From the NCBI RefSeq assembly GCF_026340465.1, contig NZ_JAPEPC010000001.1, positions 4,965,001 through 5,029,000 on the forward strand: a stretch of 64,000 bases of DNA, given 5' to 3'. Positions 1 to 64,000 of the stretch are shown here, piece by piece (the first letter of the stretch is position 1; each line of letters opens with the position of its first letter). Source of the stretch: Streptomyces sp. NBC_01306 (GTDB taxonomy: Bacteria; Actinomycetota; Actinomycetes; Streptomycetales; Streptomycetaceae). Under the pieces are notes generated by a model, which had not been told where the DNA came from, made no database searches, and worked only from the letters and a program-made list of their open reading frames with translations. The position numbers and the translations under genes were made by a program.

Positions 1-396
1 GGGGCGGTAGTACTCGGCCGCCATGCTGCAGATGAACCCCGGTGTGCAGTAACCGCACTGGGAGCCGCCGCGGACCGCCATCTCCTCCTGAACCGGGTGC
101 AGTTCGGGTGGCGTTCCGGGTTTGCCGGGGGTGGCGAGACCTTCGGAGGTGATGACCTCCTGGCCGTCCAGTGCCGCGGCCGGGACCAGGCAGGCGTTGA
201 CCGCCACCCAGTCGGTGGGCTTGTTCACGCCGGGCCGGGCCACCAGGACCGAACAGGCGCCGCACTCGCCCTCCGCGCAGCCCTCCTTGGTGCCGGTGAG
301 GCCACGCTCGCGCAGGAAGTCCAGCACCGTGGTGTGGGGTGCGGTCGGTGCGAGCGCTGCTTCCTTCCCGTTCACCGTGATGCGCGCCCCTACCAT
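1..396 (-). CDS. Xanthine dehydrogenase family, [2Fe-2S] subunit (partial, C-terminus beyond left edge)
   Basis: N-terminal 132 residues of an iron-sulfur subunit of the molybdenum hydroxylase (xanthine/CO dehydrogenase) family, which passes electrons from the molybdopterin subunit to FAD. The ATG at 396 opens a frame with the plant-type ferredoxin motif CEGECGAC-like at residues 40-48 (Cys40, Cys45, Cys48), a further Cys69 and the start of the second cluster domain with CGYC (Cys114, Cys117). The frame runs off position 1. I cannot tell whether it continues into a fused FAD domain (as in XdhA) or ends as a separate subunit of about 160-200 residues, so the substrate is open. Family assignment is secure from the motifs. 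Confidence 0.88.
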   Translation of the reverse strand, partial: MVGARITVNGKEAALAPTAPHTTVLDFLRERGLTGTKEGCAEGECGACSVLVARPGVNKPTDWVAVNACLVPAAALDGQEVITSEGLATPGKPGTPPELHPVQEEMAVRGGSQCGYCTPGFICSMAAEYYRP

Positions 397-1024
397 GACG
401 GGCCTTCAATTCGCTGCGGGGCAGGATTTCGCTGCAGGGCAGGTCGATTCATCATGTTCGCCAATTTCGGGCAGCTTTCTATGCTCGGACGCGCCACGTC
501 AGGGGCGGGCGCACATCGGCACGCGTCAGCGCTGTGCCGGGAATGGTGAGGGGGAAATCAAAGAAACGTGCCACGAAGGGGGGCACATCAGAACGGCGTG
601 CTCAGCAGCCGTGTGCGACCTGACCCGGGGCCCAGACCGTGAGGCGGGCGAGGCGAGCGACATCAGAGCAGGTGTACATCTGCTGGTCGCCTCCTTCAGT
701 GATTACAGGTCTACTTCATCGAAAAGTAGTGGTTGAAGCCACCGAGGTCAAGAGAAGTTGATCTTGCTTTTTGGTGGACCGACCAGATTTTACGGGATGT
801 GGAGACCCTCGGAGAGGCCGTCTGCTCGTGCAGGACCAGCGGGCGCCGGCCGGCGCGTGAGTATCCTGGCGGGTCCCGAACTGCTCGCGGTGCCCGCGCA
901 GCAGCTTCGCGAGATGCTCGGCCACCATCCCGCCGTCCGGCAAGACGCGCCGACCCGCCGCGCTGACACCGCCTGCACGCTTCTCTGACCGCTTCCTGAC
1001 ATCGCGTGACTACTGTCCCGGCGC
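397..1024. other. Intergenic region, about 630 bp, no convincing intact gene
   Basis: No open frame here has both a ribosome site and recognisable protein content. The stretch around 700-800 is clearly more AT-rich than its surroundings and contains a short hairpin (CTACTT/AAGTAG near 713-731). A possible transposase relic on the minus strand is listed separately. The left end should hold the promoter of the dehydrogenase subunit and the right end that of the protease gene, but I cannot place either. Confidence 0.6.
716..943 (-). pseudogene. Possible remnant of a transposase N-terminus
   Basis: The minus-strand reading contains EHLAKLLRGHREQFGTRQ, which resembles the helical N-terminus of DDE-type transposases of actinobacterial insertion sequences (a pattern like LA-LL--HR--GTR-GTRAL). 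Right after it the similarity seems to move into a neighbouring frame (a stretch reading RRPLVLHEQTA), which would mean a frameshift. No catalytic domain, no terminal repeats and no start signal are visible. The AT-rich composition of 700-800 fits foreign DNA. This is pattern recognition only and may be chance. Confidence 0.2.
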
Positions 1025-2134
1025 ATGCACATTTCATCTCATCGCCCCAGCGGTCAGCAGGGCAGCACCCGCAGGACCCTCCGCCGCGCGATCGGGGCCA
1101 CCGTCACGGTGTCGGCGGCCGTCGTCGCACTGGTCACGCCGGCCGCGGCCGCCAACGCCGTACCGCACAACTCCTCGTCCAGCAGCGGCGGCGCGGCAGG
1201 ACCGGACACCACCACCACCCACGCCGGCGCCACGACCGCACAGGAGCGCAACCGGATAGACGCCTACTGGACCCCTGAGCGGCTGAAGCTGGCGAGCGCT
1301 GTCGTCCCCGAGATCACCCCCGTACCCAAGGACGACGACACGCCGGACGACCCGCGGCCGCTTCCCGCGAACACGCCGGACTCCGGGTCCGTGTGGACTC
1401 ACGGCGGGGCGGTGGAGAAGAACGTCGGCCGCCTGTTCTTCACCTTCTCCGACGGCTACGACGGCAGTTGCACCGCGACGGTCGTCACGAGCGCCAACCG
1501 CAGTACCGTCGTCACGGCATCACACTGTCTGAGAGGCGTCGGTTCGCCTTCCGGCGACGACACCTGGAACCACAACTTCTACTTCGTTCCCGGCTATCGC
1601 AACGGAACGAAACCGCTCGGTGGCTTCAGCATCAGGACCATGGCCACCTCTTCCCGCTGGAACGCCGACCCGGACACCACGCAATCGTCGGACGTCGCTG
1701 CCGCCGGTTACGACACGGGACTCCTCGTGGCGAACCCGGCTGCCGGGGGACAACCGATCGCGGACATCACCGGAAGCCAGCACATCGGGTTCGGTCAGCC
1801 CGTCGAGGGCGAGTTCATCCATACCTTCGGATACCCGAGCAACGGACTCAACGATCCCAAGGACAAGTACGTCGGCTCCCGCATGATCCACTGCGCGGGC
1901 ACGAGCCACCCCGGTCCCAAGGTCCCCCTGCTGTGGGGTGAGACCTGCGACATGTCGGCCGGATCGAGTGGTGGACCTCACCTGGCCCACTTCGACACCC
2001 GCACCGGCACCGGCACCGTCGTGGGCATCACCACCACCAGCGAGGAACTCGCGGGCGGACCGACCCCCACGCTCTACGCCACGCGCTTCGGTGACAGCGC
2101 CCACCGCCTCTACGACTGGGCGCAGTCGCGCTAG
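1025..2134 (+). CDS. Secreted trypsin-like serine protease (S1 fold)
   Basis: A 369-residue exported protein. The N-terminus is basic (residues 16-21) followed by a hydrophobic stretch to about residue 45 ending in AAAANA, a Sec-type signal peptide. A Ser/Thr-rich linker follows. The chymotrypsin-fold triad is visible: His167 in VVTASHC, Asp230 in the GYDTGLLV segment, and Ser315 in SAGSSGGP. Cysteines at 149, 168, 290 and 308 could form disulfides. GSSGGP replaces the usual GDSGGP, as in glutamyl-endopeptidase-like bacterial proteases, so a trypsin cleavage preference should not be assumed. No good ribosome site precedes the ATG; the frame begins directly after an AT-poor leader. Confidence 0.85.
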   Translation: MHISSHRPSGQQGSTRRTLRRAIGATVTVSAAVVALVTPAAAANAVPHNSSSSSGGAAGPDTTTTHAGATTAQERNRIDAYWTPERLKLASAVVPEITPVPKDDDTPDDPRPLPANTPDSGSVWTHGGAVEKNVGRLFFTFSDGYDGSCTATVVTSANRSTVVTASHCLRGVGSPSGDDTWNHNFYFVPGYRNGTKPLGGFSIRTMATSSRWNADPDTTQSSDVAAAGYDTGLLVANPAAGGQPIADITGSQHIGFGQPVEGEFIHTFGYPSNGLNDPKDKYVGSRMIHCAGTSHPGPKVPLLWGETCDMSAGSSGGPHLAHFDTRTGTGTVVGITTTSEELAGGPTPTLYATRFGDSAHRLYDWAQSR

Positions 2135-2141
2135 CACCGTC

Positions 2142-2179
2142 CGTCTGGATCAGGCCGCGAGCCCGGCAGGATCCAAACG
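2142..2179. repeat. Intergenic dyad, first copy of a repeated CGTCTGGATCAGGCC motif
   Basis: CGTCTGGATC at 2142-2151 faces GATCCAAACG at 2170-2179, an inverted repeat with one mismatch that can fold as a hairpin just after the protease stop codon. The 15-mer CGTCTGGATCAGGCC (2142-2156) recurs exactly at 6178-6192 after the next gene, so it behaves as a small intergenic repeat, probably tied to gene 3' ends. Confidence 0.6.
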
Positions 2180-2312
2180 AAAGACCTAGGTCCGCAGACC
2201 TGTCCCCGTACGTCGTTCGGACGGACCCGTACCCCGGAATGTTGCAGCGGGATGAAATCCCCAGGTCGCCGCGTTGGATCCTTCCGGTGGTATGAGACAA
2301 CGGGAGGCACCA

Positions 2313-5300
2313 GTGGCGGACGCCGCGCAACAGGACGCCGCGCAACAGGACAGCGCGCAACAGGACAGTGCGCAGCAGGGCGGCGCGCAGCAGGACAAGG
2401 CCCAGGTCGCCGCGGCCGGGGGAGCGCGGCGGCAGGGCTGGGCTCGGCGGATCGTCGGGTACGCCTGGCGGTACCGGCGCAATGTGCTGCTGGCCCTCGG
2501 GTCGTCGCTCGCCGGGATGGCCGTCATGGCGCTCGTCCCGCTGGTCACCAAGGTGATCATCGATGACGTCATCGGCAACGGCACCCGGTCCCTCGCCGTC
2601 TGGACGGGGCTGCTGATCGGCGCCGCCGTCGTCGTCTACGTCCTCACCTACGTCAGGCGCTACTACGGCGGACGCCTCGCGCTCGACGTCCAGCACGACC
2701 TCCGTACCGAGATGTACGGAACGATCATGAAGCTGGACGGGCGCCGGCAGGACGAGCTGTCCACCGGGCAGGTCATCGGCCGCGCCACCAGCGACCTCCA
2801 GCTCATCCAGGGTCTGCTCTTCATGCTGCCGATGACCCTCGGCAACGTGCTGCTGTTCGTGATCTCGCTGGTCATCATGGCCTGGCTCTCCCCGCTGCTC
2901 ACGCTGATCGCCGTGGCAGTGGCGCCCGCCCTGTGGATCATCGCCAAGCGCAGCAGGACCCGGCTCTTCCCCGCCACCTGGTACGCCCAGGGGCAGGCCG
3001 CCGCCGTCGCCGGCGTCGTCGACGGAGCCGTCACCGGGGTCCGCGTGGTGAAGGGGTTCGGCCAGGAGGACCAGGAGACCGGCAAGATCCGCACGGTCAG
3101 CCGCAGGCTCTTCGCCGGGCGGCTGCGCACCATCAAGCTGAACTCCCGCTACACCCCGGCCCTCCAGGCCGTCCCCGCCCTCGGGCAGGTCGCGATGCTG
3201 GCGCTCGGCGGCTGGCTGGCCACCCGCGGCGAGATCACCCTCGGGACGTTCGTCGCCTTCTCCTCCTACCTGGCGCAGCTCGTCGGCCCGGTCCGGATGC
3301 TCGCCATGGTGCTCACCGTCGGCCAGCAGGCCCGCGCGGGTGTCGAGCGCGTCCTTGAGCTGATCGACACCGAGCCGTCCATCGAGGACGGTACGAAGAC
3401 GCTCCCGGCGGACGCCGAGGCCACCGTCGAGTTCGACGGCGTCTCCTTCGGGTACACCGACGACCGGCCCGTGCTCGACGGCTTCTCCCTGACCATCGCG
3501 CCGGGCGAGACCGTCGCCGTCGTCGGCTCGTCCGGCAGCGGCAAGTCCACCGTCTCGCTGCTCCTGCCGCGCTTCTACGACGTCTCGCAGGGCGCGGTCC
3601 TCATCGGCGGCCACGACGTACGCGAACTGACGCTGGAGTCGCTGCGGTCCGCCATCGGCCTCGTGCCCGAGGACAGCTTCCTGTTCTCCGACACCGTCCG
3701 CGCCAACATCGCCTACGGCTTCCCCGACGCCACCGACGAGCAGATCCGCACCGCCGCGCGCGCCGCCCAGGCCGACCGCTTCATCGCCGAGCTGCCCGCC
3801 GGATACGACACCACCGTCGGCGAGCACGGCCTCACCCTCTCCGGCGGTCAGCGCCAGCGCGTCGCGCTCGCCCGCGCCATCCTCACCGACCCCAGGCTGC
3901 TCCTCCTGGACGACGCCACATCCGCCGTGGACGCCCGCGTCGAGCACGAGATCCACGAGGCGCTGCGCGGGGTGATGGCGGGCCGGACCACCCTGCTCAT
4001 CGCGCACCGCCGCTCCACCCTCAACCTCGCCGACCGGATCGCGGTCATCGATGGGGGCCGGCTCGCCGACGTCGGTACGCACGCGGAGCTGGAGGAGCGC
4101 TCGGCGCTCTACCGGCGGCTGCTCACCGACCCGGACGAGCTGGGCGGTGTCTCGCCCGGCCACACCGGGCCCGTGGCGGACGAGCCGGAGGACACCTCCG
4201 TACGCGCGGAGCTGGACGCCGAGTTCGACGTCGAGCGGGGCATCACCCCGCCGCTCTGGGTACGCAACGAGACCCCCGGCACCGGCACGGACGCCGCCCC
4301 CGCCCCCGGCGGGATGCCCGCGACGCCCGAACTCCTCGCCCAGGTAGCGGCGTTGCCGCCCGCCACGGACACCCCGGACGTGGACGAGGCGCACGCCGTC
4401 GCCGCCGAGACCTCGTACGGGCTGCGCCGGCTGCTGCGCGGCTTCGGGCCCGTCCTGCTCATCAGCCTGTTCCTGGTCGCGGTCGACGCGGGCATGGGGC
4501 TGCTGCTGCCGGTACTGATCCGGCACGGCATCGACCAGGGCGTCACCAAGCTCGCCACCGGCGCGGTGTGGACGGCGGCCGGGCTCGGCCTGGTCACCGT
4601 GGCCGTCCAGTGGCTGGCGCAGACCGGGGAGACCCGGATGACCGGACGTACCGGCGAGCGCGTCCTCTACACGCTGCGCCTCAAGATCTTCGCGCAGCTC
4701 CAGCGGCTCGGTCTCGACTACTACGAGCGTGAGCTGACCGGCCGGATCATGACCCGGATGACCACGGACGTGGACGCGCTCTCCACCTTCCTGCAGACCG
4801 GCCTGGTCACCGCGTTCGTCTCGGTCGTCACCTTCTTCGGCATCCTCGTGGTGCTGTTCGTGATCGATGTCCAGCTGGCCCTTGTCGTCTTCGTGACGCT
4901 GCCGTTCCTGGCCGTCGCCACGTACGTCTTCCGCAAGAAGAGCGTCCAGGCGTACGAGCTGGCGCGCGAGCGGATCTCCGTCGTCAACGCCGACCTTCAG
5001 GAGTCCGTCTCCGGGCTGCGGATCGTGCAGGCGTTCCGCCGCGAGTCCACCGGCGCGGGCCGCTTCGCCGGCCGCAGCGACCACTACCGGCAGGCGCGGG
5101 TGCGCGGCCAGTGGCTGATCTCCGTCTACTTCCCGTTCGTGCAGCTGCTGTCGTCGGTGGCCGCGGCCGCCGTGCTGATCGTCGGCTCGCACCGGATCGA
5201 GGCCGGCACCCTCACCACGGGCGCCCTGGTCGCGTACCTCCTGTACATCGACCTGTTCTTCGCCCCCGTGCAGCAGCTGTCCCAGGTCTTCGACGGCTAC

Positions 5301-6170
5301 CAGCAGGCCACCGTCTCGCTCAAGCGCATCCAGGAGCTGCTCACCGAGCCCACGTCGACCGAGGCGAGCACGGTGCCGCTGGATGTCACCGCACTGCGCG
5401 GCGACATCGCCTTCGAGGACGTCTCGTTCGCGTACGGGGCGGCCGACGGGACCGATGGAGCCGATGTGGCCGAGGCGGCGCTGAGCGGCATCGATCTGCG
5501 GATCCCGGCCGGGCAGACGGTCGCCTTCGTCGGGGAGACAGGCGCGGGCAAGTCCACGCTGGTCAAGCTGGTCGCACGGTTCTACGACCCGACAGCCGGC
5601 CGGGTCACCGCCGACGGCATCGATCTGCGGGACATGGACATGACGGCCTACCGCCACCGGCTCGGGGTCGTCCCGCAGGAGGCGTACCTCTTCGCGGGTA
5701 CGGTCCGCGACGCCATCGCGTACGGGCGGGCGGACGCGACCGACGCCGAGGTCGAGGCGGCGGCGCGGGCGGTCGGCGCACACGACATGATCGCGACCCT
5801 GAAGGGCGGCTACCTCCATGAGGTGGCCGAGCGCGGCCGCAACCTCTCGGCGGGGCAGCGCCAGCTGATCGCGCTGGCCCGCGCCGAACTGGTCGACCCG
5901 GACATCCTGCTGCTCGACGAGGCGACGGCCGCACTCGATCTGGCGTCCGAGGCCCAGGTCAACCAGGCCACGGACCGGATCGCCGGCCGGCGGACCACGC
6001 TGGTGGTCGCCCACCGGCTGACCACCGCGGCACGGGCGGACCGGGTGGTGGTGATGGACCACGGCCGGGTCGTCGAGGACGGCACGCACGAGGAGCTGCT
6101 GGCCCTGGACGGCAGCTACGCACGGCTGTGGCGGACCTTCGTCGGGGAGCCCGCGGAGGTGGTGGCGTAG
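2313..6170 (+). CDS. Fused heterodimer-type ABC exporter (TMD-NBD-TMD-NBD)
   Basis: A 1285-residue multidrug/lipid-type ABC exporter with two complete half-transporters in one chain. Start: a TTG at 2274 and an ATG at 2292 are in frame, but only the GTG at 2313 has a strong ribosome site (GGGAGG at 2302-2307, 5 nt spacing). Residues 1-30 are an AQQD-type repeat; the first membrane domain covers about 45-340, NBD1 about 360-600 (Walker A near 404, LSGGQ near 509), the second membrane domain about 705-1000, NBD2 about 1020-1280 (Walker A near 1073). NBD1 has LLDDATS, with Asp in place of the catalytic Glu, and NBD2 has LSAGQ; these two deviations fall in the same composite ATP site, as in exporters with one degenerate site. 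The substrate cannot be read from sequence. A terminator follows at once. Confidence 0.9.
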   Translation: MADAAQQDAAQQDSAQQDSAQQGGAQQDKAQVAAAGGARRQGWARRIVGYAWRYRRNVLLALGSSLAGMAVMALVPLVTKVIIDDVIGNGTRSLAVWTGLLIGAAVVVYVLTYVRRYYGGRLALDVQHDLRTEMYGTIMKLDGRRQDELSTGQVIGRATSDLQLIQGLLFMLPMTLGNVLLFVISLVIMAWLSPLLTLIAVAVAPALWIIAKRSRTRLFPATWYAQGQAAAVAGVVDGAVTGVRVVKGFGQEDQETGKIRTVSRRLFAGRLRTIKLNSRYTPALQAVPALGQVAMLALGGWLATRGEITLGTFVAFSSYLAQLVGPVRMLAMVLTVGQQARAGVERVLELIDTEPSIEDGTKTLPADAEATVEFDGVSFGYTDDRPVLDGFSLTIAPGETVAVVGSSGSGKSTVSLLLPRFYDVSQGAVLIGGHDVRELTLESLRSAIGLVPEDSFLFSDTVRANIAYGFPDATDEQIRTAARAAQADRFIAELPAGYDTTVGEHGLTLSGGQRQRVALARAILTDPRLLLLDDATSAVDARVEHEIHEALRGVMAGRTTLLIAHRRSTLNLADRIAVIDGGRLADVGTHAELEERSALYRRLLTDPDELGGVSPGHTGPVADEPEDTSVRAELDAEFDVERGITPPLWVRNETPGTGTDAAPAPGGMPATPELLAQVAALPPATDTPDVDEAHAVAAETSYGLRRLLRGFGPVLLISLFLVAVDAGMGLLLPVLIRHGIDQGVTKLATGAVWTAAGLGLVTVAVQWLAQTGETRMTGRTGERVLYTLRLKIFAQLQRLGLDYYERELTGRIMTRMTTDVDALSTFLQTGLVTAFVSVVTFFGILVVLFVIDVQLALVVFVTLPFLAVATYVFRKKSVQAYELARERISVVNADLQESVSGLRIVQAFRRESTGAGRFAGRSDHYRQARVRGQWLISVYFPFVQLLSSVAAAAVLIVGSHRIEAGTLTTGALVAYLLYIDLFFAPVQQLSQVFDGYQQATVSLKRIQELLTEPTSTEASTVPLDVTALRGDIAFEDVSFAYGAADGTDGADVAEAALSGIDLRIPAGQTVAFVGETGAGKSTLVKLVARFYDPTAGRVTADGIDLRDMDMTAYRHRLGVVPQEAYLFAGTVRDAIAYGRADATDAEVEAAARAVGAHDMIATLKGGYLHEVAERGRNLSAGQRQLIALARAELVDPDILLLDEATAALDLASEAQVNQATDRIAGRRTTLVVAHRLTTAARADRVVVMDHGRVVEDGTHEELLALDGSYARLWRTFVGEPAEVVA
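2325..2397 (+). repeat. In-frame tandem repeat encoding an Ala-Gln-Gln-Asp tract
   Basis: Five diverging copies of a unit around GCGCAACAGGAC, spaced 12-15 nt, encode the AQQD-rich N-terminus of the ABC exporter. Later copies change CAA to CAG and GAC to GGC, so the array is not perfectly homogenised. Confidence 0.75.
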
Positions 6171-6177
6171 GGCCTTT

Positions 6178-6192
6178 CGTCTGGATCAGGCC
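6178..6192. repeat. Second copy of the CGTCTGGATCAGGCC intergenic motif
   Basis: Identical 15-mer to 2142-2156, again starting within about 10 nt of a stop codon and here running directly into the terminator stem. Flanking GGCCT/AGGCC make it weakly palindromic as a whole. Confidence 0.6.
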
Positions 6193-6227
6193 GGCCCCTC
6201 CCCTTCCTCGGAGAGGGGAGGGGCCGG
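6191..6227 (+). terminator. Rho-independent-type terminator after the ABC exporter
   Basis: A perfect 13-bp stem (6191-6203 with 6215-6227) closes an 11-nt loop about 20 nt after the stop codon. There is no T run, which is usual in streptomycetes. Confidence 0.8.
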
Positions 6228-6379
6228 GGCCCTCGTGAAGATGCTGTGAGTGCGGGATGAGAGCGTTACCGGGGCCGCACGTCCGCCGCCGGGACAACTT
6301 TTCCTCCCGTTCGGCCCTCTTCCATACCGGGATGTGCAGCCCCGACAGCGCACACACCGGAAGCGGGAGCTGAGATACG

Positions 6380-7540
6380 GTGCCGACGATCAGCCAGCGG
6401 ATGCACTTGGTGCTGCTCACCGCCTGGACGGTGCTGTGGTTCGCCGTGGTGGAGCCGCACGGCGGCTTCTCCTGGCACTATCTGCGCGCCGGCGGCGAGC
6501 TGATCTACCAGGGTTCCGGCTCCGGCGGTCTCAACCTCTACGCCCACCATCCCGAGCTCCAGATGGGCCCGGTCAGCTTCCTCGTCGCCGGACTGTTCAA
6601 CCCGTTCCCGGAAGCCACCGGCCAGTTCCTCGCCGCCGCGCTGATGTCCCTGCTCGGCCTGGTCATCGTCGTTCTGGCCGGGCGCAGCGCCGCACACCAT
6701 CTGCTGGGCACCGGCACCAACCACCAGCGGCTGCGCCAGCGGGTACTGATCGCCGGGCTCGCCTTCATCCCGATGTGGATCGAGGTCGCGGTCCGCTTCG
6801 GGCACCTGGACGACGTACTCGCGCTGTTCTTCACCGCGCTCGCGGTCCGGGCCGTCACCCGGGGCACCCCGGCCGCCACCGGCGCGTTCCTCGCCCTGGC
6901 GATGGACTCCAAACCCACCGCGCTGGCCTTCCTCCCGCTGCTGCTGGCCCTTCCCCGGCGGCACTGGCTGCGGGCCGCCCTGTGGTGCGCGGGCCTGGTG
7001 GCGGTCGCCTGGCTGCCGTTCTTCGTCGGCGACCCGCAGTCCTTCGCCGCGGCCAAGTTCGCCATCCCCAACCATCCCGCGTCCGCCCTGCGCTGGCTCG
7101 GGGTCGGCGATCCGGAGACGCCCGGCTGGGACCGCCCCGCGCAGGCAGCCCTCGGCCTGGTGCTCGGCACGGTGGCGGTCTGGCGGGGCCGCTGGCCCGC
7201 GGTGGTCCTGCTCGGTGCCAACGCCCGGATCGTGCTCGACCCGAGCGTCTACACGTACTACACGGCGTCGGTGCTGCTCGGCACGCTGCTGTGGGACGTC
7301 ATCGGGCAGCGCCGGCTGGTGCCGTGGTGGAGCTGGCTGGCGCTGCTGACGCTGTACGGCAGTGTCTTCGTCGTTCCGGACGACGCCCTGCGCGGTCTGC
7401 TGCGGCTGGCGTTCGTGGCGGTGTCCACGGCGTATGTGCTGCTGTGGCCGGTCCGCGAGCGGGGCGGCCGGGGCGGGGTCCGCGGCCGCCGCAGGCCACG
7501 CGCCCGTGCGGGGGTTCCGCTGCCGGAACCGGGCCGGTGA
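6380..7540 (+). CDS. Polytopic membrane protein, possible GT-C-like glycosyltransferase fold
   Basis: A 386-residue integral membrane protein with about nine hydrophobic segments spread over the whole length, beginning with a helix at residues 8-25. A short acidic/His segment after the first helix (WHYLRAGGEL, then NLYAHHPELQMGPV) is the kind of first extracytoplasmic loop seen in GT-C-type mannosyltransferases (GT87/DUF2029-like), but I do not see a secure catalytic motif. The GTG at 6380 is chosen because GGGAGC lies 8-15 nt upstream. The C-terminus is Arg/Pro-rich and cytosolic by charge. It stands alone between a terminator and the next gene. Function not assigned. Confidence 0.7.
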   Translation: MPTISQRMHLVLLTAWTVLWFAVVEPHGGFSWHYLRAGGELIYQGSGSGGLNLYAHHPELQMGPVSFLVAGLFNPFPEATGQFLAAALMSLLGLVIVVLAGRSAAHHLLGTGTNHQRLRQRVLIAGLAFIPMWIEVAVRFGHLDDVLALFFTALAVRAVTRGTPAATGAFLALAMDSKPTALAFLPLLLALPRRHWLRAALWCAGLVAVAWLPFFVGDPQSFAAAKFAIPNHPASALRWLGVGDPETPGWDRPAQAALGLVLGTVAVWRGRWPAVVLLGANARIVLDPSVYTYYTASVLLGTLLWDVIGQRRLVPWWSWLALLTLYGSVFVVPDDALRGLLRLAFVAVSTAYVLLWPVRERGGRGGVRGRRRPRARAGVPLPEPGR

Positions 7541-7742
7541 CGGTTTCGCGGCGACGGTTCGGCGGTTCGTGACGGTTCCGCCGGTGCACGGGGGATCCGG
7601 TCTGCCGGCGCACGGGCAGGTGGCAGGGCGGATGGCATGGGTTGCACCGAACCTGTCATCATCTGTCCGCTTCTGCGGCGCAACCAGCGGACTGTCCCTT
7701 GCGTCCGTACACACATACGCTCGCGCGGCCGAAGGGGAAGAA

Positions 7743-8225
7743 GTGTTCGAGTTGTGGCGAAAGCCGGAGAGCGGGCCGGAGCACGGGGTGGGGCCCGCAC
7801 CGGTGCGTCCGCCGGTGCGCGAGTCCGTGCGGGCACCCGCCCGCGGCCCGGGAGCCGGCCGCTGGGCCGCGGGCCTGACGGCGGCGGCCGCGGTGGCGCT
7901 CGCCCTGGTGGTGCCGGGCGCTCACCCGGCGAGCGCCGCGTCCGGGTGCCCCGGCCACGAGGTCAGGTCCGTGGGCTTCGCCACCGGCCGGCTCCAGGTC
8001 TTCCGGAGCGGCCAGTACGTCTGCGCCGTCACCCTCGCCAAGAAGCCGGGCGCCAGGAGGCAGATGTCGGTCCAGCTCCAGGTGCGCGGCGGGCTGCCGG
8101 TCTCCGACAGCGGGCGGTTCACCCGTCTGGCGGGGCCGGTGAGGGTCCGTGCGGCGAACCGCTGCGTCCGGGCTGTGGGCGCGGTCTCCGGCAAGAAGGG
8201 GGCGTCGGGCTGGTTCCTGTGCTGA
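7743..8225 (+). CDS. Small secreted protein with four cysteines, function unknown
   Basis: A 160-residue exported protein. The GTG at 7743 is preceded by GAAGGGGAAGAA; the frame is open further upstream but there it only shadows the preceding gene. A long basic/Pro-rich N-region (residues 1-40) precedes a hydrophobic core near 44-60 and a cleavage site like HPASA-A near residue 66. The mature part of about 95 residues has four cysteines (one right after the cleavage site, two internal, one as the last residue), suggesting two disulfides. No enzyme motif is visible. Confidence 0.7.
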   Translation: MFELWRKPESGPEHGVGPAPVRPPVRESVRAPARGPGAGRWAAGLTAAAAVALALVVPGAHPASAASGCPGHEVRSVGFATGRLQVFRSGQYVCAVTLAKKPGARRQMSVQLQVRGGLPVSDSGRFTRLAGPVRVRAANRCVRAVGAVSGKKGASGWFLC

Positions 8226-8323
8226 GCGGGTGATCGCTCCCGATGGTCAACTGGGTCTGGCGTGCCTGGTGTTACCCCGGCTAGGTTCGCGGCTACTCGT
8301 TGTGATCCCCAGGGGAGGGCTGA

Positions 8324-9757
8324 ATGCGCAAGTCGCTCAGATGGCTGCTCGCGTTCGTGGTGCTCATAGGCACCTTGAGTGCGGCGGGGGCATCAGCCGG
8401 TGCGGCCACCGCCGCGGGACCGGACACCACGGACATCAAGGCCCGGATCCTCGCGATTCCCGGCATGAGCCTCATCGATGAGAAGCCCTACCCGGGCTAC
8501 CGCTTCTTCGTTCTCCAGTACACCCAGCCCATCGACCACCGGTACCCGTCGGACGGCACCTTCAACCAGCGCTTCACGCTGCTGCACAAGGACACCAGCC
8601 GGCCGACCGTGTTCTACACCGGCGGGTACAACGTCTCCACCACGCCCAGCCGCACCGAGCCGACCCGGATCGTCGACGGCAACCAGGTGTCACTGGAGTA
8701 CCGCTACTTCACACCGTCCAGGCCGCAGCCCGCCGACTGGTCCAAGCTGGACATCTGGCAGGCCGCCAGCGACCAGCACCGGCTGTTCACGGCGCTCAAG
8801 AAGATCTACACCCGGAACTGGCTGACCACCGGTGGTTCCAAGGGCGGCATGACAGCCACCTACTACGAGCGCTACTACCCGAAGGACATGGACGGGGTCG
8901 TGGCGTACGTCGCACCCGACGACGTCGTCAACAACGAGGACTCGGCGTACGACCGGTTCCTCAGCACCGTCGGCACCAAGGAGTGCCGCGACCGGCTGGA
9001 GGGCGTCCAGCGCGAGGCGCTCATCCGGCGCGGGCCGCTGGAGAAGATGTACGCCCAGTACGCCAAGGACAACGGCTACACCTTCAGCACCGTCGGGTCA
9101 CTCGACAAGGCGTACGAGGCCGTGGTGCTCGACTACATCTGGGGCTTCTGGCAGTACAGCCTGCTCTCCGACTGCGACACCGTCCCCGCCGACGCCCCGC
9201 ACGCCACCGACCAGGAGATCTGGGACTCCGTCGACACGATCTCCGGGTTCTCCTTCTACACCGACCAGGGACTCGACGCGTACACGCCGTACTACTACCA
9301 GGCGGGTACCCAGCTCGGCTCGCCGGACATCAAGCAGCCCTGGCTCGGCAAGCTGAGCCGCTACGGCTACCAGCCGCCGCGGCACTTCGTACCCAGCTCC
9401 ATCCCGATGCGCTTCCAGCCCGGTGTGATGGCCGACGTGGACAACTGGGTGAAGCGCCACGCCGACCACATGCTGTACGTGTACGGGCAGAACGACCCCT
9501 GGGGCGCCGAGCGCTTCAGCGTCGGGAAGCACCCGCACGACAGCTACGTCTTCACCGCGCCGGGGATGAACCACGGCGCGAACGTCGACGGCCTCGCCCC
9601 CGCCGAGAGGGCGAAGGCAACCGCGCGCATCCTGGCCTGGGCCGGGGTGGCCCCGGCAGCGGTGCAGGCCGACCCGCTGCGGGCCAAGCCGCTCGCCCCG
9701 TACGACGCGACACTCGACCGCAAGAGCCTGGAACGCGAACCGTCCCTGCGTCCGTGA
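8324..9757 (+). CDS. Secreted S37-family (PS-10) tripeptidyl aminopeptidase
   Basis: A 477-residue secreted serine peptidase of family S37, the family of the Streptomyces PS-10 tripeptidyl aminopeptidase, which removes tripeptides from the N-termini of proteins and secreted zymogens. Signal peptide: basic residues 2-6, hydrophobic core to 22, Ala-rich cleavage region near 28-31. The nucleophile elbow GGSKGGM puts the likely catalytic serine at 172. The C-terminal part carries the Asp/His region (NDPWGAERF and PGMNHGANV near residues 388-423). A strong ribosome site GGGGAGGG lies before the ATG. Length matches the family. It is followed by a bidirectional terminator. Confidence 0.85.
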   Translation: MRKSLRWLLAFVVLIGTLSAAGASAGAATAAGPDTTDIKARILAIPGMSLIDEKPYPGYRFFVLQYTQPIDHRYPSDGTFNQRFTLLHKDTSRPTVFYTGGYNVSTTPSRTEPTRIVDGNQVSLEYRYFTPSRPQPADWSKLDIWQAASDQHRLFTALKKIYTRNWLTTGGSKGGMTATYYERYYPKDMDGVVAYVAPDDVVNNEDSAYDRFLSTVGTKECRDRLEGVQREALIRRGPLEKMYAQYAKDNGYTFSTVGSLDKAYEAVVLDYIWGFWQYSLLSDCDTVPADAPHATDQEIWDSVDTISGFSFYTDQGLDAYTPYYYQAGTQLGSPDIKQPWLGKLSRYGYQPPRHFVPSSIPMRFQPGVMADVDNWVKRHADHMLYVYGQNDPWGAERFSVGKHPHDSYVFTAPGMNHGANVDGLAPAERAKATARILAWAGVAPAAVQADPLRAKPLAPYDATLDRKSLEREPSLRP

Positions 9758-9808
9758 CCCCGGCCCCGGCCCCGGAGGGTAATTGGCCCTCCAGGGAAGC
9801 GGATTGAG

Positions 9809-9842
9809 CTGTGCCCGCCGCGAAGTCCCGCGGCGGGCACAG
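9809..9842. terminator. Bidirectional terminator between convergent genes
   Basis: A perfect 14-bp stem (9809-9822 with 9829-9842) and 6-nt loop AAGTCC between the peptidase gene and the oppositely transcribed glycosidase gene; it can serve both. Confidence 0.85.
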
Positions 9843-9914
9843 TCTTTGCCGGTGAGCCCAGTCGTTGCCGGTGGGCCAGTCCTTCCGATGGGCCCAGTCA
9901 TTCCGGTGGGCGGC
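9842..9914. repeat. Four tandem 18-19-nt units downstream of the glycosidase gene
   Basis: Units begin at 9842, 9861, 9879 and 9897, each starting GTC-TT-CCG-TGGGCC-like with 2-4 substitutions. The array sits between the terminator stem and the glycosidase stop codon and codes for nothing recognisable. Confidence 0.6.
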
Positions 9915-9917
9915 GGA

Positions 9918-11768
9918 TCAGTACGTCAGGCCGTGCCCCACCGGATACAGCACCTTCGTGGGATCGTCCGCGCGCTGGACCGGGACCGGCAGCACACCGC
10001 GCGGCGAGACCCGGCCCGCGATCACCCGTGCCGCCGCCCGGAGTTCGACGTCCGTCCAGCTGTAGGTGGCGAGCGCGGCCCGGACTCCGGAGAGCTGCGC
10101 GATGTCGTACGGATTGCGGATCGAGATCTGCACCACCGGGACCTTGGTGGCGACCAGCGCCGCCACCAGCTTGGACTGCGCGTCGCCCGCGGCCACGTCG
10201 TAGGTCCCGACGATCACGGCGCTCTTGCCCGCCGCCGCGGCCACCGCGTCGGCGATCAGGGAGGCGGTGGGTGCGCTGCCGGTCGGGAGCACCGTGGTGG
10301 TGAAGCCGAGACCGGTCAGCTCCTTGCCGAGCACGGTCGTCGGCGGGCCCGTCGTCCCCGAGGGCGACGCCGGGTCCGGGCCGACGATCAGCAGGCTCCG
10401 GGCGCTGCGCCGGGAGAGCGGCAGCAGCCGGTCCTGGTTCACCAGGAGGGTGGTGGTCCGCTCGGCGATCCGGTCGGCCGTCGCGAGATGGGAGGGGATG
10501 CCGACCGTCTTGTCGATCCGGACCTCGGCCACGTACGGGCTGCTGAAGAGCGCGCGCCGGTCCTTGAGCCGCAGGATCCGCAGGATCGATTCGTCCAGCC
10601 GCTCCTCGGTGAGCTCCCCGCTCTTCACCGCGTTGAGCACCGCGTGCCAGGCGGTGTCGAGGTCCGGCGGATTCAGCAGCTGGTCGACACCGGCCTTGAG
10701 CGCGAGGACCGGCACCCGGTCGTCGCCGTACTTGTCCCGTACGCCCTGCATACCCAGCGAGTCGGTGACGACGACGCCGTCGTACCCCAGCTCCTGGCGG
10801 AGGATGCCGGTGAGGATCGGCTGCGACAGGGTGGCCGGATCGTTGCTCGGGTCCAGTGCGGGGAACTGGATGTGCGCCGTCATGATCGCGTCGATCCCGG
10901 CGGCGACGGCGGCCTTGAAGGGCGGGGCGTCGATGCTCTCCCACTGTGCGCGGGTGTGGGTGATGACCGGGATCCCGGTGTGGCTGTCGACCGCCGTGTC
11001 GCCGTGGCCGGGGAAGTGCTTGGCGGTGGCGGCGACCTGCGAGCTCTGGTACCCCTGCACCTCTGCGGCGACCAGCCGGGCCACGGCGGCCGGTTCGGAG
11101 CCGAAGGAACGGACGCCGATGACCGGGTTGGCGGGGTTGACGTTGACGTCGGCGTCCGTCGAGTAGTCCTGCCGGATGCCGATCGCCCGCAGTTCCGCCC
11201 CGGAGATCCGGCCGACCGTACGGACGTCATCGCGCGAGCGCCCGGCGCCGAGCGCCATCGCGCCCGGGAAGAGAGCGGCCGGATAGCCCACCCGGCAGAC
11301 GATCCCGTGCTCCTGGTCGGTGGCGATCAGCAGCGGTACGGGGGTGTGCTGGGCGAGACCGGCGCGCTGGATGCCGTTGGAGAGGGCGGCGATCTGGTGC
11401 GGGTCGCGGGTGTTGTGCGCCCAGCTGAAGTAGATGATGCCGCCGACGTGGTACTTCGCGATCAGCTCGGCGGCGGTGCGGACGCCGATCTCTTTCAGGT
11501 TGGCGTCGATGTCGGCCTGGTCGGGCGCGGTGGCGGAGTGTCCGTACACCCGCATCACGAAGAGCTGGCCGACCTTCTCCTCGATGCTCATGCGGCCGAT
11601 GAGCTGCTTGAGCTGCCGGTCGTGACCGCTGGGGCCAGGACCGGGGCGGTGGGGATCGGGGCGGCGGGGATCGGCGTGTGCTGTGGCGCCGGTGGCGCCC
11701 GTGGCTGCTGCGGCGACCGCGACGGCGGTGGCGGTGAGCAGAGAGCGTCTGGAGGTGCGGTACTGCAC
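9918..11768 (-). CDS. Tat-exported glycoside hydrolase family 3 (beta-N-acetylhexosaminidase / NagZ-like)
   Basis: A 616-residue exported glycosidase that should remove beta-linked N-acetylhexosamine or glucose from cell-wall or chitin fragments. The GTG at 11768 has GGAAGGGG 5 nt upstream; an in-frame GTG at 11825 has no such site. The twin-arginine signal is at residues 4-30 (TSRRSLLTA). The (beta/alpha)8 domain holds KHFPGHG at 250-256 and the mobile loop His263, both typical of the NagZ branch, and the nucleophile Asp336 in VVTDSLGM. A second alpha/beta sandwich domain occupies about 400-600, longer than minimal NagZ. The NagZ-type histidine loop favours N-acetylglucosaminidase over glucosidase, but this is inference. 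Confidence 0.88.
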   Translation of the reverse strand: MQYRTSRRSLLTATAVAVAAAATGATGATAHADPRRPDPHRPGPGPSGHDRQLKQLIGRMSIEEKVGQLFVMRVYGHSATAPDQADIDANLKEIGVRTAAELIAKYHVGGIIYFSWAHNTRDPHQIAALSNGIQRAGLAQHTPVPLLIATDQEHGIVCRVGYPAALFPGAMALGAGRSRDDVRTVGRISGAELRAIGIRQDYSTDADVNVNPANPVIGVRSFGSEPAAVARLVAAEVQGYQSSQVAATAKHFPGHGDTAVDSHTGIPVITHTRAQWESIDAPPFKAAVAAGIDAIMTAHIQFPALDPSNDPATLSQPILTGILRQELGYDGVVVTDSLGMQGVRDKYGDDRVPVLALKAGVDQLLNPPDLDTAWHAVLNAVKSGELTEERLDESILRILRLKDRRALFSSPYVAEVRIDKTVGIPSHLATADRIAERTTTLLVNQDRLLPLSRRSARSLLIVGPDPASPSGTTGPPTTVLGKELTGLGFTTTVLPTGSAPTASLIADAVAAAAGKSAVIVGTYDVAAGDAQSKLVAALVATKVPVVQISIRNPYDIAQLSGVRAALATYSWTDVELRAAARVIAGRVSPRGVLPVPVQRADDPTKVLYPVGHGLTY

Positions 11769-11916
11769 TGGTGCCCCTTCCGGCCATGCTGCGCAAGGAA
11801 ACTGAAGGAAACTTCCAAGCAGCACCGATATCCGGAAAGTAACTGTCAGGTCAAGGGTGCGGGCCGGATCGGGGCGGCATTGGCCCGTTTGGCAGCAAGC
11901 CGGCCCGGCCCGGACG

Positions 11917-11950
11917 CGGACCGTCCGCCCGGCGGGTGGCGGACGGTCCG
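11917..11950 (-). terminator. Terminator after the sugar isomerase-like gene
   Basis: A perfect 13-bp stem (11917-11929 with 11938-11950) with an 8-nt loop, about 100 nt beyond the stop codon of the minus-strand gene ending at 12053. Confidence 0.75.
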
Positions 11951-11980
11951 GGCCCTGGCCGGTTCGTGGTGCTGGTGGCC

Positions 11981-12016
11981 GTCGTGACCGTCGTGACCGT
12001 CGTGACCGCCGTGCCC
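11981..12016. repeat. 9-nt tandem repeat GTCGTGACC, three perfect copies plus one variant
   Basis: Copies at 11981, 11990 and 11999 are identical; the fourth (12008-12016) differs at two positions. It lies in untranslated sequence between a stop codon and its terminator. Confidence 0.75.
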
Positions 12017-12052
12017 GTCGGCCAGGTCACCTGGTGCCACGGCAGGGGACAG

Positions 12053-12847
12053 TCAGGCCGCGGTCCCGCCCGCCAGCCGTTCCAGATACTCCCGACCCGC
12101 CGTCAGCAGGCCCGGCAGCTCGGCCGCCTGCGGATACCAGCGCTTCTCGTACTCCCAGCAGAGCCACCCCTGGCCCGGGGCGAGCAACTCCACGCACTCG
12201 GCGAGCGGCAGCACCCCGGCGCCGAGCGGCAGCGGGGTGGTGTCCTCGGCCGACGCGATGTCCTTGACCTGTGCGTAGCCGAGATGCGGCGCGAGGACGG
12301 CATGGCTGGCCGCCGGGGACTCGCCGCCCAGCCAGGTGTGCATCACGTCCCAGAGGGCACCGACGTTCCGGTGGCCGACCGGGCCGAGCACCCGGGCGGC
12401 GTCGGCACCCGTGCGGTGCGAGTCATGGGTTTCGAGGAGGATCCGTACGCCCTTGTCCGCCGCGACTTCGGCGGCCGCTCCCAGTCTGCGGGCGGCGGCC
12501 GCGTCGGCCTCGGCCGGCTCCTGGCCGCCACCACCGGGGAAGACGCGGACGAACGGGGCGCCGAGGTCGGCGGCGAGGAAGACCAGCTCGGCGAGGTCGC
12601 CCTCGATCTCCTTGTCGTCGCCGGGCGCGGCCACCCGTACGTATCCGGCCACCCCGAGGATCTCGACGCCGCCGCCGGCGAACTCCTCGACCGCCGCGGC
12701 CCGTTCCCGCAGTCCGGTGCCGGGGTGCAGCGCCTCCTCGGCGTGGGCGCGCAGTTCGACCCCCTGGTAGCCGCTGTCCGCTGCGAGCCGCACCACGTCC
12801 GGGACGGTCATTCCTGGCACTCCGAGGGTGGAGAACGCGAATTTCAA
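12053..12847 (-). CDS. Sugar phosphate isomerase/epimerase-family TIM barrel
   Basis: A 264-residue protein of the AP endonuclease-2 / xylose isomerase-like superfamily, cytosolic, usually isomerising or epimerising a sugar, keto-inositol or sugar phosphate at a divalent metal. It opens with MKFAFSTLGVPG, a typical first strand, followed by GVELRAHA and later the metal-site segments LLETHDSH and GALWDVMHTWLGGE (Asp and His ligands). It is separated from the LacI gene upstream by 165 nt and has its own dyad-rich promoter region. The second isomerase-like protein in this cluster (16585-17418) is only distantly similar. The substrate is unknown. Confidence 0.78.
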   Translation of the reverse strand: MKFAFSTLGVPGMTVPDVVRLAADSGYQGVELRAHAEEALHPGTGLRERAAAVEEFAGGGVEILGVAGYVRVAAPGDDKEIEGDLAELVFLAADLGAPFVRVFPGGGGQEPAEADAAAARRLGAAAEVAADKGVRILLETHDSHRTGADAARVLGPVGHRNVGALWDVMHTWLGGESPAASHAVLAPHLGYAQVKDIASAEDTTPLPLGAGVLPLAECVELLAPGQGWLCWEYEKRWYPQAAELPGLLTAGREYLERLAGGTAA

Positions 12848-12875
12848 CGCACTGTTCCTTCCTGAAGGCTGAGAG

Positions 12876-12919
12876 GTGCTGGTGCTGATGCCAGCACATC
12901 ATTGGTACACGTGACGTGT
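12876..12919. promoter_or_regulatory. Two dyads upstream of the isomerase gene, candidate operators
   Basis: GTGCTGG (12876-12882) faces CCAGCAC (12891-12897), and a perfect odd-centred palindrome ACACGTGACGTGT covers 12907-12919, about 60 nt before the start codon. Both sit where a promoter should be. The regulator is unknown; the adjacent LacI protein is one candidate, although LacI sites normally have a CG-centred core. Confidence 0.45.
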
Positions 12920-12977
12920 TCCCGGTAGCCCGCCTCGCGGGCGGGTCCGCTCACCGCCCCGGCCGGCGCACGGCCGG

Positions 12978-13022
12978 ACCCGTCACCGCACGCCCCGTCA
13001 CCGCACGCCCCGTCACCGTCCG
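12978..13022. repeat. Three tandem 15-nt units overlapping the end of the LacI gene
   Basis: Units at 12978, 12993 and 13008 follow CCCCGTCACCGCACG with 1-2 changes. The third overlaps the LacI stop codon, so the array may have arisen from the gene's 3' end. Confidence 0.7.
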
Positions 13023-14074
13023 GGCGGAGCCGTCGACGCCCGGGTGACCAGTTCGCCGCGTACCACCGCGACCCCACCCTTCGGCACCGCCTCGCGGCCC
13101 ATCGCCAGCCGTCCGGCCCGCGCCCCCGCCTCGTACAGCGGCAGCCGCACCGTCGTCAGCGCCGGTACGGCGTCCACCGAGAACGGCAGATCGTCGAAAC
13201 CGGCCACCGAGACGTCCTGAGGAATCCGCAGCCCCTTCTCCCGCAGCGCCGCGCACGCCCCCAGCGCCACTGTGTCGTTCGCCGCCACGATCGCGGTCAA
13301 CCCCGGCTCTCTGCCCAGCAGTTCGAGGGTGGCGTGGTAGCCGGAGCGGCGGTCGTAGGGGCCGTGGACCGTGAGCGCCGCCCGGCCGTCGGGCAGGCCG
13401 GCCGCCGCCATGGCCAGCCGGTGGCCCGCCAGGCGGTCGCGGGTCGTCGTCCGTTCTGCGGGGCCGGCCACGTAACCGATCCGCCGGTGCCCCAGGGTCA
13501 GCAGATGCTCGGTGAGCCGCTGTCCGCCGCCCCGGTTGTCGAAGGGCAGCGCGGTCACCGTGGACTCGCTGCCGGGGATCGACGGGCGCCCGCAGAGCAC
13601 CACACGCGTCCCCGCGCCGGTGAGTTTCGCGAGCTTCGCGGAGACCGCCGCGGTGTGCTCCGGGTCCTCGATGGCGCCGCCGGTCAGCACGACCGCGGCG
13701 GCGCGCTGGCGCTGGAGGAGCGTGAGGTAGGTGAGTTCGCGCTCCGGGGAGCCGCCGGTGTTGCAGACGACCGCCAGCTTCTCGCCGCCCGCGCGCCCGC
13801 TGCCCTCCTGGCCGCTGATCTCCGACTGGGCGGCGCCCGCCATGATGCCGAAGAACGGGTCGGCGATGTCGTTGACCAGGATGCCGACCAGGTCGGACGT
13901 GGCGGCGGCGAGTGAGCTCGCCGGGCCGTTCAGTACGTAGTCCAGCTCGTTCACGGCCGCCAGCACGCGCTCCCGGGTGGCCGCCGCCACCGGGTAGTTG
14001 CCGTTGAGCACCCGGGACACCGTCGCCGGGGACACCCGTGCGCGGGCCGCGACATCCGAGAGGGTCGCCGTCAT
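13013..14074 (-). CDS. LacI-family transcriptional regulator
   Basis: A 353-residue repressor. The N-terminal helix-turn-helix reads LSDVAARARVSPATVSRVLNG (residues 5-25) with the hinge near 46-60, followed by the two-lobed periplasmic-binding-protein-like sensor domain (VGILVNDIADPFFG, then NDTVALGACAALREKG and FDDLPFSVDAVPALTTVR). Effector likely a sugar. It is transcribed away from the dehydrogenase gene at 14247, the usual arrangement for a local repressor, and the intergenic space carries a GAAAGCGCTTGC element. Start ATG at 14074 follows GGAGGC. Confidence 0.9.
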   Translation of the reverse strand: MTATLSDVAARARVSPATVSRVLNGNYPVAAATRERVLAAVNELDYVLNGPASSLAAATSDLVGILVNDIADPFFGIMAGAAQSEISGQEGSGRAGGEKLAVVCNTGGSPERELTYLTLLQRQRAAAVVLTGGAIEDPEHTAAVSAKLAKLTGAGTRVVLCGRPSIPGSESTVTALPFDNRGGGQRLTEHLLTLGHRRIGYVAGPAERTTTRDRLAGHRLAMAAAGLPDGRAALTVHGPYDRRSGYHATLELLGREPGLTAIVAANDTVALGACAALREKGLRIPQDVSVAGFDDLPFSVDAVPALTTVRLPLYEAGARAGRLAMGREAVPKGGVAVVRGELVTRASTAPPGR

Positions 14075-14135
14075 CTCTGCCTCCGTGTCACTCGCCCGCG
14101 TCTCCTGTCATGTGGTCGCGGCCCGTGCGCCTGTC

Positions 14136-14174
14136 CGCGCCTCTTGCCCGCGCCTCTTGCCCGTGCCTCTTGTC
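14136..14174. repeat. 13-nt tandem repeat in the LacI/dehydrogenase intergenic region
   Basis: CGCGCCTCTTGCC occurs perfectly at 14136-14148 and 14149-14161 and with two changes at 14162-14174. It lies in the divergent promoter region, so copy number could affect spacing of control elements. Confidence 0.75.
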
Positions 14175-14210
14175 GGGGCCGGTGTGCGCAGGTTAGCTTC
14201 TTACCGCGTA

Positions 14211-14222
14211 GAAAGCGCTTGC
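14211..14222. promoter_or_regulatory. Candidate LacI-type operator
   Basis: GAAAGCGCTTGC contains the palindrome AAGCGCTT (14213-14220), matching the CG-centred core of LacI-family operators, 25 nt before the GTG of the dehydrogenase gene and between it and the divergent LacI gene. Confidence 0.55.
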
Positions 14223-14246
14223 TATGACCGTGTGGAGGGACCTTTC

Positions 14247-15398
14247 GTGACACGTAAGACAGTGCGGATCGCCATGAACGGCGTGACCGGCCGGATGGGC
14301 TACCGCCAGCACCTGGTGCGCTCCCTCCTCGCGATCCGCGAGGAAGGCGGCCTGGACCTCGGCGACGGCACGGTGCTCTGGCCCGAGATCGTCCTGATCG
14401 GCCGGCGTGAGCACGCCCTCCGGGCGATGGCCGAGAAGCACGGGCTCGACCACTGGTCCACCGACCTCGACGCCGTCCTGGCCGACCCGGCCGTCGACAT
14501 CTACTTCGACGCCCAGGTCACCTCCGCCCGTGAAGAGGCACTGCGGAAGGCCATCGCCGCCGGGAAGCACATCTACACGGAGAAGCCGACCGCCACCGGC
14601 CTCGACGGCGCGCTGGAGCTGGCGCGGCTGGCCGGGGCCGCCGGGATCAAGCACGGCGTGGTCCAGGACAAGCTGTTCCTGCCGGGCCTGCTGAAGCTCA
14701 AGCGGCTCATCGACGGCGGCTTCTTCGGCAAGATCCTCTCCGTCCGGGGCGAGTTCGGCTACTGGGTCTTCGAGGGCGACTGGCAGGAGGCGCAGCGCCC
14801 CTCGTGGAACTACCGGGCGGAGGACGGCGGCGGCATCGTCGTGGACATGTTCCCGCACTGGGAGTACGTCCTGCACGAGCTGTTCGGCCGTGTCACCTCC
14901 GTACAGGCGCTCGCCACCACGCACATCCCGCAGCGCTGGGACGAGCGGTCCGAGCCGTACGAGGCGACCGCCGACGACTCCGCGTACGGAATCTTCCAGC
15001 TGGAGAGCGGTGCGGTCGCCCAGATCAACTCCTCCTGGGCGGTGCGGGTCAACCGCGACGAGCTGGTCGAGTTCCAGGTCGACGGCACGGAGGGCTCGGC
15101 CGTGGCGGGACTGCGCAACTGCCGTGTACAGCACCGCAGTTCCACTCCGAAGCCGGTCTGGAACCCGGATCTGCCCGCCACTCACGCATTCCGCGACCAG
15201 TGGCAGGAGGTCCCGGACAACGGCGACTTCGGCAACGGCTTCAAGGTCCAGTGGGAACTCTTCCTGCGCCACATCGCGCTCGACGAGCCCTACCACTGGG
15301 ACCTGCTGGCCGGTGCGCGCGGTGTGCAGCTCGCCGAGCTGGGGCTGAAGTCCTCCGCCGAGGGCCGCCGTCTCGACGTTCCGGAGATCACGCTGTGA
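14247..15398 (+). CDS. Gfo/Idh/MocA-family NAD(P)-dependent oxidoreductase
   Basis: A 383-residue dehydrogenase of the glucose-fructose oxidoreductase / inositol dehydrogenase family. The GTG at 14247 follows GGAGG by 8 nt; the frame is open upstream but lacks signals. The N-terminal Rossmann region reads IAMNGVTGRMGYRQHL (residues 7-22), longer and less canonical than GxGxxG. The family EKP motif appears as YTEKPTA near residue 113, and the catalytic region has WNYRAEDGGGIVVDMFPHW (about 190-208) with the conserved Gly-Gly-Asp/His pattern. It leads a coupled operon with the next two genes and is probably repressed by the divergent LacI protein. The substrate (sugar or cyclitol) is not deducible. 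Confidence 0.85.
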   Translation: MTRKTVRIAMNGVTGRMGYRQHLVRSLLAIREEGGLDLGDGTVLWPEIVLIGRREHALRAMAEKHGLDHWSTDLDAVLADPAVDIYFDAQVTSAREEALRKAIAAGKHIYTEKPTATGLDGALELARLAGAAGIKHGVVQDKLFLPGLLKLKRLIDGGFFGKILSVRGEFGYWVFEGDWQEAQRPSWNYRAEDGGGIVVDMFPHWEYVLHELFGRVTSVQALATTHIPQRWDERSEPYEATADDSAYGIFQLESGAVAQINSSWAVRVNRDELVEFQVDGTEGSAVAGLRNCRVQHRSSTPKPVWNPDLPATHAFRDQWQEVPDNGDFGNGFKVQWELFLRHIALDEPYHWDLLAGARGVQLAELGLKSSAEGRRLDVPEITL

Positions 15399-16588
15399 CC
15401 ATCCTGCTTCCGGGCACGGGCACGGGCACGGGCACGGGCACGGGCGGGGACGCCGGCGGTACGTACGCCTACACGCCCCGCACCGAACCCGCCGCGTTCA
15501 CCGTGGGCGGCGCGCCGCTCGCCTCCCGTACCGTCTTCTCCGCCGCCCACGTCGTCGCCGACCCGTGCGCCGATGTCTCGCCCGACGGTCCGCCCGCCGT
15601 CGACTGGGACGCCACCCTCGCCTTCCGCCGCCACCTCTGGTCCCACGGACTCGGCGTCGCGGAGGCCATGGACACCGCGCAGCGCGGCATGGGCCTGGAC
15701 TGGCCGGTCGCGGCGGAGCTGATCCGCCGGTCGGCGGCCGAGGCCAGGTCGGCGGGCGGTGCCGTCGCCTGCGGCGTCGGCACCGACCAGCTCCCGCCCG
15801 GCGAAGTGACGCTGAACCAGGTCGCCGAGGCGTACGAGGAACAGCTCACCGTCGTCGAGGAGACCGGTGCGCAGGCGATCCTGATGGCCTCGCGCGGGCT
15901 CGCTGCCGCCGCGAAGAGCCCCGACGATTACCTGGAGATCTACGGGCAGTTGCTGCGCCAGTGTGCCGAACCGGTCATCCTGCACTGGCTCGGCCCGATG
16001 TTCGACCCGGCGCTCGACGGCTACTGGGGTTCACCGGACCTGGATGCGGCGACCGACACGTTGCTGGAGGCCATCGCGGCCCACCCGGACAAGGTGGACG
16101 GCATCAAGGTGTCGCTGCTCGACGCCCGACGCGAGGTGGAGCTGCGCCGCAGGCTCCCCGACGGGGTCCGCTGCTACACCGGGGACGACTTCAACTACCC
16201 CGAGCTGATCGCGGGTGACGAGCGCGGCTTCAGCCATGCCCTGCTCGGCATCTTCGACCCGCTCGGCCCGCTGGCCGCCGAGGCGGTCCGCGTCCTGGAC
16301 ACCGGGGACAGTGAGGGCTTCCGCGACATCCTGGACCCCACCGTCGAGCTGTCGCGTCACCTCTTCCAGACCCCGACCCGCTTCTACAAGACGGGCGTGG
16401 TCTTCCTCGCCTGGCTGGCCGGACACCAGTCGCACTTCACGATGGTGGGCGGCCTCCAGTCGGCGCGCTCACTGCCGCACCTGGCGCGGGCGTACGAACT
16501 GGCCGACCGCCTCGGCCTCTTCCCCGACCCGGCGCTCGCGGAGAGCCGGATGAAGTCCCTGCTCAGTGTGTACGGAGTCGCCCAGTGA
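15395..16588 (+). CDS. DUF993 family protein (dihydrodipicolinate-synthase-like TIM barrel)
   Basis: A 397-residue protein of the DUF993 family, which I recall as a TIM-barrel family related to DapA-type aldolases; no reaction is established that I can cite. The GTG at 15395 overlaps the previous stop by 4 nt (GTGA), indicating translational coupling. Residues 7-16 are a (Gly-Thr)5 tract made by a hexanucleotide repeat. The barrel part includes GVGTDQLPPGEVTLNQVAEAYEEQ near 125, ILHWLGPMFDP near 195 and DGIKVSLLD near 235, where the Lys could be the Schiff-base lysine of a class I aldolase; that is inference. Context suggests a lyase or aldolase step between the dehydrogenase and isomerase. 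Confidence 0.8.
   Translation: MTILLPGTGTGTGTGTGGDAGGTYAYTPRTEPAAFTVGGAPLASRTVFSAAHVVADPCADVSPDGPPAVDWDATLAFRRHLWSHGLGVAEAMDTAQRGMGLDWPVAAELIRRSAAEARSAGGAVACGVGTDQLPPGEVTLNQVAEAYEEQLTVVEETGAQAILMASRGLAAAAKSPDDYLEIYGQLLRQCAEPVILHWLGPMFDPALDGYWGSPDLDAATDTLLEAIAAHPDKVDGIKVSLLDARREVELRRRLPDGVRCYTGDDFNYPELIAGDERGFSHALLGIFDPLGPLAAEAVRVLDTGDSEGFRDILDPTVELSRHLFQTPTRFYKTGVVFLAWLAGHQSHFTMVGGLQSARSLPHLARAYELADRLGLFPDPALAESRMKSLLSVYGVAQ
15412..15441 (+). repeat. Hexanucleotide microsatellite GGGCAC x5 in the DUF993 gene
   Basis: Five perfect tandem copies right after the start of the DUF993 gene, encoding alternating Gly-Thr. Unit gain or loss stays in frame. Confidence 0.9.
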
Positions 16589-17418
16589 CCGCGGACCTCG
16601 CCCGCTTCAGCATCAACCAGATGACCGTGAAGCAGCTCAGCCTTCCCGAACTCGTCACCGCCTGCACCGACTTGGGCGTTCCGGGGATCGGGCTCTGGCG
16701 CGAACCGGTCCAGCAGTACGGAGTGGAGGCGGCAGCCGCACTCGTACGGGATGCCGGCCTGAGCGTCACGACGCTCTGCCGGGGCGGGTTCCTCACCGCG
16801 ACCGATCCGGCCGGGCGGGCGGCGGCGCTGGCGGACAACCGTACGGCGGTCGACGAGGCGGCGGCGCTGGGCACGGACACCCTGGTGCTGGTCTCGGGCG
16901 GCCTCCCGGCGGGCTCGAAGGATCTGCACGGGGCACGCGAGCGGATCGCGGACGCGCTGGCCGAACTGGGCCCGTACGCGGCCGAGCGCGGTGTGCGTCT
17001 CGCGATCGAGCCGCTGCACCCGATGTTCGCCGCGGACCGCTGCGTGGTCTCGACCCTGACCCAGGCCCTGGACCTGGCAGAACGCTTCCCGGCCGACCAG
17101 GTGGGCGTCGCCGTGGACACCTACCACATCTGGTGGGACGACCAGGCGCCCGCGCAGGTGGCCCGTGCGGGCGCCGGCGGCCGCATCTGCACGTTCCAGC
17201 TGGCGGACTGGACCACCCCGTTGCCGGCGGGCGTCCTGAACGGCCGCGGCCAGATCGGCGACGGGTCGGTCGACATGCGGGAGTGGCGGGAGCGGGTGGA
17301 CGCGGCCGGGTACACGGGACCGGTCGAAGTGGAGCTGTTCAACGAGGAGCTGTGGGCGCGGGACGGCGTGGAACTGCTGCGGGAGACCGCTGAGCGGTTC
17401 GTGCGGTACGCGCTGTAG
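16585..17418 (+). CDS. Sugar phosphate isomerase/epimerase-family TIM barrel
   Basis: A 277-residue metal-dependent TIM barrel of the AP endonuclease-2 superfamily. The GTG at 16585 overlaps the stop of the DUF993 gene by 4 nt, so it is the third gene of a coupled operon. Metal-ligand segments are visible: AIEPLHPMF near residue 140, VAVDTYHIWWD near 175 and EVELFNEELW near 250. It shares a fold but little sequence with the other isomerase-like protein at 12053-12847, so the two probably act on different intermediates of the same pathway. The operon ends at a very long palindrome. Confidence 0.82.
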   Translation: MTADLARFSINQMTVKQLSLPELVTACTDLGVPGIGLWREPVQQYGVEAAAALVRDAGLSVTTLCRGGFLTATDPAGRAAALADNRTAVDEAAALGTDTLVLVSGGLPAGSKDLHGARERIADALAELGPYAAERGVRLAIEPLHPMFAADRCVVSTLTQALDLAERFPADQVGVAVDTYHIWWDDQAPAQVARAGAGGRICTFQLADWTTPLPAGVLNGRGQIGDGSVDMREWRERVDAAGYTGPVEVELFNEELWARDGVELLRETAERFVRYAL

Positions 17419-17453
17419 CCGACCGCGGACCGGCGCCGCAACAGGCCAGAAAT

Positions 17454-17523
17454 ACAGCGAGGGGGCACAGCAAGAAGGGCGACCAGCCGGCTGGTCGCCC
17501 TTCTTGCTGTGCCCCCTCGCTGT
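17454..17523. terminator. Perfect 70-bp palindrome acting as terminator
   Basis: Two 35-nt arms with no spacer, perfectly complementary over the full length and centred at 17488/17489 on CCGG. Placed 35 nt after the isomerase stop codon and before the encapsulin operon promoter. As RNA it gives an exceptionally stable hairpin; as DNA it can extrude a cruciform. Confidence 0.9.
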
Positions 17524-17594
17524 GACCCCTTCCGCTGTGTCCCTCCCTCACATTGCTCGTACTGTCCGAATTTCGTCGGTCACCCGATAAACCT

Positions 17595-17618
17595 GATGCG
17601 GAGCGAGATCGCTGCATC
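17595..17618. promoter_or_regulatory. Imperfect 24-bp palindrome, candidate operator
   Basis: GATGC-GG-AGCGA (17595-17606) faces TCGCT-GCATC (17609-17618), ten paired positions around a 2-nt centre, with a 2-nt insertion in the left arm. It lies 160-180 nt before the shell-protein start. Confidence 0.4.
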
Positions 17619-17724
17619 GAAGTAACTCGGCTGTCTCTCCGGGCGGGTTGGGCGAAGAGGCCGTTACCGTTCTCGTGGATCTGGACGGATTACCTGCGAT
17701 TCGCCCCCTTCGTTCCTCTTCCAG

Positions 17725-17748
17725 CGTTCGGCGCGCGTGCGCCGAACG
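17725..17748 (+). promoter_or_regulatory. Leader stem-loop before the encapsulin gene
   Basis: CGTTCGGCGC (17725-17734) pairs perfectly with GCGCCGAACG (17739-17748) across loop GCGT. It ends about 10 nt before the ribosome site AAGGAGAG, so it could affect transcription read-through or translation initiation. It has no T run. Confidence 0.5.
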
Positions 17749-17775
17749 ACGCCGTCGCAAAGGAGAGCTCGCCTG

Positions 17776-19185
17776 ATGACCGTTGAGACCGGCCCGGAAG
17801 CACAGCTGGAGCCATCCCCGCAGTCCAGTCTGAGCACGGCGGCTGCCCGCAACCTCGCCACCACGACCAAGTCCGCCCCGCAGATGCAGGAGATCACCTC
17901 GCGGTGGCTGCTGCGGATGCTCCCCTGGGTGGAGACCAAGGGCGGCACCTACCGGGTGAACCGTCGTCTGACCTACACCGTCGGTGACGGGCTCATCGAG
18001 TTCGTCCAGGACGGTGCCGGAGTCCGGGTGATCCCCCGCGAGCTGGGCGAACTGGCCCTGCTGCGCGGCTTCGACGATGTCGGCGTGCTGACCGCGATCG
18101 CCGACCGGTGCGTCCAGCGCGACTTCCGCGCGGGCGAGGTGCTGGCCGAGCGGGGGAACCTCGCCGAGCAGATCCACCTGGTCGCCCACGGCCGGATCAA
18201 GCAGACCTCCGCGGGCAAGTACGGCGACGAGGTCTCCGTGGCCCTGCTCGCCGACGGCGACCGGTTCGGGGAGAACGCCCTTCTGGACACCGACGCGAGG
18301 TGGGACTACACAGCCACTGCCGAGACCTCCGGCACCCTCCTCACCCTGTCCCGCGCGGATTTCGACGCCGTGGTGTCCGGCGCGCCGGGTCTCCAGGCCC
18401 ACCTGGAGCAGTTCGGCTCGCTCGCTCTCCGGCCGCAGACCCGGCACGGCGAGGCCGAGATCGCGATGTCGGCCGGCCACACCGGCGAAGCCGTGCTGCC
18501 GGGTGCCTTCGTCGACTACGACCTCAACCCGCGCGAGTACGAACTCTCCGTCGCGCAGACCGTTCTGCGCGTCCACACCAGGGTCGCCGACCTCTTCAAC
18601 GGGCCGATGAACCAGACCGAGGAGCAACTCAGGCTCACCGTCGAGGCGTTGCGGGAGCGCCAGGAGCACGAGCTGATCAACAACCGGGAGTTCGGTCTGC
18701 TCCACAACGCCTCCTTCAAGCAGCGGATTCAGACCCAGTCGGGACCGCCCACCCCCGACGACCTCGACGAGCTGCTCTGCCGCCGCCGCGGCACCAAGCT
18801 CTTCCTCGCCCACCCCCGGACGATCGCGGCGATCGGGCGCGGGTTCAACGCCTGCGGGCTCTACCCGGACCACGTCGACCTCGGCGGCCAGCAGGTCCCG
18901 GCCTGGCGCGGGGTTCCGATCCTGCCCTGCAACAAGATCCCCATCAGCAAGGACAACACCAGCTCGATCCTTGCCATGCGTACCGGCGAGGACGACCAGG
19001 GCGTCATCGGGCTGCATCAGACCGGCCTGCCGGAGGAGTACGAGCCGGGCCTTTCGGTGCGCTTCATGGGCATGAACGAGCAGGCGATCATCTCGTACCT
19101 GGTCACCACCTACTACTCCGCCGCCGTCCTGCTGCCCGACGCGCTCGGCGTGCTGGAGAACGTACAGATCGCCCGCAGGCCCTAG
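17776..19185 (+). CDS. eshA: Family 2B encapsulin shell protein with cyclic-nucleotide-binding domain (EshA-like)
   Basis: A 469-residue protein of the EshA type, now recognised as family 2B encapsulin: an HK97-fold shell subunit with an inserted cyclic-nucleotide-binding domain. ATG at 17776 follows AAGGAGAG by 8 nt. Residues 1-35 are disordered-looking; 40-92 and 205-469 form the HK97-type part (including [19 protein letters not shown], about 301-319); 95-205 is the CNB domain, with a phosphate-binding cassette region RFGENALLD at 163-171, Glu166 and Arg175 in the expected places. The C-terminal segment has the typical [18 protein letters not shown]. The downstream terpene synthase is its expected cargo. 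Named after S. griseus EshA; whether it binds cAMP here is not shown by sequence. Confidence 0.92.
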
Positions 19186-19241
19186 GGGCTGTCCGGCCCC
19201 CAGTCCCGGGACAGTCCACCCACCTGACCAAGGAGCTACGG

Positions 19242-20396
19242 ATGCCCGATCCTGGGCCATCACTTCTGCAGCCGAGCGCTGCTCTGCAACGGATCCTGTG
19301 CGGCCCCAGCGGTCTGGGTACGGCGAGCCTGCACCTGGGACGGCGCGCGGAACTGCCGGCTCCTGCCGAGCCCGAGCCCGAGACCCAGCCCGGGACCGAG
19401 ACCGAGGCGTCGGTGGAGGGCACCCCGATCCCGGGCCTCTACTACCACCCGGTGCCGCCCCCCGACCCGGCGCGGGTGGAGGAGGTCAGCCGGCGGATCA
19501 AGGTGTGGGCGGTGGACGAGGTCCAGGCGTACCCCCCGGAGTGGGAGGACCAGTTCGACGGTTTCTCCGTCGGCCGCTACATGGTCGCCTGCCACCCGGA
19601 CGCGCCCACCGTCGACCATCTGATGGTCGCCACCCGGCTGATGGTCGCCGAGAACGCGGTCGACGACTGCTACTGCGAGGACCACGGCGGCTCACCCGTC
19701 GGACTCGGCAGCCGGCTCCTGCTGGCACACACGGCTCTGGACCCTCTGCACACGACGGGGGAGTACGCGCCGGAGTGGGCGGACTCGCTCCAGTCGGACG
19801 CGCCCCGGCGGGCCTACCGCTCGGCCATGGAGTACCTCTGCCGGCAGGCCACCCCCTCGCAGGCCGACCGGTTCCGGCACGACATGGCCCGTCTGCATCT
19901 GGGGTATCTGGCCGAGGCCGCGTGGGCCGAGACGGATCACGTTCCCGAGGTGTGGGAGTACCTGGCGATGCGCCAGTTCAACAACTTCCGTCCCTGCCCC
20001 ACCATCACCGACACCGTCGGCGGCTACGAACTCCCCGCCGACCTGCACGCCCAGCCGGCCATGCAGCGGGTCATCGCGCTCGCGGGCAACGCCACCACGA
20101 TCGTCAACGACCTTTATTCGTACACCAAGGAACTCAACAGCCCCGGCAGACACCTGAACCTGCCCGTGGTGATCGCCGAACGTGAGGGCGTCTCCGACCG
20201 TGACGCCTATCTCAAGGCGGTCGAGGTCCACAACGACCTCATGCACGGCTTCGAAAGCGAAGCCGCCGCGCTGGCGGCCGAGTGCCCCGTCCCGAGCGTG
20301 CTGCGTTTCCTCCGGGGAGTGGCCGCGTGGGTCGACGGCAACCACTACTGGCACCAGACCAACACCTACCGATACAGCCTGCCCGATTTCTGGTAA
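19242..20396 (+). CDS. 2-Methylisoborneol synthase (class I terpene cyclase, encapsulin cargo)
   Basis: A 384-residue terpene cyclase turning 2-methylgeranyl diphosphate into the earthy odorant 2-methylisoborneol. ATG at 19242 follows AAGGAG; the same frame is open far upstream but only as a shadow of the shell gene. Metal-binding motifs: acidic DDCYCED at residues 141-147 (the variant typical of this enzyme) and NSE-type NDLYSYTKE at 289-297. The C-terminal WHQTNTYRYSLP segment is also characteristic. Residues 1-75 are Pro/Glu/Gly-rich and probably disordered; in known family 2B systems such a region targets the cyclase into the shell. It lies 56 nt after the shell gene and 15 nt before the methyltransferase gene, indicating one operon. 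Confidence 0.93.
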   Translation: MPDPGPSLLQPSAALQRILCGPSGLGTASLHLGRRAELPAPAEPEPETQPGTETEASVEGTPIPGLYYHPVPPPDPARVEEVSRRIKVWAVDEVQAYPPEWEDQFDGFSVGRYMVACHPDAPTVDHLMVATRLMVAENAVDDCYCEDHGGSPVGLGSRLLLAHTALDPLHTTGEYAPEWADSLQSDAPRRAYRSAMEYLCRQATPSQADRFRHDMARLHLGYLAEAAWAETDHVPEVWEYLAMRQFNNFRPCPTITDTVGGYELPADLHAQPAMQRVIALAGNATTIVNDLYSYTKELNSPGRHLNLPVVIAEREGVSDRDAYLKAVEVHNDLMHGFESEAAALAAECPVPSVLRFLRGVAAWVDGNHYWHQTNTYRYSLPDFW

Positions 20397-20411
20397 GGAG
20401 CGGACTTCACC

Positions 20412-21290
20412 ATGACCAGCACCGAGCTCACCACTGACGCCCCCGTTTACATCCCGGGCCCGGCGTCGCCGTACCAGGGTGACATCGCCCGATACTGGGA
20501 CCGTGAGGCCAGGCCCGTGAACCTGCGTCTCGGCGACGTCGACGGGCTCTACCACCACCACTACGGCATCGGCGACGTCGACCACGCCGCACTCGGGGAC
20601 GCTCGCGACAGCGAGTACGAGAAGAGGCTGATCGCCGAGTTGCACCGCCTGGAGTCGGCACAGGCCGAAGTCCTCCTGGACCACCTCGGCCCCATCGGGC
20701 GTGACGACACGCTCATGGACGCCGGCTGCGGCCGGGGCGGTTCGATGGTGATGGCGCACCAACGGTTCGGATGCAAGGTCGAGGGCGTCACCCTGTCGGC
20801 CAAGCAGGCCGAGTTCGGCAACCGGCGTGCGCATGAACTCGGCATCGACGACCACGTCCACGCCCGGGTGTGCAACATGCTCGACACGCCCTTCGAGACG
20901 GGGCAGGCAGCGGGCTCGTGGAACAACGAGTCGAGCATGTACGTCGACCTGGACGACCTCATGGCCGAGCACTCCCGTGTCCTCGGGGTCGGCGGCCGCT
21001 ATGTGACCATCACCGGCTGCTGGAACCCGCGTTACGGCCAGCCCTCGAAGTGGGTCTCGCAGATCAACGCGCACTTCGAGTGCAACATCCACTCCCGCCG
21101 GGAGTACCTGAAGGCCATGGCCGACAACCGTCTCGTACCGCAGGCCATCGTCGACCTGACGGCGGCGACGCTGCCCTACTGGGAGCTGCGGGCCACGTCC
21201 TCGCTGGTCACCGGCATCGAGGAGGCGTTCATCAACTCGTACAAGGACGGCTCGTTCCAGTACCTCCTGATCGCGGCCGACCGCGTCTGA
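20412..21290 (+). CDS. Geranyl diphosphate 2-C-methyltransferase
   Basis: A 292-residue S-adenosylmethionine-dependent methyltransferase adding a methyl group at C2 of geranyl diphosphate to make the cyclase substrate. SAM motif I is DAGCGRGG at residues 103-110. Upstream, ARYWDREARPVNLRLGDVDG and the HHHYGIGD segment (about 48-55) are typical of this family, related to sterol C-methyltransferases. ATG at 20412 follows AAGGAG, 15 nt after the cyclase stop. A 19-bp terminator at 21449 ends the operon. Assignment rests on sequence and on the diagnostic neighbour. Confidence 0.92.
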   Translation: MTSTELTTDAPVYIPGPASPYQGDIARYWDREARPVNLRLGDVDGLYHHHYGIGDVDHAALGDARDSEYEKRLIAELHRLESAQAEVLLDHLGPIGRDDTLMDAGCGRGGSMVMAHQRFGCKVEGVTLSAKQAEFGNRRAHELGIDDHVHARVCNMLDTPFETGQAAGSWNNESSMYVDLDDLMAEHSRVLGVGGRYVTITGCWNPRYGQPSKWVSQINAHFECNIHSRREYLKAMADNRLVPQAIVDLTAATLPYWELRATSSLVTGIEEAFINSYKDGSFQYLLIAADRV

Positions 21291-21448
21291 CCGGTCCACC
21301 GCCCGGAGAGCAGCCGATCCGGACAGCCGGAAAAATAACTCCCCGCATCCGTACAACCCTTGCCCCGTAACGGAAGTCGTAGGTGGCATCAGGGCTTCAG
21401 GGGGACGGATCCGGGGGGAAACGGGAAGCTCTGGTCAGGGGAGGGGAA

Positions 21449-21489
21449 TGCGGAGGGGGCCCGGTCCGGTGGACCGGGCCCCCTCCGCA
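21449..21489 (+). terminator. Terminator of the 2-methylisoborneol operon
   Basis: A perfect 19-bp GC-rich stem (21449-21467 with 21471-21489) with a 3-nt loop, 158 nt after the methyltransferase stop; it may also stop minus-strand transcription from the rbs operon. Confidence 0.88.
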
Positions 21490-21498
21490 CGCACTGCT

Positions 21499-21566
21499 CA
21501 GACCGGCACGTTCGGCTCAGACCGGCACGTTCTGTTCAGACCGGCACATCCTGAACAGACCGGCAC
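21499..21566. repeat. Four copies of CAGACCGGCAC at 19-nt spacing
   Basis: The 11-mer occurs exactly at 21499, 21518, 21537 and 21556. The 8 nt between copies vary (CTC/TTC/AAC-type). It sits 10 nt from the rbsD stop codon, in untranslated sequence. Confidence 0.85.
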
Positions 21567-21576
21567 TGGCTGCTGC

Positions 21577-21966
21577 TCAGAAGAAGACCCCGCACCGCAG
21601 CAGCACATTCGCGTACGGGCGTGCCTCCCCCGTGCGGACCACCAGGCGGGTGCCCGCCGACAGGTCCTTGAGGTCGTCGTGCGGGATCAGCCGCAGGTCC
21701 GGGAAGCGGGCGTCCAGCAGGTCCGCCGTCGCCGGGTTCGCCTCCCGTACCTCGTGGGCGGCTGTCGCGCCCTCCACGACCAGTTCCGCAAGCAGCCCGT
21801 CGAGCACCTCCGCGAACGACGGGACCCCGGCCCGGAACGCCAGATCCACCAGGCGGGGCCCGTCCGGGACCGGCATCCCCACATCGCAGATCAGCACACC
21901 GTCGCCGTGGCCCAACTCGGCCAGGGCGCCCGCGAGATGGCGGTTGAGGATTCCGGACTTCTTCAT
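21577..21966 (-). CDS. rbsD: D-ribose pyranase RbsD
   Basis: A 129-residue cytosolic pyranase interconverting pyran and furan forms of ribose so the kinase can use it. MKKSGILNRHLAGALAELGHGD at the N-terminus with the catalytic His (HGD), IPHDDLK near 95 and GEARPYANVLLRCGVFF at the end are hallmark RbsD elements; length is normal. It overlaps the end of rbsK by 4 nt and is the last gene of the ribose operon. Start ATG at 21966. Confidence 0.95.
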   Translation of the reverse strand: MKKSGILNRHLAGALAELGHGDGVLICDVGMPVPDGPRLVDLAFRAGVPSFAEVLDGLLAELVVEGATAAHEVREANPATADLLDARFPDLRLIPHDDLKDLSAGTRLVVRTGEARPYANVLLRCGVFF

Positions 21967-22868
21967 TCCGGCCGCACCTCGTCGGCGGTCGGGTAGGACT
22001 CCTGCGCGCCGGGCTTGGTGACGGCGGTCGCGCCCACCCGGGCGGCGAACGCGGCGGCCTGCGCCAGGTCCTCGCCCTGTCCCAGGCGCCAGGCCAGCGC
22101 CGCCGTGAAGGCGTCGCCCGCACCGGTGGTGTCCACCGCGTCGACCTTGAGGCTCGGTACGTGCGCGCTCGTCCCCGTACGGCCGTCGGCGACCAGTGCG
22201 CCCGCCGCGCCCAGGGTGATCACCACGGAGCGCGGCCCGAGTGCGAGCAGCGCCCGCGCCCAGTCCTCGGGGGAGTCGCCCGCCGCGTCGCCCAGCACCG
22301 TCCTGGCCTCGTGCTCATTGACCACCAGCGGGTCACAGGCCGCGAGGATCTCGTCGGGCAACGGCTGCGGCGGGGACGGGTTCAGTACGAACCGGGTCCC
22401 GTCGGGCAGTACCCGTACCAGCTCGGTGACCGTCTCCAGCGGAATCTCCAGCTGCGTCGACACCACCTTGGCCGCCTCGAACAGGCTGCCCGCCGCGCGG
22501 ATGTCGGCCGGGGTGAGCCGGGCGTTGGCACCGGGGGAGACCACGATGCTGTTGTCGCCCGACGGGTCCACCGTGATCAGGGCGACACCGGTGGGTGCGC
22601 CGCCGACGAGGACGCCGACGGTGTCGACGCCCGCCGCGCGCTGGGACTCCAGCAGCAGCCGCCCGTTGGCGTCGTCCCCGACCCGGGCCAGCAGGGCGCT
22701 GCGGGCGCCGAGCCGGGCCGCGGCCACCGCCTGGTTGGCGCCCTTGCCGCCCGGGTGGATGACGAGGTCGGAGCCGAGCACGGTCTCGCCGGGCGCGGGG
22801 CGGCGTTCGACGCCGATCACCAGGTCGGCGTTGGCCGACCCTACGACCAGCAGGTCGTAGTCGTTCAT
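21963..22868 (-). CDS. rbsK: Ribokinase RbsK
   Basis: A 301-residue PfkB-family kinase phosphorylating ribose at O5. It starts with DLLVVGSANADLVIGVERRPAPG, has the GGKGANQAVAAARLG signature (about 39-53) and the C-terminal ATP/anion-hole motif DTTGAGDAF near 245 with the catalytic Asp. Length is standard. It lies 74 nt after the fused permease/binding-protein gene and overlaps rbsD, so it is translated as part of the rbs transcript. Confidence 0.95.
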   Translation of the reverse strand: MNDYDLLVVGSANADLVIGVERRPAPGETVLGSDLVIHPGGKGANQAVAAARLGARSALLARVGDDANGRLLLESQRAAGVDTVGVLVGGAPTGVALITVDPSGDNSIVVSPGANARLTPADIRAAGSLFEAAKVVSTQLEIPLETVTELVRVLPDGTRFVLNPSPPQPLPDEILAACDPLVVNEHEARTVLGDAAGDSPEDWARALLALGPRSVVITLGAAGALVADGRTGTSAHVPSLKVDAVDTTGAGDAFTAALAWRLGQGEDLAQAAAFAARVGATAVTKPGAQESYPTADEVRPE

Positions 22869-22942
22869 ATCAGTCCTGCTTTCGGAGTGGGCGGTCTTTC
22901 AGCGGCTCTCACCGGCGGCGGTGACAGGGCCGGTGGAGCCTG

Positions 22943-24919
22943 TCAGGAGAAGTCAGCGGCGTTCTTCTTGGTGACGACCTTGACCGGCACCTTCACCATG
23001 CTGCCGACCTTCTTGCCGTGCGAGGCCCTGACCGCGTTCTGCACGGCGAGCTTGCCCAGCTCAGCGGGCTGCTGCGCGACCGTGGCGTACAGGGTGCCCG
23101 CCTTGACGGCCTTGAGCCCGTCGGGCGTTCCGTCGAAGCTGACCACCGGGATCGACGTGCCCGCCTTGGAGCCGAGCGCCTTGATGGCGCCGAGGCCCAT
23201 CTCGTCGTTCTCGGCGAAGACCCCGGTGAGCCCGTGGTTCGCCTGGAGCAGATTGGTCATGACGTCCAGGCCCTTGGTGCGGTCGAAGTCCGCGGGCTGC
23301 CGGGCGACGATCTTGATCCCGGGGTACGCCTTCATGCCCTCTTCGAAGCCCTGGCCGCGCTCACGGCTGGCCGAGGTGCCCGCGGTGCCCTGGAGGACGA
23401 CGATCCGGCCCTTGCCGCCGAGCTTGGCCGCCAGGGTCTTCGCGGCGAGCTTGCCGCCCGCGATGTTGTCGGATGCGACGAGGGTCGCCGTGTCCGCCTT
23501 GTTGACGCCGCGGTCGGCCGCGACCACCGGGATGCCCGCCTTGTCGGCCGCGCGTACGGAGGGGGCCGCCGCGTCCGAGTCCACCGGGTTGATGATCATG
23601 GCCTTGACGCCGGCACTGGTGAAGTTCTCGATCTGGTTGGCCTGCTGGGAGGCGTCGTTCTGCGCGTCGGTGACGGTCAGGTCGACGTTCTCGGCCTTGG
23701 CCTCCTGCTGGGCGCCCGCCTTCATCTGGACGAAGAACGGGTTGTTCATGGTGGAGAGGGAGAGCCCGACCTTGGTCCGGCCACCCGACGACGAACCGGA
23801 GTTGAACCAGGTCACGGCGCCGACGACGGCCGCCACACAGACGACGGCGATGCCTGCCTGTGCCGCTTGCCTGCCCTTGCCGCCCGGCCCGCCGGCACCG
23901 GCACCCGCACCGGCCTGACCGGCACCGGAGCCCGCACCGGACCCGGCACGGCGGCGCAGCGTGTCCAGCAGGACGGCGAGCGCGATGACCACGCCGATCA
24001 CGACCTGCTGCCAGAACGCCGACACCGAGAGGAGGTTGAGGCCGTTGCGGAGCACGGCCAGGATCAGCGCGCCGATCAGGGTGCCGGACGCCTTGCCGAC
24101 CCCGCCCGCCAGGCTGGCCCCGCCGATGACGACGGCGGCGATGGCGTCCAGCTCGTACCCGTCGGCGGCCTGCGGCTGCGCGGAGGAGAGCCGCGACGCG
24201 AGGACGATGCCCGCGGCGGCGGCGAAGAGCCCGGAGAGCGCGTAGATGGCGAGCTTCTGCCGCTTGACCCGCAGCCCGGAGAGCCTGGCGGCCTCCTCGT
24301 TGCCGCCGATGGCGTACATGGAGCGGCCGATGTACGTACGGGCCAGGATCAGCGCGGTGATCAGCCCCATCGCGATCATCACGATGACCGGGACCGGCAG
24401 CCAGCCGCCGAGCGTGTCACCGAGCGAGGAGACCGAGCCGGGGAAGGCGATCGGGCTGCCCTGCGAGATGACCAGCGAGAGACCGCGGCCGATGGAGAGC
24501 ATGGCCAGCGTCGCGATGAACGGCGGGAGTTTGCCGTACGAGATCAGTACGCCGTTGACCAGGCCGCAGGCGATGCCGGTGGCCACGGCGAGTATCACCG
24601 CGATCCAGACCGGTATGCCTTCGGAGGTCGCCGTCCACGCCAGCACGGTCGCGGAGAGCGCGGCGACCGAGCCGACCGAGAGGTCGATGCCCGCCGAGAC
24701 GATGACGAAGGTGACACCGAACGCGAGGATCGCGGTCACGGCGGCCTGTACACCGACGTTGAGCAGGTTCTGAGTGGTCAGGAAGTCGCCGGAGAGCAGC
24801 GACATCGCCACCACCAGGACGACCAGGGCGCTGAGCGCGCCGTTGTCGAGCAGGATGCGGCGGACGACCGCAGAGGCGCCACTCGCGCCCGTATTGCTCT
24901 TGAGCGTGTCAGTGGTCAC
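22943..24919 (-). CDS. rbsC: Ribose ABC transporter permease fused to ribose-binding protein (RbsC-RbsB)
   Basis: A 658-residue fusion. Residues 1-320 are a sugar ABC permease of the RbsC type: about nine membrane segments with AGIDLSVGSVAALSATVLAW and the EAA-loop region SGLRVKRQKLAIYALSG. Residues about 325-350 are a Gly/Ala-rich linker, then one more hydrophobic helix (about 351-370), and from about 385 a complete RbsB-type binding protein: KVGLSLSTMNNPFFVQMKAGAQ to the C-terminus, with INPVDSDAA and the hinge-type FDGTPDGLKAV. The extra helix would place the binding domain outside the membrane. GTG start at 24919 overlaps the end of rbsA by 11 nt. No separate rbsB exists in the operon. 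Confidence 0.92.
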   Translation of the reverse strand: MTTDTLKSNTGASGASAVVRRILLDNGALSALVVLVVAMSLLSGDFLTTQNLLNVGVQAAVTAILAFGVTFVIVSAGIDLSVGSVAALSATVLAWTATSEGIPVWIAVILAVATGIACGLVNGVLISYGKLPPFIATLAMLSIGRGLSLVISQGSPIAFPGSVSSLGDTLGGWLPVPVIVMIAMGLITALILARTYIGRSMYAIGGNEEAARLSGLRVKRQKLAIYALSGLFAAAAGIVLASRLSSAQPQAADGYELDAIAAVVIGGASLAGGVGKASGTLIGALILAVLRNGLNLLSVSAFWQQVVIGVVIALAVLLDTLRRRAGSGAGSGAGQAGAGAGAGGPGGKGRQAAQAGIAVVCVAAVVGAVTWFNSGSSSGGRTKVGLSLSTMNNPFFVQMKAGAQQEAKAENVDLTVTDAQNDASQQANQIENFTSAGVKAMIINPVDSDAAAPSVRAADKAGIPVVAADRGVNKADTATLVASDNIAGGKLAAKTLAAKLGGKGRIVVLQGTAGTSASRERGQGFEEGMKAYPGIKIVARQPADFDRTKGLDVMTNLLQANHGLTGVFAENDEMGLGAIKALGSKAGTSIPVVSFDGTPDGLKAVKAGTLYATVAQQPAELGKLAVQNAVRASHGKKVGSMVKVPVKVVTKKNAADFS

Positions 24920-26468
24920 GGGAACCCTCTGCTTCCTTCACTTCGTTGTGGGAGGTTGCCGCGCTGACGGCGAGTGCCATCACCGCGTCCTGGGTCGCTT
25001 CGTGCGCGGGGAGTTCACCGGCGATCCGGCCCTGCGCCATCACCAGCACCCGGTCGCTCATACCGAGCACCTCGGGCAGATCGCTGGAGATCATCAGGAC
25101 CGCGTGGCCCGATGCCGTCAGCTCGTTGATGAGCTGGTAGATCTCGACCTTGGCGCCGACGTCGATACCGCGCGTCGGCTCGTCCAGGATCAGGATCTTC
25201 GTGTCGGCGAGCAGCCACTTGCCGATGACGACCTTCTGCTGGTTGCCCCCGGAGAGCGTGCGCACATGCTGGCCGAGCCCGGCCATCCGTACGCCGAGCT
25301 GTCCGGCGACCCGGGCCGCGGCGGCCTGCTGGCCCTTGATGTCGACGAGGCCCGCGCGGGTGGCGGAGCGCAGCGTGACCAGGCCGAGGTTCTCCTCGAC
25401 CGAGGCGTCGAGCAACAGGCCCTGGCCCTTGCGGTCCTCGGGGACCAGACCGATCCCGGCGCCCATCGCCGCGTTCACGTCGTGCCGGGGAAGCCGTCTG
25501 CCGATGACGTCGACGGTGCCCCTGTCGTACGGGTCGGCGCCGAAGACCGCGCGGGCGACCTCGGTCCGGCCGGCCCCGACGAGTCCGGCGATGCCGACCA
25601 CCTCACCGGCCCGCACCTCGAAGCTGACGTCGTGGAAGACGCCGTCCCGGCCCAGACCGCGTACGGAGAGCAGCGGGGCCCCGGTGGCCTCGGTGCCGGG
25701 GTCCGCGGCGGCCGGACGCTCCCGGGGGTACTGCTGCTCGATGCTGCGGCCCACCATCAGCCGGACCAGTTCGTCCTCGGGGGTGTCGGCGGGCACCTGG
25801 TCGATGCTGCGGCCGTCGCGGATCACCGTGACGCGGTCGCCGAGCGCGGCGATCTCTTCGAGGTGGTGGGTGATGAAGACGATGCCGACGCCGTCGTCGC
25901 GCAGCGCGCGGACGAGCCCGAACAACTTCTCCACCTCGCCGGATGTGAGCACCGCGGTGGGTTCGTCCATGATCAGGACGCGGGCCTCCAGGCTCAGCGC
26001 CTTCGCGATCTCCACCATCTGGAGCCGGGCGATGCCCAGTTCGCGGACCTTGGTGCGGGGCGCGATGTCGAGGCCGACCCGGGCCAGCAGCCCGGCGGCG
26101 TCCTGTTCCATCCGGGCCCGGTCGATCATCCCGAAGCGGCGCGGCTGGCGGCCGAGGAAGATGTTCTCGGCGACCGTCAGATCGGGGACCAGGTTGAACT
26201 CCTGGTAGATCGTGGCGATCCCGAGCCGCTCGGCGTCCTGCGCGCCGTGGATCCGGACCTCGCGGCCCTCAGCGAAGATCTTGCCGCTGTCGGGTCGGTA
26301 GGCGCCGGAGAGCATCTTGATGAGGGTGCTCTTGCCCGCGCCGTTCTCGCCGAGGAGGACATGGACCTCGCCACGGCGCAGGTCGAAGTCGACGCTGTCG
26401 AGCGCGACCACTCCGGGGAAGGTCTTGCGTATGCCTTCGATACGCAGCAACTCGTCGGGGACGCTCAC
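24909..26468 (-). CDS. rbsA: Ribose ABC transporter ATP-binding protein RbsA
   Basis: A 519-residue double-ATPase of the sugar (CUT2) class energising the ribose importer. The GTG at 26468 follows AGGAG by 8 nt and overlaps the rbsR stop by 4 nt; the frame stays open through rbsR but without signals. NBD1 has GENGAGKST (about 37-45), signature LGIARLQ near 150 and Walker B MDEPT. NBD2 has the degenerate P-loop LVGAGRTE typical of second domains in this class, then LSGGNQQK near 400 and LDEPTRGIDVG. All as expected for RbsA. Confidence 0.95.
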   Translation of the reverse strand: MSVPDELLRIEGIRKTFPGVVALDSVDFDLRRGEVHVLLGENGAGKSTLIKMLSGAYRPDSGKIFAEGREVRIHGAQDAERLGIATIYQEFNLVPDLTVAENIFLGRQPRRFGMIDRARMEQDAAGLLARVGLDIAPRTKVRELGIARLQMVEIAKALSLEARVLIMDEPTAVLTSGEVEKLFGLVRALRDDGVGIVFITHHLEEIAALGDRVTVIRDGRSIDQVPADTPEDELVRLMVGRSIEQQYPRERPAAADPGTEATGAPLLSVRGLGRDGVFHDVSFEVRAGEVVGIAGLVGAGRTEVARAVFGADPYDRGTVDVIGRRLPRHDVNAAMGAGIGLVPEDRKGQGLLLDASVEENLGLVTLRSATRAGLVDIKGQQAAAARVAGQLGVRMAGLGQHVRTLSGGNQQKVVIGKWLLADTKILILDEPTRGIDVGAKVEIYQLINELTASGHAVLMISSDLPEVLGMSDRVLVMAQGRIAGELPAHEATQDAVMALAVSAATSHNEVKEAEGSRDH

Positions 26469-27613
26469 CGGTTGCTCCTGTTCGGCGTGGGGGCGGGGGA
26501 CGGGGGTGCGGGGGGTGTCGTGGAGCCGGGTGCCGCGGCGGGGGGCGTGGTCACGGGCGTCGTACGGACGCCGGTCGTGGGCGCGGGAGTTGCGCCGGCG
26601 GGGGCCGTGGTCACGGGGCCCGGCGGCTCGCCGCACGAGCGGCGGACCACCAGCCGGGCGGGGAGGATCGCGGAGTGCGGCTCGCGGCCATCGAGACGGT
26701 CGATCAGCGCGCGTACGGCGGCCCGGCCGAGTTCGCCGGTCGGCTGGGCGATGGCGGTGATCGGCGGGTCGGTGTGCACGAACCACGGGATGTCGTCGAA
26801 GGCGGCCAGCGCGATGTCCTGCGGGATACGCAGACCGTGGGCGCGGATCGCGTCCATCGCGCCCAGCGCCATCAGGTTGTCGGCGGCGAAGATCACATCG
26901 GGGGGCTCGGCGAGCGCCAGCAGCCGGGTCGCCTCGCGGTGCCCGCTGCCGGCCTGGAAGTCGCCGTGCCCGATCCGGGCGTCGGGCAGCGGCAGTCCGT
27001 GCTCGCGCAGCGCCTCCCGGAAGGCGTCCACCCGCTCGCTGCCGGTGGTGGTCGTGGCCGGGCCCGCGATGATGGCGAGTCTGCGGTGGCCCAGCGCGTA
27101 CAGGTGGGCGACCAGGTCGCGGACGGCTTCGCGCCCGTCGGCCCGTACGACGGGGACGTCCACGCCCGGGATCCAGCGGTCCACGAAGACCATCGGCACG
27201 CCGGCCCTGACCGCGTCGAGCATCAGCGGTGAGCCGCCGTCGGTGGGGCTGACCAGCAGACCGTCGATCCGGCGGTCGACGAGGGTGCGGATGTGGTGGT
27301 CCTGGAGGGCGGGCTGCTCGTCGGCGTTGCCGATGATCACGCTGTAGCCGTGCGCCCGCGCCTCGTCCTCGACGGAGCGGGCCAGCTCGGTGAAGTACGG
27401 GTTCAGCACATCGCTGATGACCAGGCCGAGGGTGCGGGTCTGCTGGGTCCGCAGCGACCTGGCGACCGCGTTCGGCCGGTAACCGAGGGCCTCCACGGCG
27501 GCCATCACCCGGGTGCGGGTGTCGGGCCTGACCGACGGATGACCGTTGAGTACCCGGGACACCGTGGCGACGGAGACCTCCGCGCCGGCTGCGACGTCCT
27601 TGATGCTCGCCAT
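26465..27613 (-). CDS. rbsR: LacI-family repressor of the ribose operon (RbsR-like) with a Pro/Thr-rich tail
   Basis: A 382-residue LacI-family repressor, first gene of the rbs operon. Helix-turn-helix: IKDVAAGAEVSVATVSRVLNG (residues 4-24), hinge YRPNAVARSLR near 46-56, then the sugar-sensor core ending with FDDIPWFVHTDPPITAIAQP and VVRRSCG near residue 330. The last 45 or so residues are almost only Pro, Thr, Ala and Gly, unlike usual LacI proteins; the gene reads on into the rbsA ribosome site and overlaps rbsA by 4 nt. Start: ATG at 27613 with an extended ribosome site AAGGAGGTGG at 27621-27630. Two operator copies upstream imply autorepression. Confidence 0.9.
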   Translation of the reverse strand: MASIKDVAAGAEVSVATVSRVLNGHPSVRPDTRTRVMAAVEALGYRPNAVARSLRTQQTRTLGLVISDVLNPYFTELARSVEDEARAHGYSVIIGNADEQPALQDHHIRTLVDRRIDGLLVSPTDGGSPLMLDAVRAGVPMVFVDRWIPGVDVPVVRADGREAVRDLVAHLYALGHRRLAIIAGPATTTTGSERVDAFREALREHGLPLPDARIGHGDFQAGSGHREATRLLALAEPPDVIFAADNLMALGAMDAIRAHGLRIPQDIALAAFDDIPWFVHTDPPITAIAQPTGELGRAAVRALIDRLDGREPHSAILPARLVVRRSCGEPPGPVTTAPAGATPAPTTGVRTTPVTTPPAAAPGSTTPPAPPSPAPTPNRSNR

Positions 27614-27640
27614 CGCTGGACCACCTCCTTGTGGGCCGCA

Positions 27641-27676
27641 TGGAATCGATTACACGGGAGATTGGAATCGATTACA
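27641..27676. promoter_or_regulatory. Twin LacI-type operators upstream of rbsR
   Basis: TGGAATCGATTACA occurs exactly at 27641-27654 and 27663-27676, start-to-start 22 nt (about two helical turns). Each copy is a palindrome around ATCGAT with one mismatched pair. Located 28-63 nt before the rbsR start, they fit binding of RbsR to two same-face sites. Confidence 0.75.
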
Positions 27677-27813
27677 TGGGTGGCGGTCAAGAGGAGTTCG
27701 GCATTCCGTAATCCGATCGTGACGGTGCGGCCGGGGCGCCCGGACGGTCACGCCCACCGGCCGGTGCCGCTTCCCCGTACCGGGCTGTCGGACCCCGGCG
27801 GTAACGTCGCACC

Positions 27814-30084
27814 ATGTCCAACATGGCAGTGCTGGAAGGGGTCCTGGAGCGGATCACCTACGCCAATGAGGAGAACGGCTACACGGTCGCCCGCGTCGAC
27901 ACCGGCCGCAGCTCCGACCTGCTGACCGTCGTCGGCTCGCTGCTCGGCGCCCAGCCCGGCGAGTCACTGCGCATGGAGGGCCACTGGGGTTCCCACTCCC
28001 AGTACGGCAAGCAGTTCACGGTGGAGAACTACACGACGGTCCTGCCCGCCACGATCCAGGGCATCCGGCGCTATCTCGGCTCCGGGCTGATCAAGGGCAT
28101 CGGCCCGGTGATGGCCGACCGGATCACCACCCACTTCGGCCTGGACACCCTCGACGTCATCGAGCAGGAGCCCAAGCGCCTCATCGAGGTGCCGGGGCTC
28201 GGCCCCAAGCGGACGAAGATGATCGGCGCCGCCTGGGAGGAGCAGAAGGCGATCAAGGAAGTGATGATCTTCCTCCAGGGGGTCGGGGTCTCCACCTCCA
28301 TCGCCGTCCGGATCTACAAGAAGTACGGCGACGCCTCGATCTCGGTCGTGAAGAACGAGCCCTACCGGCTGGCGGCCGACGTCTGGGGCATCGGCTTCCT
28401 GACCGCCGACCGCATCGCCCAGGCGGTCGGCATCCCGCACGACTCGCCGGAGCGCGTCAAGGCCGGACTCCAGTACGCGCTCTCCCAGTCCACCGACCAG
28501 GGGCACTGCTTCCTCCCCGAGGAGCAGCTGATCTCCGACGCGGTCAAGCTGCTCCAGGTCGACACCGGACTGGTCATCGACTGCCTGGCCGAACTGGCCG
28601 CTGAGGAGGGTGTCGTACGGGAGCGGGTGCCGGGGCCCGAAGGCGGCGAGGAGCAGGTCACCGCGGTCTATCTGGTCCCCTTCCACCGGGCGGAGATCTC
28701 GCTCGCGTCCCAGGTGGTCAGGCTGCTGCGCACCGAGCAGGACCGGATGCCCGCTTTCCGGGACGTCGACTGGGAGAAGGCGCTGCACTGGCTGGCCGGG
28801 CGCACCGGCGCCGAGCTGGCGCCCGAACAGCAGGCGGCGGTCCGCCTCGCGCTCACCGAGAAGGTCGCGGTCCTCACCGGAGGTCCCGGCTGCGGCAAGT
28901 CCTTCACGGTCCGCTCCGTGGTCGAGCTGGCCCGCGCCAAGCAGGCCAAGGTGGTCCTCGCGGCGCCCACCGGCCGCGCGGCCAAGCGGCTCGCCGAGCT
29001 GACCGGGGCCGAGGCGTCCACCGTGCACCGGCTCCTGGAGCTGAAGCCGGGCGGCGACGCGGCGTACGACAGGGACCGCCCGCTCGACGCGGACCTGGTC
29101 GTCGTGGACGAGGCGTCGATGCTCGATCTGCTCCTCGCCAACAAGCTGGTCAAGGCTGTCGCGCCGGGCGCGCATCTGCTGCTCGTGGGCGATGTGGACC
29201 AGCTTCCGTCCGTCGGCGCGGGCGAGGTGCTGCGCGATCTGCTGTCGGCCACCAGCCCGGCGCCGAACGTCCGGCTGACCCGGATCTTCCGCCAGGCCCA
29301 GCAGTCCGGGGTGGTCACCAACGCCCACCGGATCAACTCCGGAGTGCACCCCATCACTCAGGGCCTGCCCGACTTCTTCCTCTTCGTGGAGGACGAGACC
29401 GAGGAGGCCGGGAAGCTCACGGTCGATGTGGCGGCCCGCCGCATCCCGCAGAAATTCGGGCTGAACCCACGCCGTGACATCCAGGTGCTGGCCCCCATGC
29501 ACCGCGGCCCGGCCGGCGCGGGCACGCTCAACGGGCTGCTCCAGCAGGCGATCACCCCGGCCAGGCCAGGCCTGCCCGAGAAGCGGTTCGGCGGCCGGGT
29601 CTTCCGGGTCGGTGACAAGGTCACCCAGATCAGAAACAACTACGACAAGGGTGCCAACGGAGTCTTCAACGGCACGGTGGGCGTGGTCACTTCGCTCGAT
29701 CCGGAGGACCAGAAACTGACCGTGCTCACCGACGAGGACGAGGAGGTGGAGTACGAGTTCGACGAGCTGGACGAGCTGGCGCACGCGTACGCGGTGACGA
29801 TCCACCGCTCGCAGGGCAGCGAGTACCCCGCCGTGGTGATTCCGGTCACCACGGGTGCCTGGATGATGCTCCAGCGCAATCTGCTCTACACGGCCGTCAC
29901 CCGGGCGAAGAAGCTGGTCGTCCTGGTCGGCTCCCGGAAGGCGATCGGCCAGGCTGTCCGCACCGTCTCCGCGGGCAGGCGGTTTACCGCGCTGGACCAC
30001 AGACTGGCGGGAGGCGGCGCGGACGGCGGACCGTGGGAATCGTCACCCCGGGGTTCCGGAACCAGGGCGAACAGGGCAGGATAA
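27814..30084 (+). CDS. RecD2-type ATP-dependent DNA helicase (SF1B)
   Basis: A 756-residue 5'-3' DNA helicase of the RecD2 class (RecD-like in organisms without RecBC), for DNA repair. The N-terminal OB-like region (EGVLERITYANEENGYTV) and tandem helix-hairpin-helix segments (GIGPVMADRI, VPGLGPKRT, WGIGFLTADRIA) cover about 1-220; the helicase core begins near 335 with Walker A GGPGCGKS at 356-363, motif II VVDEASM near 430, LVGDVDQLPSVG near 455 and motif VI YTAVTRAKK near 690. No clear ribosome site precedes the ATG; TAACGT at 27802-27807 ends 6 nt before it, so a leaderless transcript is possible. A stem-loop follows the gene. Confidence 0.9.
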   Translation: MSNMAVLEGVLERITYANEENGYTVARVDTGRSSDLLTVVGSLLGAQPGESLRMEGHWGSHSQYGKQFTVENYTTVLPATIQGIRRYLGSGLIKGIGPVMADRITTHFGLDTLDVIEQEPKRLIEVPGLGPKRTKMIGAAWEEQKAIKEVMIFLQGVGVSTSIAVRIYKKYGDASISVVKNEPYRLAADVWGIGFLTADRIAQAVGIPHDSPERVKAGLQYALSQSTDQGHCFLPEEQLISDAVKLLQVDTGLVIDCLAELAAEEGVVRERVPGPEGGEEQVTAVYLVPFHRAEISLASQVVRLLRTEQDRMPAFRDVDWEKALHWLAGRTGAELAPEQQAAVRLALTEKVAVLTGGPGCGKSFTVRSVVELARAKQAKVVLAAPTGRAAKRLAELTGAEASTVHRLLELKPGGDAAYDRDRPLDADLVVVDEASMLDLLLANKLVKAVAPGAHLLLVGDVDQLPSVGAGEVLRDLLSATSPAPNVRLTRIFRQAQQSGVVTNAHRINSGVHPITQGLPDFFLFVEDETEEAGKLTVDVAARRIPQKFGLNPRRDIQVLAPMHRGPAGAGTLNGLLQQAITPARPGLPEKRFGGRVFRVGDKVTQIRNNYDKGANGVFNGTVGVVTSLDPEDQKLTVLTDEDEEVEYEFDELDELAHAYAVTIHRSQGSEYPAVVIPVTTGAWMMLQRNLLYTAVTRAKKLVVLVGSRKAIGQAVRTVSAGRRFTALDHRLAGGGADGGPWESSPRGSGTRANRAG

Positions 30085-30089
30085 GCAGG

Positions 30090-30112
30090 TTGGCGGCACT
30101 GAGTGCCGCCAA
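30090..30112 (+). terminator. Terminator after the helicase gene
   Basis: A perfect 10-bp stem TTGGCGGCAC/GTGCCGCCAA with loop TGA, 6 nt after the stop codon. Confidence 0.8.
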
Positions 30113-30217
30113 ATAGCCCAACGGGCGACCCCGAGTGCACTCTGCTGAGCCAAGTGGGGGATGGTAGAGACAGTCAGGGCACCTCGAAGAAGAGGCACTA
30201 CGTCGGTGAGGGATGAC

Positions 30218-31516
30218 GTGAGCGAGAACGCTAACAAGGCTGTAGTACTGCGGTACGGCGATGACGAGCACACCTACCCGGTGATCGACAGCACCGTCGG
30301 CGACCAGGGCTTCGATATCGGGAAGCTCCGAGCCCAGACCGGGCTGGTCACACTGGACAGCGGATACGGCAACACGGCCGCCTATAAATCCGCGATCACC
30401 TACCTCGACGGCGAGCAGGGCATCCTGCGCTATCGCGGGTACCCGATCGAGCAGGTGGCCGAGCAGTCGACCTTCCTTGAGACGGCCTACCTGCTGATCA
30501 ACGGCGAGCTTCCCAAGGTCGACGAGCTGGCGACCTTCAAGAACGAGATCACCCAGCACACGCTGCTGCACGAGGACGTCAAGCGCTTCTTCGACGGCTT
30601 CCCGCGTGACGCGCACCCGATGGCGATGCTGTCGTCGGTGGTCAGCGCCCTGTCCACGTTCTACCAGGACAGCCACAACCCCTTCGACGAGCAGCAGCGG
30701 CACCTTTCGACGATCCGCCTGCTCGCCAAGCTTCCGACCATCGCGGCGTACGCGTACAAGAAGTCGATCGGCCACCCGTTCGTCTACCCGCGCAACGACC
30801 TCGGGTACGTGGAGAACTTCCTGCGGATGACCTTCTCGGTCCCCTCGCAGGAGTACGTGCCGGACCCGGTCGTCGTCTCCGCGCTGGACAAGCTCCTCAT
30901 CCTGCACGCGGACCACGAGCAGAACTGTTCGACCTCCACCGTGCGTCTGGTCGGCTCCTCGCAGGCGAACATGTTCGCCTCGATCTCCGCCGGCATCAGC
31001 GCGCTGTGGGGCCCGCTGCACGGTGGCGCCAACCAGTCGGTGCTGGAGATGCTCGAAGGCATCAAGCAGTCCGGCGGCGACGTCGACACCTTCATCCGCA
31101 AGGTGAAGAACAAGGAAGACGGCGTGAAGCTCATGGGCTTCGGGCACCGCGTCTACAAGAACTTCGACCCCCGGGCGAAGATCATCAAGGCGGCGGCGCA
31201 CGATGTCCTCTCGGCCCTCGGCAAGGATGACGAGCTGCTCGACATCGCGCTGAAGCTTGAGGAGCACGCGCTGGCCGACGAGTACTTCGTCGAGCGGAAG
31301 CTCTACCCGAACGTGGACTTCTACACGGGTCTGATCTACCGCGCCATGGGCTTCCCGACCGAGATGTTCACCGTGCTGTTCGCGATCGGCCGGCTGCCCG
31401 GCTGGATCGCCCAGTGGCACGAGATGATCAAGGAGCCCGGCAGCCGCATCGGCCGCCCGCGCCAGATCTACACCGGTGAGGTCCTGCGCGACTTCACGCC
31501 GGTCGAAGGCCGCTGA
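30218..31516 (+). CDS. gltA: Citrate synthase (type II)
   Basis: A 432-residue citrate synthase condensing oxaloacetate and acetyl-CoA, first step of the TCA cycle. In-frame starts exist at 30161 and 30206, but the GTG at 30218 (SENANKAVVLRYGDDE) matches the usual N-terminus of actinobacterial type II enzymes and has GAGGGA 5 nt before it. Active-site segments: LWGPLHGGANQ (His near 275), GFGHRVYKNFDPRA (His near 314) and VDFYTGL (Asp near 371). Length fits the hexameric, NADH-sensitive class. It stands alone with a terminator behind it. Confidence 0.95.
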   Translation: MSENANKAVVLRYGDDEHTYPVIDSTVGDQGFDIGKLRAQTGLVTLDSGYGNTAAYKSAITYLDGEQGILRYRGYPIEQVAEQSTFLETAYLLINGELPKVDELATFKNEITQHTLLHEDVKRFFDGFPRDAHPMAMLSSVVSALSTFYQDSHNPFDEQQRHLSTIRLLAKLPTIAAYAYKKSIGHPFVYPRNDLGYVENFLRMTFSVPSQEYVPDPVVVSALDKLLILHADHEQNCSTSTVRLVGSSQANMFASISAGISALWGPLHGGANQSVLEMLEGIKQSGGDVDTFIRKVKNKEDGVKLMGFGHRVYKNFDPRAKIIKAAAHDVLSALGKDDELLDIALKLEEHALADEYFVERKLYPNVDFYTGLIYRAMGFPTEMFTVLFAIGRLPGWIAQWHEMIKEPGSRIGRPRQIYTGEVLRDFTPVEGR

Positions 31517-31608
31517 CGCCGTCAGGCCCTGACACTGGTGGACGCTGACACCGGCAGGCCGCTGATCCCGATGGATCACTGACCCCGGTCGTCAGCACAG
31601 CAATCGAA

Positions 31609-31656
31609 AAGCGCCCCGCCGCCGATCCCCCCACGGGTCGACGATACGGGGCGCTT
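31609..31656 (+). terminator. Terminator after citrate synthase
   Basis: AAGCGCCCCG (31609-31618) pairs with CGGGGCGCTT (31647-31656), 10 bp, across a 28-nt loop; the sequence after it is T/C-rich. Confidence 0.6.
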
Positions 31657-31825
31657 CCCGTTTCCCCGGGCGGATTCCCCCCACGGGATCCGGTCCGGGC
31701 GTCTGTTGGGCGCGGATGCCACTCCGCGTACTGCTGCTGCCACGGCACGCGATCTGCCGGGGTACGTACTCGACGGGTGGGCCGCTCAAGCTCCCCGTAG
31801 CACGTGCCCCGGCCAACGCTTGCCC

Positions 31826-31870
31826 GGAACATCCCCCAAGATGTTCCGCCGGACGTCCCCCAAGACATCC
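31826..31870. repeat. Two neighbouring hairpins with identical CCCCAA loop
   Basis: GGAACATC-CCCCAA-GATGTTCC (31826-31847, perfect 8-bp arms) is followed after 3 nt by GGACGTC-CCCCAA-GACATCC (31851-31870, one mismatch). They look like a duplicated element; the function is unknown. Confidence 0.7.
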
Positions 31871-32146
31871 TTGGCATCGTTCACTTAGACACTCGGGGCC
31901 CCCGAATGGTTACCCCCAAAATCCTGTGATCTAAGTCTCGTTGTGAACGTCCTGTGAAGGTACGCAATTACGGGCCGTTTGTCACTACGAACAGCGAAGA
32001 GTTGGCCATGGCAATACCTGCCGACAAGGCATCGGGTGGCCCGGTCACCAGAAGATCTCCACGTACGGGCGTGGATCGGGCCCGGTCGTCGGCGATCAAG
32101 GTCATCAGTGAACAGGGCCGTCACCGGCGATCGGCGGCGTCAGGGA

Positions 32147-32488
32147 TCAGGCCCGGCCCACGACTTCGTATCCCGCCTCGCTCAGCACCGAGCGCACCGT
32201 CTGCTCGTCCAGCGGGGCGAGCGAGACCACGGTCACCTGTCCGGTGGCGGCGACGGCCGTGACACCCGTGACGCCGGACAGTTCGGCGAGTTCGAGCGAG
32301 ACGGCGCCCTCGCAGTGCTCGGATGCCATCCCGCTCACCTGGTAGACGGCGGTGACCGCCCCCGCCTCCACGTCGCCGCCACCACCGCAGCACCCGCCGC
32401 CGCAGCAACCGGATTCGGGAGCGGCCTCGGCGGGCGGGCCGGACTGGGGGAGTCCGAGGTAGGCGGTGTTCTCTCGCTCAGCGGTCAT
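32147..32488 (-). CDS. Heavy-metal-associated (CopZ-like) domain protein with altered metal site
   Basis: A 113-residue cytosolic protein. The C-terminal 65 residues have the ferredoxin-like HMA fold (VYQVSGMASEHCEGAVSLELAEL-type start, then GQVTVVSLAPLD and SEAGYEVVG), related to copper chaperones and metal-ATPase N-domains. The usual MxCxxC loop reads MASEHC, so the first metal cysteine is Ser. The N-terminal part instead has a CCGGGCCGGGG stretch with four cysteines, which might bind metal. ATG at 32488 follows GAGGAG. A small helix-turn-helix gene lies upstream in the same orientation. Whether it carries copper is unproven. Confidence 0.78.
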   Translation of the reverse strand: MTAERENTAYLGLPQSGPPAEAAPESGCCGGGCCGGGGDVEAGAVTAVYQVSGMASEHCEGAVSLELAELSGVTGVTAVAATGQVTVVSLAPLDEQTVRSVLSEAGYEVVGRA

Positions 32489-32624
32489 GCTGCTCTCCTC
32501 TGGTGTACGGGTGCGCGTGTACCCATCCATGGTGCGCCTGGGGCTCCTGACGGCCACCGGGACCCGGGTGTCGCCGGTATCCGGGCCCCGGTGGCCGTCG
32601 GGAGCGTCGGCCTCTCCCGGGGAG

Positions 32625-32816
32625 TCAGCGGCCTCTGTTGCTGGGCCTGCGCGACACCCAGAGCCGGACGGTCTCCGCGTACCAGTAGGGCTTTCCGTTC
32701 TGCACCTCATCGGGTGGCGGGAGCAGTCCGTGTTTCCGGTACGAACGGACGGTGTCCGGCTGCACCCGGATGTGTGCGGCGATCTCCTTGTAGGACCAGA
32801 GCTTTCGGTCGGTCAT
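32625..32816 (-). CDS. Small MerR/excisionase-like helix-turn-helix protein
   Basis: A 63-residue protein made almost only of a winged helix-turn-helix: LWSYKEIAAHIRVQPDTVRSYRKHGLLPPPD (residues 5-35), followed by the wing with PYWYAETVRLW. This is the DNA-binding module of MerR-like or excisionase-like proteins without an effector domain. ATG at 32816 is chosen because GGGAGG lies 8 nt upstream; an in-frame GTG three codons earlier overlaps that site. It precedes the metal-domain gene by 136 nt in the same direction and may regulate it. There are no phage or integrase genes nearby to support a true excisionase. Confidence 0.75.
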   Translation of the reverse strand: MTDRKLWSYKEIAAHIRVQPDTVRSYRKHGLLPPPDEVQNGKPYWYAETVRLWVSRRPSNRGR

Positions 32817-33074
32817 GTCCAGCACCTCCCTGCCTGCCGCGCGACGCCGGCCGGAAGGCCGTCGGGGGAGTCGCGGAGCTGCGCATTGGTGATCAATTCA
32901 CCCTCTCCCCGGACAACGGCGTCCGAAGAGGGCAGGGCTGGGGCTGTTGATCTCCTGTGACCGAAAGGCCGTGTAACGCGGACATGCGTGACGGGAGGGT
33001 AACTCCTGTGACTCAAGCGGCACATGAGGCACATACGGATAGAGCGGTGTGGTCCCGGGGCGGCTGCCGGTGCG

Positions 33075-33965
33075 TCAGGCCCCGCAGGAGCGGAGGAACG
33101 CGCGGGTGCGGCGGGCGATCGGCAGCGGCCGGTCCGGCGGGCAGGGATACATGTCCTGCTCGACGACCGCGAACAGATCGGTCTCCAGCTTCCGTGCCGC
33201 GTCGAGCACCGGCTCCAGCGCCGGGATGCCGCCCGGCGGCTCGCACATCACCCCGCGTGCCACTGCGGGCCCGAACGGCAGCCGCTCCGCCCGTACCTGC
33301 GCCAGCACCTCGGGATCCACCTGCTTCAGATGCAGATAGCCGATCCGCTCCCCGTACGTCTCGATGAGCCGCACGCTGTCCCCGCCGCAGTACGCGTAGT
33401 GCCCGGTGTCCAGGCAGAGCGAGACCAGTTCCGGGTCGGTCGCGTCCAGGAAGCGGGCGACGTTCTCCGCGGTGTCGATATGGGTGTCCGCATGGGGATG
33501 CACCACGATCCGCAGCCCGAACCGCTCCCGCACCTCGTGGCCCAGACGCTCGGTCAGCTCGGTGAGCTGCCGCCACTGGCCGGCGTCGAGGGTGTCGGGC
33601 TCCTTGACCTCGCCCGTCTTGTCGTCGCGCCAGAACGACGGGATGACGACCAGATGCCCTGCCCCGGCCGCCTGCGTGAGCGCGGCGACATCGGCGACAT
33701 GCGCCCAGGTCGCGTCCCAGACGCCGGGTCCGTGGTGCAGCCCGGTGAAGACCGTCCCGGCCGACACCCGCAGGCCGCGCCGGGCGGTCTCGTCGGCGAG
33801 GCGGACCGGATCCGTGGGCAGATAGCCGTACGGACCCAGCTCGATCCACTCGTAGCCGGACGCGGCGACCTCGTCGAGGAAGCGGGTCCAGGGGACCTGG
33901 AGCGGGTCCTCGGGGAACCACACCCCCCAGGAGTCGGGTGCGGAGCCGATCCGGATCTGCGTCAT
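33075..33965 (-). CDS. iolE: IolE-like inosose dehydratase / sugar isomerase TIM barrel
   Basis: A 296-residue TIM barrel similar to 2-keto-myo-inositol (inosose) dehydratase, second step of inositol catabolism. It begins IRIGSAPDSWGVWFPEDPLQVPW, the characteristic IolE opening, and has the metal-ligand segments RIVVHPHADTHIDTAENV, LCLDTGHYAYCGGDS and GYLHLKQVDPEV. ATG at 33965 has no ribosome site; an in-frame start 12 codons upstream also lacks one. A TTGACA at 34001-33996 places a transcription start close to the ATG. It is divergent from iolC, which supports the assignment over a general sugar isomerase. Confidence 0.85.
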   Translation of the reverse strand: MTQIRIGSAPDSWGVWFPEDPLQVPWTRFLDEVAASGYEWIELGPYGYLPTDPVRLADETARRGLRVSAGTVFTGLHHGPGVWDATWAHVADVAALTQAAGAGHLVVIPSFWRDDKTGEVKEPDTLDAGQWRQLTELTERLGHEVRERFGLRIVVHPHADTHIDTAENVARFLDATDPELVSLCLDTGHYAYCGGDSVRLIETYGERIGYLHLKQVDPEVLAQVRAERLPFGPAVARGVMCEPPGGIPALEPVLDAARKLETDLFAVVEQDMYPCPPDRPLPIARRTRAFLRSCGA

Positions 33966-33994
33966 GGAACAAGGCTTCCGCCCGGCCGGGAAAG

Positions 33995-34059
33995 CTGTCA
34001 AGCGTTCGTCCGAATGTCAGGACAATGCGTTGACAGGGGTCCGAGGGGGGAGTTAGACC
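33995..34059. promoter_or_regulatory. Divergent iolE/iolC promoter region
   Basis: Plus strand: TTGACA at 34030-34035, 18-nt spacer, TAGACC at 34054-34059, a good housekeeping-type promoter for iolC. Minus strand: TTGACA at 34001-33996 facing iolE, with a poorer -10. The two -35 elements form the inverted repeat CTGTCAA (33995-34001) / TTGACAG (34030-34036), so a repressor binding the dyad would block both directions. Confidence 0.6.
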
Positions 34060-34133
34060 TGAGGGCCCGTTACCCGGCCCCCGTCACCCGGCCGCAGGGC
34101 CGGGGCCGCCCGCCGATGGAGAGGACGTGCACG

Positions 34134-35108
34134 GTGTACGACCTGATCACGATGGGCCGGATCGGGGTGGACCTCTACCCCCTGCAGGCCGGTGTGCCAC
34201 TGGCGCAGGTCGACACCTTCGGCAAGTTCCTGGGCGGCTCGGCGGCGAACGTCGCGGTCGCTGCGGCGCGGCTCGGGCGGCGGACCGCCGTCATCACCCG
34301 GACGGGCGCCGACCCGTTCGGTGAGTATCTGCACCAGGAACTGCGGACGTTCGGCGTCGACGACCGCTGGGTGACCCCCGTGCCCGGCCTGCCCACCCCG
34401 GTGACCTTCTGCGAGGTGTTCCCGCCGGACGACTTCCCGCTGTACTTCTACCGGCAGCCGAAGGCGCCCGATCTGGAGATGTACGGGGAGGAGCTGGACC
34501 TGGGCGAGATCCGGGCCGCGCGGGTGTTCTGGGTGACCGGGACGGGGCTCTGCGCGGAGCCCAGCCGAACGGCGACCCTCGACGCTCTGGCGGCCCGGAC
34601 CGCCGCCTCCAGGGAGTCCCCGGCCGCAGCTCTCCCGGGGCCCCGCGCCACCGTCTTCGACCTGGACTGGCGCCCCATGTTCTGGACCGGCGACCCGAAG
34701 CCGCACTACATCAGCGCGCTGCGCCACGCCACCGTGGCCGTCGGCAACATCGACGAGGTAGAGATCGCCACCGGCGAACGCGAACCCCGCGCGGCGGCCG
34801 ACGCGCTGCTCGCCCGGGGACCGGAGCTGGCCGTCGTCAAACAGGGCCCGGGCGGCGTCCTCGCCGTCCACCGCGACGGCCGCACCGCCGAGGTGCCGCC
34901 CGTGCCGGTGGAGGTCGTCAACGGCCTCGGCGCGGGCGACGCGTTCGGCGGGGCGCTCTGCCATGGCCTGCTCGCCGGATGGGAACTGGAGCGCACCATG
35001 CGGTACGCCAACGCGGCGGGCGCCATCGTCGCCTCCCGGCTGGCCTGCTCGTCCGCGATGCCGTACGCGTCCGAGGTCGACGCGGCCCTCCAGGAAGTGT
35101 GTCCGTGA
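34134..35108 (+). CDS. iolC: 5-Dehydro-2-deoxygluconokinase IolC
   Basis: A 324-residue PfkB-family kinase phosphorylating 5-dehydro-2-deoxygluconate in inositol degradation. N-terminus YDLITMGRIGVDLYP with KFLGGSAANVAVAAARLG, and C-terminal VVNGLGAGDAFGGALCHGL with the catalytic Asp. The region YFYRQPKAPDLEMYGEEL is typical of IolC rather than fructokinases. The GTG at 34134 is preceded by GGAGAGG 9 nt away; an ATG at 34116 overlaps that site. It overlaps the next gene by 4 nt and starts the iol operon. Confidence 0.9.
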   Translation: MYDLITMGRIGVDLYPLQAGVPLAQVDTFGKFLGGSAANVAVAAARLGRRTAVITRTGADPFGEYLHQELRTFGVDDRWVTPVPGLPTPVTFCEVFPPDDFPLYFYRQPKAPDLEMYGEELDLGEIRAARVFWVTGTGLCAEPSRTATLDALAARTAASRESPAAALPGPRATVFDLDWRPMFWTGDPKPHYISALRHATVAVGNIDEVEIATGEREPRAAADALLARGPELAVVKQGPGGVLAVHRDGRTAEVPPVPVEVVNGLGAGDAFGGALCHGLLAGWELERTMRYANAAGAIVASRLACSSAMPYASEVDAALQEVCP

Positions 35109-36016
35109 CCGGCGCCGCCGCGGTCTCCGTCGGCGATCTGGTGGCCACCAGGACCCGCCACCCGGAAGCGATCGCCGAGGCCGCGGTCCGCCGCACCCGC
35201 AGACCGCTGCTCGGCGACGGCGGCCGGCTGATGATCGTGGCCGCCGACCACCCGGCCCGCGGATCGCTCGCCGTCGGCGGGCGGGAGCTGGCCATGGCCA
35301 ACCGTCACGACCTGCTGGAGCGGCTCTGCCTCGCCCTGTCCCGGCCGGGCGTCGACGGTGTGCTCGCCACCGCCGACATCCTGGAGGACCTGCTGCTCCT
35401 GGGCGCCCTGGAGGGCCGGGTCGTGATGGGCTCGATGAACCGCGGTGGCCTCGCCGGGGCCTCCTTCGAGCTGGACGACCGCTTCACCGGCCACCGCGCC
35501 CAGGACCTGGCCCGCCTCCGCTTCGACGCCGGCAAGCTGCTGCTCCGCATCGACTACGCGGACCCCGGCTCACCGGCCACCCTGCACTCCGCCGCCCGCG
35601 CCATCGACGAGATGGCCGCCCGCGCGCTGCCGGTCTTCGTCGAGCCGTTCATCTGCCACCGGGTGGACGGGCGGCTCCGCAACGACCTCACGGCCGACGC
35701 GGTCACCCGTTCCCTCGCCATCGCGTCCGGGCTGGCCGGCACCTCCGCGTACACCTGGCTCAAAGTGCCCGTCACCGCCGACCCCGACGACATGGCGCGG
35801 GTGATGGAGACCACCACACTGCCCGCCGTGCTGCTCGGCGGCGAACCGGGCGGTGACCAGGACGCGACCTACGAGAAGTGGCGCACCGCGCTCCGGCTGC
35901 CCACGGTGCAGGGGCTGGTGGCCGGGCGCTCGCTGCTCTATCCGGCGGACGGGGACGTGGCGGGCGCCGTGGACATCGCGGTGAGCCTGCTCCGGCCGCC
36001 CGGGAGGGACGTATGA
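35105..36016 (+). CDS. Aldolase-like (beta/alpha)8 protein of the inositol operon (Cgl0159 family)
   Basis: A 303-residue TIM barrel of the type often annotated as deoxyribose-phosphate aldolase or Cgl0159-family protein in actinobacterial inositol clusters. Segments: LMIVAADHPARGSLAV near 40, GSMNRGGLAGASFELDDRFTGH near 110, LLLRIDYADPGSPATL near 145 and TWLKVPV near 215, where the Lys is a candidate Schiff-base residue. By position it could be the aldolase splitting the 6-phosphate product of IolC (the IolJ step); that is inference. GTG at 35105 overlaps the iolC stop (GTGA), and its own stop overlaps iolB (ATGA). Confidence 0.82.
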   Translation: MTGAAAVSVGDLVATRTRHPEAIAEAAVRRTRRPLLGDGGRLMIVAADHPARGSLAVGGRELAMANRHDLLERLCLALSRPGVDGVLATADILEDLLLLGALEGRVVMGSMNRGGLAGASFELDDRFTGHRAQDLARLRFDAGKLLLRIDYADPGSPATLHSAARAIDEMAARALPVFVEPFICHRVDGRLRNDLTADAVTRSLAIASGLAGTSAYTWLKVPVTADPDDMARVMETTTLPAVLLGGEPGGDQDATYEKWRTALRLPTVQGLVAGRSLLYPADGDVAGAVDIAVSLLRPPGRDV

Positions 36017-36972
36017 ACGACAGCCGTCCGGACAACGGAGTCCTGGTGGTACGGGCGGGCAGCGCGGCCCGAACCCCGTACGCCCTGGACATCGGCCCCG
36101 AGCGGGCCGGCTGGGACCGCTCCGCGCTGCGGATCCTGGAACTCGCCCCCGGAGCTTCACACGCCCTTTCCACGGAGGACAGCGAATGGATCGTGCTGCC
36201 GCTCGCCGGGGCCTGTACGGTCCTTGTTGACGGAGAGCGCTTCGAACTGCGGGGCAGGGCAGGGGTATTCGCCGGAGTCACCGACTTCGCCTACCTGCCG
36301 CGTGACGCCCGCGCGCAGATCTCCTCCGGTGCGGGAGGCCGCTTCGCCCTGGCAGGAGCGAGGTGCGGGCGACGTCTCCCCGCCCGCTACGGCCCCGCGC
36401 CGGAGGTACCCGTCGAACTGCGCGGCAGCGGCAGCTGCTCGCGCCAGGTCAACAACTTCGCCGCAGCCGACACCTTCGAGTGCGACCGGCTCATCGCGGT
36501 CGAGGTGCTCACTCCCGGCGGCAACTGGTCGTCGTTCCCGCCGCACAAGCACGACGAGTACCGGCCGGGCGAGGAGTCGGTCCTGGAGGAGATCTACTAC
36601 TTCGAGATCGCGGACGGCGGCCCCGGCTACCACCGGGTCTCCCCGTCCAGGCCCGGCGGCACCGATCTGCTCGCCGAAGTCCGCAGCGGGGACACGGTGC
36701 TGATCCCGGACGGCTGGCACGGTCCTTCGATGGCCACCCCGGGCCACCACATGTACTACCTCAACGTGATGGCGGGGCCCGGCGCGGAGCGCGAGTGGCT
36801 GATCAGCGACCACCCCGACCACGGCTGGATCCGGCAGACCTGGGACGCGCAGCCCGTCGACCCGAGGCTCCCGCTGTACGGCAACGGAGCAGACGGAGCC
36901 GACGGAGCCAACGGAGCAGACGGAGCCGACGGAGCAGACGGAGCCAACGGAGCGCAGGAGGACCGGTCATGA
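36013..36972 (+). CDS. iolB: 5-Deoxy-glucuronate isomerase IolB
   Basis: A 319-residue bicupin isomerase converting 5-deoxy-glucuronate to 5-dehydro-2-deoxygluconate. Metal-binding cupin residues are seen in WSSFPPHKHDEYRPGEESVLEEIYYF-type sequence (His/His/Glu, about 175-200) and in DGWHGPSMATPGHHMYYLNVMAG near 235-258. The enzyme proper ends near residue 292 (DPRLPLYG). The remaining 27 residues are a Gly-Ala-Asp/Asn repeat from a 9-nt tandem array and are not part of the normal protein. ATG at 36013 overlaps the previous stop; the stop overlaps iolD. Confidence 0.93.
   Translation: MNDSRPDNGVLVVRAGSAARTPYALDIGPERAGWDRSALRILELAPGASHALSTEDSEWIVLPLAGACTVLVDGERFELRGRAGVFAGVTDFAYLPRDARAQISSGAGGRFALAGARCGRRLPARYGPAPEVPVELRGSGSCSRQVNNFAAADTFECDRLIAVEVLTPGGNWSSFPPHKHDEYRPGEESVLEEIYYFEIADGGPGYHRVSPSRPGGTDLLAEVRSGDTVLIPDGWHGPSMATPGHHMYYLNVMAGPGAEREWLISDHPDHGWIRQTWDAQPVDPRLPLYGNGADGADGANGADGADGADGANGAQEDRS
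36886..36948 (+). repeat. 9-nt in-frame tandem array at the end of iolB
   Basis: Seven full units GGAGC(A/C)(G/A)AC from 36886 to 36948 plus a degenerate eighth. Encodes Gly-Ala-Asp or Gly-Ala-Asn units. Unit number can change without a frameshift, so length probably varies between strains. Confidence 0.92.
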
Positions 36973-38891
36973 CCACCCGTCAGCCAGCAAGGGGCCAGGA
37001 TGCCAGCGGCGGCCCCGGCGCCACCCGCCGGCTCACCACCGCCCAGGCGCTGGTCGCCTTCCTGGCGCGCCAGTACACCGAGCGCGACGGCCGCAGGCAG
37101 CGGCTGATCGCCGCCACCTGGGGCATCTTCGGCCACGGCAACGTCGCCGGGATCGGCCAGGCGCTCATCGAGTCCGGCCAGGACGCGATGCCGTACCACC
37201 AGGGCCGCAACGAGCAGGCGATGGTGCACGCGGCCGTCGGATACGCCCGGCAGTCCGGCCGGCTCTCCGCGCACGCCGTCACCACCTCCATCGGCCCCGG
37301 TGCCACCAACCTGGTCACCGGCGCCGCCCTCGCGAGCGTCAACCACCTGCCGGTGCTGCTGCTCCCCGGCGACACCTTCGCGGCCCGCCGGGCCGACCCG
37401 GTGCTCCAGCAGCTCGAAGTCCCGTACGCGGGCGATGTCTCGGTCAACGACTGTCTGCGGCCGGTCTCGAAGTACTTCGACCGGATCGCCCGCCCCGAGG
37501 CGCTGATCCCGGCCGCGCTCGCCGCGATGCGGGTCCTGGCCGATCCGGAGCTGACCGGCGCGGTGACGCTCGCGCTGCCGCAGGACGTGCAGGCCGAGGC
37601 GTACGACTGGCCGGCCGAGTTCTTCGCCGAGCGGGTCTGGCGGGTGCCCGTACGGCGGCCGGACGCCACCGAGTTCGCCGACGCGGTCGCCGCGGTCCGC
37701 GCCGCGCACCGCCCGCTGATCGTCGCGGGCGGCGGCGTCCGCCACAGCGGCGCCCAGGACGCCCTGCGCGCCTTCGCCGACGCGACCGGCATCCCGGTGG
37801 CCGCCACCCAGGCGGGCAAGGGCGCGCTGCCGTACGACCACCCGGCAGACGTCGGAGGCATCGGCCACACCGGCACCGCCACCGCCGACGGGCTGGCCCG
37901 CGCCGCCGACCTGGTGATCGGCATCGGCACCCGCTACACCGACTTCACCACCGCTTCGGGGACGCTCTTCCAGCACCCCGGGGTCCGCTTCGTCAACATC
38001 AACATCGCCGGATCCGACGCGCACAAGCTGTCCGCGCTCCCGCTCGTCGCGGACGCCCGCGCCACCCTTGAGCGGCTGACCGGCGCGCTCACCGGCCACC
38101 GGGTCACGCCCGCGTACGAGGGCGCGTACCGGGCGGCGAAGGAGGAGTGGGAGGTACGGGTCACCGCCGCCTACACCGGCAGCGAGGACGCCGCGCCCAC
38201 TCAGGCGCAGGTGCTCGGGGCGCTCGACGCGCTCGTGACCGGCGACGACATCGTCATCAACGCGGCGGGCTCGCTCCCCGGCGATCTGCACCAGCTGTGG
38301 CGGACCCGCTCCGCCGACCAGTACCACGTCGAGTACGGCTACTCCTGTATGGGGTACGAGATCCCGGCCGCGATCGGCGTCCAGCTGGCGGCTCCCGGCC
38401 GGCCCGTCTGGGCGCTGGTCGGTGACGGAACGTACCTGATGAATCCCACCGAGATCGTCACCGCGGTCCAGGAGCGGCTCCCGGTCAATGTCGTCGTCCT
38501 GCAGAACCACGGGTACGCCTCGATCGGCGGCCTCTCGGAGTCGGTGGGCGCCGAGCGCTTCGGCACGGCATACCGCTTCCGGGCGCCCGACGGCACGTAC
38601 ACGGGCGACCCGCTGCCGGTCGATCTGGCGGCCAACGCGGCCAGCCTCGGGCTGACGGTCCTGCGCGCCAAGACCCTGCGTGACCTGCGGGAAGCCCTGG
38701 CCACGGCGCGCGCGTCCGACCTCCCCACATGTGTCTACGTGGAGACCGAAACGGCAGACACAGTGTCGGGGCCGCCTCCGCCGCAGGCGTGGTGGGATGT
38801 TCCTGTGGCCGAGACCGCCACCCGCCCCTCGGCGGTCGGGGCCCGGGAGGAGTACGACCGGCAGGTCGCAGCCCGACGCCGTCATCTCTAA
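36969..38891 (+). CDS. iolD: 3D-(3,5/4)-trihydroxycyclohexane-1,2-dione hydrolase IolD
   Basis: A 640-residue thiamine-diphosphate enzyme opening the cyclohexanedione ring during inositol breakdown. Features: WGIFGHGNVAGIGQAL and YHQGRNEQAMVHAAVGYARQ (the latter with the ThDP-activating Glu, about residue 78), TSIGPGATNLVTGAALA near 105, the central domain to about 350, and the cofactor-binding GDGTYLMNPTEIVTAVQE near 490, then VVVLQNHGYASIGGLSESVG. Length normal. ATG at 36969 overlaps the iolB stop by 4 nt. Confidence 0.95.
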   Translation: MTTRQPARGQDASGGPGATRRLTTAQALVAFLARQYTERDGRRQRLIAATWGIFGHGNVAGIGQALIESGQDAMPYHQGRNEQAMVHAAVGYARQSGRLSAHAVTTSIGPGATNLVTGAALASVNHLPVLLLPGDTFAARRADPVLQQLEVPYAGDVSVNDCLRPVSKYFDRIARPEALIPAALAAMRVLADPELTGAVTLALPQDVQAEAYDWPAEFFAERVWRVPVRRPDATEFADAVAAVRAAHRPLIVAGGGVRHSGAQDALRAFADATGIPVAATQAGKGALPYDHPADVGGIGHTGTATADGLARAADLVIGIGTRYTDFTTASGTLFQHPGVRFVNINIAGSDAHKLSALPLVADARATLERLTGALTGHRVTPAYEGAYRAAKEEWEVRVTAAYTGSEDAAPTQAQVLGALDALVTGDDIVINAAGSLPGDLHQLWRTRSADQYHVEYGYSCMGYEIPAAIGVQLAAPGRPVWALVGDGTYLMNPTEIVTAVQERLPVNVVVLQNHGYASIGGLSESVGAERFGTAYRFRAPDGTYTGDPLPVDLAANAASLGLTVLRAKTLRDLREALATARASDLPTCVYVETETADTVSGPPPPQAWWDVPVAETATRPSAVGAREEYDRQVAARRRHL

Positions 38892-38910
38892 GGCTTTAGG
38901 AGCGTTCACC

Positions 38911-40410
38911 ATGAAGACCGTCAACCACTGGATCGGTGGCAGGGCCGTCGACGGCACGTCGGGCAACTGGGGCCCGGTGACCGACCCGGCGACCGGCGAA
39001 GTCACCACACAGGTCGCGCTGGCCTCCGCCGCCGAGGTGGACGCCGCGGTCGCCTCCGCGAAGGCCGCCTACGCGACCTGGGGGACCTCCTCGCTCTCCA
39101 CGCGCACCACGGTCCTCTTCCGCTACCGGGCGCTCCTCGACGCCCACCGCGACGAGATCGCCGCGCTGATCACCGCCGAGCACGGCAAGGTGCACTCCGA
39201 CGCGCTCGGCGAGGTCGCCCGCGGACTGGAGATCGTGGAGCTGGCGTGCGGGATCACCACCCAGCTCAAGGGCGAGCTGTCCACCCAGGTCTCCAGCCGG
39301 GTCGACGTCTCCTCGATCCGGCAGTCGATCGGTGTCGTCGCGGGCATCACGCCCTTCAACTTCCCGGCCATGGTGCCGATGTGGATGTTCCCGCTGGCCA
39401 TCGCCTGCGGCAACACCTTCGTACTGAAGCCCAGCGAGAAGGACCCGTCGGCCGCGAACCTGCTGGCCGAGCTGGCCACCGAGGCCGGTCTGCCGGACGG
39501 TGTGCTGAACGTCCTGCACGGTGACAGGGTCGCCGTGGAGGGCCTGCTGAGCCACCCGGACGTCGCCGCCGTCTCCTTCGTCGGCTCCACCCCGATCGCC
39601 CGCCACATCCACGCCACCGCCACCGCCAACGGCAAGCGCGTCCAGGCGCTCGGCGGCGCCAAGAACCACATGCTGGTGCTGCCCGACGCCGACCTGGACG
39701 CCGCGGCCGACGCCGCCGTCTCCGCCGCGTACGGCTCCGCCGGTGAGCGCTGCATGGCGATCTCCGCCGTCGTCGCTGTCTCCTCCATCGCCGACGAGCT
39801 GGTCCAGAAGATCCGCGAGCGCGCCGAGAAGATCACCATCGGCCCCGGCAACGACCCGTCGTCCGAGATGGGCCCGCTGATCACCAGGGCGCACCGCGAC
39901 AAGGTCGCCTCGTATGTGACGGGCGCGGCCGCCCAGGGCGCCGAAGTCGTCCTGGACGGCACCGGGTTCACGGTCGAGGGCCGCGAGGACGGCCACTGGA
40001 TCGGCCTCTCGCTGCTCGACCGGGTGTCCACGGAATCGGACGCGTACAAGGACGAGATCTTCGGCCCGGTGCTCTGCGTGCTGCGCGTCGACACGTACGA
40101 GGACGGCGTGGCGCTGATGAACGCCTCGCCGTTCGGCAACGGCACCGCGATCTTCACCCGGGACGGCGGCGCGGCCCGCCGCTTCCAGCTGGAGGTCGAG
40201 GCCGGCATGGTCGGCGTCAACGTGCCGATCCCGGTCCCGGTCGGCTACCACTCCTTCGGCGGCTGGAAGGACTCGCTCTTCGGCGACCACCACATCTACG
40301 GCAACGACGGGGTGCACTTCTACACCCGCGGCAAGGTCGTCACCACCCGCTGGCCCGACCCGGCGGACGCCCCGGCGGGCGTCGACCTCGGGTTCCCGAG
40401 CAACCACTGA
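38911..40410 (+). CDS. mmsA: Methylmalonate-semialdehyde dehydrogenase (CoA-acylating), IolA/MmsA
   Basis: A 499-residue CoA-dependent aldehyde dehydrogenase turning malonic semialdehyde (inositol end product) or methylmalonic semialdehyde (valine/thymine breakdown) into acetyl- or propionyl-CoA. ITPFNFPAMVPMWMFPLAIACGNT and FVLKPSEKDP near 150-180 bind NAD; the nucleophile Cys281 is in AGERCMA; GMVGVNVPIPVPVGYHSFGGWKDS near the end is diagnostic of this subfamily. ATG at 38911 follows TAGGAGCG, 19 nt after iolD, so it is the last gene of the iol operon. Confidence 0.95.
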   Translation: MKTVNHWIGGRAVDGTSGNWGPVTDPATGEVTTQVALASAAEVDAAVASAKAAYATWGTSSLSTRTTVLFRYRALLDAHRDEIAALITAEHGKVHSDALGEVARGLEIVELACGITTQLKGELSTQVSSRVDVSSIRQSIGVVAGITPFNFPAMVPMWMFPLAIACGNTFVLKPSEKDPSAANLLAELATEAGLPDGVLNVLHGDRVAVEGLLSHPDVAAVSFVGSTPIARHIHATATANGKRVQALGGAKNHMLVLPDADLDAAADAAVSAAYGSAGERCMAISAVVAVSSIADELVQKIRERAEKITIGPGNDPSSEMGPLITRAHRDKVASYVTGAAAQGAEVVLDGTGFTVEGREDGHWIGLSLLDRVSTESDAYKDEIFGPVLCVLRVDTYEDGVALMNASPFGNGTAIFTRDGGAARRFQLEVEAGMVGVNVPIPVPVGYHSFGGWKDSLFGDHHIYGNDGVHFYTRGKVVTTRWPDPADAPAGVDLGFPSNH

Positions 40411-40432
40411 GCCGGTACTGATTCCTGAGCCC

Positions 40433-40468
40433 GTTCACCGCTGACGGCCGTATGGCGCGGCGGTGAAC
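40433..40468 (+). terminator. Terminator of the iol operon
   Basis: GTTCACCGC (40433-40441) pairs with GCGGTGAAC (40460-40468), 9 bp perfect, 18-nt loop, 22 nt after the mmsA stop. Confidence 0.6.
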
Positions 40469-40510
40469 TTCCGGGGAACTCCCACCGGGACGGCTCCCGT
40501 ACGGCAGTTC

Positions 40511-40554
40511 GGGGGCGGAACGGATGCCTAGCATGACGGCATCCGACCGCCCCC
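40511..40554. promoter_or_regulatory. 44-nt imperfect palindrome in front of efeO
   Basis: Outer arms GGGGGCGG (40511-40518) / CCGCCCCC (40547-40554) and inner arms CGGATGCC (40521-40528) / GGCATCCG (40538-40545) pair perfectly with a 2x1 bulge between them; loop TAGCATGAC. It ends 30 nt before the GTG of efeO. TAGCAT in the loop could be a -10 element. It does not look like the usual DmdR/DtxR iron box. Confidence 0.55.
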
Positions 40555-40584
40555 GTCTGCATGCCGTACGAACGGAGCCAACCT

Positions 40585-41835
40585 GTGCCCACCAGCGCTG
40601 CCGGTACTGGCACCGGCTCCGGTGAGGGGCCCGCCGTCGGCCGCCGTATATGGGTGGCGGTGGCCGTCACCGCCACGGCCACCGCGGTCGCCCTCGGCGC
40701 GCTGCTGACCGCCGAGGGGCCCGGCGCGGCGGGCGGACACCCCGCGGCCACCGCCTCCGACGGGCTGCGCCACACCGCCGTAGAGGTCTCGCCCGGCTCC
40801 TGCGGCCGTGGCTGGACCCGGCCGCACCCGGGGACCCAGGTCTTCGACCTGACCAACACCTCCAACGGCCCCGCCGAGGTGGACCTCACCGATCCGCGCA
40901 CCGGCGCCGTCTACGCGGAGACCGAGGGACTCGCGCCCGGTACGACCCGCGCGATGCGGGTGGTCCTCGGCGGCGGTTCGTACTCCTTCATCTGTCTGCC
41001 CGACGACGCGGACGCGGTCCACGGCCCGACCGTGCACATCGCGGGCGCCGCGCGGGGGAGCGGCCCGCACGCGGTGCCGGTGACCGAGCACGATCTGGTC
41101 CCGCCGACCCTCGCCTACCAGAAGTGGATCGGCGCCAGGGCCGCCGAACTCGCCCGGAAGACCGGCGTACTCAGGAAGGCCGTCGACCGCGGCGACCTGG
41201 CCGCGGCCCGTGCGGCGTGGCTGCCCGCACATCTGGTGTACGAGCGGATGGGCGCGGCCTACGGCACCTTCGGAGACGCGGACGCCGCCATCAACGGCAC
41301 CGGCGCGGGACTGCCCGGCGGCTCCCGCGACCCGGACTTCCAGGGTTTCCACCGGGTCGAGTACGGGCTGTGGCACGGTGAGTCCGCCGCCTCCCTGCGC
41401 GGCCCCGCCGACCGGCTGGACGCGGCGGTCCGCGCACTGCGCGACGGCTGGCCGCAGCAGCGCATGGACCCGGCGGACCTGGGGCTGCGCGCCCATGAAG
41501 TCCTGGAGAACACCGTCCAGTTCGAGCTGACCGGACGCACCGACCACGGCAGCGGCACCAGCCTGGCCACCGCCCGCGCCAACCTCGACGGCACCCGCGA
41601 ACTCCTCTCCGTACTGCGGCCGTTGCTCACCTCACGCGATCCAGGGCTGCCGCACCTGGACTCCTGGCTCGACCGCACCCAGCGCACACTGGACGGATTC
41701 CGCCACGACGGCAGGTGGACCCCGGTGGACCGGCTGAAGACCGCCGACCGGGAGCGGCTCAACGCCGACGTCAGCCAGGCGACCGAGCTGCTGTCACAGG
41801 TGGCAGCCCTCTGCGACCTGCGCAGAACGTCATGA
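40585..41835 (+). CDS. efeO: EfeO-type iron uptake protein (cupredoxin plus M75 peptidase-like domain)
   Basis: A 416-residue exported protein of the ferrous/ferric iron uptake system EfeUOB. The GTG at 40585 follows CGGAG; an ATG at 40561 lacks a site. A membrane/signal helix lies at about 22-45, not followed by a lipobox. Residues about 58-155 are a cupredoxin-like domain (SCGRGWTRPHPGTQVFDLTNTS, with PDDADAVHGP), and 165-416 the M75/imelysin domain with the HxxxE-type motif HLVYERMGAAYGTFGDAD near 215 and GFHRVEYGLWH near 253. It is coupled to the small frame behind it, and by that to efeB. No efeU-like permease follows. Confidence 0.92.
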   Translation: MPTSAAGTGTGSGEGPAVGRRIWVAVAVTATATAVALGALLTAEGPGAAGGHPAATASDGLRHTAVEVSPGSCGRGWTRPHPGTQVFDLTNTSNGPAEVDLTDPRTGAVYAETEGLAPGTTRAMRVVLGGGSYSFICLPDDADAVHGPTVHIAGAARGSGPHAVPVTEHDLVPPTLAYQKWIGARAAELARKTGVLRKAVDRGDLAAARAAWLPAHLVYERMGAAYGTFGDADAAINGTGAGLPGGSRDPDFQGFHRVEYGLWHGESAASLRGPADRLDAAVRALRDGWPQQRMDPADLGLRAHEVLENTVQFELTGRTDHGSGTSLATARANLDGTRELLSVLRPLLTSRDPGLPHLDSWLDRTQRTLDGFRHDGRWTPVDRLKTADRERLNADVSQATELLSQVAALCDLRRTS

Positions 41836-42002
41836 GCGGCAATGGCATGAGCAACAACGGCACGAGGAACCGCATGGGCATGGGCATGGGCATGGGCAGG
41901 GGCATGGGCAATGGCAATGTCTTGCGGGACGCCGTGCGTGACGAAACCATGCGGAACTGCGGTATGCGGCACGGCAGGGGAACAGCAGGAGGCACGGTAT
42001 GA
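41832..42002 (+). CDS. Methionine-rich 56-residue ORF coupled between efeO and efeB
   Basis: A 56-residue frame whose ATG overlaps the efeO stop (ATGA at 41832-41835) and whose stop overlaps the efeB start (ATGA at 41999-42002). The product has a Met-Gly repeat ([14 protein letters not shown], residues 15-28), nine or more methionines, one Cys and one His. It begins MSGNG, as EfeB begins MSGNS, and the DNA of both starts is similar, so it may come from duplication of the efeB start region. It has no signal peptide. I recognise no family. Coupling on both sides argues that ribosomes traverse it; whether a stable protein is made is unknown. Confidence 0.5.
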
Positions 42003-43264
42003 GCGGGAACAGCGCGAACGGCGCGAACGGCGGGAACGACGTGCGCAGGCGCGGATTCCTGCGGAGTGCGGCGATGGGCGTCGGGTCCGTGGCAGCGGGG
42101 GCCGCCCTGGTGGGCGCGGACCGGCCCGCCGCACCGTCGTCAGGTACCACGGCCGCCCCGGCCGTCTCCCGTACGGACTTCCACGGCGCCCACCAGGCCG
42201 GAATCCTCGGGGCGCCGCAGCGCGCCACCGTGTTCGCGGCCTTCGACGTCACCGCCGACGGCCGCAGGGAGCTCACCGAACTGCTGCGCACCCTCACCGC
42301 GCGGGCCCGGTTCCTGACCACGGGAGGCACCCCGCCCCCGCTCGGTATCACCGCCCCGCCCAGCGACTCCGGTGTGCTCGGACCGCAGGTCCCCGCAGGC
42401 GCGCTGACCGTCACGGCCGGTGTCGGCGCGTCCCTCTTCGACGGCCGCTTCGGGCTGCACAGCCGCAAGCCGCTGCGGCTCACCGCCATGCCGTCGTTCC
42501 CCGACGACGACCTCGACCAGGCCCAGTGCCACGGCGATCTCAGCGTGCAGCTCAGCGCCGAAAGCCCCGATGTGGTGCTGCACGCGCTGCGGGACATCGC
42601 CCGGCACACCCGGGGCGCGATGCAGGTGCGCTGGCGGATGGACGGCTTCAGCAGCCCCGCCCGGCCCAGCGGAACACCCCGCAACCTCCTGGGGTTCAAG
42701 GACGGTACGGCCAACCCCGACGCACACGACGCCGCGGCGATGGACCGGCTGGTCTGGGTGGGCGCAGGCGCCGAGCCCGACTGGACGGCCGGGGGCAGCT
42801 ATCAGGTGGTGCGGCTGATCCGGATGCTGGTGGAGTTCTGGGACCGGGTCTCGCTGACCGAGCAGGAGCGGATGTTCGGCCGGGGCCGCGACACCGGGGC
42901 CCCGCTCGACGGGAACCATGAATTCGACTCCCCGCGGTACGCGCAGGACCCGAAGGGCGATGTGATCCCGCTGGACAGCCATATCCGGATGGCCAATCCG
43001 CGGACCCCGAAGACCGAGGGGCAGCGGCTGCTGCGCCGGGCGTACAACTACGACCGGGGCATGGACTCCAACGGCAACCTCGACATGGGGCTGCTCTTCT
43101 GCTGCTACCAGCAGGACCTGGCCCGGCAGTTCGAGACGGTGCAGAAGCGGCTGGCAGGTGAGCCGCTGGTGGACTACATCAAGCCGTTCGGCGGGGGCTA
43201 CTTCTTCGCCCTGCCCGGCGTACGCGACCGTACGGACTGGCTGGGCAGGGCGCTTCTCGCCTGA
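41999..43264 (+). CDS. efeB: EfeB: Tat-exported DyP-type peroxidase / deferrochelatase
   Basis: A 421-residue haem peroxidase of the dye-decolourising family, the EfeB component that oxidises iron or extracts it from haem outside the membrane. Tat signal: [12 protein letters not shown] at residues 15-26 followed by a hydrophobic Ala-rich stretch to 42. DyP motif [13 protein letters not shown] (about 233-245, GxxDG) and the downstream [18 protein letters not shown] region near 345 with proximal residues. ATG at 41999 overlaps the small Met-rich frame. Cofolded Tat export with haem is the known route for this family. Confidence 0.94.
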
Positions 43265-43485
43265 GCCCCGCCCCTCTCCCTGTACCTCCGCGTACTCCCC
43301 CTCCCCGCACCTCTGCGTACCTCCCCGCCCCTCCGCGTACCAAGGAACGGTCAAGTCTTCCCCCGGACTTCGTGACTGGCTGTTCACCCCGGCGACACGG
43401 ACGCGCAGTCACCCGGTCGTGGCGGGCGCGCAGCATCCTCCGCGTAAGCACGATCACGGCAGCCGACAGCGGAGGCACGGAGAGC
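43265..43485 (+). promoter_or_regulatory. Intergenic/promoter region before the phosphoesterase gene, one PHO-box-like unit
   Basis: GTTCACCCCGG at 43382-43392 matches the 11-nt direct-repeat unit of streptomycete PhoP sites; the unit before and after it is only weakly similar. The first 80 nt hold three degenerate copies of CCTCCGCGTACC. Phosphate control of the following phosphoesterase would make sense but one good unit is thin evidence. Confidence 0.35.
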
Positions 43486-45375
43486 ATGGTCAGCACAGGG
43501 AGAACGGCGGGGCCCGGACGGCGGGCGATACGGTGGGGCGCCTTCGCCGGAGCTGCGGCGCTCACCGTCCTCGGGGGCCAGGCCCCCGCGTTCGCGAGCC
43601 CGCACGGGCCCGGCCACGGTCAGCACGGCGGCAGCCACGCGACCGCCACCCCGGTCAAGCACCTGGTGGTGATCTTCCAGGAGAACGTCTCCTTCGACCA
43701 CTACTTCGGTACGTACCCGAAGGCGGCCAACACCGACGGTACGAAGTTCACCGCGGACCGGCACACCCCGAAGAACATCAACACCCTGAGCAACGCGGGG
43801 CTGCTGAAGAACAACCCGAACCAGTACGCGCCCCGCCGGCTCTCCTCGTCACAGGCGCTGACCTGCGACCAGAACCACAACTACGGGCCCGAGCAGTACG
43901 CGGCCAACGGCGGCAAAGCCGACCAGTACGTCCAGAACACCGACTCCGGCAAGTGCTCGGGCAACCTCTTCGGCGAGCCCGGTCTGGTCATGGACTACTA
44001 CGACGGCAACACGGTCACCGGACTGTGGAACTACGCCCAGCACTACTCGCTCGGCGACAACTCGTACAGCTCCAACTACGGCCCCTCGACGCCCGGAGCG
44101 CTCAACCTGATCTCCGGCCAGACGCACGGCGTGACCTCCGTCGACCCGGCGTCCGGCACCGAGCACCCGAAGCAGACGGCGAAGCCCGACGCGTACACGG
44201 TCGTCTCACCGGACGCCAAGGGCGTCGGCACGGTCACCAACGACCCCGACCCGGCGTACGACGACTGCTCGAACAGCGACCACACCAGCAAGAACGCGCT
44301 CGCCGTAATGCACGGCAGTAACATCGGTGACCTGCTGAACAAGAAGAAGGTCAGCTGGGGCTGGTTCCAGGGCGGCTTCCGGCCCAGCACCGCCTGGAGC
44401 GGCAAGCAGGGCGACTACGCGAAGTGCGCGGGGAGCACCCACACCAACGTGGGCGGCGCCGCGTCCGTCGACTACAGCCCGCACCACTCGCCCTTCCAGT
44501 ACTACAGCTCGACGTCCAACCCGCACCACCTGGCCCCGAAGAACGTCAGCGAGATCGGGCACAGCGGGCGCGCGAACCACAACTACGACCTGACCGACTT
44601 CGACGCGGCCCTGAAGGCGGACCAGCTGCCCGCGGTGAGCTTCCTGAAGGCATCGGAGTTCCAGGACGGCCACGCGGGATACTCGGACCCGACCGACGAG
44701 CAGCACTTCCTCGTCGGGCAGATCAACAAGCTCCAGAAGTCCCCGGAGTGGAAGGACACGGCCGTCGTCGTCGCCTATGACGACTCGGACGGCTGGTACG
44801 ACCACGCGTACGCCAAGCCCCAGAACGGCTCGAAGGACACCACGACCGGCTCCAACGGGAAGGCCACCGACAGCCCGGCCTGCCAGGCCGGTCCCCGGTC
44901 GGCCGGCGGCTACGCCGACCGCTGCGGCCCCGGCACCCGGCAGCCGCTGCTGGTCATCTCCCCGTACAGCAAGGTGAATTCGGTCGACCACACCCGCACC
45001 GAGCAGGCGTCGATCACCCAGTTCATCGAGGACAACTGGCACACGGGCCGTATCGGCGATGCGTCCTTCGACGCCCGCGCCGGTTCCCTGACGTCGGCCT
45101 TCGACTTCAGGCACCCGAACAACAAGCAGGTGCTGCTCAACACGGACGGATCGGTGCAGTCGGTGCGGCACATCCCCGCGCAGCCCTCGCGCCCGCACGG
45201 CGCGGCGGCCGCGACGGCGGACCGGTCCGCGACCCGCTCCGACCTCGCGTCCAGTGATGTCGCGGCGAGCGCCCCGTCGTCGGCCGTCCTGCCGGCCGGT
45301 ATCGCGGCGGTACTGGTGGCGGCGGGAGGGGCGGCCTTCGTGGTGCGGCGCCGGAGGGGCCGTACGGAGGGCTGA
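43486..45375 (+). CDS. Secreted, membrane-anchored phosphoesterase (phospholipase C / acid phosphatase family)
   Basis: A 629-residue exported protein of the non-specific phospholipase C / acid phosphatase family (PF04185 type). ATG at 43486 follows GGAGGCACGGAGA. Signal peptide residues 1-37 (basic start, Ala/Leu core, ending FAS). The hydrolase core opens with KHLVVIFQENVSFDHYFGTYP (about 58-78), the metal/nucleophile region of the family, followed by NDPDPAYDDC, PAVSFLKASEFQDGHAGYSDP and VVAYDDSDGWYDH (about 427-439). The C-terminus has one hydrophobic helix (about 600-620) and an Arg tail RRRRGR, a membrane anchor without an evident sortase motif. The substrate is not deducible. Confidence 0.88.
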   Translation: MVSTGRTAGPGRRAIRWGAFAGAAALTVLGGQAPAFASPHGPGHGQHGGSHATATPVKHLVVIFQENVSFDHYFGTYPKAANTDGTKFTADRHTPKNINTLSNAGLLKNNPNQYAPRRLSSSQALTCDQNHNYGPEQYAANGGKADQYVQNTDSGKCSGNLFGEPGLVMDYYDGNTVTGLWNYAQHYSLGDNSYSSNYGPSTPGALNLISGQTHGVTSVDPASGTEHPKQTAKPDAYTVVSPDAKGVGTVTNDPDPAYDDCSNSDHTSKNALAVMHGSNIGDLLNKKKVSWGWFQGGFRPSTAWSGKQGDYAKCAGSTHTNVGGAASVDYSPHHSPFQYYSSTSNPHHLAPKNVSEIGHSGRANHNYDLTDFDAALKADQLPAVSFLKASEFQDGHAGYSDPTDEQHFLVGQINKLQKSPEWKDTAVVVAYDDSDGWYDHAYAKPQNGSKDTTTGSNGKATDSPACQAGPRSAGGYADRCGPGTRQPLLVISPYSKVNSVDHTRTEQASITQFIEDNWHTGRIGDASFDARAGSLTSAFDFRHPNNKQVLLNTDGSVQSVRHIPAQPSRPHGAAAATADRSATRSDLASSDVAASAPSSAVLPAGIAAVLVAAGGAAFVVRRRRGRTEG

Positions 45376-45388
45376 GCCCGGACGGCGC

Positions 45389-45421
45389 GCACCCGCCCGT
45401 CCGTCGCGGACGGGCGGGTGC
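45389..45421. terminator. Bidirectional terminator between convergent genes
   Basis: A perfect 15-bp stem (45389-45403 with 45407-45421) and 3-nt loop TCG between the phosphoesterase stop (45375) and the lipoprotein stop (45438). Confidence 0.9.
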
Positions 45422-45437
45422 ACACCTGCTCAGCGCA

Positions 45438-46337
45438 TCAGCCTGCCGTCTGTCCCGACGGGTCCGCCTTCGTCCGCATCTGCCGGAATGTGTCGCTCAG
45501 GTCCGCGGTGTCCGAGGCCGACGGCGTCTGCACAGGCTTCGCGGGACCGAACTTCTTGAAGTCGACCGACACCTTCATGGCGTCGAGGTCCTCCTTCATC
45601 CTGACCGGCACGTCCTGGTTGTCGACCCAGACATCGAAGGTGATCGAGTCCACCGAGCCGGGGAACTGCTGGAGCAGCCGCTTCTTGTCATCGGACCCGA
45701 GCGTGGATCCGGCCGCTCCGAGATCGTCCTTGGACAGCGTGGTGTGGTAGTGGGTCGTTTCCCTGCCGAGCACGGTCTCCTTTCCGACTTGCCTGACATT
45801 CCGGGTGTACTTCAGGGACTTGATCCCCTGCGTCGGATCGGCACTGCCACCGGTCAGCTCGGCCGCACCGGATTCGCCCACGATGGCCGACAAATCGACC
45901 CGCACCCAGTGCTTGCCCTTCAACCGGCCACTCGCCTGCGGAACGACGTGGTAGTAGTACGCGCCGTTCACCAGCAGCATGTTGACGCTCTTGCCGGACG
46001 TCAGTCCGTCCATTCCGGCGGACTTCGCGTCCGTCTGCACATCGAAGGAGAGGCCGTCGCCCCAGGAGTACGTCCCCTCCATCGTGATCGGCTCATTCTT
46101 GGAGGACGATCCCACTATCGTCGAGTGCGCGGGGAACGATGTGGTCATGCGCACCTCGGCCGAGCCGTACTTCTCCGTGCTGTCCGTCGCGCGCTGAAGA
46201 GCGGCCAGCGGCTGGACGGCGACCTTCGCCGCCCCCTCGGCCGTCTTCTTCGCCGTGTGGGCGGAGCAGCCGGTCATCCCCACGACCGTCGCAACCGCCG
46301 CCGCGCACAGCGCGACTCTGCTCACCTTCGTACTCAT
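45438..46337 (-). CDS. Lipoprotein, LppX/LprG-like (DUF1396-type)
   Basis: A 299-residue secreted lipoprotein. ATG at 46337; signal helix residues 8-20 and lipobox VGMTGC with the modified cysteine at 24. The mature part has the half-barrel pattern of the LppX/LprAFG or DUF1396 families: alternating beta strands such as SAEVRMTTSF, ITMEGTYSWGDGLSFDVQTD, VNMLLVNGAYYYHVV and SITFDVWVDNQDVPVRMKED. Such lipoproteins bind lipids in mycobacteria; in Streptomyces the role is not known to me. The lgt gene in this window encodes the enzyme that would lipidate it. It is convergent with the phosphoesterase gene. Confidence 0.82.
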   Translation of the reverse strand: MSTKVSRVALCAAAVATVVGMTGCSAHTAKKTAEGAAKVAVQPLAALQRATDSTEKYGSAEVRMTTSFPAHSTIVGSSSKNEPITMEGTYSWGDGLSFDVQTDAKSAGMDGLTSGKSVNMLLVNGAYYYHVVPQASGRLKGKHWVRVDLSAIVGESGAAELTGGSADPTQGIKSLKYTRNVRQVGKETVLGRETTHYHTTLSKDDLGAAGSTLGSDDKKRLLQQFPGSVDSITFDVWVDNQDVPVRMKEDLDAMKVSVDFKKFGPAKPVQTPSASDTADLSDTFRQMRTKADPSGQTAG

Positions 46338-46483
46338 GTCTATGTCCCCACCCCTTGAATTCGCTTGTGACCGGAGGAGTTTAGACCGCAGGTAATCGGG
46401 AGGTGGGCGCCCGGGCCAACCAGGTACGTTGACGTGACCGACCGCGTGACACAGGGCGGACGGCGGACGTCGGGGGGAGCGAG

Positions 46484-47353
46484 ATGGCGGCAGCGGGACC
46501 AGGGCAGCACCCCGGCAACCGGGCCCGTCTGATCGCGCGCTTCGGTCCCATGGCCGGCCCCTGGTACGACGCGCTCCCCACGCTCGTGGACGGCCTCGCC
46601 CGCCGGTGGGGTCTCGACGTCGGCGAGGCCGGCGGCGGTGGCACCTCCCGGGTGTACCGCTGCCGGCGCGACGGGGATCATGAGGGGGCGGCCGCCGCCG
46701 TGTGGCTGAAGCTGACGCCCGATCCGGTCGTCGCCACCCAGGAGGCCGAGGCGCTGAGCGCCTGGTCCGCCACCCCGTCCGTCGTCCGGCTGCTCGACAG
46801 CGATCTCCGCGTCGGGGCGCTGCTGCTGGCCGGGGTCGAACCGGGCACCCGCGTACGGGAGAGCGGCTGGCGGACCGCGGACATCGCCCGGCTCCTGGCG
46901 GACCTGCGTACGGCGCCGCGTACCCGTACACCGCTGCTCCCGCCGCTCGGTGAACGGATCACGTTCATGTACGACATGGCCGCCCGGCGCGGCACCCACG
47001 ACCCGGAGGTACTGGCGCACGGGCGCGCAGCCGCGCTCGGTCTCGCGGGAACCGGCCCGGCCGACGGGCTGGTGCACGGCGATCTGCACCCGGGCAACGT
47101 CCTGGTCGGCCCGGGGCACCGGCTCGTCGCCATCGATCCCCGCCCGACCTTCGGCGACCCGGACTTCGACGCGGCCGACTGGGCCATCGACGGAGCGACG
47201 GACGAGGGCGCGCTGCGGCGCCGGATCGCCGAACTGGCCGCGCTCGTGCCCGGCATGTCGGCGGCCCGGGTTCTCGCCTGGTGCCGGGCCACCGCACCCC
47301 TCACCACGGGCGCGCCGGCGTTCCTCGTCACCCCGGCGGGTCTGCGGGGCTGA
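46484..47353 (+). CDS. APH(6)-type aminoglycoside/hydroxyurea phosphotransferase family kinase
   Basis: A 289-residue kinase of the family holding streptomycin 6-phosphotransferase and hydroxyurea phosphotransferase. The N-terminus ARFGPMAGPWYDALPTLVDGLARRWGL is typical of this branch. Catalytic loop VHGDLHPGNVLVG (about 196-208) with Asp199 and metal-binding IDPRPTFGDPDFDAADW following. Nothing nearby suggests an aminoglycoside gene cluster, so it is more likely a chromosomal housekeeping member with unknown substrate than a producer's self-resistance gene. ATG at 46484 is preceded by GGGGGGAGCG. Confidence 0.85.
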   Translation: MAAAGPGQHPGNRARLIARFGPMAGPWYDALPTLVDGLARRWGLDVGEAGGGGTSRVYRCRRDGDHEGAAAAVWLKLTPDPVVATQEAEALSAWSATPSVVRLLDSDLRVGALLLAGVEPGTRVRESGWRTADIARLLADLRTAPRTRTPLLPPLGERITFMYDMAARRGTHDPEVLAHGRAAALGLAGTGPADGLVHGDLHPGNVLVGPGHRLVAIDPRPTFGDPDFDAADWAIDGATDEGALRRRIAELAALVPGMSAARVLAWCRATAPLTTGAPAFLVTPAGLRG

Positions 47354-47498
47354 ACGCCGCACCGTTAAGGGACGCCCGGCCCGCGATCCGGCCCGCGCCC
47401 GGCTACTCCCGCCGCGGTACGGACCCCCGGCCGGCTACTCCGCCGGTACACCCGGCAGTTCCACCCCGTGGCCCGCCGCGCTGTCCGAGCAGGCGCTT

Positions 47499-47504
47499 AG
47501 GGTT
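47499..47504 (+). promoter_or_regulatory. Candidate -10 element for a leaderless transcript
   Basis: TAGGGT at 47499-47504 matches the TAGRRT pattern of housekeeping -10 elements and ends 5 nt before the ATG at 47510. No ribosome site precedes that ATG. A -35 element is not obvious. Confidence 0.4.
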
Positions 47505-47509
47505 CAGGT

Positions 47510-50125
47510 ATGAAGCTACGCAAACCCCGTGGCCGGGTGCTCGCCTGCGCGGCCGCCGTGCTCGCCGTCCTCGCCGGGGCCGGTACGTGGACTGCTGTCG
47601 CGTCCGACGGGCCCGCGCCGGTGCACCGTGAGGACCGGCTGATGGCGGTGGACGGGGTGCGTATCGACACGTCGTACTTCACGGCGGGCGGCTCCGGGCG
47701 GCGGCCCGCCGTGCTGCTCGGGCACGGCTTCGGCGGCAGCAAGGACGAGGTGAAGTCCCAGGCACAGCAGTTGGCCCGGGACGGGTTCGCGGTGCTGACC
47801 TGGTCGGCACGGGGCTTCGGGAAGTCGACCGGTGACATCGGGCTCAACGACCCCGGCCATGAGGTCAAGGACGTGTCACGGCTGATCGACTGGCTGGCGA
47901 CCCGCCCGGAAGTCCAGCTGGACAAGCCCGGCGACCCGCGCGTCGGCGTCACCGGTGCCTCGTACGGCGGTGCGATCTCGCTGCTCGCCGCCGGGTACGA
48001 CCACCGCGTCGACGCCATCGCGCCGCAGATCACCTACTGGAACCTGGCCGACTCGCTCTTCCCCGACGGGGTGTTCAAGAAGCTCTGGGCCGGGATCTTC
48101 ATCAACTCCGGTGGTGGCTGCGCCCGTTTCGAGAAGCAGCTCTGCGCGATGTACGACCGGGTCGCCGAGAGCGGCAAGCCGGACGCCGCCGCCCGCAAGA
48201 TGCTCGACGAGCGGAGCCCGTCCGCGGTGGGCGGCCGGATCAAGGTGCCCTCGCTGATCGTCCAGGGTCAGACGGACTCCCTCTTCCCGCTGGGCCAGGC
48301 CGATGCCGCGGCGCAGCGGATCAAGGCCAACGGCGCGCCCGTCTCGGTCGACTGGATCGCCGGCGGACACGACGGCGGAGACGGGGAGAGCGGCCGGATC
48401 AACGGGCGGATCGCCTCCTGGTTCGACCGCTATCTCAAGGGCGACAAGGGCGCCGACACCGGCCCTGCCTTCCGCGTCACCCGGACCGGCGGGGTCGATT
48501 CGACCGATGGCGCCGCCCAGTTGAGGGGTGCGAGCAGCAGCCGCTATCCCGGCCTGGAGAGCGGCGGGCACCCGCTCGCGCTCACCGGCCGCGAGCAGAC
48601 CGTGGAGAATCCGGCGGGCGGCGCCCCGCCCTCGATCTCCGCCGTACCGGGCGTCGCCGCGCTCTCCCAGCTCTCCGGGCTCGGGGTGGGGCTCTCGCTG
48701 GACCTGCCCGGCCAGTACGCGCGCTTCGACTCCGCACCGCTGACCACCGCACTCACCGTCACCGGCGCACCGAAGGCCAGGATCAGGGTCACGTCGTCCT
48801 CACCGGACGCGGTGCTCTTCGCCAAGGTGTACGACGTGCCACCGGACGGCAAGCAGCAGCTCCTGCCGCACCAGCTCGTCGCCCCGGTCCGGATCACCGG
48901 GGCGAAGGCGGGCCGGACGGTCGAGCTGACCCTGCCGGCCATCGACCACAAGGTCGAGGCCGGACACCGGCTGCGGCTGGTCCTCGCCTCGACCGACCTC
49001 GGCTACGCGTCCCCGGCGTCCCCCGCCACGTACACCGTCGCGCAGGCCGGACCACTGACCGTCCCCACCGTGCCGGCGCTGCGCACCGCGAGTGCCGGAT
49101 TCCCCTGGTGGGTGTGGGGACTTCCCGCGCTGGGCGCGCTGATCGCGGCCGTGCTGCTGGTGCCGCGGCGGGCCAGGTCCGTCCCCGCACCCGACCCGGA
49201 GCTGGCGCAGCTGCCGCTGCGGATCACCGGGCTGGCCAAGAAGTACGCCAGGTCCGCCGACCGGTACGCGGTCCGCGACCTGTCCTTCGAGGTCGGAAAG
49301 GGCCAGGTGCTCGGTCTGCTCGGGCCCAACGGCGCGGGCAAGACCACCACCCTGCGGATGCTCATGGGGCTCATCACACCGGACGGCGGCGAGATCCGGG
49401 TGTTCGGCCACGCCATCCGGCCGGGTGCGCCCGTCCTCTCGCGGGTCGGCGCCTTCGTCGAGGGGGCCGGGTTCCTGCCGCACCTCTCCGGGCGGGCCAA
49501 CCTCGATCTGTACTGGCAGGCCACCGGCCGCCCCACCGAGGACTCGCACGTCGCCGAGGCGCTGGAGATCGCCGGGCTGGGAGACGCACTGGACCGCGCG
49601 GTCCGTACGTACTCGCAGGGGATGCGGCAGCGGCTCGCCATTGCCCAGGCCATGCTCGGCCTGCCCGACCTGCTGATCCTGGACGAGCCGACGAACGGAC
49701 TCGACCCGCCGCAGATCCGCGAGATGCGGGACGTGATGATCCGGTACGCGGCCGAAGGCCGGACCGTGATCGTCTCCAGCCATCTGCTGGCGGAGGTTGA
49801 GCAGTCCTGTACACATCTGGTCGTCATGGACCACGGACAGCTCATACAGGCCGGACCCGTCGCCGAGATCACCGGCAGCGGGGACACCCTCCTCGTCACC
49901 GCCGCCGATGAGATCACCGAGGCGCTGGCCGGAAAGGTGGCCGCACTGCCCGGCATCGGGTCCGCCGTACGGACCGACGACGGACTGCTCGTACGGCTGG
50001 ACGGCGCCACCCCGGCCGCCCTCATCTCCGAACTGCTGCGCCTGGAAGTGCCGTTGACCGGCGTGGGAGCGCACCGCCGCCTGGAGGACGCGTTCCTCAC
50101 CCTGATCGGAGGCCAACCCGCATGA
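47510..50125 (+). CDS. Extracellular alpha/beta hydrolase fused to a cytosolic ABC ATPase
   Basis: An 871-residue fusion. Residues 1-30 are a signal/anchor helix. About 40-325 form an alpha/beta hydrolase of the X-Pro dipeptidyl-peptidase/CocE type: LLGHGFGGSKDE, nucleophile elbow TGASYGGAIS (Ser near 150), SLIVQGQTDSLFPL with the Asp, and AGGHDGGDGES with the His; about 345-520 is the jelly-roll C-domain of that family. A membrane helix (about 531-552, WWVWGLPALGALIAAVLLVP, then RRAR) follows, and about 570-871 is an ABC ATPase with GPNGAGKTT (Walker A), TYSQGMRQRL (signature) and LDEPTNGLD. The topology puts the hydrolase outside and the ATPase inside. The next gene, overlapping by 4 nt, encodes the permease. 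Confidence 0.9.
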   Translation: MKLRKPRGRVLACAAAVLAVLAGAGTWTAVASDGPAPVHREDRLMAVDGVRIDTSYFTAGGSGRRPAVLLGHGFGGSKDEVKSQAQQLARDGFAVLTWSARGFGKSTGDIGLNDPGHEVKDVSRLIDWLATRPEVQLDKPGDPRVGVTGASYGGAISLLAAGYDHRVDAIAPQITYWNLADSLFPDGVFKKLWAGIFINSGGGCARFEKQLCAMYDRVAESGKPDAAARKMLDERSPSAVGGRIKVPSLIVQGQTDSLFPLGQADAAAQRIKANGAPVSVDWIAGGHDGGDGESGRINGRIASWFDRYLKGDKGADTGPAFRVTRTGGVDSTDGAAQLRGASSSRYPGLESGGHPLALTGREQTVENPAGGAPPSISAVPGVAALSQLSGLGVGLSLDLPGQYARFDSAPLTTALTVTGAPKARIRVTSSSPDAVLFAKVYDVPPDGKQQLLPHQLVAPVRITGAKAGRTVELTLPAIDHKVEAGHRLRLVLASTDLGYASPASPATYTVAQAGPLTVPTVPALRTASAGFPWWVWGLPALGALIAAVLLVPRRARSVPAPDPELAQLPLRITGLAKKYARSADRYAVRDLSFEVGKGQVLGLLGPNGAGKTTTLRMLMGLITPDGGEIRVFGHAIRPGAPVLSRVGAFVEGAGFLPHLSGRANLDLYWQATGRPTEDSHVAEALEIAGLGDALDRAVRTYSQGMRQRLAIAQAMLGLPDLLILDEPTNGLDPPQIREMRDVMIRYAAEGRTVIVSSHLLAEVEQSCTHLVVMDHGQLIQAGPVAEITGSGDTLLVTAADEITEALAGKVAALPGIGSAVRTDDGLLVRLDGATPAALISELLRLEVPLTGVGAHRRLEDAFLTLIGGQPA

Positions 50126-51024
50126 GCACGACCGCCCTCCCGGACCCCCGACCGGGCCCCGCCCCACGCGACCCCGCGACAGCCACCGCGCCCGGATACC
50201 GCGCACGGCACACGCTTCCGCTGCTGGTCGAGGCGAAACGGCAGTTCAGGCGGCGGCGCACGCTGGCGATGGGTGCGGTGCTCGTCGCGCTGCCGTTCAT
50301 CCTGGTCGCGGCGTTCGCGGTCGGCGGCGCCCCCAGCGGCAGCGGCCGGAACGGGCCGACGCTCCTCGACACCGCGACGGCCTCCGGTGCGAACTTCTCG
50401 GCGACCTGCCTGTTCGTGTCGGCGGGCTTCCTGCTGGTGGTGCCGGTCGCGCTGTTCTGCGGCGACACGGTGGCATCGGAGGCCGGCTGGTCCTCGCTGC
50501 GCTATCTGCTCGCCGCGCCGGTGCCGCGCGCCCGGCTGCTGTGGAGCAAGCTCGCGGTGGCCCTGGTCTTCAGCCTGGCGGCGATGGTGGTGCTGCCGGT
50601 GGTGGCGCTCGCGGTGGGCGCGGTCGCGTACGGCTGGGGGCCGCTGGAGCTGCCCACCGGGGGCTCGCTCGCAGCGGGGGACACGGTGCCGCGGCTCGTG
50701 CTCGTGGTGGCGTTCATCTCGGTGTCCCAACTGGTCACGGCAGCACTCGCGTTCTGGCTCTCCACCAGGACGGACGCGCCGCTGGGCGCGGTCGGCGGCG
50801 CGGTCGGTCTGACGATCGTCGGGAACGTCCTGGACGCGGTGACCGCGCTCGGCTCCTGGCGCGACTTCCTGCCCGCGCACTGGCAGTTCGCCTGGGCGGA
50901 CGCACTCCAGCCCCAGCTCGAATGGGGCGGCATGGTCAAGGGCGCGGCCGTCTCGGTGGCGTACGCGCTCGTGCTCTTCGCGCTGGCCTTCAGGGGGTTC
51001 GCCCGGAAGGACATCGTGTCGTAG
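50122..51024 (+). CDS. ABC-2-type transporter permease
   Basis: A 300-residue permease for the fused hydrolase/ATPase. ATG at 50122 overlaps the previous stop (ATGA). After an amphipathic cytosolic start with the typical LLVEAKRQFRRRRTLAMGAVLVALPFILV (about 34-62), it has six hydrophobic segments in all, and an extracytoplasmic Gly/Ser-rich loop after the first (GGAPSGSGRNGP). The segment VPRARLLWSKLAVALVFS is the usual ABC-2 coupling region. Transport direction is probably export, as in other ABC-2 systems; the substrate is unknown. Confidence 0.88.
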   Translation: MSTTALPDPRPGPAPRDPATATAPGYRARHTLPLLVEAKRQFRRRRTLAMGAVLVALPFILVAAFAVGGAPSGSGRNGPTLLDTATASGANFSATCLFVSAGFLLVVPVALFCGDTVASEAGWSSLRYLLAAPVPRARLLWSKLAVALVFSLAAMVVLPVVALAVGAVAYGWGPLELPTGGSLAAGDTVPRLVLVVAFISVSQLVTAALAFWLSTRTDAPLGAVGGAVGLTIVGNVLDAVTALGSWRDFLPAHWQFAWADALQPQLEWGGMVKGAAVSVAYALVLFALAFRGFARKDIVS

Positions 51025-51299
51025 CGGAGGCGGCCGGGCGGTGGCCGGGCGGCGGCCTCGCGACGGCCCGGCGGCAGCCGTGCGGGGCGCCATTGCGCGC
51101 GATTGTGCGAAGCGCCGGAAGGAGAGCGCCCGCCGGGTGCCGAGTTGGTGGGTTCTCCCTATGGGGCCGGAGCGCGGGAACCCCCTAGCGTCGGGGCCAG
51201 GAAACGTCGGGTGTGCCGCCGAGGCGTGCTGAGTGCAATGTGTGCTGTGCGATATGTGCTGTGCCACGGATCCTGCCCGGCTCTGCGGAATGAGAGTGC
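51025..51299. other. Intergenic region between permease and EamA genes
   Basis: 275 nt without a gene. GC-rich at the left, and near 51235-51270 a direct repeat around ATGTGTGCTGTGC / ATATGTGCTGTGC. No certain promoter. Confidence 0.5.
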
Positions 51300-52364
51300 G
51301 TGACAAGCACAGCGGGCAAGCTCGGGCGTGCGGTGCGCGACGGCGGAGTGCCGCCGGTACTGGCTGCCGCTTTCCTCTGGGGCACAGTCGGCCCCGCCGA
51401 GATCCTGGCCGGAACCAGCGCGTCGCCGGTGGCGATCGGCGCCTGCCGGATGCTCGTCGGGGGTTTCGTCCTGGGGCTGTTCACCGCGCGGTGGGCGGGA
51501 GTCCGGACGCTGTGGCACCGGCAGGCCCGTTGGTGGATGCTGGTGAGCGTCCTGGTCACCGCCGCCTTCCAGGCGTGCTTCCTGGAAGCGGTGGACCGCA
51601 GCGGCGCCGCCCTGGCGACCGCCGTGACCTTCGGTACGGTCCCGGTCGTGACGGGGATCTGCGGGCGGGTCCTGAACGGTGAGCGGCTGAGCGGGCGGTG
51701 GGCCTGCGGCACCGTCTGCGCGATCAGCGGCATCGCGCTGCTGCTCGTACCGGCCGGTGGCGGGCCGGGCGGCGGCGGCCCGGCCGACAGTACGGGCGGC
51801 GTGCTGCTCGGGCTGATCGCCGGAGCCAGCTTCGGGGTCTACATCTCGGCGACCAAACGGCTCGGCGACCGGGGCGCGGACACCACCGCCGCTGCCCCGG
51901 CGAGTGTGCTGTGCGCGGGAATCCTGGTCTCGCCCTGGGTCTTCGCCCACCCGGACGGGCTTGCCGAACCGCGGACGCTGATCCTGGTCGGCTGGCTGGC
52001 GCTCGCCACGACCGCCCTGGGCTATCTACTGTTCACCAGGGGCGTGGTCCGGATCAGCGGGGCCACGACCGGCACGCTCAGCCTGGCCGAACCGCTGGTC
52101 GCCACGGTGCTGGGGATCGCGCTGCTCGGCGAGCGGCTGAGCAGGTCCGGGATGGCGGGCGCGGTGCTCCTGCTGGGCGGACTGGTCCTGGTCTCCGCCC
52201 CGGCCCGCCGCAGCGGCCGTCCGGCCGGTGACCGGGACGAGGCGGTCGCGGCAGGTCTCCCGGGGGACGCCGGGGGACACGGTGAGAGCCACGCCTCCCG
52301 TACGGGGCGCGAAGAGGGCCACGCCTCCCGCGCCGCCCGGACGGGAGCGCGCGAGGAGACGTAG
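51300..52364 (+). CDS. EamA/DMT-family transporter
   Basis: A 354-residue membrane protein with ten predicted helices in two homologous halves (first EamA repeat about 17-145, second about 170-295), an exporter of metabolites or amino acids such as RhaT/YdcZ-type permeases. The second half contains LAEPLVATVLGIALLGERLS, the typical EamA end of repeat. The last 55 residues are hydrophilic and charged. GTG at 51300; only a weak GAG-type site precedes it. Convergent with the radical SAM gene. Confidence 0.85.
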   Translation: MTSTAGKLGRAVRDGGVPPVLAAAFLWGTVGPAEILAGTSASPVAIGACRMLVGGFVLGLFTARWAGVRTLWHRQARWWMLVSVLVTAAFQACFLEAVDRSGAALATAVTFGTVPVVTGICGRVLNGERLSGRWACGTVCAISGIALLLVPAGGGPGGGGPADSTGGVLLGLIAGASFGVYISATKRLGDRGADTTAAAPASVLCAGILVSPWVFAHPDGLAEPRTLILVGWLALATTALGYLLFTRGVVRISGATTGTLSLAEPLVATVLGIALLGERLSRSGMAGAVLLLGGLVLVSAPARRSGRPAGDRDEAVAAGLPGDAGGHGESHASRTGREEGHASRAARTGAREET

Positions 52365-52374
52365 CCGGACAGAG

Positions 52375-52401
52375 GGACCGCCGGATACGGCTCAGCGGTC
52401 C
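52375..52401. terminator. Weak stem between convergent genes
   Basis: GGACCGC (52375-52381) pairs with GCGGTCC (52395-52401) across 13 nt, between the EamA stop and overlapping the radical SAM stop. Confidence 0.4.
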
Positions 52402-53774
52402 TGGTAGGACGACATGGCGTCGTTCACCCGGGGGGAGAAGAACAGCGGGCCGATCGCGTCCGCCCAGGCCATCCCCTCCGGGGTCAGCCGCAGCACTCCG
52501 CCGTCCCGGGTGAGCCAGCCCCGCTCGGTGACCAGGGCGAACTGGGCGGGGAAGTCTTCCTGCGGAAGGGTGCCGAACTGCGACCGGTAGCGCTCGACGT
52601 TCATTCCGTCGGCCTCCAGCAGCATGTGCAGGATGAGCATGCGGCGGCGCTCGTCGTCGTCCATGCGGAACGACCACTGCGCGCGCCGGAATTCCTCGGT
52701 CGGCGTCGCTATGTAGTCGTCAATGATGCGCCTGACCTCCGGCACGGCGACCGCGTAGTCCGTCGTGTAGTGCAGATCGGTCGTGAACGACCGTGCGCCG
52801 ACACCCAGTCCGACCATCCCGGCCTGCTGGTTGTACTCACTGATGTTGCTGTCGTCCGCGCTGTCGACGGCCGCGGTGCCGATACGGCTGAAGACCCGCA
52901 TGGACGTCTGCCGGTAGCCGGCGGCGAGCAGGTACTCCCGCCCGTACCGGTAGAGCCGCAGCCGCTGTTCGTCCCAGAGCTCGCCGCTCTTGTCGTGCCG
53001 GGCCATGAGGCCGGTCAACGGGCGGACGTACAGCGGGTAGAGGTAGATCTCCTCGGGTTCCCAGCTCAGCGCCGCGTCCAACGACACCTTGAAGCTCTGT
53101 TCCGTCTGGCCGTCGATGCCGTAGATGAGGTCGATGTTGAGGATGGGGAAAGCGGCCTCCTTCAGTCGTCCCAGCGCCGCCTCCACCTCCGACCGCTTCT
53201 GCGGCCGTACGGCTGCCCGCGCCTCCTCGTCGATGAAGCTCTGCACGCCGATGCTCAGCCGGGTGGCGCCGCGCTCCGCGAGGACCGCGATGCGGTCGGC
53301 TGTGGCGGTGGCCGGCGAGGTCTCGACCGACCACGGCACCGCCCTGAGGTCCGCGCCCATCACGTTCTCGCAGATGTCGCAGAGCTGCACCAGCTCGTCC
53401 GCGGTGAGGTACGTCGGGGTGCCGCCGCCGAATGCCGCGAGGGTGAACCCCGGTGCACCGTTGGCCTCCAGGGCCTCACGGGTGACGCGTGCCTGCCGTT
53501 CCAGGGTGCCGAGGAAGTCGCGGGTGACCTCCTCGGGTGCGCCGGTGCGGGTGAAGAGATTGCAGAAGCCGCAGCGCATTTCGCAGAAGGGGATGTGGAC
53601 GTAGAGGGAGAGCGAGTCGAGGCGCTCCCCGGCCCATAAATCGGTGAGGAGCGGCCGCTCGGTCCCGAGCCGGTAGGCCTTCTGATGCGGGTAGGCGTAC
53701 ACGTACTGCTTGTACGGCGTGGTCGGTTCGTCGGGAACGGAACGGGAGATGTGGACCGGTACAGAGGATGTCAC
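52392..53774 (-). CDS. Radical SAM protein, HemN-like (STM4012 family)
   Basis: A 460-residue radical SAM enzyme similar to coproporphyrinogen III dehydrogenase but of the STM4012-type subgroup, recognised by the opening PYKQYVYAYPHQKAYR. The cluster motif is CEMRCGFC (about residues 66-73); GGGTPTYLTADEL near 120 and VETSPATATADR near 145 are shared with HemN. The C-terminal half keeps the HemN accessory domain (GLGVGARSF, then LLEADGMNVERYRSQFG). GTG at 53774 is the best start. True HemN is not implied, and the STM4011/4013/4014 partners are not next to it. Substrate unknown. Confidence 0.8.
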   Translation of the reverse strand: MTSSVPVHISRSVPDEPTTPYKQYVYAYPHQKAYRLGTERPLLTDLWAGERLDSLSLYVHIPFCEMRCGFCNLFTRTGAPEEVTRDFLGTLERQARVTREALEANGAPGFTLAAFGGGTPTYLTADELVQLCDICENVMGADLRAVPWSVETSPATATADRIAVLAERGATRLSIGVQSFIDEEARAAVRPQKRSEVEAALGRLKEAAFPILNIDLIYGIDGQTEQSFKVSLDAALSWEPEEIYLYPLYVRPLTGLMARHDKSGELWDEQRLRLYRYGREYLLAAGYRQTSMRVFSRIGTAAVDSADDSNISEYNQQAGMVGLGVGARSFTTDLHYTTDYAVAVPEVRRIIDDYIATPTEEFRRAQWSFRMDDDERRRMLILHMLLEADGMNVERYRSQFGTLPQEDFPAQFALVTERGWLTRDGGVLRLTPEGMAWADAIGPLFFSPRVNDAMSSYQDR

Positions 53775-53882
53775 TTCCGTGATGCTTCCTTCCGGGGTCG
53801 ATCGGGTCCCACAGATAGTCGCGCCACGTGTCAGCATGATCGACTCAGCGTCACGGATGGCATGGGCTGAAATGCCGAACTC

Positions 53883-53908
53883 TTTGGCTTTCCCTTTGCC
53901 AAATTTGG
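53883..53908. promoter_or_regulatory. AT-rich palindromes between divergent genes
   Basis: TTTGGC (53883-53888) faces GCCAAA (53898-53903), and CCAAATTTGG is a perfect 10-bp palindrome at 53899-53908. They share half-sites and lie about 110 nt from both divergent starts, in the only AT-rich patch of the region. Confidence 0.45.
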
Positions 53909-54012
53909 AGGCTTCTGTGACTTGCCGAGACTCCGTGCCTCTGGGATGGAAGCGCCTGCGGGCGCTCCGGGAAGGGGAGTTGGGCTGAAACTCCGGCCCC
54001 ACTGCGATAACC

Positions 54013-55176
54013 ATGGCGTCCATGAAGCGACTACTCATAGCGGCCGGCGGTGGCGGCGACGCCATCGCGACGGCGATGGTGCACGCCGCTCTGCATGGGC
54101 CTGACGAGCCCGCACTCGTTCTGACGTACGCCTGGGAGCGGCTGGTGGTCGACCCGGTGCCGGGGCCGCGCCGGCCGTCCGACTTCACCGGAACCGTCAC
54201 GGCCGGCCCCACCCTGCGGCTGGTCACCCCCCGTTCCGCACCCCGGCCGCCGGCCGGATCACTCCTGCCCCGCCTCTCGGCCGACCTGCGGCCCGCGCTC
54301 GGTCTGCTCGATCCCTACGCGGGGGCGTCGGGGCTCGCGCGGCAGATCGAGGAGGCCGCCGCGTACTGCGAGGCCGGACATGTCGACGTCGTCGATGTCG
54401 GCGGCGACATCCTGGCCGACGGCACCGAGCCCACCCTGCGCAGCCCGCTCGGGGACGCGCTGGTCCTCGCCGCCTGCGCACGCACCGGGATCCCCACCTC
54501 GGTGCATGTTGCGGGCCCCGGTCTCGACTCCGAGGTGCCCGAGGCCGCCCTGCTGCCGCTGCTCGGCGACCCGCTGCACACCCTGACCCACGCGGACACG
54601 CTGTCCGTCCAGGCCGTGTTCGACTGGCATCCGTCGGAGGCAGGCGCGCTGCTGGTCGCAGCCGCCCGGGGGATACGCGGGGTCTGCGGCACCCGGGACG
54701 CCCCGCACCCCGTCACACTCGGCGACGCCAGCCCCCACGTCTACCGCCTCACCCTGGCACGGGCTCTCGAAATCAATCCGCTGGCCAGGGCGTTGGCGGA
54801 GAGCGCGAGTCTCGCGGACGCGGAGCGGGCGAGCGAACGGGTCTGCGGCTTCTCCGAGATCGCCAGGGAACGCGCCCGCGCGGCCCAACTGGGCCAGGAG
54901 GCGGGCGAGTCACCCGGGGGCGGCACCGCGCCCAGTGAGCCACGTCCCCTGCCACGACCCATGCCACGACCCCTTCCGCGACCCCTGCCCGAGCGCTTCG
55001 CCGAGTGGGAACGCCGGACCGCGGACAGCGGCATCGCCTATGTCACCACGCGCCGCATCGCGGAGGAGCTCGCCCTGTCGCCGGCCCAACTGACGGCGCT
55101 GCGCCGCCACCTCAGTACGGCGACCCCGGCACGGCACACCCCGCCGCTGTGGCGGCTGGCGGCGGTGGAGGCGTAG
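54013..55176 (+). CDS. DUF1152-family protein
   Basis: A 387-residue cytosolic protein of the DUF1152 family. It opens MKRLLIAAGGGGDAIATAMVHAAL, a nucleotide-type glycine-rich loop, and carries DVVDVGGDILADGTEPTLRSPLGDAL (about 125-150), the family's acidic core. Residues about 300-325 form a Pro-Arg-Pro repeat (PRPLPRPMPRP) made by four 12-nt units. A helical C-terminal part follows. ATG at 54013 or the next ATG at 54022 may be used; neither has a strong ribosome site. It is divergent from the radical SAM gene. Function unknown. Confidence 0.78.
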   Translation: MASMKRLLIAAGGGGDAIATAMVHAALHGPDEPALVLTYAWERLVVDPVPGPRRPSDFTGTVTAGPTLRLVTPRSAPRPPAGSLLPRLSADLRPALGLLDPYAGASGLARQIEEAAAYCEAGHVDVVDVGGDILADGTEPTLRSPLGDALVLAACARTGIPTSVHVAGPGLDSEVPEAALLPLLGDPLHTLTHADTLSVQAVFDWHPSEAGALLVAAARGIRGVCGTRDAPHPVTLGDASPHVYRLTLARALEINPLARALAESASLADAERASERVCGFSEIARERARAAQLGQEAGESPGGGTAPSEPRPLPRPMPRPLPRPLPERFAEWERRTADSGIAYVTTRRIAEELALSPAQLTALRRHLSTATPARHTPPLWRLAAVEA

Positions 55177-55182
55177 CCGGGG

Positions 55183-55237
55183 GCGGTCCGGAAGGCCGCA
55201 CAGCGCGGCGGCGAAGCGGCGCTGTGCGGCGGACCGC
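55183..55237. terminator. Bidirectional terminator between DUF1152 and terB genes
   Basis: Inner 12-bp perfect stem (55195-55206 with 55219-55230) extended by an outer 7-bp stem GCGGTCC (55183-55189) / GGACCGC (55231-55237), with a one-sided bulge. Confidence 0.8.
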
Positions 55238-55274
55238 GCGGGCGTCTGTACCGCGCGGTGTGGGTGCTGCCGCC

Positions 55275-55730
55275 TTACAGGTCGAACTCCGTAGGGGCGA
55301 TCCCCAGCGCGAAGCACGCCTCGCGGACCACGGCCTGCTCGGACTTGTCGAAGTTTCCGTCGGCGCCGCCGATCACGATGCCGATCTGGATGACGGCGCG
55401 TGCCTCGGTGGGCTTCTTGCTGACCTTGCCGATGGTCTGCAGGACGCTGACCTTGCCGAAGTCGAAGTCGGCGGTGAGCTTCTGGCAGTAGTCGTTGAAG
55501 CGCGTCTGCAGGTCGTCCGCAGTGAAGTTCTGCAGGACATCATTGGTGGCGATCAGCGAGGCGACGCGCTGGCGCTCCGCGGGGTCGATCGAGCCGTCGG
55601 CCGCGGCGACCAGCGCGCACATGGCCATGCTGGCATCCCGGAATCCGCCGCTCTTGAGGTCGTTCTTCTTCGCGTCGAGCTGCGTCTGCATCGTCTTCGC
55701 AGAGTCCTTCAAGCGGTCCCACAGGGCCAT
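55275..55730 (-). CDS. TerB-family tellurium resistance protein
   Basis: A 151-residue all-helical TerB-domain protein. Two pseudo-repeats carry acidic loops of the kind expected for metal binding: LVAAADGSIDPAERQRV (about 41-57) and IGGADGNFDKSEQAVV (about 120-135). Family members take part in tellurite resistance and in membrane or stress-linked Ter complexes. No terD or terC genes are adjacent. ATG at 55730. Convergent with the DUF1152 gene. Confidence 0.92.
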   Translation of the reverse strand: MALWDRLKDSAKTMQTQLDAKKNDLKSGGFRDASMAMCALVAAADGSIDPAERQRVASLIATNDVLQNFTADDLQTRFNDYCQKLTADFDFGKVSVLQTIGKVSKKPTEARAVIQIGIVIGGADGNFDKSEQAVVREACFALGIAPTEFDL

Positions 55731-55821
55731 CAGCCGTCTCCTCGTTCACCGCGTGACCATTTTGATCACTCTTTACGGTAGGGACAACGGCCGGGCCCGT
55801 CAGTAAGTGCCCGCCGCGGTG

Positions 55822-56466
55822 TCACTCGGCGAGGGCCGCCGCGAGCCGGGTCAGGCTGTTGACCCGCCAGTCCGCCGCAGCGACGACTTCGGGGTCGTCG
55901 GCCCACATGTGGCCCCACGGTCCGCGCCGCAGATGCGCGGTGCGCAGTCCGGCCGCACGGGCGGGAAAGATGTCGTTCTGCGGATGGTCGCCCACGTACA
56001 CGGTGGCGTCCGGAGCGGCGCCCGACGCCGCGACGACCCGCTCGAAGAAGGCCGGGTCGGGCTTGCCGACGCCCCACTCGTCCGATGTGACGACGAGATC
56101 GGCGGGCAGATCGAGACCACGCAGCAACTCACCCGCCTTCACTGTCTGGTTACCGGCGACGACGACCCGGAAGCCGAGCCCGCGCAGCGCCGAGAGAGCG
56201 GGGCGTACGTCGGGGTAGAGGTCGCTCTCGTCGAGGTGTTCGCCACGGCCCGCGACCTCCCGTGCCCGGTACGCCTCGGCGATGTCCATGCCGGGTTTGA
56301 GCAGCCGCAGGGCGTCGGTGTTGTCACGTCCTTGGGCGGTGACCGCGCCGACGAGCGCGGACACGGTGTGGGAGGGGATTCCGAGCCAGTCCGCCCAGGA
56401 ACGCCAGTACCGGTCGTCCCGGGTGAGGGTCTCGCCGACGTCGAACACGATCGTCTCAATCACCAT
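55822..56466 (-). CDS. HAD-superfamily hydrolase
   Basis: A 214-residue phosphatase-type HAD protein. Motif I is IVFDVGETLTRDD (residues 6-18): the first Asp is present but the second acidic position (DxD) is Gly-Glu, as in subfamily IA members with FDVGET. Motif III Lys lies in SDEWGVGKPDPAFF and motif IV in YVGDHPQND. The cap is helical, inserted after motif I. Substrate unknown. Start at ATG 56466 or the overlapping GTG at 56463; only 91 nt separate it from the divergent regulator gene. Confidence 0.87.
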   Translation of the reverse strand: MVIETIVFDVGETLTRDDRYWRSWADWLGIPSHTVSALVGAVTAQGRDNTDALRLLKPGMDIAEAYRAREVAGRGEHLDESDLYPDVRPALSALRGLGFRVVVAGNQTVKAGELLRGLDLPADLVVTSDEWGVGKPDPAFFERVVAASGAAPDATVYVGDHPQNDIFPARAAGLRTAHLRRGPWGHMWADDPEVVAAADWRVNSLTRLAAALAE

Positions 56467-56557
56467 GCGCACAGTACGGTGCGCGGGAGCCGCCGACGGG
56501 CTGCCGCGATGAACACGCGGGCGGCGGTTCCGGTGCGCGTGGCAGACTGGCTGTCCG

Positions 56558-57460
56558 ATGAACCTCGACTCCACCGACCTCGCGCTCGTCCACCTCCTCC
56601 AGGAGGACGGCCGCACGTCCTACGAGACGCTCGCCGCACGCGTCGGTCTCTCCCGCGCAGCCGCCCGGGCACGGGCGCTGCGGCTGACCGAGGACGGGAT
56701 CCTGCGGATCGTCGGTGTCATCCACCCCGCGGTGCTCGGGCGCACGGTCAGTGCCCATGTCGCCATCGATGTCGTCGGGCCCGCCGACCCCGTCGCGCGG
56801 ACCGTGGCCGGGCTCTCCGAAGCGGTCTTCGTGACGCTGACCGCAGGCCGGCGCCCGGTCATCGCGGAGCTGCGGACATCTGATTTCGACGCGCTGAGCG
56901 CCCTGGTGGCGGACGTCGCGCGGCTGCCCGGCGTACGGGGCGTCGACACGACCCCGTACACGCGCGTGCTCAAGGACCCCTATCTGCCGGTGACTTCGCC
57001 CGACGTGGTGAGCCTCGACGAGACGGACCACGCGATCCTGCGGGCGCTCCAGACCGACGGGCGCATGTCCTACGCCGAGTTGGCCGACCGGATCGCCATG
57101 TCGGCCGCCGCCGCGCGGGCCCGCTCGCTGCGCCTGCTGGATGCGGGCGTCTTCCGGGTCGCGGCCCTGGTGCGCCCGGGAACCCTCGGCATGGGCCACC
57201 TCGCGGGTTTCTCGATGCGCCGCTCCGGTGATGTGCACGGCGCGGCGGGGGTGGGCGGTCTGCTGGCAACCGAGCAGGTGCAGTTCGCCGCGGAGTGTGT
57301 GGGCCGCGCGGACGTCATCGGCACGGTGGGCGGCGAGACGCTCGCCGACGTGCTGGCTTCGCTGGAGAAACTGCGTGCGCTGGACGGCGTGCACGGTCTG
57401 GAGAGCTGGCTCCATCTGGAGCTCGTCAAGGAGCGCTACGACTCGCTGACGACGAGCTGA
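56558..57460 (+). CDS. Lrp/AsnC-family regulator with two AsnC-type DNA-binding units
   Basis: A 300-residue regulator made of two AsnC modules in tandem. Each has a helix-turn-helix: LVHLLQEDGRTSYETLAARVGLS-type (residues 10-32) and ILRALQTDGRMSYAELADRIAMS-type (about 160-182), each followed by a ligand-type alpha/beta (RAM-like) domain. Typical AsnC proteins have about 150 residues and one unit. Targets might include the amidohydrolase/permease pair downstream, since amino acid or amide metabolism is usual for the family; this is inference. Confidence 0.85.
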   Translation: MNLDSTDLALVHLLQEDGRTSYETLAARVGLSRAAARARALRLTEDGILRIVGVIHPAVLGRTVSAHVAIDVVGPADPVARTVAGLSEAVFVTLTAGRRPVIAELRTSDFDALSALVADVARLPGVRGVDTTPYTRVLKDPYLPVTSPDVVSLDETDHAILRALQTDGRMSYAELADRIAMSAAAARARSLRLLDAGVFRVAALVRPGTLGMGHLAGFSMRRSGDVHGAAGVGGLLATEQVQFAAECVGRADVIGTVGGETLADVLASLEKLRALDGVHGLESWLHLELVKERYDSLTTS

Positions 57461-57832
57461 CCGCGGCCCCTCTCCTTCTTCCCCTTCTTCTGCTTCTTTC
57501 TCCACCGCCTCTCATCTCTCTCCCCTCTTCCTTCCTCTTCCTTCCCGACGTTTCCCCTGCGCCCCGACCCGGCCGCACGCGGTTCGCTCGTACACGCTCT
57601 CCATCACAAGTGAAAAGTTCTTCATTCACCCCTCTGGATAATCTTTCGCTTGCGTCGTACTGTCGCAGTCAGCGGATCGCTCGCAGACGCTTGTCTCAGG
57701 CGTCGATTCGCTTCCCGTGGCGCTGGGTCGCCCGGCGCCTGCGAACCGCAGACGCCGACGCCCGACCCCGGCAGCAGCGCCCGCCCACCGGGAGACCGCG
57801 CACGCCCCTCCCCGTACTACCGGAGCACCCAC
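57461..57832 (+). other. Intergenic region with polypyrimidine tract and promoter candidate
   Basis: 372 nt without a gene. 57467-57546 is nearly pure C/T on the plus strand (four purines in 80 nt). At 57610-57629 GTGAA and TTCAC face each other across 10 nt, and GATAAT at 57637-57642 is a candidate -10 for the amidohydrolase gene. Confidence 0.55.
57610..57642 (+). promoter_or_regulatory. Candidate promoter/operator of the amidohydrolase gene
   Basis: Inverted repeat GTGAA (57610-57614) / TTCAC (57625-57629) lies right before GATAAT (57637-57642). An AsnC-type regulator gene is immediately upstream. A clear -35 is missing. Confidence 0.35.
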
Positions 57833-59491
57833 ATGGCCACCACGCCCGCAGCACACTCGGACCGCACCCTTCTCGTCACCGGCGGCACCGTCCACACCCT
57901 CACCCCGGCGGGCCGCGCCGAGGCCCTCGCGGTGCGCGGTGAGCGCATCGTGCACGCGGGCACGGCCGAGGAGTGCAGGGCCGCACTGGACGGCCGCGTG
58001 GACGAGCGGCTGGACCTCGGTGGACGCCAACTGATGCCCGGTTTCGTCGACGCGCACTGCCACCCGGTGATGTACGGACAGAACCTCGCCTGGGCCGACG
58101 TACGGCCCGAGACCGTCGCGGACATCGACGGGCTGGTCGCCGCGCTTCGCCGGCACGCGGAAGGGCTCCGGCCGGACGCCGCCCTGCGCGGCTTCGGCTA
58201 CGAGCACCGCAGGCTGGCCGAGGGCCGCCACCCCACCTGCCAGGACCTCGACCGGGTCGCCACCGACCGCGAGGTCTACGTGATGAACGCGTCCGGCCAC
58301 GGCGGTGTCGTGAACACCTACACCCTGCGCAAGTACGGCATCACCGCAGGCACCCCCGACCCGCTCGGCGGCCGCATCGGCCGTACGGCATCCGGCGAGC
58401 CCAACGGCGAGCTGTGGGACGGCGCCTGCGATCTGCTGACGGGACCCGACGGTGTGAAGATCACCAACCACGGCCCGAACTTCCACCTCGACGACCCGGC
58501 CGACGTCATGCGCGGCCATCTGCTGCGCGCCCAGCAGACCTTCCTCGCCGCCGGTGTCACCACCATCGGCGACGCCCAGGCGTCCCGCCGCGAACTCTCC
58601 ACGTATCTGCGCGCCCGCGACGCAGGCGACCTGCGGATGCGCACCTCCGTCTATCTGACATCGGCGCTGCTCGACACCGCCCTCGACCTCGGTCTCGGCA
58701 GCGAGCTCGGCGACGACCAACTGCGGATCCAGGGCGTCAAGCTCTACGCGGACGGCACGCTGGGCGGCTGGACCGCGTACTTCCCCGAGGGCTACGCGGC
58801 CGACTGCTGCAACCACGGGCAGCTCTACCACGACCCCGCCGAGTACGCGGACCTGGTGCTGCGTGCCCACCGGGCCGGCTTCCAGACGGCGACCCACGCC
58901 CAGTCCCCGTACGCCATCGGCATGGTCCTGGACGCCGTCGAGAAGGCGCTCGCCGACACGCCCCGCACGGACGCCCGGCACCGTGTCGAGCACTGCGGGC
59001 TGCCCACCGACGCCGAGATCGCCCGGATGCGGGAGCTGGGTGTGCACGGCGTGCTCCAGCCCCAGCACCACCTCCGTACCGGCGACGGCACGCTCACCGC
59101 GATCGGCGAGATGGGCCACCGCTACAACCCGGCGGGCCTGCTCCAGTCGGCGGGCACGGAGTTCGCGTTCAGCTCGGACGCGCCCGTCGCGCCGCCCCGG
59201 CCGTTCGAGGCGGTCGCCGCCGCCGCGAGCCGGGAGACCGTGCTCGGCACCCGGCTCGGCACCCCGGAGATGCGGCTCGCCGTCGCGGACGGCATCCGCG
59301 CGCACACGCTCGGCGGAGCGCGGGCGCTGCACCGCGAGAACGAGGTGGGCAGCCTGCGGGCCGGAGCGTTCGCCGACTTCGTCATCACGGCCGCCGACCC
59401 GTACGCGACCGACGACCTCGCCCAGCTCGCCACAGCGGGCGTCGACGAGACCTGGATCGGCGCCCGCCAGGTCTGGTCCGCAACCGCCTGA
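57833..59491 (+). CDS. Amidohydrolase (YtcJ-like, metal-dependent)
   Basis: A 552-residue cytosolic metal-dependent hydrolase of the amidohydrolase-3 (YtcJ) group, splitting amide-type C-N bonds. N-terminal beta-sandwich segment LLVTGGTVHTLTPAGRAEALAVRGERI, metal site PGFVDAHCHPVMYG (about 72-85), KLYADGTLGGWTAYF near 305, HAQSPYAIGMVLDAVE near 355, HRVEHCGLPTD near 385 and FSSDAPVAPPRPFEAV near 445. ATG at 57833 follows CGGAGC. The frame reads upstream without signals. The NCS1 permease 144 nt downstream may import the substrate, perhaps a heterocyclic amide. Confidence 0.88.
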   Translation: MATTPAAHSDRTLLVTGGTVHTLTPAGRAEALAVRGERIVHAGTAEECRAALDGRVDERLDLGGRQLMPGFVDAHCHPVMYGQNLAWADVRPETVADIDGLVAALRRHAEGLRPDAALRGFGYEHRRLAEGRHPTCQDLDRVATDREVYVMNASGHGGVVNTYTLRKYGITAGTPDPLGGRIGRTASGEPNGELWDGACDLLTGPDGVKITNHGPNFHLDDPADVMRGHLLRAQQTFLAAGVTTIGDAQASRRELSTYLRARDAGDLRMRTSVYLTSALLDTALDLGLGSELGDDQLRIQGVKLYADGTLGGWTAYFPEGYAADCCNHGQLYHDPAEYADLVLRAHRAGFQTATHAQSPYAIGMVLDAVEKALADTPRTDARHRVEHCGLPTDAEIARMRELGVHGVLQPQHHLRTGDGTLTAIGEMGHRYNPAGLLQSAGTEFAFSSDAPVAPPRPFEAVAAAASRETVLGTRLGTPEMRLAVADGIRAHTLGGARALHRENEVGSLRAGAFADFVITAADPYATDDLAQLATAGVDETWIGARQVWSATA

Positions 59492-59516
59492 CCGGTCCGA
59501 CCGGTCCGACCGGTCT
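59490..59516. repeat. 9-nt tandem repeat GACCGGTCC at the amidohydrolase stop
   Basis: Three copies at 59490, 59499 and 59508 (the last with one change), beginning inside the stop codon. Each contains the palindrome ACCGGT. Confidence 0.75.
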
Positions 59517-59635
59517 GACCTGCCGGACATCCGTACGTCCGCCGATCCGAAGCCCACTGAACCCAGGCTGTTCACCGATTACGGCACACCGCGCCCGTCC
59601 GCACCGGCGGCCGCCACCGTGAAGGAGCACCACCG

Positions 59636-61105
59636 ATGAGCACCACCGCACAGCCGGACCGGCCGGGGACCGGCACGGCCGAACGCGCCGGAGGCGGCCC
59701 CGCAGCGGGCGCGGTCGAACAGCACGGCTACGACTTCATCCCCGAGTCCGAGCGCTATATGACCCCGCGCCAACTGGGCTTCTTCTGGGCCGGGATCAAC
59801 TCCTACCAGTTCTTCTTCGTGCTCGGCGCGGGCGCCATCGCCCTCGGCCTCTCCCTCGTCCAGGCCCTGGTCGCGGTGGTGGTGGGCAACGCGCTGTTCG
59901 GCCTCGTCGCCTACAGCTCGATCGCGGGCCCGCGCGCCGGACTGCCCGCGCTCACGCTGAGCCGGGCGCCGTTCGGCGTGTTCGGGAACCGCATCAACGC
60001 GCTGTTCACCTGGGCCATGTCCCTGGGCTTCAAGACGGTCAACGGTCTCCTCGGGGTCTTCGCCGTACTCGCCCTCTTCGACCGGCTCGGCTGGCACCAC
60101 TCCGGCGCGCCCGGCAAGGTCCTGGCGACCCTGCTCGTGCTGGGTGTGGCCATCGTCATCGCGGTCACCGGGCACCGGCTGCTGGTGAAGGTCCAGCCGT
60201 ACTTCGCCGTGGCGGTGGCCGTGGTCTTCGCGCTGCTGCTCTGCTACACCATCGGCGGGGTGAACTGGAACTGGCAGCCGCCGCACCCCGCGTCGGGCGG
60301 CCACTGGCTCGCGCTGATCGTCTCCGCCGCCGCGCTGATCGCGTCCGGTTCGCTGTCGTACCTGGTGGTCTCGCCGGACTACGCCCGCTACCTGCCCTCG
60401 GACACCCCGGTCCGCAAGGTCTTCCCGCGGGTGCTGGGCGGCGGCGCGGGAATGGCCGTCTACCTGGGCATCGCGGGCGTCCTGGTCGCGACCCGTACGG
60501 ACCTCACCGACCCGGTGGCGGGCGTCCAGCCGCTGGTGCCCGGCTGGCTGTACGTCCTCTACATCGCCGCCTGCTTCCTGGGCTCGATCTCCAACAACGC
60601 CTCGGTGTTCTACTCGTCGGGCCTGGCCATCCAGGCCATCGGCATCCCGCTCAAGCGCTGGCTCGCCACGGCTCTGGACGCCACCCTGGCCCTCGCGGCG
60701 GTGCTGCTGATCCTCTTCGTGTACGACTTCGAGACCGCGCTGAACGAGTTCCTCTCCCTCGTCAACGTCTGGGCCGGTCCGTTCGCCGCCGTCTGGATCG
60801 TGGACGGCATCCTGCGCCGCTGGCACTACGACCACCACGACATCCACACCAGCGACCGCAGCAGCCGCTACTGGGGTGTCGGCGGTGTCAACGTCCAGGG
60901 CCTGATCGCACTCGCCTGCGGCATGGCCACCGGCCTGCTCACCATCAACTCGCCCCTTCTGCACAGCTGGCTGAGCGGCCGGCTGGGCGGCGCCGACCTC
61001 TCCTGGTTCCTGCCGATCGTGGTCTCGGGGGCGGCCTATCTGCTGCTGGCGGGGCGGCGGGTGCGCGGGGAGCGGGAGAAGGACGTGCAGGTGAGCCGCC
61101 CGTAA
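59636..61105 (+). CDS. NCS1-family nucleobase/cation symporter
   Basis: A 489-residue permease with twelve helices of the purine-cytosine permease (NCS1) family, importing nucleobases, hydantoins, allantoin or similar compounds with a cation. The first helix region PRQLGFFWAGINSYQFFFVLGAGAIA and GPRAGLPALTLSRAPFGVFGNRINA (about 97-121) are typical; VVSPDYARYLPSDTP near 245 is the conserved middle loop. ATG at 59636 follows AAGGAG. It forms a pair with the amidohydrolase gene, which suggests uptake followed by hydrolysis. Confidence 0.9.
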   Translation: MSTTAQPDRPGTGTAERAGGGPAAGAVEQHGYDFIPESERYMTPRQLGFFWAGINSYQFFFVLGAGAIALGLSLVQALVAVVVGNALFGLVAYSSIAGPRAGLPALTLSRAPFGVFGNRINALFTWAMSLGFKTVNGLLGVFAVLALFDRLGWHHSGAPGKVLATLLVLGVAIVIAVTGHRLLVKVQPYFAVAVAVVFALLLCYTIGGVNWNWQPPHPASGGHWLALIVSAAALIASGSLSYLVVSPDYARYLPSDTPVRKVFPRVLGGGAGMAVYLGIAGVLVATRTDLTDPVAGVQPLVPGWLYVLYIAACFLGSISNNASVFYSSGLAIQAIGIPLKRWLATALDATLALAAVLLILFVYDFETALNEFLSLVNVWAGPFAAVWIVDGILRRWHYDHHDIHTSDRSSRYWGVGGVNVQGLIALACGMATGLLTINSPLLHSWLSGRLGGADLSWFLPIVVSGAAYLLLAGRRVRGEREKDVQVSRP

Positions 61106-61348
61106 CGGATGGCCGCAGACAGCGGTGGCGGTGACCGTGGCTCCGGCCCCGGGACGGCGGGCGACGCCCGGTGTCCCGGGGCTCACGCGTATCGGCGACG
61201 TAGCGGCAATGCACCGGCGAACGCATCGGCGACAAAGTATTTCGGTATCCGATGTAATCTTCTCCTGTGGGACGAACCCCGTCGACGGCTCCTGCCGTCG
61301 TGCTCGCGGGGACGCGGCCCCGGCACCCGGCGTGCGAGTGGAGGAGAC

Positions 61349-62812
61349 GTGAGCAGGCGCATGGCGCTTTCCGGCGAACGGCACCCTTCGTGGAGGGACG
61401 TCCTCCTGCGGGAGCGTCCCCGACCGGAGCGGATCCGGCTGCGGCCCGGCGCATGGTGGCTCGCGGTGGGCACGGTGTGCTTCGGGGCCTTCATGGGGCA
61501 GCTGGATGCCAGCATCGTGACGTTGACGTACGGCAGTGTGCGTACGGAGTTCCACGCGTCGCTGGCGGCCGTCGAGTGGGTGTCCCTCGCGTACCTGCTC
61601 ACGCTGGTGGCCCTGCTGGTTCCGATCGGCCGGCTGTCGGACGCGTACGGGCGCAAACTGTTCTATCTCTACGGCTTCGTGGTCTTCACCGCGGCCTCGG
61701 CGGCCTGCGGTCTCGCACCGTCACTGGCGACGCTGGTGGCCTTCCGGGTGGTACAGGCGGCGGGTGCGGCGATGATGCAGGCCAACAGCGTGGCGCTGGT
61801 GGCCACCAGCGCGCCGCGGGAGCGGATGCGGACCGCGCTGGGCGTGCAGGCTGCCGCCCAGGCACTCGGCCTCGCGCTGGGGCCGACGGTCGGGGGCGCC
61901 CTGGTGGCGACGCTCGGCTGGCGCTGGGTCTTCGGCATCAACGTGCCGATCGGGCTGTTCGCGCTGGTCGCCGGCCACTATCTGCTGCCGAGGACGCGCA
62001 GCAGGCAGCAGTCGGACGGCTTCGACTGGGCGGGCCTGGCGCTGCTGGTCGTGGCGACGACCAGCGGGCTGCTCGGGGTCTCGGCCGCGTCCGGACTGCC
62101 GGTACCCGGCTGGGGTGTCGCCGGGCTGTTCGTCCTGGCCGCCGGGGCCGGCTGGGCGTTCGCGGTGCGGCAGCGGGTGGCCGCCGTGCCGCTGCTCGAC
62201 CTGGCGCTGCTGCGGGTGCGGGCGGTGTCGTCCGGGCTGATCGGCGCGCTCTGCGGCTATCTGGTGCTCTTCGGGCCCCTGGTGCTGGTCCCGATCGTGC
62301 TCACGGGCGGGGGCTCGTCGGAGCTGACGGCGGGTCTTGTGCTGACCGCGCTGCCGGTCGGCTTCGCAGTGGCCGCTACGGCTGCCGACAGGGCCCTGCC
62401 CGCGGCGCTGGGCGACCGGGGCCGCTGTGTCCTGGGCGCGCTGATCTGCGTGGCCGCTCTGGTGGCGATGGTCCTGGCGCCGCTGACTCCCGGGCCGCTG
62501 GTGCTGCTCCTCGCGGTGCTCGGACTGGGCCTGGGCATCTTCACCCCGGCCAACAACACGCTGATCATGGGGGCGATCCCGGCGCGTTCGTCGGGTACCG
62601 GCGGCGGACTGGTCAACATGGCCCGCGGCCTGGGCACGGCCCTGGGCGTCGCGCTGGTGACCCTGGCCCTGCATCTCGCCCCGCCGCACGGGGTGCCGGA
62701 CGGCCCGCGCTGGGCCGTACTCGTCCTGCTCATGGCGGCGCTGGTGGCGGTGTACGCGGCACGTTCGGGGCCCCGGGCGGGGGCTCGGGCGGGAACTCGG
62801 TCGCGTACGTAG
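61349..62812 (+). CDS. MFS transporter, 14-helix DHA2/EmrB type
   Basis: A 487-residue proton-driven exporter of the DHA2 drug-resistance class. It has the class motif LDASIVTLTYGSV in helix 1 (about residues 50-62), motif A GRLSDAYGRKLFYLYG (about 93-108) and motif C ALGLALGPTVGGALVATLGWRWVFGINVP (about 170-198). GTG at 61349 is chosen because GGAGGAGA is just upstream; ATG at 61361 is the alternative. The upstream 240 nt hold no divergent regulator gene, unlike many drug exporters. Substrate unknown. Confidence 0.88.
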   Translation: MSRRMALSGERHPSWRDVLLRERPRPERIRLRPGAWWLAVGTVCFGAFMGQLDASIVTLTYGSVRTEFHASLAAVEWVSLAYLLTLVALLVPIGRLSDAYGRKLFYLYGFVVFTAASAACGLAPSLATLVAFRVVQAAGAAMMQANSVALVATSAPRERMRTALGVQAAAQALGLALGPTVGGALVATLGWRWVFGINVPIGLFALVAGHYLLPRTRSRQQSDGFDWAGLALLVVATTSGLLGVSAASGLPVPGWGVAGLFVLAAGAGWAFAVRQRVAAVPLLDLALLRVRAVSSGLIGALCGYLVLFGPLVLVPIVLTGGGSSELTAGLVLTALPVGFAVAATAADRALPAALGDRGRCVLGALICVAALVAMVLAPLTPGPLVLLLAVLGLGLGIFTPANNTLIMGAIPARSSGTGGGLVNMARGLGTALGVALVTLALHLAPPHGVPDGPRWAVLVLLMAALVAVYAARSGPRAGARAGTRSRT

Positions 62813-62839
62813 GTGTGGGTACGGCTGGTGGTGCGCGCG

Positions 62840-63802
62840 TCACTTGTCCGTCGGGTCACGGTCGGGAGGAGAAGCGCCCTGCGGGCCGTCGCCCGTGGAG
62901 CCGGGCCCGGCAGCTGAGCCGGAGCTGGAGCCGGAAGTGGTGTCCGTACTGACGTCAGTACCGGCGTCGGCGTCGGCGTCGGTATCGGTATCGGTATCGG
63001 TACTGACGTCGGCGGGACGGCGGGTGGCGATGAGGTACACCAGCGCTCCGGCGAACAGCGCAGCCGACACCCAGTCGTTCAGCCGCAGGCCCAGAAAGTG
63101 GTTGGCGTGATCGATCCGCAGGGCTTCGATCCAGGACCGCCCGGCGGTGTACGCCAGCACGTAGCACGCGAACAGCCGTCCCCTGCGCGGCCGGTAGCGC
63201 CGGTCGAGCCAGAGGAGCAGGGCCATCACGCCGAGATCCCACAGGGACTCGTAGAGAAAAGTCGGGTGGTAGAGAGCGACGGTCGGGCTGTCCGCGGGCC
63301 GGTGCGCGGGATCGATCAGCAGGGCCCAGGGCAGATGCGTGGGACCGCCGAAGAGCTCCTGGTTGAAGTAGTTCCCCCACCGGCCGATCGCCTGGGCCAG
63401 CACCAGGCCGGGAGCTGCGGCATCCGCGAAGTCCGCCAGCCTGATGCCCCGGCGCCTGCACCCCAGCCACGCGCCCACAGCGCCGAGGGCGACGGCGCCG
63501 GGGATACCGAGCCCGCCATCCCAGATGTACAGCGCCCGGATGGGCTGCTTGCCGGCGGCGAAGTACAGCTCGGGGTCGGTGATGACGTGGTAGAGCCGCC
63601 CGCCCAGCACACCGAACGGCACTGCCCACAGCGCGATGTCGGCGATGTGGTCGCGGTTGCCGCCGCGGGCCGCCCAGCGGCGGCCGGTCAGCCACACCCC
63701 GGCGAAGATCCCGGCGATGATGCACAGCGCGTACGCCCGGATCGGGAAGGGCCCGAGATGCCAGACACCCTGGGAAGGGCTCGGAATGTACGCCAGGTTC
63801 AT
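62840..63802 (-). CDS. lgt: Prolipoprotein diacylglyceryl transferase Lgt
   Basis: A 320-residue inner-membrane enzyme attaching diacylglycerol from phosphatidylglycerol to the lipobox cysteine of prolipoproteins. Signature elements: GPFPIRAYALCIIAG at the start, VPFGVLGGRLYHVITD near 60 (essential Arg and His), the family signature GRWGNYFNQELFGGP (about 142-156), and LYESLWDLGVMALLLW near 190. The enzyme proper ends near residue 262. The last 55 or so residues are an unusual acidic Ser/Thr/Asp tail with TDTDTDTDADADAG from hexanucleotide repeats. ATG at 63802. Confidence 0.94.
   Translation of the reverse strand: MNLAYIPSPSQGVWHLGPFPIRAYALCIIAGIFAGVWLTGRRWAARGGNRDHIADIALWAVPFGVLGGRLYHVITDPELYFAAGKQPIRALYIWDGGLGIPGAVALGAVGAWLGCRRRGIRLADFADAAAPGLVLAQAIGRWGNYFNQELFGGPTHLPWALLIDPAHRPADSPTVALYHPTFLYESLWDLGVMALLLWLDRRYRPRRGRLFACYVLAYTAGRSWIEALRIDHANHFLGLRLNDWVSAALFAGALVYLIATRRPADVSTDTDTDTDADADAGTDVSTDTTSGSSSGSAAGPGSTGDGPQGASPPDRDPTDK
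62946..62998 (-). repeat. Hexanucleotide arrays and 16-bp perfect palindrome inside the lgt tail
   Basis: GTACTGACGTCAGTAC (62946-62961) is a perfect palindrome, followed by three GGCGTC units and three GGTATC units (to 62998), then a partial copy of the palindrome. All in frame, encoding Asp-Ala and Asp-Thr repeats on the minus strand. Confidence 0.85.
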
Positions 63803-64000
63803 CGGCGGGACCGCTCTCGACGTGAGGTTGCCGACCGGGGCCGGAGGAACCCGAACGAGATTACATCGGACCCCGAACCTTTCGCCTGTGACCCCTGCGG
63901 CTCCTGCGGCTCCTGTGACCCACGAGCCCGCGCCCCTGTGCCCCTGAGCGTGTGACCCCCGACCCTGTGGCCTCCGTGCTGGAGGTCAGTAAAGTTCGCG
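63803..64000. other. Right end of window, upstream of lgt
   Basis: 198 nt with short repeats around CTGCGGCTCCTG (near 63896) and GTGACCC. The lgt promoter may lie here; I see no supported gene. Confidence 0.5.

Follow-up and report, generated by a model that had tools for sequence, protein, structure and literature searches.

In Streptomyces griseus, the N-terminus of the 2-methylisoborneol (2-MIB) synthase is said to mediate loading of the enzyme into the shell. Synthesis of 2-MIB within an encapsulin shell is reportedly the subject of a 2024 paper by Andreas and Giessen (Nat Commun 15:9715), and we take PDB 9BHU, whose sequence is identical to those of 9BHV and 9BI0, to be the structure from that paper. 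Relatives self-assemble as icosahedral Family 2B shells, with an insertion domain placed at the E-loop, on the outer side and over the two-fold pores, according to PMC12407261, published in 2025; the same paper, citing a preprint by Andreas and Giessen, states that Family 2B insertion domains were shown to bind no cyclic nucleotide. A GPTGLGT consensus has been proposed as a targeting sequence (part of PMC8346489). In S. venezuelae, BldC activates eshA-mibA-mibB, a single operon, and an excerpt of the same report describes 2-MIB formation as having no need for eshA (PMC6428758); the shell is therefore inessential to the chemistry.

The window analysed here, a 64,000-nucleotide stretch of Streptomyces sp. 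NBC_01306, carries an operon orthologous to the 2-MIB encapsulin operon published for S. griseus, a kind of system that is already known. Three genes on the + strand encode an EshA-type Family 2B encapsulin shell protein (17776-19185, 469 aa), a 2-methylisoborneol synthase (MIBS; 19242-20396, 384 aa) and a geranyl diphosphate 2-C-methyltransferase (GPPMT; 20412-21290, 292 aa). Gaps of 56 and 15 nt separate them, and the reading as one operon agrees in extent, gene order and spacing with the original prediction. Each product scored above the cut-off of 400 bits for its NCBIfam family: EshA at 754 bits for NF041163 (family 2B shell), MIBS at 510 bits for NF041167 (terpene cyclase cargo) and GPPMT at 477 bits for NF041943 (geranyl diphosphate 2-C-methyltransferase). 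MIBS also matched PDB 3v1x at 654 bits and carries the motifs DDCYC at 141 and NDLYSYTKE at 289, while GPPMT carries the SAM-binding motif DAGCGRG at 103 and so belongs, with its family score, to the NF041943 equivalog. These curated matches, together with a solved full-length homologue of the shell, bear out the shell, cargo and substrate-maker identities of the original prediction; its proposal of gating by cAMP did not survive (see below). A perfect 70-bp palindrome (17454-17523), with 35-bp arms and without a loop, lies between eshA and the preceding operon and is probably a terminator for the genes upstream, and a hairpin 3' of the operon (21449-21489; 19-bp arms, 3-nt loop) is likewise a probable terminator.

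In EshA, a Pfam match to the cNMP-binding domain PF00027 (residues 115-200, 3.3e-15) precedes one to the SrpI-like shell domain PF19307 (residues 219-467, 1e-136). Chains of cyclic-nucleotide-binding (CNB) fold were also matched, placing a CNB-fold insertion at approximately residues 97-213 (18064-18414, + strand). The AlphaFold model of EshA, built on a 40-row alignment, was poor (mean pLDDT 58, pTM 0.40), although its top Foldseek match was 9bhu, 'Streptomyces griseus Family 2B encapsulin shell', with a TM-score of 0.31-0.37. Because of this, the assignment of an HK97 fold relies on the sequence match to 9bhu (843 bits over residues 1-469), alongside PF19307 and NF041163, and the residue-level statements below were made without the model.

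The N-terminus of MIBS is unannotated and holds the sequence GPSGLGT at residues 21-27 (19302-19322, + strand), a tag of the GPTGLGT type expected of a terpene cyclase cargo. The original prediction overlooked this tag and called the N-terminus Pro/Glu-rich. That description is loose, as the first 75 residues contain 16 Pro, 9 Leu, 8 Gly, 7 Glu and 7 Ala. A GPxGxGT tag was found in 80/80 MIBS ORFs of the named set, and in 79 of these, all but L114, its location 60-220 residues ahead of the DDxYC-type motif was verified. A search of the 292 residues of GPPMT for GPxGxGT gave none, so its sequence offers no ground for placing GPPMT inside the shell. Elsewhere in the NBC_01306 genome, the tag written as degenerate DNA had two exact matches, against 3 for the reversed control pattern; the two ORFs looked by eye like secreted peptidases and were rejected as cargo. 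Loading of the geosmin-synthase-like protein of NBC_01306 into EshA in trans was also considered; the case is weak, as that protein lacks a C-terminal tag and has APRGLGTSAA as its linker sequence.

We conclude with high confidence that the locus is an S. griseus-type orthologue, in which EshA forms the shell, MIBS is packed, GPPMT supplies the substrate and the CNB-fold domain does not act as a cAMP switch. By analogy with published relatives, from which shell assembly and the outer position of the domain are taken (PMC12407261), EshA would self-assemble into a Family 2B shell with the CNB-fold domain outside, over the two-fold pores. MIBS, identified here by family and tag, would be packed inside through its GPSGLGT-bearing N-terminus, as described for S. 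griseus. GPPMT, the third gene in the observed order, would make 2-methyl-GPP, probably outside the shell; this substrate would enter through the pores and be cyclised inside to 2-MIB, a musty odorant. The CNB-fold domain, diverged in its cassette, may shape the pore, and may bind a ligand other than cAMP.

The original prediction suggested that the insertion domain could gate odorant synthesis through cAMP, its first choice, or another ligand; it noted that the cassette residues Glu166 and Arg175 are kept, flanked by an unusual ARWDYTA sequence. Both residues are present and correctly numbered (F164-G165-E166, A174-R175-W176), and Arg175 aligns with the cassette arginine of a Plasmodium-type PKG chain; their conservation does not extend to the family. 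We aligned 149 distinct Family 2B shells, 67 of EshA class (class A) and 82 others. Glu166 (18271-18273, + strand), in a stretch resembling a phosphate cassette, is Glu in 57/67 class A shells and 21/82 others, and Arg175 (18298-18300, + strand) is Arg in 32/67 and 4/82. The two occur together in 29/67 EshA-class shells and 0/82 others. Alignment of the cassette with other EshA proteins thus found the pair missing from 38/67, as it is from 82/82 of the remaining shells, so that a pair which relatives of a cAMP-responsive CNB domain would be expected to keep is present here but not kept throughout its relatives. Gating of 2-MIB synthesis by cAMP or cGMP, through binding to the insertion and opening or closure of the two-fold pore, would accord with the CNB fold, with the presence of Glu166 and Arg175 in the NBC_01306 EshA and with the position of the domain over two-fold pores in relatives (PMC12407261). 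The absence of the pair from most shells speaks against it, as does the statement in that paper that cyclic nucleotides do not bind to the domain. Given the published binding data and the variable cassette, we rejected gating by cAMP, and cyclic nucleotide gating in general is barely conceivable.

Another small ligand might instead bind the domain and tune the pore, a reading also put forward by the authors of PMC12407261. The insertion domain is present in all 149 distinct shells, and Gly161, Gly165 and Trp176 (18301-18303, + strand; Trp in 149/149) are invariant. In an alignment with the PKG chain 5ezr, Trp176 faces a gap in domain 1, while domains 2 and 4 have other residues at its position. 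Set against this reading, the invariant residues may be structural, and the cassette varies between classes. Its conservation does not exceed that of the remaining domain in class A (0.813 vs 0.826; HK97 parts 0.92-0.93) or class T (0.601 vs 0.688), and has a slight edge in class B only (0.806 vs 0.755). We regard a different ligand as a serious possibility that falls short of an even chance. The CNB-fold domain is better not read as a cAMP switch, and further study is best directed at the invariant Trp.

Among the 80 loci of the named set, L048, L050, L096 and L108 were dropped as contig edges. An intact shell gene adjoins MIBS and the methyltransferase at 59 of the 76 assessable loci; the 17 without one include L059, despite an EshA-class shell elsewhere in its genome, and L072, although a draft there has a shell-MIBS fusion ORF. 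The tag retains GLGT at 15 of the 17. Constraint on its seven codons is similar in the two groups, with 2.60 silent vs 0.55 replacement differences at shell-less loci and 2.56 vs 0.44 at shell-bearing ones. All 17 shell-less genomes have a Family 2B shell elsewhere, as do 35/36 sampled Streptomyces relatives. A head-to-tail pair of shell genes occurs in 14/17 shell-less genomes (all but L049, L059 and L072; in G075 one shell is split in two frames) vs 3/57 shell-bearing ones, a raw count that is confounded by clade. In G096, the two partial shell matches come from different contigs and could represent a pair that went undetected; the latter figure would then be 4/57 (p ∼4e-9). G083, G090 and G124, shell-bearing genomes in which two shell genes lie on opposite strands at a distance of 3-4.5 kb, were not counted as pairs. 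The second shell of the pair in G066/G068, flagged '1 TGA', was not treated as broken, since its ORF encodes a complete 462-aa shell. On a MIBS+GPPMT tree the association between shell loss and the shell pair was not significant, with only three well-supported independent pairs in which, on average, the shell pair went the same way in 1.6, the opposite way in 0.0 and showed no difference in 1.3.

Cyclases of other types were left out of these counts. In the relatives set these were G022, with neither a pair nor a shell beside its cyclase, G036, with a pair and a broken shell, and G018 and G035, with a pair and an intact shell, at 203-371 bits to the NBC_01306 MIBS. In a draw across the genus they were G142, G149, G152, G200, G207, G248 and the second cyclase of G162, at 200-251 bits. 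From that draw we also dropped G201 and G174, where MIBS lies at a contig edge and a close EshA-like shell ends another contig; G216 and G214 are contig edges, and in G156 and G236 a shell stands beside the second cyclase in another orientation. The draw, which judging by coordinates overlaps the named set in at least five genomes (G143, G148, G183, G188, G214), contributed only one further true MIBS locus without a shell, G198, which has a pair. Pairs were also present in G157, G162 and G171, which have an intact shell.

A role of the shell as a dispensable scaffold or developmental protein, with incidental loading of MIBS, would fit the 17 loci lacking an intact adjoining shell and the reported dispensability of eshA for 2-MIB (PMC6428758). 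The constraint on the tag at shell-less loci counts against it, as does the Family 2B shell that all of these genomes keep elsewhere, though nearly all sampled relatives have one too; we consider it improbable. Tag retention and the shell-pair count suggest instead that MIBS may be loaded in trans. Our fuller proposal is more tentative and somewhat unlikely as a whole: GPxGLGT would be a portable loading signal and the cell would draw on its Family 2B shells as a common pool, so that after loss of its shell gene MIBS is loaded in trans into another shell, mostly a two-component one of xylulose-kinase type. One moved EshA-class shell is now found next to a geosmin-synthase-like cyclase. If true, trans loading would explain why MIBS persists as a tagged cargo after its own shell gene is lost, and would give a candidate cargo, MIBS, for two-component shells that lack a known one. 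The shell-less MIBS loci that keep the tag, often in genomes with a shell pair, suggest a new lead.

The NBC_01306 window is itself one more orthologue of a published system. Its shell aligns with that of the S. griseus EshA/2-MIBS encapsulin (PDB 9BHU) throughout, differing in the cassette, which reads DARWDYTA in NBC_01306 and DARWSQTA in S. griseus. The two-component Family 2B shell of S. lydicus (PDB 9BIX, 9BJE) shares the CNB-fold insertion and the conserved Trp, but the cassette Glu and Arg are replaced in both chains of our alignment; that system has two shell proteins, belongs with xylulose kinase and has no known native cargo, according to PMC12407261. The second Family 2B shell of the NBC_01306 genome (G000:C2:1916951-1918300; 771 bits), probably of EshB type, differs in its separate clade and in its neighbour, a polyprenyl transferase (NF041169, 487 bits).

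The three genes were confirmed as members of one operon on the forward strand, as the original prediction had described them. All exceeded the cut-off of 400 bits for their curated models: the EshA shell gene (17776-19185, +) scored 754 bits as a family 2B encapsulin shell, the 2-methylisoborneol synthase (MIBS) gene (19242-20396, +) 510 bits as a family 2 encapsulin terpene cyclase cargo, and the methyltransferase (GPPMT) gene (20412-21290, +) 477 bits as a geranyl diphosphate 2-C-methyltransferase. The gaps between them are 56 and 15 nt, and AAGGAG, read by eye, precedes each start. EshA aligned with PDB 9bhu over residues 1-469 (843 bits), and the same entry, 'Streptomyces griseus Family 2B encapsulin shell', was the top Foldseek match of its predicted model, itself poor (pLDDT 58). 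MIBS matched the solved 2-methylisoborneol synthase 3v1x with 654 bits. A perfect, loop-free 70-bp palindrome (35-bp arms, 17454-17523) lies between the upstream operon and eshA. The shell-MIBS-methyltransferase set also occurs outside Streptomyces, in Kitasatospora (L090, L091).

Overlooked in the original prediction was a GPSGLGT motif at MIBS residues 21-27 (19302-19322). According to the available part of PMC8346489, 2-MIBS-like cyclases carry an unannotated N-terminal region with the consensus GPTGLGT, a possible targeting sequence. A search of the GPPMT sequence for GPxGxGT found none.

A scan with MIBS found 289 relatives in named genomes; the best 80 loci were retained, 76 of them assessable and four at contig edges. 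An intact shell adjoined MIBS at 59 of the 76 and was absent at 17; tblastn revealed shell remnants at six of these 17 (L040, L041, L042, L068, L110 and the fused L072). In the L072 draft (Streptomyces sp. ms191, L072:1783-3930), a single ORF joins shell residues 1-315 to MIBS, with the tag GPRGLGT; either a deletion has fused the two genes or the draft is misassembled here. Each of the 80 MIBS ORFs contained one GPxGxGT, its position checked in 79. GLGT was retained at 15 of the 17 shell-less loci, the exceptions being L051 and L065, sisters on the tree, which read GPSGPGT. Over the seven tag codons, shell-bearing loci showed means of 2.56 silent versus 0.44 replacement codon differences per pair (1653 pairs, 58 of 59 loci), and shell-less loci 2.60 versus 0.55 (136 pairs, 17 of 17 loci). 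At L041, L042 and L110 the shell fragments have decayed to 41-71% identity, and the 13-residue tag blocks differ only silently. The tag thus persists at MIBS after the adjacent shell gene has been lost, and it is this persistence that is worth testing.

As for where the tag might lead MIBS, a Family 2B shell scored above the cut-off in all 78 distinct genomes behind the compared loci, which says little alone because 35 of 36 sampled relatives in the genus have one too. A head-to-tail pair of shells was found in 14 of 17 shell-less versus 3 of 57 shell-bearing genomes (Fisher p ~9e-10, descent ignored). The MIBS+GPPMT tree requires at least nine changes between neighbour states (shell or none); the association of shell loss with the pair was not significant in a tree-based test, which had only three well-supported independent contrasts. 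At the two pair loci examined (L152, L155) a xylulokinase above the cut-off lies upstream, directly or within 5 kb, and a gene sharing its opening motif was present at 14 of 20 fetched pair loci, three of the 20 being from other relatives. The pair and an EshB-class shell may exclude each other. No EshB-class shell was seen among the shells classified, a fetched subset, in genomes with the pair (L149-L168).

For a wider sample, 150 genomes were drawn from the genus, at least five of them repeats from the named set, and shells were searched in the 49 new genomes with a cyclase match. Of the 53 cyclase loci that emerged, 37 had an intact upstream shell, two had a partial one, three lay at edges and 11 were flagged as having none. 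The cyclases of the 37 are putative MIBS, and three of these loci also had a pair. Reading most of the flagged loci yielded one new shell-less true MIBS (G198), with the tag GPSGLGT in a genome with a pair.

The L059 genome, in which MIBS has no adjoining shell, has a locus (L198:8774-12494) where an EshA-class shell immediately precedes a two-domain geosmin-synthase-like cyclase with a C-terminal GPTGLGTAAAR, a further sign of the un-linking of shell and MIBS. In a hand-chosen, non-random set of 30 geosmin-synthase-like genes from 30 genomes (17 with shell-less MIBS, 12 others and the window's own), a shell lay within 1.5 kb of three, and 23 of the 27 proteins lacking one had P.G.GT in their last 60 residues; the protein of the window's strain had no such motif there. 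In two other genomes (L206, L207) an extra single two-component-class shell precedes a second geosmin-synthase-like gene, whose product is tagged C-terminally. The second Family 2B shell of the window's genome (C2:1916951-1918300) adjoins a polyprenyl transferase cargo gene and falls in a clade labelled EshB-type. For one Family 1 encapsulin, loading of a protein encoded outside the operon (a bacterioferritin) is proposed in the available part of PMC8346489; the literature surveyed, available in part, yielded no statement on such loading for Family 2B.

The proposal that cAMP gates the shell is not supported, since the accessible text of PMC12407261 reports that the Family 2B insertion domain binds no cyclic nucleotide. 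That text places the domains on the outer side, above the two-fold pores, and leaves another ligand conceivable. We aligned 166 shells from the compared loci, which collapsed to 149 on identity over residues 97-440: 67 EshA-class (A), 29 EshB-class (B, an inferred label), 42 two-component (T) and 11 other. Glu166 and Arg175, said to be kept, are indeed kept in this protein, but occurred together in only 29 of 67 class A shells and in none of the 82 others, and their retention is therefore a trait of this EshA rather than of the family. Counted regardless of Glu166, Arg175 was found in 32 of the 67 class A shells and 4 of the 82 others, and Trp176 in all 149. Mean majority-residue conservation in the cassette (162-182) versus the remaining domain was 0.813 versus 0.826 in class A, 0.806 versus 0.755 in B and 0.601 versus 0.688 in T; the class A HK97 parts reached 0.931 and 0.921. 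Against the PKG chain 5ezr, Arg175 matched the cassette Arg, and Trp176 faced a gap in domain 1 and other residues in domains 2 and 4.

Most likely, EshA would assemble into a shell into which the tag would load MIBS; untagged GPPMT would methylate the substrate, probably outside, and the product would enter via the pores for cyclisation inside. Andreas and Giessen reportedly found in 2024 that 2-MIBS is loaded into the S. griseus shell via its N-terminus, and that this shell is without cAMP binding. In S. venezuelae, eshA, cyclase and methyltransferase form a single BldC-activated operon, and 2-MIB is reported not to require eshA (PMC6428758, in part); in S. coelicolor, development brings up-regulation of eshA and of its paralogue, eshB (PMC3878966, in part). 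Terpene cyclases are described in 904 Family 2B operons, many also with C-methyltransferases (available part of PMC8346489), so this operon type has been known since 2021. The window locus is an ordinary one, an orthologue of a published system.
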